DNA from: Halieaceae bacterium MED-G27
GTDB lineage: Bacteria; Pseudomonadota; Gammaproteobacteria; Pseudomonadales; Halieaceae
Reading direction: 5' to 3'
DNA length: 34,910 bases
Assembly (NCBI GenBank): GCA_002456975.1
Contig: NTKA01000021.1
Span: forward strand, 1-34,910
Below the pieces are notes generated by a model, which searched no databases, was not told the DNA's origin, and worked only from the letters and a program-made list of their open reading frames with translations. Each line of letters opens with the position of its first letter. Positions within the stretch are counted from its first letter, which is position 1. The translations under genes were made by a program, and so were the position numbers. This document shows, one piece after another, positions 1-34,910 of the stretch.

Positions 1-214
1 TGATCGCGGGTGCACCCGCTCCCGATGCTGCGCCAAACCTCATCAATTGCGGTAGCTTTTTGCCACCTCGAATCCCTCCACGCTGCTCATCGCGAATGGC
101 CCAATGACGATCCCCGGGAACACCTGCCTCACCTAGGGCTGTCTCATCGAGTGACTCGCCAAGCATCGATTTAACCGGGTAGCGGAACAGGCCGCTCAGT
201 AGAATATCCGCCAC
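1..214 (-). CDS. MOSC domain protein, N-terminal part (runs off the window)
   Basis: This open frame on the minus strand begins with GTG at 214 and stays open to position 1, giving 71 codons of the amino end. The start is set by an AGAAGGAGTT ribosome binding site at 221-230. The peptide begins VADILLSGLFRYPVKSMLGE and continues with GDRHWAIRDE, which is the pattern of the MOSC N-terminal beta-barrel (LxxYPVKSxxG followed by GDRxW). MOSC proteins bind or transfer sulfur or molybdenum cofactor in enzymes such as mARC and YiiM, but the MOSC core and its cysteine lie outside the window, so the substrate cannot be stated. It lies 50 bases downstream of the SDR gene at 265-1029 on the same strand, so co-transcription is possible. 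Confidence 0.75.
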   Translation of the reverse strand, partial: MADILLSGLFRYPVKSMLGESLDETALGEAGVPGDRHWAIRDEQRGGIRGGKKLPQLMRFGAASGAGAPAI

Positions 215-264
215 GCCGATAACTCCTTCTTTTTTGACTGAATAGGATGTTCCTCGAAACTCGA

Positions 265-1029
265 TCAACCGCTACTGAGCAGTCGAGCAGTAAACGCTCT
301 TCTCTGTTTCGATGACAAAAATCGATCCAACCAATACCAAACTCGCGTAGTTCTGCCCAGCACTCGATGTAAGCGTCTTTGCTTGACCAAATCGACAACT
401 GCTAGTGCCACTTCATCGGCTTCCATGGAAATGGTCATCGACTTCAGGTGCCTTGGGTCGAGCTGATGCCCCATAGTCGTATTAATGACCGGCGGCTTTA
501 CCGAGGTGACAAAAATATCGTGCTCTTCCCATTCCAAATTTAAAGCCTGGGTAAACCCGTCGACATAAAACTTCGAAGCGCTGTAGACGGCAAGGAGTGG
601 AATGCCATGAATACTCGAGGCCGAGCACAGGTTGACCACCGCGGACTTAGGTGTGTCTCGCAGCCAGGGAAATGCCGCATGAGCTGTCATAGTCAGCCCC
701 TTGATATTTACATCCAACATTGCCTGAATTTGTTCAGGCGTTTGGTCCGCAAAATCACCGGCCGTCAGCACGCCTGCGTTATTTACGAGGACATCAAGCC
801 TGCCATCGCTCTCGGCTGCGAACTCACTCAAGGCACGCATGATTGAAGTCGACTCTCGAACATCGCAGTAGCCAGCAATCGCATGCTCAAATTCAGGCTC
901 GTCGAGCAGGCTCCTGCATTTGTCTTCATTAACATCAAACAACCCCACGCGGCAGCCTTCCGCCGCAAAAGCCTTGGCGATAGCTAGTCCAATCCCCTGG
1001 GCGGCGCCAGTCACAAATACGCTTTTCAC
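265..1029 (-). CDS. SDR family NAD(P)-dependent oxidoreductase
   Basis: A 254-residue classical short-chain dehydrogenase/reductase. The cofactor motif TGAAQGIG is at residues 7-14, the structural NNAG at 83-86, and the catalytic set is Ser136 (or Ser138), Tyr149 and Lys153 in YSASK. Family members oxidise or reduce alcohol and carbonyl groups with NAD(H) or NADP(H). Asp32 after the second strand (LFDVN) suggests NAD(H) preference, which is an inference. The start is a GTG at 1029 with only a weak purine-rich stretch upstream. The C-terminal tail of about 50 residues is basic and aromatic (RVWYWLDRF), as in SDRs that sit at membranes. It is transcribed away from the acyltransferase at 1179, with 149 bases between them. 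The substrate is unknown. Confidence 0.9.
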   Translation of the reverse strand: MKSVFVTGAAQGIGLAIAKAFAAEGCRVGLFDVNEDKCRSLLDEPEFEHAIAGYCDVRESTSIMRALSEFAAESDGRLDVLVNNAGVLTAGDFADQTPEQIQAMLDVNIKGLTMTAHAAFPWLRDTPKSAVVNLCSASSIHGIPLLAVYSASKFYVDGFTQALNLEWEEHDIFVTSVKPPVINTTMGHQLDPRHLKSMTISMEADEVALAVVDLVKQRRLHRVLGRTTRVWYWLDRFLSSKQRRAFTARLLSSG

Positions 1030-1178
1030 AATGTCGACTCTCTTATTCGTTTTTCTTGTGTCGCCGTTCGCTATCGCGAACTCTATTACTGAAAATTACC
1101 ACATTCAGGCCACCCGGAAGATTGCAGTCATTACCAAGCCAAGTACACTCGCGGCCTCGAACCAATAATGACAACAAT

Positions 1179-1766
1179 ATGACATGGCAAAAGTTGGGTA
1201 GCGAGCTGCCTCTCACCGATAATCCCATCACCAAACGAGTGGGTAGAACTCTGCTTCGCTGGTGGGGCTGGCGCCTCGAGGGTCACTTCCCAAATCGCTC
1301 AAAAATGGTGGTGGCGGTATTACCCCACAGCTCAAATATAGACTTCTTACTTACTGTTGCCGTGCTTTGGGGCATGGGCTTGAAAGCAAGCTTCATGGCC
1401 AAGCACACGCTCTTTAAATTTCCATTTGGCGGCCTCTTCCGATCACTGGGTGGTGTCCCTGTTGATCGGCGATCAGCTCAGGGAATGGTGGAGCAGATGG
1501 CATCAGAATTTGAGCGCCGTAAACAACTCGTTTTAGGAATCGCGCCGGAAGGCACGAGAAGTAGTTCGGGTGATCTAAAAGCCGGCTTTGCACGCATCGC
1601 CGAGGCTGCATCAGTACCGGTCCTTCCCACCATTATCAACTACAAACAGAGGACGATTCGGTTTGGTGAACTCATCAATGATGTTAGTGATGTGTCCTCA
1701 GTTATCGAGCAGGTCAAGGTTGAGGCACTCACTGGCATGCGTCGCCGGGCAATACCAAGTCAGTGA
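1179..1766 (+). CDS. Small PlsC-family lysophospholipid acyltransferase
   Basis: A 195-residue acyltransferase of the 1-acyl-glycerol-3-phosphate acyltransferase (PlsC) superfamily. The catalytic HX4D motif is His50-Ser-Ser-Asn-Ile-Asp55, and the substrate-binding EGTR motif is at 124-127. Such proteins move an acyl chain onto lysophospholipids, or more rarely onto other alcohols and amines, at the inner membrane. The frame is open further upstream to 1056, but the extra residues (CRRSLSRTLLL...) are not family-like, so the ATG at 1179 is preferred, although no strong ribosome binding site precedes it. At under 200 residues it belongs to the short soluble-type subgroup rather than the 240-residue PlsC proper. 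The exact acyl acceptor cannot be read from sequence. Confidence 0.85.
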   Translation: MTWQKLGSELPLTDNPITKRVGRTLLRWWGWRLEGHFPNRSKMVVAVLPHSSNIDFLLTVAVLWGMGLKASFMAKHTLFKFPFGGLFRSLGGVPVDRRSAQGMVEQMASEFERRKQLVLGIAPEGTRSSSGDLKAGFARIAEAASVPVLPTIINYKQRTIRFGELINDVSDVSSVIEQVKVEALTGMRRRAIPSQ

Positions 1767-1946
1767 GCGAGCCAATAAGCCAGTTATCAAGCCCATCAAT
1801 CAGTGACGGCGGGCAACTCGGCCGAAGCATCCTGAAACAAATCCACAAGGTGCCAAGCCGGTGAGGCTAGGTAGGTATCGTGTTTTATCATTGATTATCT
1901 TTACTGCGGGTGACTTGCTAGTGTGTCGGCACAAAAGGAGATCGCA
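1767..1946 (+). promoter_or_regulatory. Leader region of the GST-CoA transferase-dioxygenase operon
   Basis: About 180 non-coding bases precede the five-gene plus-strand operon. The last part (about 1880-1920) is A+T rich and is the likely promoter position, but I cannot point to a convincing -35/-10 pair. An AAGGAG ribosome binding site at 1935-1940 lies six bases before the ATG at 1947. It favours that start over the in-frame GTG at 1923. Confidence 0.35.
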
Positions 1947-2585
1947 ATGACTTCCATAACGATTTGGGGCACAGGCACACCCCGCAGCTTTCGCCCGATA
2001 TGGGTCGCCGAGGAACTGGGAATCGAGTACGAGCACCGTGCTATCGGGCCCAGAACAGGTGAGACACAAACGCCCGCGTACCAACGCCTCAATCGCAAGC
2101 AGAAGATTCCTTTTTTGCAAGATGGCGAGGTTAAAATTTCAGAAAGTGTCGCTATTTGCCGCTATCTTCGGACAAAATACAGCAATGGGTCGATTTATCA
2201 GCCTAATACGCCGGTAGCCCTAGCCAAAGAAGACGAGTGGTGTTGTTACATCTACGGCGAGTTAGACGAGACCAGCCTCTATGTCATGCGTCGGCACGGT
2301 GACCTAGGTGCCATCTATGGCGATTGCCCAGAAGCGGTGGCATCAAGTCGAGGCTATGCCGAAAAACACTTCGGAGTTCTTGCCGAATTACTGGAAAAGC
2401 GCGAGTACTTGATGGCCGACCATTTCAGCGTGCCCGATATTTTGCTGATGTCTTGCTTGGACTGGGCCGTGGCCTATGAGGTGGCGCTCCCACAAGGTCT
2501 ACTTGATTACCACGCGCGTTTGAGTCAGCGCCCAGCCTACCTGAGCGCGATGCAAATCAACTATCCTGATCTTTTTGGAGGTTAA
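1947..2585 (+). CDS. Glutathione S-transferase family protein
   Basis: A 212-residue protein with the two-domain GST layout. The thioredoxin-like N-terminal domain covers residues 1-78 and has the cis-proline loop KIPFL (Pro55) and the glutathione gamma-glutamyl contact SES (Glu66-Ser67). An all-helical C-terminal domain follows and contains HFSVPDILL, the N-capping box of GST helix 6. Ser14 or a neighbour could serve as the thiol-activating residue. It is the first gene of a probable operon: its stop codon is two bases before the CoA-transferase start, and the GGAGG for that gene lies inside its last codons. GSTs in catabolic operons often remove or isomerise reactive intermediates. That role here is inferred from position only. 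Confidence 0.9.
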   Translation: MTSITIWGTGTPRSFRPIWVAEELGIEYEHRAIGPRTGETQTPAYQRLNRKQKIPFLQDGEVKISESVAICRYLRTKYSNGSIYQPNTPVALAKEDEWCCYIYGELDETSLYVMRRHGDLGAIYGDCPEAVASSRGYAEKHFGVLAELLEKREYLMADHFSVPDILLMSCLDWAVAYEVALPQGLLDYHARLSQRPAYLSAMQINYPDLFGG

Positions 2586-2587
2586 CC

Positions 2588-3775
2588 ATGGGCGGACTTG
2601 AAGGGGTCAAAGTACTCGACTTAACTAGCATGGTATCAGGGCCCGTGGCCGCCATGATGTTAGCCGATCAAGGAGCGCGCGTTATCAAAGTAGAGCCCAC
2701 CTCGGGTGAGTTGATGCGCCACATCGGCAACAAACTCAACGGCGTGGCTCCGGCCTTCTTCTCCTGCAATCGTGGAAAAGAATCCATCGCTCTCGACCTG
2801 AAATCAGAAGAAGGCAAAGCGATCCTGCTCAAACTGGTAGCGGAGGCCGATGTCTTTATCCAGAACTTCAGACCGGGAGCCATCGAGCGCATGGGTTTCG
2901 GTCAAGAAGCCCTCAGCAAGATCAATGAAAAACTCATTTATGTGTCGATCAGTGGCTTCGGCGATAAAGGCCCCTATGCGCAAAAACGAGTCTATGACCC
3001 AGTCATACAGGCGCTGTCGGGAGCCACTGACATTCAGGCCGATCGAGCTAGCGGTCGACCCGGTATGTTCCGGATCATTATTGCCGATAAAGTCACTTCG
3101 TTAACCGCCGCCCAAGCGGTTAGTACAGCGCTGTATGCGCGCGAGAAGTCGGGCGAGGGGCAGCACATTCGCTTATCGATGCTGGACACCATGCTGGCCT
3201 TTTTCTGGCCCGAGGGTATGGCGGGACTTACCTATGCTGAGGATGAATTCGACGTCAATAAGCTTCAAGGCACACAAGACCTAATCTACGCCACCAAGGA
3301 TCGCTATATCACCGCAGGCGCAGTGTCGGATAGTGAGTGGCAAGGGATGTGTCGAGCGCTCAAACGGGAAGATCTGATCGATGACGAACGTTTCAACAAT
3401 GCCTACGGCCGCGTAGTAAATGCCCAGGAACGAAAAAGCATCACCGCCGAGGAGATCAAACAGTGGAACAGTGAGGAGATTCTTGCTCGCTTCGATGCCG
3501 AAAGCGTTCCCTGCGCCCCCCTACTGACTCGTCTAGAACTCATGGAGCACGCACAAATAATCGAAAATGAATCGGTTCAGCGTCTGCAATTTGAGGGGTT
3601 TGGTGAGGTGCGCCAGGCAGCTCCTGCGGCCAAATTTGAAAAAACGCCGAGTGAGATACGCCAGCCCGCGCCAGGGCTGGGCGAGCATGGTCCGACCATC
3701 TTGGAAGAGCTAGGCTACTCTGAAGCAGCCATTAGCGACCTCATTGATAACGGTACATTGATCGTAAGTCAGTAG
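2588..3775 (+). CDS. Class III (CaiB/BaiF) CoA-transferase
   Basis: A 395-residue member of the family III CoA-transferases, which move CoA between carboxylic acids through aspartyl-CoA intermediates. The N-terminal Rossmann half shows LEGVKVLDLTSMVSGPVAA and the family block IQNFRPGAIERMG (about 91-103). The likely catalytic Asp is Asp167 in IIADKVT, which aligns with Asp169 of formyl-CoA transferase. It is followed by the typical ALYAREKSGEGQHI stretch. Length is normal for the family. A GGAGG at 2577-2581 lies just before the ATG, and the gene sits two bases after the GST stop, so the two are very likely translated together. The acid substrate is unknown. The dioxygenase and SDR-like neighbours suggest catabolism of a small organic acid through a CoA thioester (inference). 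Confidence 0.92.
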   Translation: MGGLEGVKVLDLTSMVSGPVAAMMLADQGARVIKVEPTSGELMRHIGNKLNGVAPAFFSCNRGKESIALDLKSEEGKAILLKLVAEADVFIQNFRPGAIERMGFGQEALSKINEKLIYVSISGFGDKGPYAQKRVYDPVIQALSGATDIQADRASGRPGMFRIIIADKVTSLTAAQAVSTALYAREKSGEGQHIRLSMLDTMLAFFWPEGMAGLTYAEDEFDVNKLQGTQDLIYATKDRYITAGAVSDSEWQGMCRALKREDLIDDERFNNAYGRVVNAQERKSITAEEIKQWNSEEILARFDAESVPCAPLLTRLELMEHAQIIENESVQRLQFEGFGEVRQAAPAAKFEKTPSEIRQPAPGLGEHGPTILEELGYSEAAISDLIDNGTLIVSQ

Positions 3776-3793
3776 TTACTTATCGGAGGTTTT

Positions 3794-4561
3794 ATGAAAA
3801 AAGTATGTTTGGTGATTGGTGCTGGCGCTGGTATTGGTGGCACCGTCGGAGCGAAGTTCGCCGCCAATGGCTACCACGCTGCGCTGTGTCGCCGCAGCGA
3901 TGCCGAAGGTCTTGAAAAGCTAGTCTCTGGTATTCAGGAAGCCGGCGGATCCGCCTCGGGGCATATGCTGAATGCAGTTGAAGACGGCGCCATCGAAACA
4001 CTGGTCGAGGAAGTCGAGAAGATCGGGCCGATCGAGGTAGTGCTGTTTAACCTAGGCGCACAAATTGGTAACCGCTCACTCGAGCAAACCGCACTAAAGA
4101 CCTTTGAGCTCGGTTGGCGAATGGCCTGCATGGGATTATTTCGGGTCGCCAAAGCCGTAATTCCGGCGATGGAAGCACGAGGTAGCGGCACCCTGCTTGT
4201 AACATCGGCGACGTCGTCAGTCCGAGGCAATGCCGGTCAGCACTCGCATGCAGCGGCCATGGGCGGCCGGCGGATGCTCTGTCAGACCCTGAATGCCGAA
4301 TACGCATCCAAAGGTATTCATGTGGCGCATATCATTGTTGATGGCGCGGTCGATGCTCCAGACACACTAGGCAAATTACTCGGGCCCGAACTGTTCGAGA
4401 AGTTGAGAGAGGCCAAAGGAAAAGATAAAGATGGCTTGCTGCTACCTATTGAGATGGCCGAGACCTACTACCACATCGCCCATCAACACCGCTCAGCATG
4501 GACGCATGAACTCGACATGCGAGCTCACTCGGATCTCGCATGGTGGAATCACGCCCCCTGA
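3794..4561 (+). CDS. SDR-fold protein lacking the catalytic Tyr-Lys pair
   Basis: A 255-residue Rossmann protein starting KKVCLVIGAGAGIGG, so the dinucleotide-binding glycine motif (residues 9-15) is present. The usual NNAG is FNLGA (85-89). Counting back from the conserved helix, the positions normally held by Tyr and Lys (YxxxK) are His152 and Met156 in HAAAM. The canonical proton relay is therefore absent. The sequence around it (RGNAGQHSHAAAMGGRRML) is regular and shows no sign of decay, so this is a distinct subfamily rather than a pseudogene. I recall similar HAAAM proteins in other proteobacteria, annotated only as SDR. It may use another residue, or act as a binding or dehydratase-like protein. 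GGAGG at 3785-3789 sets the start. It lies 18 bases after the CoA-transferase. Confidence 0.88.
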   Translation: MKKVCLVIGAGAGIGGTVGAKFAANGYHAALCRRSDAEGLEKLVSGIQEAGGSASGHMLNAVEDGAIETLVEEVEKIGPIEVVLFNLGAQIGNRSLEQTALKTFELGWRMACMGLFRVAKAVIPAMEARGSGTLLVTSATSSVRGNAGQHSHAAAMGGRRMLCQTLNAEYASKGIHVAHIIVDGAVDAPDTLGKLLGPELFEKLREAKGKDKDGLLLPIEMAETYYHIAHQHRSAWTHELDMRAHSDLAWWNHAP

Positions 4562-4615
4562 TAGACTCACCAAAAGCCTCATCGAGAACAAAATAATTTT
4601 AGAAAGGATGACAAC

Positions 4616-5464
4616 ATGACACTCACAGTTACCCCATCGGCCGCTGCCTGTGGCGCGACCATTACTGGCGTCGACCTCACCCAAAAACTGTCGGATGACT
4701 TGGTTGCCGAGGTCAGAGCGCATTGGCTTGAACACAAGGTTGTTGCCTTCCCAAATCAACCCCTTGCCCCCGAAGACCTAGAACGTTTCGCCACGTATTT
4801 TGGCGACATTGGTGAAGATCCATTTTTTGACCATATCGAGGACTATCCCAATATCTGCGCGATCCAGCGAAATGCCGATGAAAAGACCACGATTTTTGCT
4901 GAGTTCTTCCATACCGACTGGAGCTTTATGGCCGTGCCCCCTGCAGGAACAGCGCTGTTTGGTATCACCATCCCACCAGAAGGGGGTGACACGCTATTCG
5001 CAGACCAGGTGAAGGCCTTCGAAGAAATGCCCGATGACCTGCGCGAAAAATTTGAGAATCTGACCGCGATTCACTCCGCTGCACTCGGCTACGCGCCTGA
5101 TGGCGCCTACGGCGAAGAGGATCAAAAGCAGGGCCGAAGCATGGTGATAAAGCCCAGCGAGAAAGCTAGGGAGACTTGCGAGCATCCACTGGTCCGCACT
5201 CACCACGAGACTGGAAAACAGGCGCTATTCTCCTCAGTTGCTTACATCAAAGGTTTTGATGGCTACTCAACCGAAGAGGCCAATGCCCTGTTAGGCGAGC
5301 TGTATATGTACCAAACACAGGAACAATTTGTTTACCGCCACAAGTGGGAGAAAGACATGCTGGTGATGTGGGACAACCGATCGCTACTTCACGCGGCAAC
5401 CGGCGGCTACGATGGTTACGACCGACTGCTTCATCGCGTCACAATCGCCGATACACAGTGGTAA
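4616..5464 (+). CDS. TauD/TfdA family Fe(II)/2-oxoglutarate dioxygenase
   Basis: A 282-residue non-haem iron oxygenase of the TauD/TfdA type. The facial triad is His99, Asp101 (FFHTDW) and His259 (NRSLLHAA), and Arg274 in LLHRVTI is positioned to bind the 2-oxoglutarate carboxylate. These positions match E. coli TauD (99, 101, 255, 270) closely. Family members couple 2-oxoglutarate decarboxylation to hydroxylation of a substrate, often next to a sulfonate, ether or phosphonate group, releasing an aldehyde or alcohol. The TauD substrate cannot be assumed here because the genes around it are for CoA and glutathione chemistry, not sulfonate transport. An AAAGGA site precedes the ATG. The gap from the previous gene is 54 bases, all in the same direction. 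Confidence 0.92.
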   Translation: MTLTVTPSAAACGATITGVDLTQKLSDDLVAEVRAHWLEHKVVAFPNQPLAPEDLERFATYFGDIGEDPFFDHIEDYPNICAIQRNADEKTTIFAEFFHTDWSFMAVPPAGTALFGITIPPEGGDTLFADQVKAFEEMPDDLREKFENLTAIHSAALGYAPDGAYGEEDQKQGRSMVIKPSEKARETCEHPLVRTHHETGKQALFSSVAYIKGFDGYSTEEANALLGELYMYQTQEQFVYRHKWEKDMLVMWDNRSLLHAATGGYDGYDRLLHRVTIADTQW

Positions 5465-5515
5465 CAACACTGGCTACACTCGGGTCCTCCTAACCGATAA
5501 GAATAAGGACGTCTT

Positions 5516-7978
5516 GTGCCGACCCAACAACACTCGGGATTCCTAACACGCCTCATCGGCGTGGCCGTGACATCGATAGGCCTAGTTAGCTGTGGGCAAC
5601 CATCGATCGATACCACCGAAAGCGAGAGCCCTCGCTATCAGGCAACCGTTGTCAAAACAGCGCATGGCATACCTCACATTACCGCGAGTGACTGGGGCAG
5701 CCTTGGCTTTGCCGAGGCCTACAGTGCGGCTGAGGATCACGTCTGCAATATGGCGCTCGCACTGCTGCAGTCGCGTGGCGAGAGCGCTGCCGTATTTGGA
5801 CCCGGCCCACAAAATCGAAACAGCGCCCGCGACATTGTGGTCAAAGCTCTCAGCATTCCTGAGATGGGGTCGCTGGCTCTTGCGCAACAAAAGCCCGATA
5901 TCAAGGAGTGGATCGAAGGCTATGCCGCAGGCTATAACCAGTTTCTAGATGAGCATCTAGATGGCGTGGGCTCTTGGTGTAACAACGAGTCCTGGGTAAG
6001 GCCTGTAGAGGCGTCAGAGTTCATGGCGCAGTTCATCACTCTCGTCTATTCATTACCGAGAGCCGCTACGGCGATCGCCGCAGCCAAACTTCCAGTCACT
6101 AAAGGCAGCATTGCAGAGGTCGATGAAGCGCCGGCCTCGTCATTTTCTAGCGACTTATATGCCACGCTCACCGACTTAAAGTTACGCGATATGGGCTCGA
6201 ACGCTTGGGCACTCGCGAGCAATCGCACTGAAAATGGTCGGGGACTTTTGCTCGCCAACCCCCACTACCCTTGGTACGGCATCGCGCGTTTTTGGGAAAA
6301 ACACCTGACCATCCCGGGTATTTACGACGCCTATGGCGTGAGTCTTGTGGGCACACCGGGCGTGGCGCTCGGTTTTAATAAAAACGTAGGCTGGTCTCAT
6401 ACCGTCTCAGACTCAAAGCGGACGGTGATCTATCAGCTGACATTAAACCCCGACAACCCCACCCAATACCGGTGGGGAGATGGATGGCGTGATCTTAGCC
6501 AAAAGACCGTTACTGTCGATGTCGCCACCGAAGACGGCTCGATCTCGATCGATCATAAGGTCTGGTCATCGCATCACGGCCCACTCATGGCACTTCCGGG
6601 CCGTAGCGCCGAACCGATGACTGTCTTTGCGGTCCGCGATGCCAACCTCGAGAATATCCATACGTTTGCACAGTGGCAAGCCATGGCTCAGGCAGAGAGC
6701 ATGGATGACTTTATCGATGCGCATCGTCAATTTAATGCCATGCCTTGGATCAATAGCATTGCAGCCAGTGCCGACGGACGAGCGGTCTACATCGACAATT
6801 CGACGGTTGGTGCGCTCAGCCCCGAGAGCATGGCAACCTGGCAAGCTCACATCGCCGCTAACCCGCGACTCCAATATCTGTACCTAGCCCGAGGACTGGT
6901 TATTCTTGATGGCAGCAGCAAAACCAATGATTGGATCGAGACCGACTCACCCGTACCCAATACCGAGCCATTTGATCGTCGCCCACTCATCGAGAGCGAG
7001 AACTATGTGTTTAACGCCAATGACAGCTACTGGCTGAGCGATCCGGAAAACCCTGCTCCGGCGCTGTCACCGCTCTACGGGGCGACCGATTCCCCTAGAA
7101 GCGTGCGCACGCGGATGAATATCGAATTGTTGAGACCCAATAGCCCGCTGGGCTTCGCCGGCGATGATGGCAAGTTCAACCTCACGGAAGTTCAAGACGC
7201 GCTCTTTGGTAACCAGAGCCTGACCGCGCAGCTACTACTCCCGGAGCTTCTTGCCGAGTGTGAGGCAAACCCTAAGCAATCATTAAGTGATGGCAATAAA
7301 GTTGACCTCGGCGAAGCCTGCGATGTACTCGCCGCATGGGATCAGTCATTCGACAGCGACTCCCGAGGCGCCGTGCTGTTCAGAGAGTGGCTAACCCGCT
7401 ACCCCTACAACGAAACCTATCTAGGCAACATGCTTTTCAAGAATGGTTTCGATCCTGCTAACCCAGCCACCACCCCAAACGGGCTTGCGAATCCAACTGA
7501 AGCGCTTGCCAAACTCGCCGAGGCAACGGCAATGCTGGCGGCCGCTGGTTTTGAGCTAGATATTGCACTGGGTGAATTGCAACGCGGCCATCGCGCCGAT
7601 CAAATCTTTCCCGTTCATGGCGGAAATCGACACGAAGGGATCGCCAATCTTCAGGTGACGACCAGCCGCGGGGACAACCCAACCGAAACCCCCATTTTTA
7701 CCGGCAGCAACGACTACGTAGGTGATAGCAAGAGTCTCTCTGACAGTGGTTACAACGTGGTTCACGGATCGAGCTTCATCATGACCCTGAGCTACACCGA
7801 TGAAGGCCCCGAGGCTGAAGCGATTCTTTCCTACTCACAATCAGGGGACCCCGAGTCGCCCTACTTTTCGGATCAAACTGCTTTGTATCGAGACAAAACC
7901 TGGCGGAAAATTTTATTCAAACCCGAGGCCATCGCGGCGGGCGCGATCTCCACTCGCGTCCTTGAGTCCGACGACTAA
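5516..7978 (+). CDS. Penicillin acylase / N-acyl-homoserine lactone acylase family lipoprotein
   Basis: An 820-residue Ntn-hydrolase precursor of the penicillin-amidase family. The amino end has a lipobox ending LVSC (Cys26), so it should be lipid-anchored and exported. Autocleavage is expected at Gly227-Ser228 in MGSNAWAL. This frees Ser228 as the nucleophile of the beta chain, leaving an alpha chain of about 200 residues and a beta chain of about 593. Downstream motifs RGLLLANPHYPW and GFNKNVGWSHTVS are typical of acylases that act on long acyl amides, such as PvdQ and aculeacin acylase. Possible substrates are acyl-homoserine lactones, acylated peptides or N-acyl amino acids. The start is GTG at 5516, with AAGGA at 5505-5509. 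It is the last gene of the 1947-7978 unit. Confidence 0.92.
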   Translation: MPTQQHSGFLTRLIGVAVTSIGLVSCGQPSIDTTESESPRYQATVVKTAHGIPHITASDWGSLGFAEAYSAAEDHVCNMALALLQSRGESAAVFGPGPQNRNSARDIVVKALSIPEMGSLALAQQKPDIKEWIEGYAAGYNQFLDEHLDGVGSWCNNESWVRPVEASEFMAQFITLVYSLPRAATAIAAAKLPVTKGSIAEVDEAPASSFSSDLYATLTDLKLRDMGSNAWALASNRTENGRGLLLANPHYPWYGIARFWEKHLTIPGIYDAYGVSLVGTPGVALGFNKNVGWSHTVSDSKRTVIYQLTLNPDNPTQYRWGDGWRDLSQKTVTVDVATEDGSISIDHKVWSSHHGPLMALPGRSAEPMTVFAVRDANLENIHTFAQWQAMAQAESMDDFIDAHRQFNAMPWINSIAASADGRAVYIDNSTVGALSPESMATWQAHIAANPRLQYLYLARGLVILDGSSKTNDWIETDSPVPNTEPFDRRPLIESENYVFNANDSYWLSDPENPAPALSPLYGATDSPRSVRTRMNIELLRPNSPLGFAGDDGKFNLTEVQDALFGNQSLTAQLLLPELLAECEANPKQSLSDGNKVDLGEACDVLAAWDQSFDSDSRGAVLFREWLTRYPYNETYLGNMLFKNGFDPANPATTPNGLANPTEALAKLAEATAMLAAAGFELDIALGELQRGHRADQIFPVHGGNRHEGIANLQVTTSRGDNPTETPIFTGSNDYVGDSKSLSDSGYNVVHGSSFIMTLSYTDEGPEAEAILSYSQSGDPESPYFSDQTALYRDKTWRKILFKPEAIAAGAISTRVLESDD

Positions 7979-7981
7979 AAG

Positions 7982-8031
7982 CCACTATCGAAATAAAAAC
8001 GCCCTCTAGAGAGAGGGCGTTCCACTATCGA
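7982..8031. terminator. Bidirectional hairpin terminator between convergent genes
   Basis: A 10-base stem AACGCCCTCT (7998-8007) pairs perfectly with AGAGGGCGTT (8012-8021) around an AGAG loop. On the minus strand the stem is followed directly by TTTTATTTC, so it should end the MFS transcript. On the plus strand it lies 20 bases after the acylase stop but has no U-tract. The 10-base sequence CCACTATCGA occurs on both sides of the hairpin, at 7982-7991 and 8022-8031. Confidence 0.75.
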
Positions 8032-8078
8032 TTTCGACTAGCAATTCACCTATCGATTTGCACTCGCCGCGGCTCTTC

Positions 8079-9371
8079 TCAATCTGGCGCGCGTTCCAGA
8101 TCACCCCTGACGTAATGCGCGGCGATCAAATAAAAACCAGCCGACATTATCAATGCGACTGGCACAATAAACATCAGTGCATACCGCAGTGATTCAGCGC
8201 CATAGGTGGGTGCTAGAAAATCACTCATCAAACCCACAGATGTTGGCCCCATACCAAGACCGATCAGATTGAGAATGAAGAAAAGAATAGCTGAAGACAG
8301 CGCACGCATTTTCAGCCCCACAAGACTGTGGGTTGTCGCCAGAGTCGCGCCCAAATAAGCATTCGACAACATGGCTGGGATTACCAGAAAGCCAAGCGCG
8401 ACATAGGCGCTATCCGCCATGAAAATACCAAATTGCAGAGGGGCTGAAATAGCGCAAGCCAATACTGCTACCCACATATACCAGCGCTTATCGCGCTTAC
8501 CCATGTGGTCAGCAAATACGCCGGATCCAACAACACCGATCGCGCCACCCACGCCAATGATGAGCGCCAGCCAAGTGCCGAGCTCGCCTGTTGGCATGCC
8601 ATGGCTTCGAATCATAAAGGACGCGATCCAGTTCGCCGTGCTGTAACCCGCAAAGGCATTCATTGCAGCACCTAAAGCCATGAAGATAAAGGCTGGCCGG
8701 CTCATCAACAGTTTGAGGACCGACCCCACACTCGGGCTCTCAGCGCTGGCCTGTCGATTCTCCTTAAGCCCTCTAATCGGCTCCGCGACTGTGAAGCGCA
8801 AAACCAGTGCCAGTAAAATACCGGGTACACCCACAACAAAAAATGCGACCCGCCAACCAAAGAACTCGTTAAGCCAACCGCCAAACAGGAAACCAAATAA
8901 GATACCGATACTGATCCCCGCCGAATAAAAACCAAAGGCGCCAGCCCGTTTTTCTGGAGAAAAAATGTCGGAAATCATTGAGTGCGATGGCGGACTCCCT
9001 CCCGCCTCACCAACGCCAACGCCAATCCGCGCCAACAACAGCTGCAAATAATTTTGCGCGAGTCCGCTAATAGCGGTCATGAAGCTCCACAACCCTAGAG
9101 AGATCGCCACGATATTCCGCCGATTACCTCGGTCGGCCCAGCTTGCGATCGGCAAGCCTGCCGTGACATAAAAGAGCGCAAATGCGAAGCCAGTGAGCAG
9201 CCCCAGCTGACCATCACTTAGCAACAAATCTGCTTTGATCGATTCCTGAAGAATCGCTAACAACTGGCGGTCGATAAAATTAACGCTGTAGACAATCGTC
9301 AAAACGCCCAGCGTGTAATACGCAGCCCGCGACGATGAATAAGGGTCGGTGATCTCGTTTGTGGAATTCAT
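8079..9371 (-). CDS. Spinster-type MFS transporter
   Basis: A 430-residue integral membrane protein with about 12 hydrophobic segments. The first carries SVNFIDRQLLAIL, the hallmark of spinster-like MFS carriers. The MFS loop 2-3 motif appears as ASWADRGNRRN, and segment 4 has LLLARIGVGVGEAGGSP, also usual in this group. Bacterial members are annotated as carriers of organic acids, aromatic acids or sugar acids, but the substrate cannot be read from the sequence. It converges on the acylase gene and shares the hairpin at 7998-8021. The amino end MNSTNEITDPYSSSRA is short and hydrophilic, as expected for a cytoplasmic start. Only a weak AAGAAG precedes the ATG. Confidence 0.92.
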   Translation of the reverse strand: MNSTNEITDPYSSSRAAYYTLGVLTIVYSVNFIDRQLLAILQESIKADLLLSDGQLGLLTGFAFALFYVTAGLPIASWADRGNRRNIVAISLGLWSFMTAISGLAQNYLQLLLARIGVGVGEAGGSPPSHSMISDIFSPEKRAGAFGFYSAGISIGILFGFLFGGWLNEFFGWRVAFFVVGVPGILLALVLRFTVAEPIRGLKENRQASAESPSVGSVLKLLMSRPAFIFMALGAAMNAFAGYSTANWIASFMIRSHGMPTGELGTWLALIIGVGGAIGVVGSGVFADHMGKRDKRWYMWVAVLACAISAPLQFGIFMADSAYVALGFLVIPAMLSNAYLGATLATTHSLVGLKMRALSSAILFFILNLIGLGMGPTSVGLMSDFLAPTYGAESLRYALMFIVPVALIMSAGFYLIAAHYVRGDLERAPD

Positions 9372-9643
9372 TGAATTAACTTCTTATTTTTTATCGATTA
9401 TTACTTGGTACTGCCTTGCGATCACATGCTGAGCGTTCTTATCGGAAAACGAATTCCCCACAGGAACAACCAGCCTGCCCCGATATCAAAGTAGGTACGG
9501 ACAAATCAGTCTAGCGGTTGATTCCTATTACGAGCTACCGGTTTTTCCACGCACTCTCCCTTTGCTTGTTCAGAATCCCCGTTTTTCTACAAGCTCAATC
9601 TCGTCGTCGGAAGAACCGACAATACAGGTGTTTCCAGGGGTAC
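9372..9643. other. Non-coding gap between two transporters
   Basis: These 272 bases lie upstream of the MFS gene and downstream of the permease, both on the minus strand. The A+T-rich stretch at about 9385-9405, next to the MFS start, is a plausible promoter site, but no clear -35/-10 pair stands out. I see no convincing ORF, hairpin with U-tract or repeat. Confidence 0.4.
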
Positions 9644-10921
9644 TCAGCGGCGCGTTAGTCGACGATGAAATGGAAAAGCCAGTGCGATGATCAATAGAAC
9701 TAGCGCTAGCTGCTGAGGAAACTGGATCGCAGAGTACGCCAAAGTCCATCCCGTGATCGACAGGAACACAATGGCGGGCAATGGATACCAGGGCATGACA
9801 AACGCAGTGCGAGGAAACCGGCGTCGACTGACAAACACTGCCGCCACTGTGACAAAGGTATTAGTGGCCATCAAGACTCCGGCGAACAGCAGAATCTGCT
9901 CGAATGTCGATGTCCATAAAAATAGAAGCGCGATACCCGCCATGAAGACAATGGCATTCACCGGAATGTCGGCCTTGTTCCTTCGACCCAAATAATCAAA
10001 GAGTGGATAGTCTTCGCCAAGCCGCTGCAGGGCACGTGGCCCCGCCATTACCATGGCACTAATGGTTGAAATCAAAATACCAGCCAACAGCAGAGACACC
10101 ACAAAAGCACCGCCACTACCCATGATCTGCTCGGCGACGACAAAGGCGATCTCTACCTGCCCTTCAAGGGATTCGATTGGCGCCGAACTTAGAAATACCA
10201 GGTGCAGCACCACATACGTGATCATGACAGTGGCGCAGCCGACAACAAGCACTTTGGGTAACGTCTCCTGTGGGCGTTCAAGCTCACCTAAAATGTAGGT
10301 AGCCGCATTCCAGCCGGAGTAGGCATAGGTCACGTAAATCAGCGAGACCGCCGCCGCACCACTAAAGATCCCATCGAAACTCGACCACCCCTCAAAGTTA
10401 ATCTGCGCTGAAAAGTCAGGGCCCGAAATGAGTGCCGCCGCGATAAAGGCGGCGATCAACATGAGCTTCAGTAGCGTCAAATAAAACTGCCCCGAGGCAG
10501 ATTCTCGCCGGGTCTGCGTATGCACCAAAACCATCGCAACAATCACCGCGGTCGCACTCAGCTTTGCCGGTATCCCTGGAAACGCAGTTGCGAGATAAAC
10601 CCCAAAGGTTAGCGCTGCCAGCGCGATTGGCGCGGCAAAGCCCACCGTCGCTGATACGACACCCGAGAGAAAGCCAGCAAACGGGTGAATCAGCGCTGAT
10701 AGAAAGTGATATTCACCACCGGAAGCTGGGTGATGCGCACCAAGCTCGGCGTAGCACATGGCACCGCTTACGGCGCACAACCCACCGATTGCCCACAGCA
10801 AAAGAATGACGGTGGTCGAATCGATCGCAGCCAACTGAAAACCCAACGACGTAAAAACACCCGTTCCCACCATATTGGCGATAACGACCGCAATGGCCAC
10901 TCTCGGTGAATACGACTTCAT
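9644..10921 (-). CDS. APC-family amino acid permease
   Basis: A 425-residue membrane protein of the amino acid-polyamine-organocation superfamily with about 12 hydrophobic segments. TM1 contains the unwound substrate-binding signature ANMVGTGVFTSLG, and a later segment has YSGWNAATYILGE, both standard in APC transporters. The frame is open 12 codons further upstream, but TAGGAG at 10929-10934 lies seven bases before the ATG at 10921, and the protein from there begins MKSYSPRVAIAVV, so the shorter start is preferred. It ends in FPFHRRLTRR, a basic cytoplasmic tail. It probably takes up amino acids by proton or sodium symport; the specificity is unknown. It is divergent from the formyltransferase-like gene at 11060. 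Confidence 0.92.
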   Translation of the reverse strand: MKSYSPRVAIAVVIANMVGTGVFTSLGFQLAAIDSTTVILLLWAIGGLCAVSGAMCYAELGAHHPASGGEYHFLSALIHPFAGFLSGVVSATVGFAAPIALAALTFGVYLATAFPGIPAKLSATAVIVAMVLVHTQTRRESASGQFYLTLLKLMLIAAFIAAALISGPDFSAQINFEGWSSFDGIFSGAAAVSLIYVTYAYSGWNAATYILGELERPQETLPKVLVVGCATVMITYVVLHLVFLSSAPIESLEGQVEIAFVVAEQIMGSGGAFVVSLLLAGILISTISAMVMAGPRALQRLGEDYPLFDYLGRRNKADIPVNAIVFMAGIALLFLWTSTFEQILLFAGVLMATNTFVTVAAVFVSRRRFPRTAFVMPWYPLPAIVFLSITGWTLAYSAIQFPQQLALVLLIIALAFPFHRRLTRR

Positions 10922-11059
10922 GCCGGTACTCCTACATTTCGGCAAACTCGATTGCATGGTAGGTGACTTGCCTCACCCACTACCAGAACAATCGACACCT
11001 TAATCAGCCAGAGCAAATCAGCTGGAGCGCGAGCCCGAGCTTAGTTAGTCTGCTCATCA

Positions 11060-11857
11060 ATGAATATCTCGATCCTATACAACTACGACATCTACAGTAA
11101 TGAGGCGCTGAATCTTTTGGTGCCCCAGCTCTCATCGCACCGATTGTCGCTTTTTTATTCAACAGCCGTGGGTAAACCAGTCGTGCGTGACCCGAGACTC
11201 GAGCAGCTTCGGTTTGTCGAGCAGGGGCTGTTTAACAACGTACTCTATCCCATTACTGACAGTGGGGATCGAAGAGCTCAGAGACTGTCCTTTGAGCAGC
11301 TTGGTAAGTTGGTCGGAGCGTCCCCTAAGACCATCAGCAATATCAACGCTGAAGATGGGCTCGCTCAACTGCGCGCGACCCAACCTGATCTGTTACTCAG
11401 CATCCGGTTTGGCCAAATATTGAAGGCCGAGGCAATTAATACACCAGAGATGGGGGTCATTAATCTCCACTCCGGTTTGTTACCAGCCTACCGGGGGGTG
11501 ATGGCATCCTTCTGGGCGATGCTTAATCAGGCGCCGCAAATTGGGACCACAGTGCACTGGATTACCGATCCCAAAATCGATGCCGGACACAAAATCTCTG
11601 AGCATTCACATGCTCCTAATTTGAACGCGTCATATATGAGTAATGTACTGTCGCTTTATGAGTCGGGCATTCAGCACCTGATCGATGCAGTATCCAATGT
11701 GGATACGCTGCGACTCAGCTCAAAGACCGATATGCAGGGGGGCGACTATTACAGCTACCCCACCACGGCTGATCTCGATCACTTCGAGGAGCAGGGGCTC
11801 AGACTCTTTGACCCTGAAGACCTCCAAACGCTGGTCCGACAGCGGTTGATGATATGA
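11060..11857 (+). CDS. Stand-alone formyltransferase-fold protein
   Basis: A 265-residue protein with the catalytic core of 10-formyl-tetrahydrofolate-dependent formyltransferases. Asn135 and His137 lie in GVINLHSGLLPAYRG and Asp174 in KIDAGH, matching the Asn-His-Asp triad of PurN and methionyl-tRNA formyltransferase. The amino end (MNISILYNYDIYSNEALNLL) resembles the nucleotide-sugar and Fmt subgroups. It lacks the C-terminal tRNA-binding domain of Fmt and is longer than PurN, so it is neither housekeeping enzyme. Members of this loose group formylate amino sugars or other amines. It stands alone on the plus strand, with a divergent amino-acid permease upstream and a secreted amidohydrolase 138 bases downstream. 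No strong ribosome binding site is visible. The substrate is unknown. Confidence 0.85.
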   Translation: MNISILYNYDIYSNEALNLLVPQLSSHRLSLFYSTAVGKPVVRDPRLEQLRFVEQGLFNNVLYPITDSGDRRAQRLSFEQLGKLVGASPKTISNINAEDGLAQLRATQPDLLLSIRFGQILKAEAINTPEMGVINLHSGLLPAYRGVMASFWAMLNQAPQIGTTVHWITDPKIDAGHKISEHSHAPNLNASYMSNVLSLYESGIQHLIDAVSNVDTLRLSSKTDMQGGDYYSYPTTADLDHFEEQGLRLFDPEDLQTLVRQRLMI

Positions 11858-11995
11858 CTTCACTTAAGCACTGTCCCCCGCGCTTAGCGCTTGCGAAGGC
11901 TTGGTGTCATCGGCATGAGAAATCTGAATGGTTTTCATCGTCTCCGACCTTGATTACCCTGTTTCGTTTAGCTAATAAAAATCAAGCGAGCCACC

Positions 11996-13660
11996 ATGCG
12001 ATCCATCCTAGTCACTACCTTGTCCCTCCTCTTCTCGTCGGCGCTGGCCACTGCTCAGCCATTACTCGTCAGCGGCACTATCTACACCAGTGATGCGACC
12101 CAACCCGTAGTAGAAGCAGTCGTGATAGAAGATGGAAGATTCCAGTTTGTCGGTGACTTGAGCGACGCTGAAGTGTTTGCAGGAGAGGATGTGCAGCGCT
12201 TGGAACTGGGTGCGCGAATAGCTTATCCAGGATTCATCGACGGTCATGGCCACTTCGCCGACCTCGGTAAAACATTGAATATTCTCGATCTTGCAGCGGC
12301 CGATAACTTTGGCGATATCGTTGCGATGGTCGCCGCCGCTAGCGCCGACAGCGAACCAGGTATAGTGATTGAAGGTCGCGGCTGGCACCAAAGTAAGTGG
12401 AACCGTGAGCCCGTCTATAAAGTTGCTGGCTTTCCAACACACGACGTCTTATCCGAGGTTAGCCCAAACAATCCCGTTGTACTTGAGCATGCAAACGGGC
12501 ACACCTTCATTGTGAACGCTAAAGCCATGGAAGCAGCCGGCATCAATGATTTAACAGAGACGCCCGAAGGTGGGGTCATCGTGCGAGACGAGCGAGGATC
12601 AGCTACGGGTGTATTACATGAAAACGCTGCAGATCTCGCTGAATCCCTTATCAAGTACACCGAAGTATCGGCTCGGGCTGCCACTCTCACAGCACAAGCC
12701 GCAGCTTTCGCCTCCGGCATCACGGGGTTTCACGATGCGGGTATTGGTTTACAGGAATTGCGCGCACAACAAAGTCTTGATGCCGAGGGACAACTGAAGA
12801 TTCGCTTGTACTCAATGATTAGCGCTTCGAATTCAGCGCTGACAGACTACTGGATGGCACAAGACCCAATTGTCGCGAGCGGTGATAAAAGGCTGACCAT
12901 CAGATCATTCAAAGTCGTCATGGACGGAGCTCTGGGCTCGAGAACCGCTTGGTTGCACGAACCCTACACCGATGACCCGTCGACGTCGGGGGTCCAAACC
13001 TTCGATCCAGCAGAACTGGCGAATCTCCTGAGGCGGGGCGCCGTAAAAGGATGGCAAATCAATACCCATGCCATTGGCGATAAAGCGAACAGCGTCGCGC
13101 TGGATGCCATCGCCGCTGCCGACATAGCCGATACCGATCATCGATCTCGGATCGAACATTCACAGCACTTACTGCCGGAAGATGTGCAGCGCTTCGCCGA
13201 TCTGGGGGTGATCGCCTCGGTGCAGACTGTTCACATGAGCTCCGACCGTATGTGGGCGATTGATCGTCTGGGGGAGAAGCGAATCAAGTCTGGCGCCTAC
13301 ATCTGGAGAGAATTGATTAATGGCGGTTTTGCGGTTGCCAACGGTACCGATGTACCGGTCGAACCTATTAACCCCTTCGCCACTTTTTATTCAGCGATAA
13401 CGAGAAAAACGCTGGCAGGAACACCGGATGAGGGTTTCGAATCATCACAGCGCATGACACGGCAAGAAGCGCTTTCTAGCATGACTCTGTGGAATGCCTA
13501 CGCGGCCTTTCAGGAGGACGAAGTCGGTTCTATCGAAGTTGGTAAATTTGCTGACATGACTGTGCTGTCGCAAGACATCATGACCGTCGACGAGGCTTCC
13601 ATTCTTGATACCGAAGTCGCGATGACGATGGTCGGTGGAGAAATTCTCTACCAGCGATGA
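11996..13660 (+). CDS. Secreted amidohydrolase (YtcJ-like, amidohydrolase 3 type)
   Basis: A 554-residue metal-dependent hydrolase. A signal peptide is clear: MRSILVTTLSLLFSSALATA, with cleavage probably after Ala20 before Gln-Pro. The TIM-barrel metal ligands appear in the usual order: His84 and His86 (DGHGHF), Lys306 in SFKVVMDG, His358 (NTHAIGD), His388 (RIEHSQ) and Asp452 (NGTDVP). YtcJ-like enzymes hydrolyse N-substituted amides or formamides, and members are often predicted only as exoenzymes. Length (about 550) is typical. Export suggests it works in the periplasm, perhaps feeding products to the nearby permease (inference). The ribosome binding site is weak. The gene ends 88 bases before the AGTTCT tandem repeat. 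Confidence 0.92.
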   Translation: MRSILVTTLSLLFSSALATAQPLLVSGTIYTSDATQPVVEAVVIEDGRFQFVGDLSDAEVFAGEDVQRLELGARIAYPGFIDGHGHFADLGKTLNILDLAAADNFGDIVAMVAAASADSEPGIVIEGRGWHQSKWNREPVYKVAGFPTHDVLSEVSPNNPVVLEHANGHTFIVNAKAMEAAGINDLTETPEGGVIVRDERGSATGVLHENAADLAESLIKYTEVSARAATLTAQAAAFASGITGFHDAGIGLQELRAQQSLDAEGQLKIRLYSMISASNSALTDYWMAQDPIVASGDKRLTIRSFKVVMDGALGSRTAWLHEPYTDDPSTSGVQTFDPAELANLLRRGAVKGWQINTHAIGDKANSVALDAIAAADIADTDHRSRIEHSQHLLPEDVQRFADLGVIASVQTVHMSSDRMWAIDRLGEKRIKSGAYIWRELINGGFAVANGTDVPVEPINPFATFYSAITRKTLAGTPDEGFESSQRMTRQEALSSMTLWNAYAAFQEDEVGSIEVGKFADMTVLSQDIMTVDEASILDTEVAMTMVGGEILYQR

Positions 13661-13748
13661 CCGCTAGCGTTTCCGGTAAACCGAACTTGAAAAGCCGTCC
13701 AGCATCAAGGTAGCGACGCAAGGTCAGTCCTAAAGGGGTTAGCGTCAC

Positions 13749-13826
13749 AGTTCTAGTTCTAGTTCTAGTTCTAGTTCTAGTTCTAGTTCTAGTTCTAGTT
13801 CTAGTTCTAGTTCTAGTTCTAGTTCT
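13749..13826. repeat. Perfect 13-copy AGTTCT hexanucleotide tandem repeat
   Basis: Thirteen uninterrupted copies of AGTTCT (AGAACT on the other strand) fill 78 bases between two convergent genes. The first eight bases of the tract, read on the minus strand (13819-13826), belong to the SDR gene at 13819-14649: its last Asn codon (AAC) and its stop (TAG) are repeat bases. The minus-strand frame then continues as AAC-TAG-AAC-TAG, so in-frame stop codons recur every six bases. No unit is diverged, which points to recent expansion or active slippage. The unit carries CTAG, a tetranucleotide usually scarce in proteobacterial genomes. Confidence 0.98.
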
Positions 13827-14649
13827 CAGATTGTTCCTGCCAATAGGCGTCGACCGTATTCGCACCGAATTCCTTGATCGCCGCGAAAAAGTTATCGGGA
13901 TCGGCGTGCCTCATTTGTGCGAGGCCCAGCTCCATTTCTTTGGCGTAAATAAGCTCGGGGCTATCGTTGGCAACTGCCTGCCAGATAGCCGCCGCGCAAT
14001 CCATCGGGTCGTCGCCGGCATCGATAACGGCATCTGACTTACCGCGTTTTGAGCCATCACCGGTAATCGCATTGCGCGACACATCGGTCGCTACAGAACC
14101 CGGCAGGATATTGGTGACCTTGATATCGTGCGGCTTGTCCACCTCGGTTCGTAGCGCATCCATATAACCAATCAAACCAAACTTTGCCGCCGAATACGCT
14201 GTCCGCAACGGTGCGCCGATCCGGCCAGCCACCGAACTAATCGCAACAATATGGCCACCGCCAGCATCGGCCATGCGAGATAACTGGAGCTGGGTCAGCC
14301 AGATCGGTGCAATGAGGTCGATATTGATAAGCTCGGTATAGATCTCGGGCTTAGCATCGATAGCCAAGCATCGCTGACTAATCCCTGCATTGTTCACCAA
14401 CACATCGACACGTCCCTGCCAGGCCCACGCTTGATCAACAATGTCTGCCAGGGTGCTGTAATCGGTAACCTCGAATGGAAGGACTAAGGTCTCGGCAGAA
14501 AGTTCATCGGCTAGCGACTGCAGCGCATCAACCCGTCGCCCCGACAGAATCAACTTGGTGCTATCAGAAGACGCGGAACGCGCCAGCGCTTCACCAATAC
14601 CGGAAGAAGCGCCAGTTATCCAAATTACCTTGCCCGTGAGATCCGTCAT
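13819..14649 (-). CDS. SDR family oxidoreductase (DHRS7-like)
   Basis: A 276-residue classical short-chain dehydrogenase. The cofactor motif TGASSGIG is at residues 12-19, NNAG at 86-89, and the catalytic triad Ser139, Tyr152 and Lys156 lies in ISSVAG and YSAAK, all canonical. SGRR after the second strand suggests NADP(H) preference (inference). The layout and the insertion after the active site (GDGSKRGKSDAVIDAGDDP) resemble the DHRS7 group of membrane-associated SDRs. GGAG at 14657-14660 supports the ATG at 14649. The last codons run into the AGTTCT repeat, which provides the stop; the final residues QEQSEN look unaffected. It is divergent from the CoA-transferase at 14844. The substrate is unknown. 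Confidence 0.92.
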   Translation of the reverse strand: MTDLTGKVIWITGASSGIGEALARSASSDSTKLILSGRRVDALQSLADELSAETLVLPFEVTDYSTLADIVDQAWAWQGRVDVLVNNAGISQRCLAIDAKPEIYTELINIDLIAPIWLTQLQLSRMADAGGGHIVAISSVAGRIGAPLRTAYSAAKFGLIGYMDALRTEVDKPHDIKVTNILPGSVATDVSRNAITGDGSKRGKSDAVIDAGDDPMDCAAAIWQAVANDSPELIYAKEMELGLAQMRHADPDNFFAAIKEFGANTVDAYWQEQSEN

Positions 14650-14843
14650 TGCCTTACTCCGTTACTACCGCTGATTAGTCTATTGATGAATAGGATGACA
14701 CGCACAACCGCAGATTGACCAGCCTCCACTACTCCTATCCCCCGAAAGGAATGACAGCTTCCTTCCGCGGGGATTATCATCGAGTCTGCTTAATGACTAA
14801 CACGATATGCGACGATCGACATGACCGATCTTTGGAAGTAAGT

Positions 14844-16016
14844 ATGGCTGATCATCGACCTCTGGCTGGCTTGAGAGTCATCGAACTCGGTCAATTACTA
14901 GCAGGGCCATTTACCGGCACCATTCTTGGTTATTTTGGCGCTGAAGTGATCAAGATTGAGCCACCTGCAGGCGACCCACTCCGCCAGTGGCGAGAGGTCA
15001 AAGACGGCACCTCGCTTTGGTATCGCTCCTTAGGGCGTAATAAGAAGAGTGTAACGCTTGACCTCAAGAGCGAGCGCGGGCGAGAGCTTGCCTTTGAACT
15101 ACTGTGCAAGACCGACATTGTCATTGAGAACTTTCGACCCGGCGCCATGGAAAAATGGGGGCTCGGACCGGATGCGGTGAAAGAGAAGAATCCTGGTGTG
15201 ATCTATGCGCGAATTTCGGGTTATGGGCAAACAGGGCCGTTTGCACATAAACCCGGTTACGCATCAGTAACCGAGGGCTATGGCGGCTTCCGGTACATCA
15301 ATGGAACGCCGGGCGAGGCACCGGTGAGACCCAATATTTCCATGGGTGATACCGTCGCCGGTATTCACGCCGCACTCGGGGTCGCGCTTGCAATTATCCA
15401 GCGAACCCAATCAGGCGAGGGCCAGGTTATTGATGTGGCACTGTACGAATCAGTGTTTAACTTACTTGAAGGCATCGTCCCGGAGTTTGATGGTGCGGGC
15501 GTGGTCCGAGAACCTTCAGGTAGTACCATTACAGGCATCGTCCCCACGAATACTTATCTCTGCAGTGATGGTAAACACGTCGTTATTGGCGGTAATGGCG
15601 ATAGTATTTTCCGCCGATTGATGACCGAGGCAGGTCGGCCGGATATGGCTGATGACCCGGAGCTCGCTCACAACCCTGGCCGAGTCGTACATCAAGAGAA
15701 AATCGACCTAGCGCTCGCGGATTGGTGCAGACAGCACCCATCTCATCATATTATCGCCGCGCTAGAAGAAGCTCAGGTGCCTGTGGGTCCCATTTACAGC
15801 GTGGAAGACATGGTCGCTGATCCTCACTACCAAGCCCGAGGTATGTTTGAGACCGTGGAAATTAATGGTGAGCCGCTAAAGATCCCGGCAATTATGCCCA
15901 AACTCACGCGAACTCCAGGAGAGACTAACTGGGCTGGCACGCAAATTGGTCAACACAACCAAGAGATCCTGGGCGGGCTACTGGGCCTGAGTGACGAGGA
16001 AATAGCGGCGCTATAA
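14844..16016 (+). CDS. Class III (CaiB/BaiF) CoA-transferase
   Basis: A 390-residue family III CoA-transferase. The amino end is LAGLRVIELGQLLAGPFTGT, followed by the family block VIENFRPGAMEKWGLG. The catalytic aspartate is Asp169 in SMGDTVAGIH, the same number as in formyl-CoA transferase Frc. GEGQVIDVALYESVF follows, as expected. The frame is open to 14715, but the added residues are not family-like and GGAAG lies five bases before the ATG at 14844, so that start is used. It is only modestly similar to the other class III transferase at 2588, so this is not a recent duplication. It converges on an HMG-CoA-lyase-family gene 58 bases downstream, a common pairing in which the acid is activated to its CoA ester and then cleaved by the lyase. 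Confidence 0.92.
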   Translation: MADHRPLAGLRVIELGQLLAGPFTGTILGYFGAEVIKIEPPAGDPLRQWREVKDGTSLWYRSLGRNKKSVTLDLKSERGRELAFELLCKTDIVIENFRPGAMEKWGLGPDAVKEKNPGVIYARISGYGQTGPFAHKPGYASVTEGYGGFRYINGTPGEAPVRPNISMGDTVAGIHAALGVALAIIQRTQSGEGQVIDVALYESVFNLLEGIVPEFDGAGVVREPSGSTITGIVPTNTYLCSDGKHVVIGGNGDSIFRRLMTEAGRPDMADDPELAHNPGRVVHQEKIDLALADWCRQHPSHHIIAALEEAQVPVGPIYSVEDMVADPHYQARGMFETVEINGEPLKIPAIMPKLTRTPGETNWAGTQIGQHNQEILGGLLGLSDEEIAAL

Positions 16017-16074
16017 CTCGGTGAACTTCAGTTTAGTCTTGTTAGGTAGTCCGCGCCAAAGACTCGCTACTAAG

Positions 16075-16980
16075 TCAGACCAACTTTTCCCAGTGGTGCT
16101 TGAGCCAACTATGAGAGCGGCCACCCTGCTCCCTACCGATTATCTTAGTGATGAGCGATACCGCTTCGAGCAAAGCTTTTAAGTCGACACCAGTATTCAA
16201 CCCCATGCTCTCGCACAACATCACAACATCTTCGGTGGCCACATTACCCTTGGCTCCCGGGGCAAAAGGACAACCACCCAATCCACCAGCGGCACTGTCA
16301 AATTGACGTACGCCACTCTCGAGTGCCGAGTACACGTTGGCTAATCCCATGGCGCGGGTGTCATGGAAATGGCAGCCCAGTGCATCAGAGCCAAACTCGT
16401 TGACTAGCTGAGACATCAACGACTTCACAGCTCTAGGATTAGCCGCCCCAATGGTATCGGCGATCACAAGGCGAGCAGGCTTTGAGGCCATCAGCTGCCT
16501 CGCTTGATCGAGTACGGTGCTCTCGGCAACCAAGCCTTCATAGGGACACTCAAACGCTACCGCCAAATAGGCGTGGATCTCGATACCCTCGGCTGCCGCG
16601 CGCGTAAGGATGTCATCGGCCATGAGAAAGGTGTCGTTAAGGCTTTTGCGGATGTTGTTTTGGTTCATCTGCTCAGTGGCCGATACTACGATCGCCAACC
16701 GCTGAAGTCCTGTTTGGCAGGCCAGCTCGTAACCCTTCATGTTGGGGACTAAAGCGCTAAATCTGGAGTTGCCGGTCGGCAAATCGCTTGCTAGCTGATC
16801 AGTACCCGCCATCTGAGGCACGGCTTTAGGAGAAACGAATGACCCTATTTCAAGCTCAGGCACATTGGCGTCAACCAAGGCGCCTATAAGCTCGGCGCGC
16901 TGCGCCAGCGTTATCTCAACCGATTGCGCCTGCAAACCGTCCCTAGGCGCGACTTCCTTTACTAGCACGACTTGGCTCAT
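16075..16980 (-). CDS. Hydroxymethylglutaryl-CoA lyase family protein
   Basis: A 301-residue TIM-barrel lyase of the HMG-CoA lyase type, which splits 3-hydroxy-3-methylglutaryl-CoA or a related hydroxyacyl-CoA into acetyl-CoA and an oxo acid. Diagnostic residues are Arg13-Asp14 (APRDGLQ), metal ligands His204 and His206 (CHFHDTR), Cys237 in the signature GGLGGCPFAPGAKGN, and Asn246. They correspond to Arg41, Asp42, His233, His235, Cys266 and Asn275 of the human enzyme. Length is normal. No leucine-degradation (liu) genes are nearby, so true HMG-CoA is not assured. Citramalyl-CoA-like or other branched hydroxyacyl-CoA esters made by the neighbouring CoA-transferase are alternatives (inference). 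The ATG start at 16980 gives MSQVVLVKEVAPRDG. Confidence 0.92.
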   Translation of the reverse strand: MSQVVLVKEVAPRDGLQAQSVEITLAQRAELIGALVDANVPELEIGSFVSPKAVPQMAGTDQLASDLPTGNSRFSALVPNMKGYELACQTGLQRLAIVVSATEQMNQNNIRKSLNDTFLMADDILTRAAAEGIEIHAYLAVAFECPYEGLVAESTVLDQARQLMASKPARLVIADTIGAANPRAVKSLMSQLVNEFGSDALGCHFHDTRAMGLANVYSALESGVRQFDSAAGGLGGCPFAPGAKGNVATEDVVMLCESMGLNTGVDLKALLEAVSLITKIIGREQGGRSHSWLKHHWEKLV

Positions 16981-17215
16981 GCTGGCATCGTTTCCTTGTT
17001 GCGGGATTCAGTCATCGTGGCATCGACCCTCCAATACCAAAACTAGTATTAATCACACCGCACATCTTTCATACAGAGTTTTTCGCTAAACCCGTTATTG
17101 AGTATCACCTTTCAAAAGCCAATTTGGCTAGCACCGTAATGCGCGACAGTTGCTTACCGGAGATTCGCACTGGATTAAAATTGATTATCGGCTGCCGACT
17201 GAGTTGCATCATCCA
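16981..17215. other. Non-coding gap between lyase and GST-like gene
   Basis: These 235 bases separate two minus-strand genes and should contain the lyase promoter near 16990-17100. The region is more A+T rich than its surroundings. I see no clear -35/-10 pair, terminator hairpin or conserved short ORF in it. Confidence 0.35.
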
Positions 17216-18340
17216 CTACTCGTTGGCCTTGATCATCTTGCTGTCCGCCCAAAATGGCAGCCGACTTTCCTGGTCTTCATGTAAGGGCAAATTAGTCTCA
17301 GCCCAAAGCGACTCCCAGATCCCGGTCTCCCTGAGCAGGCACTCAAGATCAGACGCCTCTTGCCCTTTTTCTATTTCCGTCTGTGTCAGCCGTCGATAAT
17401 GCTTACGTAATTCGTCGAGACACCAAATGCGGTACTGCGAGGACCTTGCTTGTCGATAGGTAACGCCATCAACAGTGGCGGTGAAACGGGCATCACCCTT
17501 TTTGGTGGCTTCAACATTGGCGTTTAGGTAGTGCAAATAACCCCTTGCCATGTGTCGGAGCAGTTCGCGAATATCATCGGGCACGCCATCGACCAGCAAG
17601 CCCTGAACAGACGACGGATTGCTATTCCACAAGCGCATTACCCACTCTAGTGTCCGCGGGGCGGTGTGGCGCAGTATCTGCAGTGGTATCGGATCCAAGG
17701 CGAAATGTCTGAAAAATGGCCCCGCAAAACCGATATCAGCAAGCGTGGGGTAGTCGCCCAATAAAAACGGGCGAGACTTGAATATACGCTCGAGCGATAC
17801 GAAGAGTGTAGCGACATCAGCCTCCACTCCGGCAACCGTCCCTTTCGCGATACCGTCACCTGAGGTGTAACCGCTTCGCTGACGACGGCGAAGCATCTGC
17901 CGCTTGATAAAGAGTGGCAGCGGTAAGGCAGAGGCAACTTCGCGGGCTAAATGCCCGGATGCGAAGCGAGCCCCCTCCTCGTAATACCAACGGTAATGCA
18001 TAGCAGGACGCCACCACCATTCGTCGGCCCAATCCTCGAGCAAATAGCAGATGTAGGCGAGCACAGGATCCTCGGGCACAACCGGGTTTTGGGGATACTC
18101 GGTTTCAAACCACTGAATCATCTTAGTGGTATCGGTCATCCATCGACCATCGGAAAGACCCACCACCGGCATTTGCGAGACACCCACTCTCTCCCGATTG
18201 CGCTTCACCTCGCTCGGAAAGTCCATTGCCTCAAGCTGATAGGGAATGCCTTTTAACCGGAAATAGTTTTCCATCTTTCCGGTGAAATAAGAAATGCTAG
18301 ACCCGCGGAGCTTCAACGGCCTGGGTGGCAAATCGCTCAT
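17216..18340 (-). CDS. Long glutathione S-transferase-like protein
   Basis: A 374-residue protein whose first 85 residues match the GST thioredoxin-like domain: ISYFTGKMENYFRLKGIPYQ, then QMPVVGL with the cis-proline and DTTKMIQWFE, where Asp-Thr replaces the usual Glu-Ser that grips glutathione. A helical GST C-terminal region spans about 90-230 and includes PFLLGDYPTLADIGFAGPF, the helix-6 box. About 140 further residues (RGYLHYLNANVEATKKG... onward) form an extension beyond a normal GST of 200-230 residues. Similar long GST-like proteins exist in proteobacteria with no assigned substrate. GAGGAG lies three bases before the ATG. It could be a true transferase or a structural relative. Confidence 0.85.
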   Translation of the reverse strand: MSDLPPRPLKLRGSSISYFTGKMENYFRLKGIPYQLEAMDFPSEVKRNRERVGVSQMPVVGLSDGRWMTDTTKMIQWFETEYPQNPVVPEDPVLAYICYLLEDWADEWWWRPAMHYRWYYEEGARFASGHLAREVASALPLPLFIKRQMLRRRQRSGYTSGDGIAKGTVAGVEADVATLFVSLERIFKSRPFLLGDYPTLADIGFAGPFFRHFALDPIPLQILRHTAPRTLEWVMRLWNSNPSSVQGLLVDGVPDDIRELLRHMARGYLHYLNANVEATKKGDARFTATVDGVTYRQARSSQYRIWCLDELRKHYRRLTQTEIEKGQEASDLECLLRETGIWESLWAETNLPLHEDQESRLPFWADSKMIKANE

Positions 18341-18456
18341 AGGCTCCTCGGCGCTTGGTAGCCAATGCGAGCCTCTCGAGCACTGACAAAGAGGCTCTCA
18401 ATAACAGCGGATCTCATTAGAAACGACTGGTCCTCAATCCTTGGATATCCGGCAAT

Positions 18457-20418
18457 TCAAAGGTGTTGCTTCAAAAACTGAAGATAGGCCTCAGAGGCGG
18501 TAATGCGATTCACCCGCTTCCGAAAACCGTGCCCTTCGTCCTCGAATAATACGTACTCTACTGGTACGTCATTAGCCCGCACCGCTTCGACGATTTCGTC
18601 ACTCTCGACCTGCAACACCCGAGGGTCATTGGCCCCTTGCACAACTAACAAAGGTTTCACGATGTTGTCGGCATGGAACAACGGGGAGATCGCGGTTAGG
18701 CGATCGGTATCAGTAGCGGGGTCTCCGAGTTCCGCATATAAAGCCGTTCGGAATGCCCCCCACCAAGGTGGAATCGATTCAAGTGTTCTCAACCAGTTGG
18801 TCACACCAAAAATATTGATGCCCACTTCAAACGACTCGGGCTCGAAAGCGAGCGCCGCGGCTACCATATAGCCCCCGTATGAGCCACCGATGATGCCGAC
18901 GCGATCACCGTCGATCCAATCGTATGAGGACAGAAACCCTCGAGAAGCAACGACATCCCCGAGATCAGCCTCACCGTGCTTCAAATCATCGAGATGATAG
19001 AAGGTCTTGCCATAACCACTCGAGCCGCGGTTGTTGATCTGATAGACCGCATAACCGTGATTCACCAGGTGCTGGATAGTCGCGGAGTATCCTTTGCGGC
19101 TCTGTCCGCCCGGACCACCATGCACCCAGACGAGTGCGGGAGCCGGATTCTCAGCCGATGCTTGCCGCGGCTTGTAGAGGATGCCTGGGATAGGCAGTCC
19201 GTCGTAGCTGTCAAAGCGAACTACCTCACCCTCAACCATGTTCGCGCTATCGATCGCGGGGTTCAGTGCACTGGTCAGTTGCTTTGCTTCACTGCCCAAT
19301 GTCATGAAGTAAATATCAAAGGGAGCGGTATCGCGATAGAGGCCGAAAGCGACCGCTGACTCATCGCGATTGAATCGGATTTGCGCGAGATCACCCGCAG
19401 GAACATCCTGAATTATCGCACTCTCGCCAGAAGTTAAATCGGTCAGCGTCACTTCAGTGCTCCCATCATTATTCACCCCACTGATGCGATAACGACCGCT
19501 GGGAGAGTAGCTGACATACATAACATCCCAGTCTTCGGCGACAACCACATCGCGCTCACCAGTCTCCATCGACAATGACCAAGCCTGACTGAACTCGCCA
19601 AACTCATTAGTGGAATAAATAAATTGAGAATTATCGGGCGTGAAACCCATGGCGCTGTACTCGACGTTTCCGTCATGGGGAGTGATGTTTACAAGATCAA
19701 GTTCATCTTGCGTAACGTCGATGAGAAAGAGATCGGTATCGGCATTGCTGTTGTTTCGGGTGTAAACCACATAGCGACCATCACTGCTGACGGCACCTAG
19801 GTCGAGCCCCTCGGTATTCTGATAGAGCACACTGCGCTCATAGTCGCTGGTGTTGTAACGATACATATCGAAGGCTTCACCATCTCGTTCATTGCTGTAG
19901 ATGAAGAAGCTCTCGGCATCGTCCGACCAGCCTGCAAACCCTGCCTTGTGACCCTGCCCCGGAGTAAGGTCGGTGACGACTCCATCAGGTGCCATCGCAA
20001 AGACATGCGTGAGCTCATCGCCGTTACCATCTTGCTGATAAATAAACCGATCGTCTTCTGGGAACCACGAATCCACATACACACCGCGATCGTCAGATTG
20101 CGTCAGTGCTGTCATCTGACCAGTCTCGGTGTTCATCCGGTAGGCGTTGTAGACGCCTGACTTGTCTGAGCTGACCAACAAATCGCCGTTGGTTGCCGAG
20201 AAGGCGAAGGGGCTGTTGCCCCCCATACGATAGCCGGTAGTTTCAAAGAACTCCGCCGCCGAGTAGGTCTGATGAGCGGCATCAAATGATGGCTCGCCGC
20301 GTATAGACCCAACAGCAGGATCATCGCCGCCGCAGCCTGTCAGTGAGAGCAGGCCCATTAATACCAATGCGGTGATCGCGAGAGCTTTTAGCTTGTTAGT
20401 GTGAGTGTGTTGAAACAT
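18457..20418 (-). CDS. S9 family peptidase lipoprotein (prolyl oligopeptidase / acylaminoacyl peptidase type)
   Basis: A 653-residue serine peptidase with a lipobox LSLTGC (Cys29), so it is exported and lipid-anchored. Residues of about 60-395 form the beta-propeller, with repeated blade motifs such as SDDGRYVVY-type strands. The alpha/beta-hydrolase domain follows. Catalytic residues are Ser513 in GGSYGGYM, Asp598 in GANDPRV and His630 in DEGHGF. WVHGGPGG at 431-438 is the oxyanion loop. Enzymes of this family trim short peptides, often after proline or from acylated ends. AGGAAA precedes the ATG. With the M3 peptidase and the acylase in this window it fits a set of envelope hydrolases that process small peptides or amides. 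Confidence 0.94.
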   Translation of the reverse strand: MFQHTHTNKLKALAITALVLMGLLSLTGCGGDDPAVGSIRGEPSFDAAHQTYSAAEFFETTGYRMGGNSPFAFSATNGDLLVSSDKSGVYNAYRMNTETGQMTALTQSDDRGVYVDSWFPEDDRFIYQQDGNGDELTHVFAMAPDGVVTDLTPGQGHKAGFAGWSDDAESFFIYSNERDGEAFDMYRYNTSDYERSVLYQNTEGLDLGAVSSDGRYVVYTRNNSNADTDLFLIDVTQDELDLVNITPHDGNVEYSAMGFTPDNSQFIYSTNEFGEFSQAWSLSMETGERDVVVAEDWDVMYVSYSPSGRYRISGVNNDGSTEVTLTDLTSGESAIIQDVPAGDLAQIRFNRDESAVAFGLYRDTAPFDIYFMTLGSEAKQLTSALNPAIDSANMVEGEVVRFDSYDGLPIPGILYKPRQASAENPAPALVWVHGGPGGQSRKGYSATIQHLVNHGYAVYQINNRGSSGYGKTFYHLDDLKHGEADLGDVVASRGFLSSYDWIDGDRVGIIGGSYGGYMVAAALAFEPESFEVGINIFGVTNWLRTLESIPPWWGAFRTALYAELGDPATDTDRLTAISPLFHADNIVKPLLVVQGANDPRVLQVESDEIVEAVRANDVPVEYVLFEDEGHGFRKRVNRITASEAYLQFLKQHL

Positions 20419-20524
20419 GGTCTTTCCTTGGCCTGCTTTAGTTATGAGTATTCAATGTTTAAACATCGGATGATTATGGGCGCCTGAAGCTCACGCCACC
20501 GACGGGTCATTAGACTGAAACCGG

Positions 20525-21454
20525 TTAAAAGACATCGAGGTCTCGAGCGGATACGACTGGACCATCGTAGATTTCAGCCATCTCTGTCAGTAGTTGCTCA
20601 TGGGTCGAGCCCCAAAACAACTGGTGATACAAAATAACCAGACCCGGTTGAGCCGCTTTCGCAATCTCGGCTAGCTCGTGGGTCGATGTGTGGTTCTTAG
20701 CGTGATAGCGCTGCCATTTTGGCTCCTTGGTCTGGAAGCCCTCCACGCTATACACCTCATGAATCAGTACATCGGCACCTGTCGCATACTCGGTCAATGT
20801 CTCCGAAGGCGCTGTATCACCGGAGATCACAATTACTTTATCGGGTGTTGTGAACCGATAGCCGAGGGCATTGGGCCAGCTGCCGTGAGGCACATTGAAT
20901 GCTTCAACTTTGATATTCACATCCTCGTAAACCATGCCTGGTTCCGCAATTTCGATCGCGTTAACTCGCCATCCCTGATTGTTCGCGGGCTCCTGCCCGT
21001 ATAAGCGATAGCTAATGTCTTCTTGGTAGGCGTGATGGATACCATCCGCCATCACCTGCACGCCCTCGGGCCCGACGAGAGTCAGAGGCGTATCACGTCC
21101 CTGTGTCCAGGAGGTAAATAAGAGATCGGGAAAGCCAACCGAGTGATCGGAATGTAAATGCGTCAAAAAAGCATGCTTCAGTTGGCTCACTGCAAGTCCG
21201 GGAATATTGCCGCCAAACTCAGGCGAGAGTGCGGCTGCCTGGCGCACAACGCCAGGGCCAAAATCGACCAAGTACGCCTGATCATTCACCACAATGGCAA
21301 TCGAGGGGCCCGATCGGTGAGGAAACGGATTCGGTGTGCCGGTACCCAGCATCGCAATTTGAGTGCGGCTAGCCTGCGTAGGCTCTTGCGCGAATGCCAG
21401 CGATGCGACTAAGAATACGCCAATTAAAGTCGCTAATGGCTTAAGTTTGGTCAC
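20525..21454 (-). CDS. Secreted metallo-beta-lactamase-fold hydrolase (RNase Z-like)
   Basis: A 309-residue MBL-fold hydrolase with a signal peptide (MTKLKPLATLIGVFLVASLA, cleavage near Ala22-Gln). The metal motif is THLHSDH (His99, His101, Asp103, His104), followed by NVPHGSWPNALGYRF, the SGDTAPSETL strand (GDT aspartate) and a final histidine in ILYHQLFWG. The order resembles the ElaC/RNase Z and lactonase-like branch. Export rules out a tRNA-processing role, so a secreted arylsulfatase-, phosphodiesterase- or lactonase-like activity is more likely. The start is GTG at 21454. An upstream in-frame ATG (21464-21466) overlaps the GGAGGT ribosome binding site at 21459-21464 that serves the GTG, so the longer form is unlikely. 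Confidence 0.9.
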   Translation of the reverse strand: MTKLKPLATLIGVFLVASLAFAQEPTQASRTQIAMLGTGTPNPFPHRSGPSIAIVVNDQAYLVDFGPGVVRQAAALSPEFGGNIPGLAVSQLKHAFLTHLHSDHSVGFPDLLFTSWTQGRDTPLTLVGPEGVQVMADGIHHAYQEDISYRLYGQEPANNQGWRVNAIEIAEPGMVYEDVNIKVEAFNVPHGSWPNALGYRFTTPDKVIVISGDTAPSETLTEYATGADVLIHEVYSVEGFQTKEPKWQRYHAKNHTSTHELAEIAKAAQPGLVILYHQLFWGSTHEQLLTEMAEIYDGPVVSARDLDVF

Positions 21455-21776
21455 GTGGACCTCCATGATTTCAAAGCTTGGTTCTTGTCAGCGACCCAAG
21501 GTTAGTCGCATTTTTCATTGACATTACCCCAGCTGGCGCTCTTTGGTAATCCGTAGCATGCCTTTTTGTTAGCTCCTTTGGAGCATCCCGCAGCGCCGAC
21601 TTTTTAGATTTTCGATAGAAACGACTTCCTCGCAGTGACGAGCAGCTGAATTTCCCTGCGGGTTGCTCCGTCCAAGTACACCAATCAACGAGTGGTAAAA
21701 GAGGGATTCCACCGGGGACAAATCGATCAAAAAAAGATTATGATTCCGGCCGTTTATTATTAATCAGGATGAAGCA
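21455..21776. promoter_or_regulatory. Divergent intergenic region with candidate M3-peptidase promoter
   Basis: This 322-base gap lies between the divergent MBL and M3 peptidase genes. For the M3 gene a candidate promoter is GGGACA (21715-21720), an 18-base spacer and TATGAT (21739-21744), placing the transcript start near 21751, about 25 bases before the ATG. AGGA at 21766-21769 can serve as the ribosome binding site. At the other end GGAGGT (21459-21464) is the ribosome binding site of the MBL gene. The middle part contains no ORF or clear hairpin that I can support. Confidence 0.4.
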
Positions 21777-23786
21777 ATGCAGCGCTCGCTAACCGCCACC
21801 CTTTCACTCATCACACTGGGTCTCCTCACAGCCTGCGGCAATGACTCGGCGCCTATAGAAGCAAAGCCACCGATGTTGATCGGGGGTATTCGCGCAACCG
21901 CCACCGGTGAGCAGATCGCTAGCGACTGCGAGGCCGCACTCGACAACGCCAAAGCTGAATTTGCCGTTCTCGAAGCGCAGACCGGTCCAGCTACGGTAGA
22001 GAGTGTTTTTGGTCAATATGAGAAAGTTGGTGACGCTCTGACTCTGATTGGTGATGTTTGGCATTTAAGGTCGGTCCACCCCGATGCAGAAGTTCGCGAC
22101 GCAGCGAATGCCTGCAGTGAGAGACAGTCAGACTTCTTCTCGCAAGTGGGATTATCGCGACCCTACTATGATCGGATCGCCGCTATCGACACCTCTGGCC
22201 TAGATGAAGTTGAGCGGTTCATGGTTGAAGAAGCCGTCGCTAGTTTTCAACGCTCGGGGGTCGATCGTGACGAAGCCACCCGGCAAAGAATCCGAGAACT
22301 GCAAAACGAAATCACCGCAATCGGCAATGAGTTCGATAAGAATATCCTGGAAGATGTGCGATCGATCGAAGTGAATGTTGCTGAGCTCGACGGTCTGCCA
22401 CAGGACTACATCGATGCTCGCCCTGCCGATGAGAACGGGATGGTCACCATTACCACCGACTACCCTGATCTCTATCCGGTCATGACCTATGCGAAGAGCG
22501 ATAATCTCCGAAAAGCTCTGCGGCTAAAAGCAAGATCCAGAGGTTATCCCGCGAACAAGGCGCAACTCGAGCAGCTGATCGCCAAGCGGCACGAGCTGGC
22601 GGGCATCCTGGGCTTTAACTCCTATGCCGCACTCTCAATGGATAGCCAAATGATCGGCACGCCCGAGAATGCCCAGGCTTTCTTGGACAGCATTGGCAAT
22701 GCGCTGGACGCACCAGTACAGACCGAGCTCGAAGTGATGCTCGCGCGGCTCCAAAAAGACCAACCCGACGCTGACTCGGTTGAAGTCTGGCAAGCCTCCT
22801 ATGTGCAAAACCTGTTACGACTGGAGGACTATGCGCTCGATTCACAAGAAGTCCGCACCTACTTTCAATACGACCGTGTTCGCGACGGTATTTTCCAGCT
22901 AACTGAGGACCTCTTCGGCGTTGAGATCGAACCCTGGGATACACCCACATGGCACGAGGATGTCGAGACTTACGAGATTCTCGAAAATGGCGAGCTACTC
23001 GGTCGCTTTTACATGGACAATCATCCGCGGCCCTTTAAGTACCAGCACGCCGCGCACTGGACTTTGAGAACCGGCATCAAAGATAAACAAATTCCGATGT
23101 CAGGGCTTGCCCAGAACTTCCCAAAGGGCCTGATGGAGCACAGTCAGGTTGAGACCTTCCTGCACGAGTTCGGCCACCTGCTGCACAACATGTTTGCAAG
23201 CACTCAAAGCTGGTCCGGCGTCGCCGGCATGTCGATGGAGCGCGATTTTGTCGAAGCACCCTCGCAAATGCTCGAGGAATGGATCTGGGACTACGACACG
23301 CTGAGCAAATTTGCGATCAACGAAGCGGGTGAAACCATTCCCAAATCGCTGGTCGATAAAATGACACGAGCGCGCTACTTTGGTCGCGCAACCGGCACAG
23401 CGACGCAAATTTATTACGCCAACCTATCGCTCAATTTCTATAACCGTGCACCTGACTCCTTCGATCTCGACGAGCTGATGCGCGAGCTGGAAAGCCAATT
23501 TGCTGCCTACCCGCATCTGCCCGGAACGCATTTCTACGCCAACTTTGGGCACCTAAATGGCTACAGCTCGAACTACTACACCTATCAGTGGTCGCTCGCG
23601 ATTGCGACCGATCTGTTCTCGCGTTTCGAGGAAGCAGGACTTCGTGATACTGACGTGGCCAACGACTACCGAAGAAAGGTGCTACAAGCCGCTGGCAGTA
23701 AACCCGCCGCTGATTTCGTAGCTGACTTCCTAGGTCGTGAATTCAGCACCGAGGCGTACATCAAGTCGCTGCAAAGCGACGGCTGA
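21777..23786 (+). CDS. M3 family zinc metallopeptidase lipoprotein
   Basis: A 669-residue peptidase of the thimet oligopeptidase / Dcp / OpdA family. It starts with a lipoprotein signal whose lipobox is LLTAC (Cys20), so it is exported, unlike the cytoplasmic OpdA. The zinc motif HEFGH is at 463-467, and the third ligand is Glu493 in RDFVEAPSQMLEEW. Downstream YANFGHLNGYSSNYYTYQWS contains the tyrosines that bind the substrate backbone. Family members cut peptides of fewer than about 20 residues. With the S9 lipoprotein two genes away it suggests external peptide digestion. A terminator-like hairpin follows at 23803-23826. Confidence 0.95.
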   Translation: MQRSLTATLSLITLGLLTACGNDSAPIEAKPPMLIGGIRATATGEQIASDCEAALDNAKAEFAVLEAQTGPATVESVFGQYEKVGDALTLIGDVWHLRSVHPDAEVRDAANACSERQSDFFSQVGLSRPYYDRIAAIDTSGLDEVERFMVEEAVASFQRSGVDRDEATRQRIRELQNEITAIGNEFDKNILEDVRSIEVNVAELDGLPQDYIDARPADENGMVTITTDYPDLYPVMTYAKSDNLRKALRLKARSRGYPANKAQLEQLIAKRHELAGILGFNSYAALSMDSQMIGTPENAQAFLDSIGNALDAPVQTELEVMLARLQKDQPDADSVEVWQASYVQNLLRLEDYALDSQEVRTYFQYDRVRDGIFQLTEDLFGVEIEPWDTPTWHEDVETYEILENGELLGRFYMDNHPRPFKYQHAAHWTLRTGIKDKQIPMSGLAQNFPKGLMEHSQVETFLHEFGHLLHNMFASTQSWSGVAGMSMERDFVEAPSQMLEEWIWDYDTLSKFAINEAGETIPKSLVDKMTRARYFGRATGTATQIYYANLSLNFYNRAPDSFDLDELMRELESQFAAYPHLPGTHFYANFGHLNGYSSNYYTYQWSLAIATDLFSRFEEAGLRDTDVANDYRRKVLQAAGSKPAADFVADFLGREFSTEAYIKSLQSDG

Positions 23787-23802
23787 TCTCTTCCAGAGCT
23801 TG

Positions 23803-23840
23803 CAGCGACTGTCACTTCAGTCGCTGTGCGCTTCGTTTTT
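23803..23840 (+). terminator. Probable terminator after the M3 peptidase gene
   Basis: A perfect 9-base stem CAGCGACTG (23803-23811) pairs with CAGTCGCTG (23818-23826) around a TCACTT loop, 17 bases after the stop codon. A TTTTT run occurs at 23836-23840, nine bases past the stem. That is further than ideal, so termination may be inefficient. The other roughly 165 bases before the next gene show no convincing feature. Confidence 0.55.
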
Positions 23841-24006
23841 GGCCTGAATCCGACGGGTCACCTCGACACCCATCCTCGCCATTGCTCAGAAACTATCGGC
23901 AGCGTCACTTTGGGAAACTGCTTCCAGTTCGATGCATGTGGAAGCCATCGGATGATGGATGCTCATACGATCGACGGGCTGTCGACTTTAGTCACTCTGC
24001 CCTACT

Positions 24007-26175
24007 ATGGCTAAACCGTATTCAGAGCCACCAGCCGTCATCGTGTCCGATTCGTCATCACAAATTCAGTCTTGGTACCAAATAGACTCTGAGCTCGCCA
24101 GTGTCATTCTAGACTGCCGGCAAGGTGTGCCATCGCTGCTTTACTACGGTGCACGCTTAGCAGCTATCGGCGAACACGGGCTGGCTTCGTTTGATCGACA
24201 CGAAGCGCCAGCATCTCCCGAGAAAGAGCCCACCATAGCACTGCTGCCCGATGTGACGTCTGGCTTTTTGGGCAATCTCGGACTAGCCGCAGACACCGCC
24301 GAGGGCTGGCAGATTCATCCGCGGTTGACGTCGGCCGAGCTCACGGAAAGCGGGTTATGCCTCGTTGCTCACTGCTCGACAACCGGCCTGCGAGTGACCT
24401 ATGAACTAGCCCTCGATCAGACAACCGGGGTGTTGAAACTCCAATGCGCGGTGGCCAATACCAGCGAAGCTCGGCTGTCTTTGCACCAGTGCGCTATTAC
24501 CCAAGCTCTGCCTCAGCACGTTGAGCGGGTCCTTGGTTTTGAAGGTCGTTGGGGCCTCGAGTTTCGGCAACACAACCACTCGATTAGCACCGGGACTTAC
24601 CTTAGAGAAAACCGCAACGGCCGGAGTTCGCATCATTGCCCGCCCGCGCTCATGGTAACCACCGATCACTGCACCGAGAGCACAGGCGAGATCATTGCTT
24701 TTCATCTAGGCTGGAGCGGCAACCATCAGATGCGAGTAGAGCAACTCGCGAATGGACGCCGCTATGCACAGCTCGGTGAGCGTTTCGAACCACTCGAACT
24801 TATTCTTGAGCCAGGGCAAAGCTATCAGTCACCACCGGTCTATTCTGTCCACAGCAGTCAAGAACTGAACGCCTCTCGTCAGCGCTGGCACGCCTTCGTG
24901 CGAAATGCTTTCGATGCCGTCGCGGCCATGGCCACCAGGCCGCGGCCTGTGCAGATTAATACCTGGGAGGCTCGCTACTTCGACATCGACGAGAGCAATG
25001 TTATTGCGTTGATTGAAAAAGCCGGGGGGCTCGGTATCGAACGTTTTGTTCTCGACGACGGCTGGTTCGCCAGCCGTAACGACGATCGCTCGTCATTGGG
25101 TGACTGGTGGGTCGATAAAGATAAATTCCCCAATGGACTCAGTCCAATAATTGATACCTGTCATCGGCACAACATGACGTTCGGACTGTGGGTCGAGCCC
25201 GAGATGGTGAGTCCCGATAGCGAGCTCTACAGAGCGCACCCTAACTGGGTGCTACAGCACAAAAACCAGGAACCGATCCTCGCGCGACATCAACAAGTGC
25301 TCGATCTCAGCCAAGCTGAGGTGTTTGATTATTTATTGAATGCGGTCACAAAACTGCTCACAGAAAACGATATCGCCTATCTCAAATGGGATATGAACCG
25401 TGATCTGCATCAGGCCGGTACGCATGCGGGTGCCCATGCCCATCACCGGCAGACCAGGGCTGTCTATCGGCTAATGGCCCAGGTCAAGTCAGCTTTCCCA
25501 AACGTTGAGATCGAAAGCTGCGCATCGGGCGGGGGACGGGTCGACAGCGGTGTCCTGAATTATGTGAGCCGCTTCTGGCCCAGTGATAGCAATGATGCAC
25601 TCGACCGAATCAGTATTCAGTACGGCGTTTCATCGCTGATTCCAGCCGAAACTATGGGCTGTCATATCGGACCTGAAGAGTGCCACCTCACCGGACGACG
25701 CCACTCGATTGCCTTTCGAGGCGGTGTTGCTTTTTGGGGGCATCTCGGCATCGAAATGGATATCTCGTCGCTGTCCGAGATTGATCAGACATCGCTGGCA
25801 TCACTGATAGAGCTCCACAAATACCACCGCGGCCTACTCCACTCCGGCGATAGCCTGCGCATTGATCGCTGTGATAGCGACAGTGCCTGGGGCGTGGTCA
25901 CACCCAACGGTCTCGAAGGACTGTTCGCGCTAGCAAAACTCAAAAGCGACACAACAGTCTTCCCAGCACCCTATCGCTTTCTCGGTCTGCGAGCGGACAG
26001 CGACTACCGACTAAGCCTAATCTGGCAATCGGACCGATCCCGCCACATTAAAGCGCATCAAGAAATGATTGAGGCTGCGACCTTCAGGGGCGACTTCCTA
26101 ATGGAGGCTGGACTCACCCTCCCCATTATGAAACCTGAAAGCATTCTGATTTATCACTTGGCTGCTGTTGATTAG
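24007..26175 (+). CDS. GH36 alpha-galactosidase
   Basis: A 722-residue glycoside hydrolase of family GH36. The N-terminal beta-sandwich covers about 1-310. The TIM barrel begins with QINTWEARYFD and LDDGWFASRNDD. The nucleophile is Asp462 in YLKWDMNR, and the acid/base is Asp527 in SRFWPSDSND; the 65-residue spacing matches bacterial GH36 enzymes. ESCASGGGR at about 503-511 is the conserved substrate loop. There is no signal peptide, so it acts on imported alpha-galactosides such as melibiose-type sugars, galactosylglycerol (floridoside) or galactolipid head groups. It converges on a symporter gene with a stop-codon overlap, and a second symporter operon lies beyond. No clear Shine-Dalgarno sequence is visible. 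The precise substrate is open. Confidence 0.95.
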   Translation: MAKPYSEPPAVIVSDSSSQIQSWYQIDSELASVILDCRQGVPSLLYYGARLAAIGEHGLASFDRHEAPASPEKEPTIALLPDVTSGFLGNLGLAADTAEGWQIHPRLTSAELTESGLCLVAHCSTTGLRVTYELALDQTTGVLKLQCAVANTSEARLSLHQCAITQALPQHVERVLGFEGRWGLEFRQHNHSISTGTYLRENRNGRSSHHCPPALMVTTDHCTESTGEIIAFHLGWSGNHQMRVEQLANGRRYAQLGERFEPLELILEPGQSYQSPPVYSVHSSQELNASRQRWHAFVRNAFDAVAAMATRPRPVQINTWEARYFDIDESNVIALIEKAGGLGIERFVLDDGWFASRNDDRSSLGDWWVDKDKFPNGLSPIIDTCHRHNMTFGLWVEPEMVSPDSELYRAHPNWVLQHKNQEPILARHQQVLDLSQAEVFDYLLNAVTKLLTENDIAYLKWDMNRDLHQAGTHAGAHAHHRQTRAVYRLMAQVKSAFPNVEIESCASGGGRVDSGVLNYVSRFWPSDSNDALDRISIQYGVSSLIPAETMGCHIGPEECHLTGRRHSIAFRGGVAFWGHLGIEMDISSLSEIDQTSLASLIELHKYHRGLLHSGDSLRIDRCDSDSAWGVVTPNGLEGLFALAKLKSDTTVFPAPYRFLGLRADSDYRLSLIWQSDRSRHIKAHQEMIEAATFRGDFLMEAGLTLPIMKPESILIYHLAAVD

Positions 26176-27611
26176 TTGAGCTGAATCGCTGGCGACCATT
26201 GAGGCTTGGTGCGATACACCCAGCGACTCACCAGCAGAGCAGAGCCCACGCAGAAAATCACCGTAAAGAACATCATGTGGATGTAGTGGAAAGGCGCCCA
26301 GACAAACGAGAAGTAGCCATATGACAGCACACCCAAAACGACTGCCATGATGGCAGCGCCCGCTGCGACATCACGGAACAGGAGACCCACAATAAACGCC
26401 GATAAAATTGGCATGCTCAGCAAACCGTAGAGCTCCTGCACGAGATTGATAATGCTGTCCGCCTTTGCATAAGTCGGCACCATCGCCAGACCAACCAATA
26501 CGAATCCAATGGTGATGATCATGTTCAAGCGCCTCAGGTTGGGCGACGGCGAGATGTAAGGTTCGTGAATATCACAGACATACAGCGCTGTTGATGAATT
26601 GAGAACGCTATTAACGCTGGTCAGTACAGCCGCAGCGATAGCCGCGGCAAACGCGCCCGACAACCAAAGTGGCAGGACATCGCCAACGATTTGCCCAAAG
26701 GCGGCATCACCGATATCGCCATACAGCTTGTAGGAGACAATCCCCGGAATAACCACCAGCGGGGGGATGATAAGGAAGCGGATCGCAGCCGCCGCGAGCA
26801 CACCCTTCTGCCCTTCTTCGACCGTCGGTGATGCCATCGCACGCTGGGTGATGGTCTGGTTAGTCCCCCAGTAGAAAATCTGAATGAACAGCATACCCGT
26901 GAGCAGCGTGTGCCACGGAATAGGTGAGTCATTGCTACCAATCATGGTCAGACGCTCCGCCGGAATGCCCGAAAAGTCGAAGTCGATAGCCGCCAACGAT
27001 AAGAGCACCACCACGACACCGAGCGACAGCAGCAAGACTCCACTGTAGGCATCAGAAATTGCCACAGCTCGCAGTCCACCGAGGACGGCATAGGCGGCAC
27101 CAAGTACGGCAAATCCCGAGGCAATCAGCAGGATAGGTAACTCGACCTGAAACATTGTTTGAATAAACAGTGAGCCGCTGTAGAGCATGGTTGGGATAAA
27201 GATAAACAGATTACCCAGCAGAAAAAGAAGCCCGATTAACGCCCGGATCCTGCCATCGTTATACCGCTTCTCGAGAAGCTCGGTAGTCGTAGTGCAGTCG
27301 TAGCGGTAGTACACCGGCAGAATCACCTTTGCGAGGATAATCAAACCCACCACAGCGGCGAGCTCCCACCAAGCGAGTAGAGCCATCTGATTGCCATTCA
27401 TACCAACGAGCTGATCGGTGCTCAAATTAGTCAGTGTGATAGAGCCAGCTACCACGATCCAACTGAGCCCGCGCCCAGCGAGAAACACATCGTCTCGACT
27501 CGCCATCAGGCTGCGATCACCGATATCGCGGACGCAGCGTCGATACGTGAGCCATGCGATCAATGCGGTAATCGCAACAAAAACGAACACTTGTAAGGTT
27601 TGAATCGGCAT
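26172..27611 (-). CDS. Sodium:solute symporter (SSS family), probable sugar uptake
   Basis: A 479-residue transporter with about 13 hydrophobic segments. It has the SSS landmarks FLAGRGLSWIVVAGS, LTNLSTDQLVGMNG, IPTMLYSGSLF, YAVLGGLRAVAISD and the FYWGTNQTITQRAMA stretch of SglT-like sugar carriers. Paired Ser/Thr residues near GLRAVAISD could form the sodium site (family knowledge). The frame is open 17 codons further up to 27662, but MPIQTLQVFVFVA from 27611 looks like the natural first membrane segment. The ribosome binding site is weak. Its stop codon overlaps that of the alpha-galactosidase in the four bases TTAG. It is a paralogue of the divergent symporter at 27681 and probably imports a different but related glycoside. 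Confidence 0.92.
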   Translation of the reverse strand: MPIQTLQVFVFVAITALIAWLTYRRCVRDIGDRSLMASRDDVFLAGRGLSWIVVAGSITLTNLSTDQLVGMNGNQMALLAWWELAAVVGLIILAKVILPVYYRYDCTTTTELLEKRYNDGRIRALIGLLFLLGNLFIFIPTMLYSGSLFIQTMFQVELPILLIASGFAVLGAAYAVLGGLRAVAISDAYSGVLLLSLGVVVVLLSLAAIDFDFSGIPAERLTMIGSNDSPIPWHTLLTGMLFIQIFYWGTNQTITQRAMASPTVEEGQKGVLAAAAIRFLIIPPLVVIPGIVSYKLYGDIGDAAFGQIVGDVLPLWLSGAFAAAIAAAVLTSVNSVLNSSTALYVCDIHEPYISPSPNLRRLNMIITIGFVLVGLAMVPTYAKADSIINLVQELYGLLSMPILSAFIVGLLFRDVAAGAAIMAVVLGVLSYGYFSFVWAPFHYIHMMFFTVIFCVGSALLVSRWVYRTKPQWSPAIQLN

Positions 27612-27680
27612 AGTGCGCCTGCCCCGCTCACTTCTTTTCCCAGAGGCCTGAGAGCCTAGCACCTTCTAAAAAGTCGCGGA

Positions 27681-29459
27681 ATGTTGCCGCTTGAAGGCTG
27701 GCCTCTTATGCTGGACGGCCACTCGGATGTGATGTTTATGTCTGCTGACCAATTAATTTTTGTGCTACTCAGTTGCGCGGGCTTTATGTTGGCTGTCGCC
27801 TGGTTTGCCTATCAGCGCACCAAAGACAGCGTAAATAACGCCGACGGCTACTTCTTGGCCGGCCGAGGACTCACCGCACCCTTTATCGCTGGCTCGCTGT
27901 TACTCACCAACTTATCGGCCGAGCAACTCATTGGCCTGAACGGCTCCGCCTACGGTTTCAACATGAGCGCCATGGGTTGGGAGGTCACCGCCGCCGTTGC
28001 CACGATCGCTATGGCGTTCTTCTTCCTGCCGCGTTACTTGCGTGGAGCTTTTACTACCCTTCCTCAGTTTCTCGCCGATCGCTTCGATGACGACGTCAGG
28101 CGCATCAGTGTCGTTCTGTTTTTGCTCGGTTATGGCTTGGTAACTATCCCCAGCGTGCTCTATTCAGGTTCGGTCGCGGTGCTAAAAATCTTCGATGTGC
28201 CAATGCTAACCGGTTGGAGCTATGTCGGATCGCTATGGTTTACCGTGACGGTGATCACCGTGGTGGGATCGCTCTATGCGGTGCTGGGAGGCCTCAAGGC
28301 AGTTGCTGTCTCCGATACGCTAAACGGTGTAGGGCTTCTTGTGATTGGCATTGCGGTGCCGGTGCTCGGCCTGCAACTGCTTGGCAACGGTGACTTTGCT
28401 CTCGGATTATCGACACTGAGCAGTTCTCATCAGGAAAAGCTCAATGCCATAGGCTCGAGTAACGACCCCACGCCGTTCGCGACACTGTTTACCGGCATGG
28501 TATTCGCGAATCTTTTTTACTGGTGCTCGAATCAATACGTCATCCAGCGGACCCTGGCAGCGCGGAGCTTGGCGGAGGGTCAGCAGGGCGTGCTGCTCTC
28601 GGGCTTTTTCAAAGTGTTGGTGCCGTTTTTCATGATGATTCCCGGCGTCATTGCCTATCATCTCTATGGGCCGGAGCTCGCCTCGATCGACCTCGCCTAC
28701 CCACAGCTCGCACGAGACACCCTGCCACTATGGGCGATGGGCTTCTTTCTCGCAGTGCTACTTGGTGCTGTTTTCAGCTCCTTCAACTCGCTGATCAACA
28801 GTGCTGCGACCATGTTTACGCTCGATGTGATCGAGCCCCTGCGTGAGGCCAAACTGTCGGAAGCCGCACTCGTTCGCACGGCGAAGTGGGTCAGTGTCGG
28901 CATCGCGGTCGTGTCTCTCGGCATAGCGCCGCTTCTGCAGTTCGCACCCGAAGGGTTGTGGCAGATCATCCGCATCTTTACCGGCTTCTACAATATCCCG
29001 ATCATCGCCGTCGTAATCATCGGCATGCTCACCTCTTGGGTTCCAGCGCGGGCGGTTAAGGTCGCCATTGGTTTCCATATTGTCGCTTATGGACTATTTC
29101 AGTTTGTCTTTAAATCAGCGATCGATATTCACTTCCTGCATCTCTATGCGATCTTATTCGTGATCGAAATCGTGCTCATGCTCAGCATCGGCTGGCTAAA
29201 ACCGCGAGAAGCCAAGGGAACTAGCGACGATCAGTCAAAGATCGATATGACACCATGGCCACATGCCATCGCCTGCTCGGTCACATTATTTAGTTGTGTG
29301 ATTGCTCTCTATGCCCTGTTCTCACCCATGGGGTTAGCCGGCAACTCGGGCTGGACTGGTGTTTCGTGGTTACTACTGGCGCTCGTCACGGCTAATGTCG
29401 GCACCTGGTTGTTGTCGTTTAGACAGGCGCCAGCACCTCAACTTCGAGCACAAGGCTAA
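27681..29459 (+). CDS. Sodium:solute symporter (SSS family), first gene of the sugar operon
   Basis: A transporter of up to 592 residues with about 14 hydrophobic segments. It shares blocks with its divergent neighbour: FLAGRGLTAPFIAGS, LTNLSAEQLIGLNG, IPSVLYSGS, YAVLGGLKAVAVSD and FYWCSNQYVIQR. It is longer at the C-terminus, with extra membrane segments after about residue 520. The start is uncertain: ATG at 27681 is used here, but ATGs at 27708 (GAAGG ten bases upstream) and 27738 (MSADQLIFVLL) are possible. The next gene begins two bases after its stop, so it leads an operon with a Gfo/Idh/MocA enzyme, an aldo/keto reductase and a dioxygenase. It likely imports the substrate for those three enzymes (inference). 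Confidence 0.92.
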   Translation: MLPLEGWPLMLDGHSDVMFMSADQLIFVLLSCAGFMLAVAWFAYQRTKDSVNNADGYFLAGRGLTAPFIAGSLLLTNLSAEQLIGLNGSAYGFNMSAMGWEVTAAVATIAMAFFFLPRYLRGAFTTLPQFLADRFDDDVRRISVVLFLLGYGLVTIPSVLYSGSVAVLKIFDVPMLTGWSYVGSLWFTVTVITVVGSLYAVLGGLKAVAVSDTLNGVGLLVIGIAVPVLGLQLLGNGDFALGLSTLSSSHQEKLNAIGSSNDPTPFATLFTGMVFANLFYWCSNQYVIQRTLAARSLAEGQQGVLLSGFFKVLVPFFMMIPGVIAYHLYGPELASIDLAYPQLARDTLPLWAMGFFLAVLLGAVFSSFNSLINSAATMFTLDVIEPLREAKLSEAALVRTAKWVSVGIAVVSLGIAPLLQFAPEGLWQIIRIFTGFYNIPIIAVVIIGMLTSWVPARAVKVAIGFHIVAYGLFQFVFKSAIDIHFLHLYAILFVIEIVLMLSIGWLKPREAKGTSDDQSKIDMTPWPHAIACSVTLFSCVIALYALFSPMGLAGNSGWTGVSWLLLALVTANVGTWLLSFRQAPAPQLRAQG

Positions 29460-29461
29460 GC

Positions 29462-30691
29462 GTGATGAGCACCCACCCCTATCAAGTGGTTATCGATGAC
29501 AATGTCCGGGACATCCAAGCGCCGATGCCGGCTGGATCGACGAAGCCGCGCTTCGGCTTTATCGGCACTGGCATGATGGGTTGCGAGCACATCCACGTGA
29601 CCTTGAGCTTGGGTCGCGCCGAGATCGCCGCGATACATGATCCACATCAGCCGAGTTTGGACTTAGCCAACTGGGTTCTCGACAAGCACGACGCGCCGCA
29701 ACCCACGATCCATGAATCGATCGACACGCTCTGCGCAGATGAGTCTCTGGACGCCATCTTTATTTGCACGCCAAATTTCACCCACCGCGAGGTATTCGAT
29801 CGGGTGATTGTGTCGGGCAAGCCCATTTTTCTGGAAAAGCCCATGGCGACTACGCTGGACGACGCTATTTATATTGCGAACGTCGCGAGCAGCTACCCAA
29901 GTGTCATTCAGCTTGGCATGCAATACCGCTACAAGGCCCAATACCTTCTGGCGCAAACCGCCCTCGAAGCCGGTGATCTGGGTGAGGTTAAGACGGTTAG
30001 CATGAGCGAGTATCGACCGCCCTTTTTAGGGAAGGTCGATGAATGGAATAAATTTACCGCCTACTCGGGCGGCACTCTGGTCGAGAAGTGCTGTCACTAC
30101 TTCGACCTGATTAACCGGGTAGCCCAATCGACACCAAAGCGGGTTTTTGCGAGCGGCGGTCAGGCCGTTAATTTTCTCGACTTTGAACACAACGACAAAC
30201 GCTCTGATATCGATGACCACGCCCTGGTCATTGTCGAGTACGACAATGGAGTTCGTGGTCAATTTGCACTGAATATGTTTTCCGAGGAGCTCTACGAAGA
30301 ACTCGTTGTCGGCGGCAGCCGCGGGCGGCTCCATGCCTGGGAAAATGCAAGCTTTAAGCCCGGAAAACCCTCCAGCGCCCGGATAAAAGTCGAGGTGCCC
30401 GACCATCCGGCCTACGAGGCGACTGCCTGCGACTATCCGGAAAGCATCGAGCGCACGGGGCACTACGGCTCTACCATGTTCGAGCACGATCGCTTTATTA
30501 GCGCCTTGCGCGGGGAGAGCTCGGACGCTGCCACAGCGAGCGAGGGTCTCTGGGCTATTATCACAGCATGGATGGCACAGCGATCGATCGAAACGCGAGA
30601 GGTCGTTGACGTTCGACAAGCCCTCGTCGATGTGAATTGCGATCCCTTTCAACCTCATTTGATGCCAGAGAGTCTGGCAAATAGGAAATAA
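29462..30691 (+). CDS. Gfo/Idh/MocA family oxidoreductase
   Basis: A 409-residue NAD(P)-dependent enzyme. The nucleotide-binding motif GFIGTGMMG is at 32-40 and the catalytic EKP at 125-127. The second domain carries GGTLVEKCCHYFDL, with Lys209 and His212 positioned in the active site. Members oxidise sugars, inositols or amino sugars, and some use a transient NAD oxidation to cleave glycosidic bonds (GH109, GH188 and similar). GTG at 29462 and ATG at 29465 are adjacent starts; AAGG at 29452-29455 can serve either. It follows the symporter by two bases and precedes the aldo/keto reductase by five, so co-translation is likely. A first-step role on an imported glycoside is plausible. The substrate is unknown. 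Confidence 0.93.
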   Translation: MMSTHPYQVVIDDNVRDIQAPMPAGSTKPRFGFIGTGMMGCEHIHVTLSLGRAEIAAIHDPHQPSLDLANWVLDKHDAPQPTIHESIDTLCADESLDAIFICTPNFTHREVFDRVIVSGKPIFLEKPMATTLDDAIYIANVASSYPSVIQLGMQYRYKAQYLLAQTALEAGDLGEVKTVSMSEYRPPFLGKVDEWNKFTAYSGGTLVEKCCHYFDLINRVAQSTPKRVFASGGQAVNFLDFEHNDKRSDIDDHALVIVEYDNGVRGQFALNMFSEELYEELVVGGSRGRLHAWENASFKPGKPSSARIKVEVPDHPAYEATACDYPESIERTGHYGSTMFEHDRFISALRGESSDAATASEGLWAIITAWMAQRSIETREVVDVRQALVDVNCDPFQPHLMPESLANRK

Positions 30692-30696
30692 GACTT

Positions 30697-31668
30697 ATGA
30701 CAACTTTGCTGGATGAGCTTGGCATCCCGCCGGTCGGCCTAGGCCTCTGGAAAATAGCACCGGAAGACACAGCGCCCACTGTGGTCGAGGCATTAAAAGA
30801 GGGCTATCGGCACCTCGATAGCGCCTGCGATTATGGCAACGAAACCGAAGTCGGTGCTGGGCTCGCTCAGGCCTTTGAGGCGGGCATCTGTCGTCGGGAT
30901 GAGGTTTGGGTTACCTCTAAGCTCTGGAATACCTATCATGATCCAGCCCACGTTAGAGCAGCCTGTCTTAAAACACTGTCCGACCTACAACTCGATACCC
31001 TCGACCTTTATTTAGTGCACTTTCCCATTGCGCTTAAATACGTCGATTTTGACACGCGCTATCCGCCCGAATGGCTGTACGATCCTTCGGCAGCATCACC
31101 CCAGATGGAACTGGCAGCGGTGCCACTTCACGCAACTTGGGCGGCGATGGAGTCGCTGGTTGATGAAGGCCTTGTGAAACATATCGGTGTTTGTAACTAC
31201 AGCTCGGCACTGATTCACGACCTCATGGCTTACGCGAGGATCAGGCCAGCCATGCTGCAAGTGGAGCTTCACCCTTACCTCACTCAAACCTCGCTACTTC
31301 GCACCGCGGCGCAATACGGCATCCCAGTGACCGGCTTCTCCCCGCTGGGTGCCTCTTCCTATCTCGAGCTGTCGATGGCCAGCGAACCCGAATCCGTATT
31401 GCGTGAAGGGGTAGTCGGTGACATTGCCGAGCGACACGGAAAGTCAGCTGCGCAAGTGGTATTGCGATGGGGCATACAGCGCGGCACTGCGGTGATCCCT
31501 AAATCCACCAAAGCGACTCGACGCCAGGAAAACATCGACGTGTTTGATTTCGAATTGAGTGCCGAGGACATGGCTCAACTGTCGGCTTTGGATCGAGGAC
31601 GGCGCTTTAATAATCCAGCCGACTTCTGTGAGGGAGCGTTCAATACGTTCCATGCCATCTATGAGTGA
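30697..31668 (+). CDS. Aldo/keto reductase, xylose-reductase-like
   Basis: A 323-residue AKR with the complete tetrad Asp41, Tyr46, Lys75 and His108. The segment RYPPEWLYD, the QVELHPYL block and SSYLELSMAS resemble the AKR2 xylose reductases of yeasts more than typical bacterial AKRs. SPLGAS and VIPKSTKATRRQENI give the NADP phosphate-binding pattern (Lys-Ser with downstream Arg). It should reduce an aldehyde of a sugar or small aldose with NAD(P)H. It overlaps the next gene by eight bases and starts five bases after the Gfo/Idh/MocA gene. Its place next to a dioxygenase suggests that it may reduce an aldehyde released by oxygenation (inference). Confidence 0.93.
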   Translation: MTTLLDELGIPPVGLGLWKIAPEDTAPTVVEALKEGYRHLDSACDYGNETEVGAGLAQAFEAGICRRDEVWVTSKLWNTYHDPAHVRAACLKTLSDLQLDTLDLYLVHFPIALKYVDFDTRYPPEWLYDPSAASPQMELAAVPLHATWAAMESLVDEGLVKHIGVCNYSSALIHDLMAYARIRPAMLQVELHPYLTQTSLLRTAAQYGIPVTGFSPLGASSYLELSMASEPESVLREGVVGDIAERHGKSAAQVVLRWGIQRGTAVIPKSTKATRRQENIDVFDFELSAEDMAQLSALDRGRRFNNPADFCEGAFNTFHAIYE

Positions 31669-32617
31669 TCGGTTATCTGAGCCCGCGATCGTCACGCCCG
31701 ACGACTTGGCGCTAACCCCGGGAGCTCCGCTCAAGCCCGACGCACGAGACCGCATCTCAGAAGAGCTCGCAGACTATGGCTGTGTGCTGTTTCGGGGTTT
31801 TGACCTAAGCACCGATAAGGACTTCGATGACTTCATCGGCGGTTTTGGCTTCGAGAATTTTCGTTACGATGACTCATTCTCAAATGCCGTGCGGCGAAAC
31901 CGGACCGAACGGGTATTTACTGCCAACGAAGCGCCACCTGACGTCGAAATCTACCTACATCATGAAATGGCACAGACGCTCACCTTCCCGACTCAGCTCT
32001 TTTTCTTTTGCGAGACGGCGCCCACTGAGGGTGGTGCGACACCGATCTGCCGCTCCGACCTCGTGCTCGAAGAGTTGACCGCCAGTAATCCCGACTTTGT
32101 GGACGCCCTGCGACAAAAAGGAGTGCGCTATCGCAACACCATGCCGGCAAGTGAAGATCGAGCATCAGGCCAGGGACGGACCTGGTACCAGACGCTGAGT
32201 GTCGATTCCGCCGAGGCTGCAGAACAAAAACTGACAGCGATGGGCTATCGCTACCGATGGCTCGATGATCAGGAGCTCTCGGTTCAGACCCCGCGCCTTC
32301 CGGCCATCTGCGACTTTGATGCAGGCACCGAGGTCTTCTTTAATCAGCTAGTTGCGGCCGCTGCCGGCTGGCGTGATACCGCCGACGAATCTGAGACAAG
32401 GTTAGTGTTTGGCGATGACACCCTCATCGACCCTTCAGATCTTAAGCTGATGATCGATGTCTGCTATGACTGCGTGCACGACGTTGAGTGGCAGCAAGGC
32501 GACGTCGCATTGATCGACAATCTCAAAGTCATGCACGGACGTCGGCCTTATCGGGGTAACCGGTCCGTGTTAGCCGCGCTGTGCTCGCCCAAGTCTAGGT
32601 ATGCCAGGCCAAACTAG
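31661..32617 (+). CDS. TauD/TfdA-superfamily dioxygenase, HxE iron motif
   Basis: A 318-residue Fe(II)/2-oxoglutarate-dependent oxygenase. The iron ligands appear as His100-x-Glu102 in YLHHEMAQT and His292 in KVMHGRRPY, with Arg301 for the cosubstrate. A Glu in the carboxylate position, rather than Asp, is seen in clavaminate-synthase-like and SyrP-like members and separates this protein from the HxD enzyme at 4616. The frame is open back to 31559, but ATG at 31661 overlaps the aldo/keto reductase stop by eight bases and suits translational coupling; ATG at 31652 is an alternative. It ends the operon before a hairpin at 32706-32735. The substrate is unknown; a sugar or sugar sulfonate is suggested by context only. 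Confidence 0.88.
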   Translation: MSDRLSEPAIVTPDDLALTPGAPLKPDARDRISEELADYGCVLFRGFDLSTDKDFDDFIGGFGFENFRYDDSFSNAVRRNRTERVFTANEAPPDVEIYLHHEMAQTLTFPTQLFFFCETAPTEGGATPICRSDLVLEELTASNPDFVDALRQKGVRYRNTMPASEDRASGQGRTWYQTLSVDSAEAAEQKLTAMGYRYRWLDDQELSVQTPRLPAICDFDAGTEVFFNQLVAAAAGWRDTADESETRLVFGDDTLIDPSDLKLMIDVCYDCVHDVEWQQGDVALIDNLKVMHGRRPYRGNRSVLAALCSPKSRYARPN

Positions 32618-32705
32618 CGCTGCAGCGTCACGAACTCTGTTTTATCGAGACTAGAGAACAACGAAACCTCAGTCGCTTCTGCCATAGAGATGTCAAGCAC
32701 TGCTA

Positions 32706-32750
32706 GAGGGATTGACGGACTCGGCCGTCAACCCCTTCGCTTCTTATTTT
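32706..32750 (+). terminator. Probable terminator after the dioxygenase operon
   Basis: TTGACGG (32712-32718) pairs with CCGTCAA (32725-32731) around ACTCGG. After one A-C mismatch the stem is extended by GGG (32708-32710) against CCC (32733-32735). TTCGCTTCTTATTTT follows on the plus strand. The hairpin lies 90 bases beyond the dioxygenase stop and directly after the stop of the convergent gene at 32744, so it may serve both. Confidence 0.6.
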
Positions 32751-33364
32751 GGTGCTGACTGAGGCTGATATTGGTAGTAACCCGGAAGAGGAATCATCAG
32801 GTGCGCGCCCGATGTTCCCGGGAACATGACGTAGGGGGCACCAGTGGTGAAGTCTGTTGGATAATTCGCCAATGTAGCGGGGTCTTTTGGCATCAACATG
32901 AGATGTGGCCCCGACTCGATCCACTGCCCTGGGGCGGCGTCCTCTTCATTCATTACGAAAGCCTTTGTGTTGTCTTCGCCCACATCGCCATGAAGCATCC
33001 ACATAAACGTATCGCGTTCCATGTCAGGCGCTTTACCCTCCATGTATGCCGCCATCCACTTCATACCTTCACCGTCGTGACACGCTGGCATGGCTTCGTG
33101 AGCTGAAGACCAACCTGCCTCGGGGACAGGCCGCGGGTTTGCCGGCTGGCAGATCCACCCGTTGGTTCCTTCGCGCAGTACAGTTCCGTCGGATCCGATA
33201 ATCGTCGCGAAATCGCCGAGAAAGTCTGGGGCAGCCGAGCTGTACGCCTTGATTTGCCAGGCGGCCGAATTATGGTCCGTTTTCTCACCTTCCTCGTGAT
33301 GTCCAGCCGCGGCGAGTGACGCGGTGCAGGCAAGGCTTAAACATAAAGCTAATCTATTGATCAT
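32744..33364 (-). CDS. Secreted conserved protein of unknown function
   Basis: A 206-residue protein with a clear signal peptide (MINRLALCLSLACTASLAAA, cleavage before Gly-His-His). The mature part is rich in Met, His, Trp and acidic residues. Notable blocks are NGWICQPANPRP, MPACHDGEGMKWM, SGPHLMLM and PYVMFPGTSGAHLMIP. The two mature cysteines (ICQP and PACHD) could form a disulfide. I recall proteins with the same PYVM-PGT-HLMIP pattern in other proteobacteria, always annotated hypothetical; no domain name can be given. GGGAG nine bases upstream supports ATG at 33364 over the open frame to 33418. Metal or small-molecule binding in the periplasm is a guess based on composition. Confidence 0.85.
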   Translation of the reverse strand: MINRLALCLSLACTASLAAAGHHEEGEKTDHNSAAWQIKAYSSAAPDFLGDFATIIGSDGTVLREGTNGWICQPANPRPVPEAGWSSAHEAMPACHDGEGMKWMAAYMEGKAPDMERDTFMWMLHGDVGEDNTKAFVMNEEDAAPGQWIESGPHLMLMPKDPATLANYPTDFTTGAPYVMFPGTSGAHLMIPLPGYYQYQPQSAPK

Positions 33365-33528
33365 GTTGCAGAGCTCCCTTTTCTGGTTCCTGAATGGTGT
33401 CAAAAAAACTGTCATCAATACCAGCGTAGGTCATTGTGTGGATAAATCTAATTTTTGTCTTCGACTACCCAGGTTGAATTAGCAACGAGAAGTTTTTGGT
33501 GCTGGCCCGTTGACGATAAGCCCGAGTA

Positions 33529-34251
33529 TTACTTGATTCGATGCTGCGCCAAGGCTTCGTAGTAAGGCATCATTTCCTCTGCCAGTGCTCTGTTGGCCGG
33601 AGCTAACTCAGGATAGTCATTCTGAACTTGAGCAAAGCCTGTCGATTGATGAACCGAGCTGTACCAGTGCGACGCCCAAACCCCATCGCTATCGCGTGGG
33701 CCCGCCGACCACCGCGTCATCGCACCCTCAATCCATGGCACCCCCAATACTTGGCATAACTGCCTTAGACTCGTTTCTGGCGACTTCAAAATATCAGCAC
33801 CATCGATTACTACCGGTCGCGAGCCCGAAATCGCACTGATTTCCTCAAATAGTGAGTGCTCGCGCACAATGCCGATGTCTTCGGCAGTCACTACTGGCAT
33901 CTTGCTTTGGTAAGAGGCAATCACCTGCTCAGGCCGCCGAATCAAAAACACGTGCGCAAATCTTACAGACCAAGTCAGATCCACCCCGAGGGGCATGTGA
34001 TGAGTCATGTGCTTCTGATACTGAAACGGCGCATCGACCGGTGCGAGTAATTGCGCTTCAACTACTTTACGTGCGGTCGGTTGCGATGCCAAGACGGCAT
34101 CACGACAAGGATGACCGAGCCCGGTCTCGTGCAGATAACAAGCGTAAAAAGGCTCATCCACCACCGTACAATCTGGGCGCGACTCCCAGGCGCGCATCAT
34201 GGCGGTCGATATATTGCGCGGCCCAGACCAGGCTGCGATTCGAAGCGTCAC
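33529..34251 (-). CDS. Sulfotransferase-like P-loop protein
   Basis: A 240-residue protein of the sulfotransferase fold. The PAPS 5'-phosphosulfate loop appears as AAWSGPRNISTA (residues 6-17), and the 3'-phosphate motif as RRPEQVIASY with Arg106 and Ser113 seven apart. The end has SAGPRDSDGVWASHWY and VHQSTGF, seen in the small bacterial group that sits beside class IV aminotransferases. Whether it truly uses PAPS is unproven; some relatives could be phosphotransferases. The start is GTG at 34251, three bases after the aminotransferase stop, so the pair should be co-translated. The product may be a sulfated or otherwise modified amino acid or oxo acid (inference). Confidence 0.85.
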   Translation of the reverse strand: MTLRIAAWSGPRNISTAMMRAWESRPDCTVVDEPFYACYLHETGLGHPCRDAVLASQPTARKVVEAQLLAPVDAPFQYQKHMTHHMPLGVDLTWSVRFAHVFLIRRPEQVIASYQSKMPVVTAEDIGIVREHSLFEEISAISGSRPVVIDGADILKSPETSLRQLCQVLGVPWIEGAMTRWSAGPRDSDGVWASHWYSSVHQSTGFAQVQNDYPELAPANRALAEEMMPYYEALAQHRIK

Positions 34252-34254
34252 GGC

Positions 34255-34910
34255 TTAGGCCCTGCAGTTAGCGGGCTGCTCGCTCTCGGTGTGCAGTAGA
34301 TCGGCGTAAAGCGCCTGCAAACGGTTGACCATCGGTCCTCTGCTACCGGTACCAATTTGGCGTCCATCAACATCAACAACCGGGGTTAAGCCCGCGAATG
34401 TACCGGTTACAAACGCCTCATCGGCACTGTAGACCTGAGTCAGCGAGAAGTTTTTTTCATACACTGGGATGCCCGCTTGTTTACAAAGATTGATCACGTT
34501 GCGACGTGTTATGCCGTCGAGACAGAAATCACCCGTAGAAGTCCAGACTTCGCCCTCGCGCACTATAAAAAAGTGGGTCGAATTGCAGGTGGCAACTTGT
34601 CCATGGGGATCCAACATCAGGGCTTCGTCATAGCCTGCCTTGGTTGCTTGTATGCAGGCAAAAATGCAATTGAGCTTCGAGTGGCTGTTAATCCGGGGGT
34701 CCTGAACGTCGGCATACCCTCGTCGGACATGAACCGTAAATAGTCGAACACCCCGGTCGTTAAGGCTTGGATCGGGCTCCTTGTATTCCGGGATAATGAC
34801 AACGGTGGGTGGTCCGATGGTAACCCTGGGATCCTGATAGGGTGTTGACTTGATGCCGCGCGTGACCATAAGTCTGATGTGGACATGGTCAGTCATGTTG
34901 TTGGCACTGA
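34255..34910 (-). CDS. Class IV (branched-chain type) aminotransferase, 5' end outside window
   Basis: The frame is open from the window edge at 34910 to a stop at 34255. The visible part is about 218 residues of a PLP-dependent fold-type IV transaminase (IlvE / D-amino-acid aminotransferase group). HVHIRLMVTRG and the PLP lysine in INSHSKLNC (codon 34675-34677) are clear, followed by EALMLDPHGQVATCNSTHFF and GITRRNV, the cofactor phosphate contacts. Members of this group are about 280-300 residues, so some 70-80 N-terminal residues lie beyond the window; the ATG at 34896 is internal. It is upstream of, and nearly touching, the sulfotransferase-like gene. Its amino donor and acceptor are not determined. 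Confidence 0.9.
   Translation of the reverse strand, partial: SANNMTDHVHIRLMVTRGIKSTPYQDPRVTIGPPTVVIIPEYKEPDPSLNDRGVRLFTVHVRRGYADVQDPRINSHSKLNCIFACIQATKAGYDEALMLDPHGQVATCNSTHFFIVREGEVWTSTGDFCLDGITRRNVINLCKQAGIPVYEKNFSLTQVYSADEAFVTGTFAGLTPVVDVDGRQIGTGSRGPMVNRLQALYADLLHTESEQPANCRA

Follow-up and report, generated by a model that had tools for sequence, protein, structure and literature searches.

A four-gene block in a Halieaceae genome is a predicted variant of the oxygenolytic sulfoquinovose pathway

Does a compact gene block in Halieaceae bacterium MED-G27, an uncultured ocean bacterium, encode a pathway that cleaves the C-S bond of a sulfosugar with a dioxygenase? The block lies on contig NTKA01000021.1, in a 34,910-nucleotide stretch that we call the window, and comprises genes for a symporter, a Gfo/Idh/MocA protein, an aldo/keto reductase (AKR), and an Fe(II)/2-oxoglutarate dioxygenase. 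A sequence-only reading had proposed that these genes act together in uptake, glycoside cleavage, oxygenation, and aldehyde reduction of a sulfoquinovose-like sugar. Similarity and recurrence support this combination, and we consider it probable, as a prediction from sequence, that the block is a variant of the sulfolytic sulfo-SDO (sulfo-ASDO) route.

Open reading frames (ORFs) and family searches confirmed the tight packing of the four genes: their coordinates are right, they are separated by gaps of 2, 5, and −8 bases, and their products match SSF, GFO_IDH_MocA, Aldo_ket_red, and TauD, respectively. As called, the first gene starts at 27681, 18 bases from the start of a divergent symporter gene at 27662; because of this short distance, one or both starts probably lie further in. 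We infer expression as a single transcript from gene spacing alone, because scans of positions 26000 to 33600 yielded 1 promoter site (shuffle mean, 4.4) and 17 terminator sites (shuffle mean, 6.3), several of them within block genes.

The arrangement is not due to chance: 40 of 140 genomes of the family have both the dioxygenase and the GH188-like gene (E 1e-37 or better and E 1e-90 or better, respectively), 4 have one alone, and 96 have neither; G030, whose dioxygenase match is E 5e-31 at 32% identity, was left out of this count. In each of the 4 single-gene genomes the gene is near a contig end. Conserved co-occurrence elsewhere was also borne out in our survey of loci: the block is found in many genomes, among them that of Pseudohongiella sp. 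O18 (L189), apparently an isolate, and several families and flanking contexts show its genes side by side. ORF picking lost some dioxygenase rows (L076 among the family loci; L181, L206, L211, and L217 in the wider survey).

The first gene (27681 to 29459, forward strand) encodes an SSS-family Na+/solute symporter (SSF/PRK10484, E 8e-205) that scores 681.6 bits against PRK10484, for which the cutoff is 401. It immediately precedes the GH188-like gene in all 20 other family loci examined, a context that suggests sulfoquinovose or its glycosides as its substrate. Family searches identified two further neighbors: a second SSS symporter, divergently transcribed (26172 to 27662, reverse strand), and a GH36 alpha-galactosidase-like gene (24007 to 26175, forward strand). 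Of the 20 family loci, L061, L062, and L064-L068 have the former at the same position, and the remaining 13 lack it there; the latter is beside the block in 5 of 20 (L061, L062, L064, L065, and L067). We rejected both as core pathway parts because they flank the block solely in the window's close kin.

The second gene encodes the Gfo/Idh/MocA protein (29462 to 30691, forward strand), whose ORF begins with GTG at 29462, with an ATG next at 29465. Its best PDB matches are 8zn9, 8qc2, and 8qc3 (E 1e-58 to 2e-52), with the next at 5e-16, and it scores 173 bits (E 5e-52) against a GH188 C-terminal HMM; with the GH188 HMM, GH188-like rows outside the model score 103 to 334 bits, versus at most 69 in three other Gfo proteins. 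Sulfonate-binding residues of GH188 sulfoquinovosidase have been named (PMC10755693, PMC11465081). By alignment, the triad R166/L170/K172 of ArSqgA corresponds to the loop E-Y-R-P-P-F-L-G-K (30008 to 30034, forward strand), and is intact in the window protein, with R, L, and K at 30014, 30026, and 30032. The residues K107, Y136, R166, L170, K172, E189, H193, and H321 are kept in every GH188-like row of clade A, to which the window belongs, and of clade B, that of the published-type clusters, except for one position missing in a row cut by its contig end (L126). Glu163 of the published GH188 is one residue off in alignment numbering; the window retains the adjacent E of EHR/EYR. The earlier suggestion that this protein belongs to GH188 thus held: by PDB matches, HMM, and residues it clusters with GH188 rather than with other Gfo proteins, and it is a predicted NAD+-dependent sulfoquinovosidase of GH188 type. 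It shares family, catalytic residues, and sulfonate triad with SqgA (8qc2, 8qc3), but is divergent: it shares 32% identity with 8qc3 across 355 residues and is 32 to 33% identical to 8qc3 and clade B, versus 43 to 61% for clade A relatives.

The dioxygenase (31661 to 32617, forward strand; Pfam TauD, 3e-30) is a TauD superfamily member of clade A, proposed to act on sulfoquinovose; its mechanical ORF opens at 31559, and the ATG at 31661 gives the 8-base overlap with the reductase gene. Its best PDB sequence matches are 1y0z (3e-57) and 9yut (5e-56). An AlphaFold model (pLDDT 90.7, pTM 0.90) also has 1y0z as its best Foldseek match (E 8e-32, TM 0.85). A literature search of the main text of open-access papers found none naming 9YUT-9YUX. 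The metal motif is HHE, an H-x-E (31958 to 31966, forward strand; H at 31958, E at 31964), with a third histidine at 32534; all 70 rows of clade A and all 43 of clade B carry the first H, the E, and the distal H. HxE had been read as a possible sign of a variant; instead, it proved to be the family norm, shared by the Marinobacterium-type protein of PDB 9yut. We likewise rejected the idea that HxE marks a different reaction, since both clades and At3g21360 conserve it.

Homology with the dioxygenase found in sulfo-SDO clusters of the published type (Marinomonas, Marinobacterium), at ∼35% identity and with the iron ligands kept, supports the proposed dioxygenase-type logic of sulfoquinovose degradation. 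The clades differ in a loop that is fixed within each: S-x-S-N-A-V-R in the window (31874 to 31894, forward strand, by alignment), with SNAVR typical of clade A, versus GGAAPR in clade B. Because of this loop and the ∼35% identity, the substrate may differ from sulfoquinovose. In our tree, the window protein falls outside the clade B branch, which joins At3g21360 at 100/100; the tree has long branches and doubtful joins, including the window's, and we used it for the clade B split and for the window's place in its genus. Lacking GGAAPR and lying outside clade B, the window protein is not in the SqoD subgroup, where clade B is taken as SqoD type from its genus (Marinobacterium), M. ushuaiensis, and SmoB synteny rather than from the SqoD sequence. 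At3g21360 (PDB 1y0z), a plant clavaminate synthase-like protein, is the top PDB match of the window dioxygenase in sequence and fold, but it has the clade B GGAAPR loop and is 46 to 48% identical to sulfo-SDO dioxygenases versus 35%, by fold alignment, to the window's.

The block AKR (30697 to 31668, forward strand) is proposed to be a 6-dehydroglucose reductase. It had been called xylose-reductase-like, a true departure from the SmoB/SquF type: its nearest PDB entries are 5zci (aldose reductase, 3e-84) and 1jez (xylose reductase, 2e-78), and it is only 20% identical to the SmoB/SquF type, belonging instead to another AKR subfamily. Among 57 genomes of the window's genus, 25 have only the block AKR, 14 have only a SmoB-type AKR, and none has both. 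In block genomes without the block AKR, the SmoB-type AKR stands elsewhere in the genome; these sister-genome proteins are 79 to 100% identical to the query and closest in the PDB to 7bby/7bbz (E 1e-119), which we take to be SmoB. A further AKR in G102, alongside its block AKR, is 33 to 39% identical to the SmoB type, with YdhF-type chains and 7bby equally close to it; we did not count it as SmoB type (counted, it would make both present in 1 of 57). Six block genomes have neither AKR: five are rated <90% complete, and the sixth, G081, has its block running up to a contig end. The SmoB-type gene of sister species adjoins glyoxalase-like and enoyl-CoA hydratase genes, with no sulfosugar genes. 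The exchange of block AKR for SmoB type may be a single event. We rejected the idea that AKR loss reflects aldehyde oxidation to glucuronate, since a SmoB-type AKR was found instead; among 13 genomes, UxaC was found only in G102, which retains the block AKR. The two reductases share the AKR superfamily and a proposed reaction, and their mutual exclusion makes the proposed role of the block AKR directly testable. SquF is assigned to PF00248 (PMC9594981).

In the predicted route, the SSS symporter would take up sulfoquinovose, a sulfur-bearing sugar of plants and algae, or sulfoquinovosyl glycerol; the GH188-type enzyme, judging from homology and conserved residues, would free sulfoquinovose via transient C3 oxidation with NAD+; the dioxygenase would cleave the C-S bond oxygenolytically to sulfite and 6-dehydroglucose; and the xylose-reductase-like AKR would convert the latter to glucose, for phosphorylation by glucokinase, whose gene is present in the genome. 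This logic of GH188, HxE 2-oxoglutarate dioxygenase, and AKR is shared with sulfo-SDO (SqoD and SquF; Marinobacterium aestuarii, Marinomonas ushuaiensis), with which the dioxygenase is homologous. The clade-B-type clusters include those of Marinobacterium and Marinomonas ushuaiensis (L160); they carry TRAP transporters in 33 of 39 loci, GH188 in 34, and a SmoB-type AKR in at least 25, a lower bound given that L162 and L165 also carry SmoB-type genes, masked in the ORF map. A figure legend of PMC10755693 lists M. ushuaiensis, apparently to exemplify sulfo-SDO, and reviews give Marinobacterium as the genus of the characterized SqoD. The window block, in contrast, has an SSS symporter rather than TRAP, a GH188 protein of the divergent clade, a dioxygenase of a separate clade with a different loop, and an AKR of another subfamily, and it lacks the GntR regulator and YeiH gene. 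The route is a known one, of which the block is very probably a distinct, widespread version.

The block contains no sulfite exporter or oxidase. Relatives nevertheless supply a link to sulfur that favors the sulfo-SDO reading: a Lentisphaerae operon (L185) has a YeiH-type exporter gene between its AKR and dioxygenase genes, and a SulP transporter gene, compatible with either import or export, adjoins that of the dioxygenase in L118-L120 and L135 (L120 has no AKR there). PF01925 and PF00174 searches of the window's 75%-complete genome found three TauE-family proteins and no Oxidored_molyb protein; we regard these searches as uninformative about sulfite disposal because TauE is generic: all 7 genomes searched have it, even the two that lack the block.

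Could the block serve sulfur scavenging, with the dioxygenase mainly freeing sulfite to be assimilated, in the way TauD acts on taurine? The TauD superfamily fold and the missing sulfite exporter are compatible with this, but a glycosidase and a C6-aldehyde reductase would be superfluous for sulfur alone, and the YeiH gene in some relatives suggests sulfur disposal; we consider it distinctly improbable. Oxidative processing of a sugar with a modification other than sulfur (for example, O-methyl removal), with the Gfo protein as an ordinary sugar dehydrogenase, is very improbable. Xylose-reductase-like AKRs do reduce many aldoses, and some Planctomycetes AKR-dioxygenase pairs occur without GH188, one of them (L192) after a Gfo protein with a GFO_IDH_MocA_C2 domain; the intact sulfonate triad and GH188-specific similarity of the window's Gfo protein, and the YeiH and SulP neighbors in relatives, speak against it. 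Oxidative demethylation, which the sequence-only reading had raised as an alternative, found no direct support.

A further alternative is degradation of another sulfonated sugar or sulfoglycoside (such as sulfofucose or an unknown algal sulfosugar), with the divergent clades marking a shifted substrate. The clade-specific dioxygenase loop, the low identity of the GH188-like protein to 8qc3 and clade B, the SSS rather than TRAP transporter, and the GH36 gene beside the block in close kin would fit. We nonetheless hold it unlikely: the sulfoquinovose-contacting GH188 residues are unchanged, an FlSqgA-like GH188 lies next to the same AKR-dioxygenase pair in two clade A loci (L197, L214), and sister species use a SmoB-type reductase in place of the AKR. 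An extended form of this idea, to which we give a small chance, is that clade A forms a sulfosugar system of its own, acting on a substrate other than free sulfoquinovose, in which a GH188 subfamily and a dioxygenase whose loop has been re-shaped strip the sulfonate; it would occur in marine Gammaproteobacteria and, as the AKR-dioxygenase pair, in Planctomycetes and Lentisphaerae. Two further observations count against the sulfo-SDO reading itself. GH188 is missing within six genes in 19 of 37 clade A loci. YicI-type GH31 proteins in L118-L120 and L215 were considered as classical sulfoquinovosidases, which was not supported: they keep Q288 but lack the YihQ sulfoquinovosidase residues R301, W304, and Y508.

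The sulfo-SDO variant remains our preferred reading. Sulfoquinovose output is put at 10 billion tons a year (PMC10755693), and, according to a survey, sulfo-SDO is characteristic of Oceanospirillaceae and Alteromonadaceae (PMC13372026). Our literature search, with the scope given above, found no paper mentioning both sulfoquinovose and Luminiphilus, probably the window's genus; three mention sulfoquinovose together with Planctomycetes and a dioxygenase. If clade A performs the same chemistry, oxygenolytic sulfosugar use would reach this genus, Pseudohongiella, and other ocean clades, and searches that require the cluster to contain a SmoB-type reductase could miss clade A systems.

The four genes at 27681-32617 on the forward strand are arranged as the sequence-only reading had described, and we reproduced their gaps of 2, 5, and −8 bases. 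By Pfam and NCBIfam they encode an SSS symporter, a Gfo/Idh/MocA protein, an aldo/keto reductase (AKR), and a TauD-superfamily dioxygenase. We infer every reaction of the proposed pathway, which would resemble the oxygenolytic sulfoquinovose route (sulfo-SDO): a dioxygenase (SqoD) yields 6-dehydroglucose, which an AKR (SmoB/SquF) converts to glucose. Glucokinase was found in the source genome, whose assembly is 2.0 Mb and 75% complete. Only in the window's close kin is the block flanked by the genes at 24007-27662, which encode an alpha-galactosidase-like GH36 protein and another SSS symporter and may serve the use of galactosyl glycerolipid headgroups. A sulfotransferase-fold (PF19798) gene and a class IV aminotransferase gene (33529-34896) form a pair kept beside the block in five close kin. 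Another protein, encoded at 4616-5464 and assigned as TauD-like by eye on its translation, has HTD in its sequence; its gene adjoins a CoA-transferase-like gene and an SDR gene.

The suggestion that the Gfo/Idh/MocA protein is a GH188-like glycosidase was supported. Among its 72 PDB sequence matches (top 60 listed), 8zn9 (1e-58), 8qc2 (4e-54), and 8qc3 (2e-52) stand apart; the next among the matches listed is an inositol dehydrogenase (5e-16). Two of these entries are GH188 sulfoquinovosidases, FlSqgA (8QC2) and ArSqgA (8QC3); ArSqgA contacts sulfonate through R166, the L170 amide, and K172, as described in PMC10755693 and PMC11465081. Like ArSqgA, to whose structure 8qc3 it is 32% identical across 355 residues, the window protein carries matching sulfonate-binding residues, within E-Y-R-P-P-F-L-G-K; K107, Y136, E189, H193, and H321 are also retained. 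The sulfonate and catalytic residue set is intact in all GH188-like rows of a 97-row alignment (row L126 ends early at its contig end) and broken in four other Gfo proteins caught in it (L182, two of L208, and L218). An HMM of the GH188 C terminus was built from 43 rows in all, drawn from references and from clade B (loci of published-type sulfo-SDO clusters); it scored the window protein at 173 bits, the remaining GH188-like rows outside the model at 103-334, and three other Gfo proteins at 69, 30, and 18.

The window dioxygenase lies outside the SqoD clade proper: it sits in clade A, whereas clade B together with the plant protein At3g21360 forms a separate branch (100/100), and dioxygenases of the two clades are ∼35% identical. 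Its top PDB sequence matches are 1y0z (At3g21360; 3e-57) and 9yut (5e-56). The 9yut protein is 94% identical to one from Marinobacterium profundum, and SqoD has been characterized in that genus, according to a review (PMC12890257); clade B includes Marinomonas, Marinobacterium, Saccharospirillum, Reinekea, Vibrio penaeicida, and others. HxE in place of HxD, previously read as a possible mark of a variant, is indeed present, but does not mark one, since it is common to both clades, 1y0z, and 9yut. The metal ligands (H, E, H), a GR(S/T)W motif, and distal arginines are likewise shared by the clades. Where 43 clade-B rows and At3g21360 have a GGAAPR loop, the 70 rows of clade A have S-x-S-N-A-V-R, with V conserved at 99% and both S residues, N, A, and R at 100%. 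An AlphaFold model (pLDDT 90.7) matches 1y0z (TM 0.85) and, more weakly, TauD; 9yut was absent among the 50 fold matches listed. Identity between sulfo-SDO dioxygenases and At3g21360, which is clavaminate synthase-like and has their GGAAPR loop, is 46-48%. Endogenous sulfoquinovose salvage in plants is conceivable, because GH188 genes have been reported there (PMC10755693).

Co-occurrence of the genes was borne out elsewhere: among 140 genomes of the family, 40 have strong matches to both GH188 and the dioxygenase, 96 to neither, and 4 to one alone (G072, G081, G093, and G100), each near a contig end. Another 42 genomes of the family match the dioxygenase strongly. In the loci retrieved from 20 of them, the symporter always adjoins GH188; the dioxygenase comes next in 19 by ORF map (in the twentieth, L076, it was found by genome search), with the AKR between the two in 14. 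The flanks vary in several ways, and the block therefore travels as a unit. Across the order, dioxygenase matches at E 1e-20 occur in 65 of 390 genomes, a count taking in both clades and remoter proteins. Clade-A loci extend to Planctomycetes, a Lentisphaerae MAG, and an Arenicella MAG. Among the best 80 of 466 named-genome relatives, ranked against a clade-B sequence, 37 clade-A loci have a called dioxygenase; the AKR adjoins it or lies one gene off in 30. Counting both types, GH188 is nearby in 18 of the 37 by eye or 17 by script at ≥43.0% (the weakest, L199, is at 43%). FlSqgA-like GH188 genes stand beside the clade-A pair in L197 (Granulosicoccaceae) and L214 (Erythrobacter), a link between clade A and sulfoquinovose that does not depend on the GH188 clade of the window.

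At L185:4626-8996 (the Lentisphaerae MAG), genes for ROK, AKR, a YeiH-family exporter, and the dioxygenase follow in that order, overlapping or nearly touching; here the AKR-dioxygenase pair incorporates a sugar kinase or regulator as well as YeiH, a putative sulfur exporter (its family name alone points to sulfate export). L118-L120 and L135 have a SulP transporter close to the dioxygenase, with no AKR seen there in L120. GH31 genes, not of YihQ type, also occur in L118-L120. In these three loci and L215, a YicI-like GH31, with the YihQ sulfonate residues missing and Q288 retained, stands in GH188's stead near the clade-A dioxygenase; it could be another glycosidase or an unrecognized sulfoquinovosidase.

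Near the dioxygenase of the 39 clade-B loci are a TRAP transporter (33), GH188 (34), YeiH (7), and a 7bby/7bbz-type AKR (25, with at least two more existing). This AKR type matches 7bby at 3e-100; we take 7bby/7bbz, named aryl-alcohol dehydrogenase in the PDB, to be SmoB. One of the 39 loci (L160) is from Marinomonas ushuaiensis, the last name in a legend of PMC10755693 and apparently its sulfo-SDO example. SquF is an AKR of PF00248 (PMC9594981).

The xylose-reductase-like block AKR is missing from the block in 6 of the 20 family loci and had no match at E 0.001 in five AKR-less genomes searched whole (two single-contig, one rated 100% complete). A Pfam search, which reaches further, revealed other AKRs in these genomes. 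One, found in all six checked (G060, G058, G098, G064, G091, and G057), shares 51-52% identity with the SmoB-type reductase of clade B; that of G060 is closest in the PDB to 7bby/7bbz (1e-119). Among the 57 genomes of the genus, 25 have the block AKR, all with the block, and 14 the SmoB type, 12 with the block; the two found without it (G068 and G092) are rated 62% and 58% complete. No genome of the 57 has both types, leaving out a remoter AKR in G102, which carries the block AKR and was dropped as a fifteenth SmoB-type match (33-39% identity to that type; equally near YdhF-type chains and 7bby, 1e-43 to 1e-45). Neither type is present in six genomes with the block. For the exclusion across the 43 block genomes, Fisher p is 1e-6, a value inflated by kinship. 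The exchange may be a single swap, because the dioxygenase tree places all six loci without the AKR in one clade (100/98). In most of the corresponding loci (L229-L232, L236, and L237), the SmoB-type gene adjoins glyoxalase-like and enoyl-CoA hydratase genes at an unrelated locus; given these neighbors, we infer its role in sulfosugar use from distribution alone.

Gene order, protein families, residues, co-occurrence, and AKR exclusion are observed. The block is a real, widespread variant of the known route, and very probably works like sulfo-SDO.
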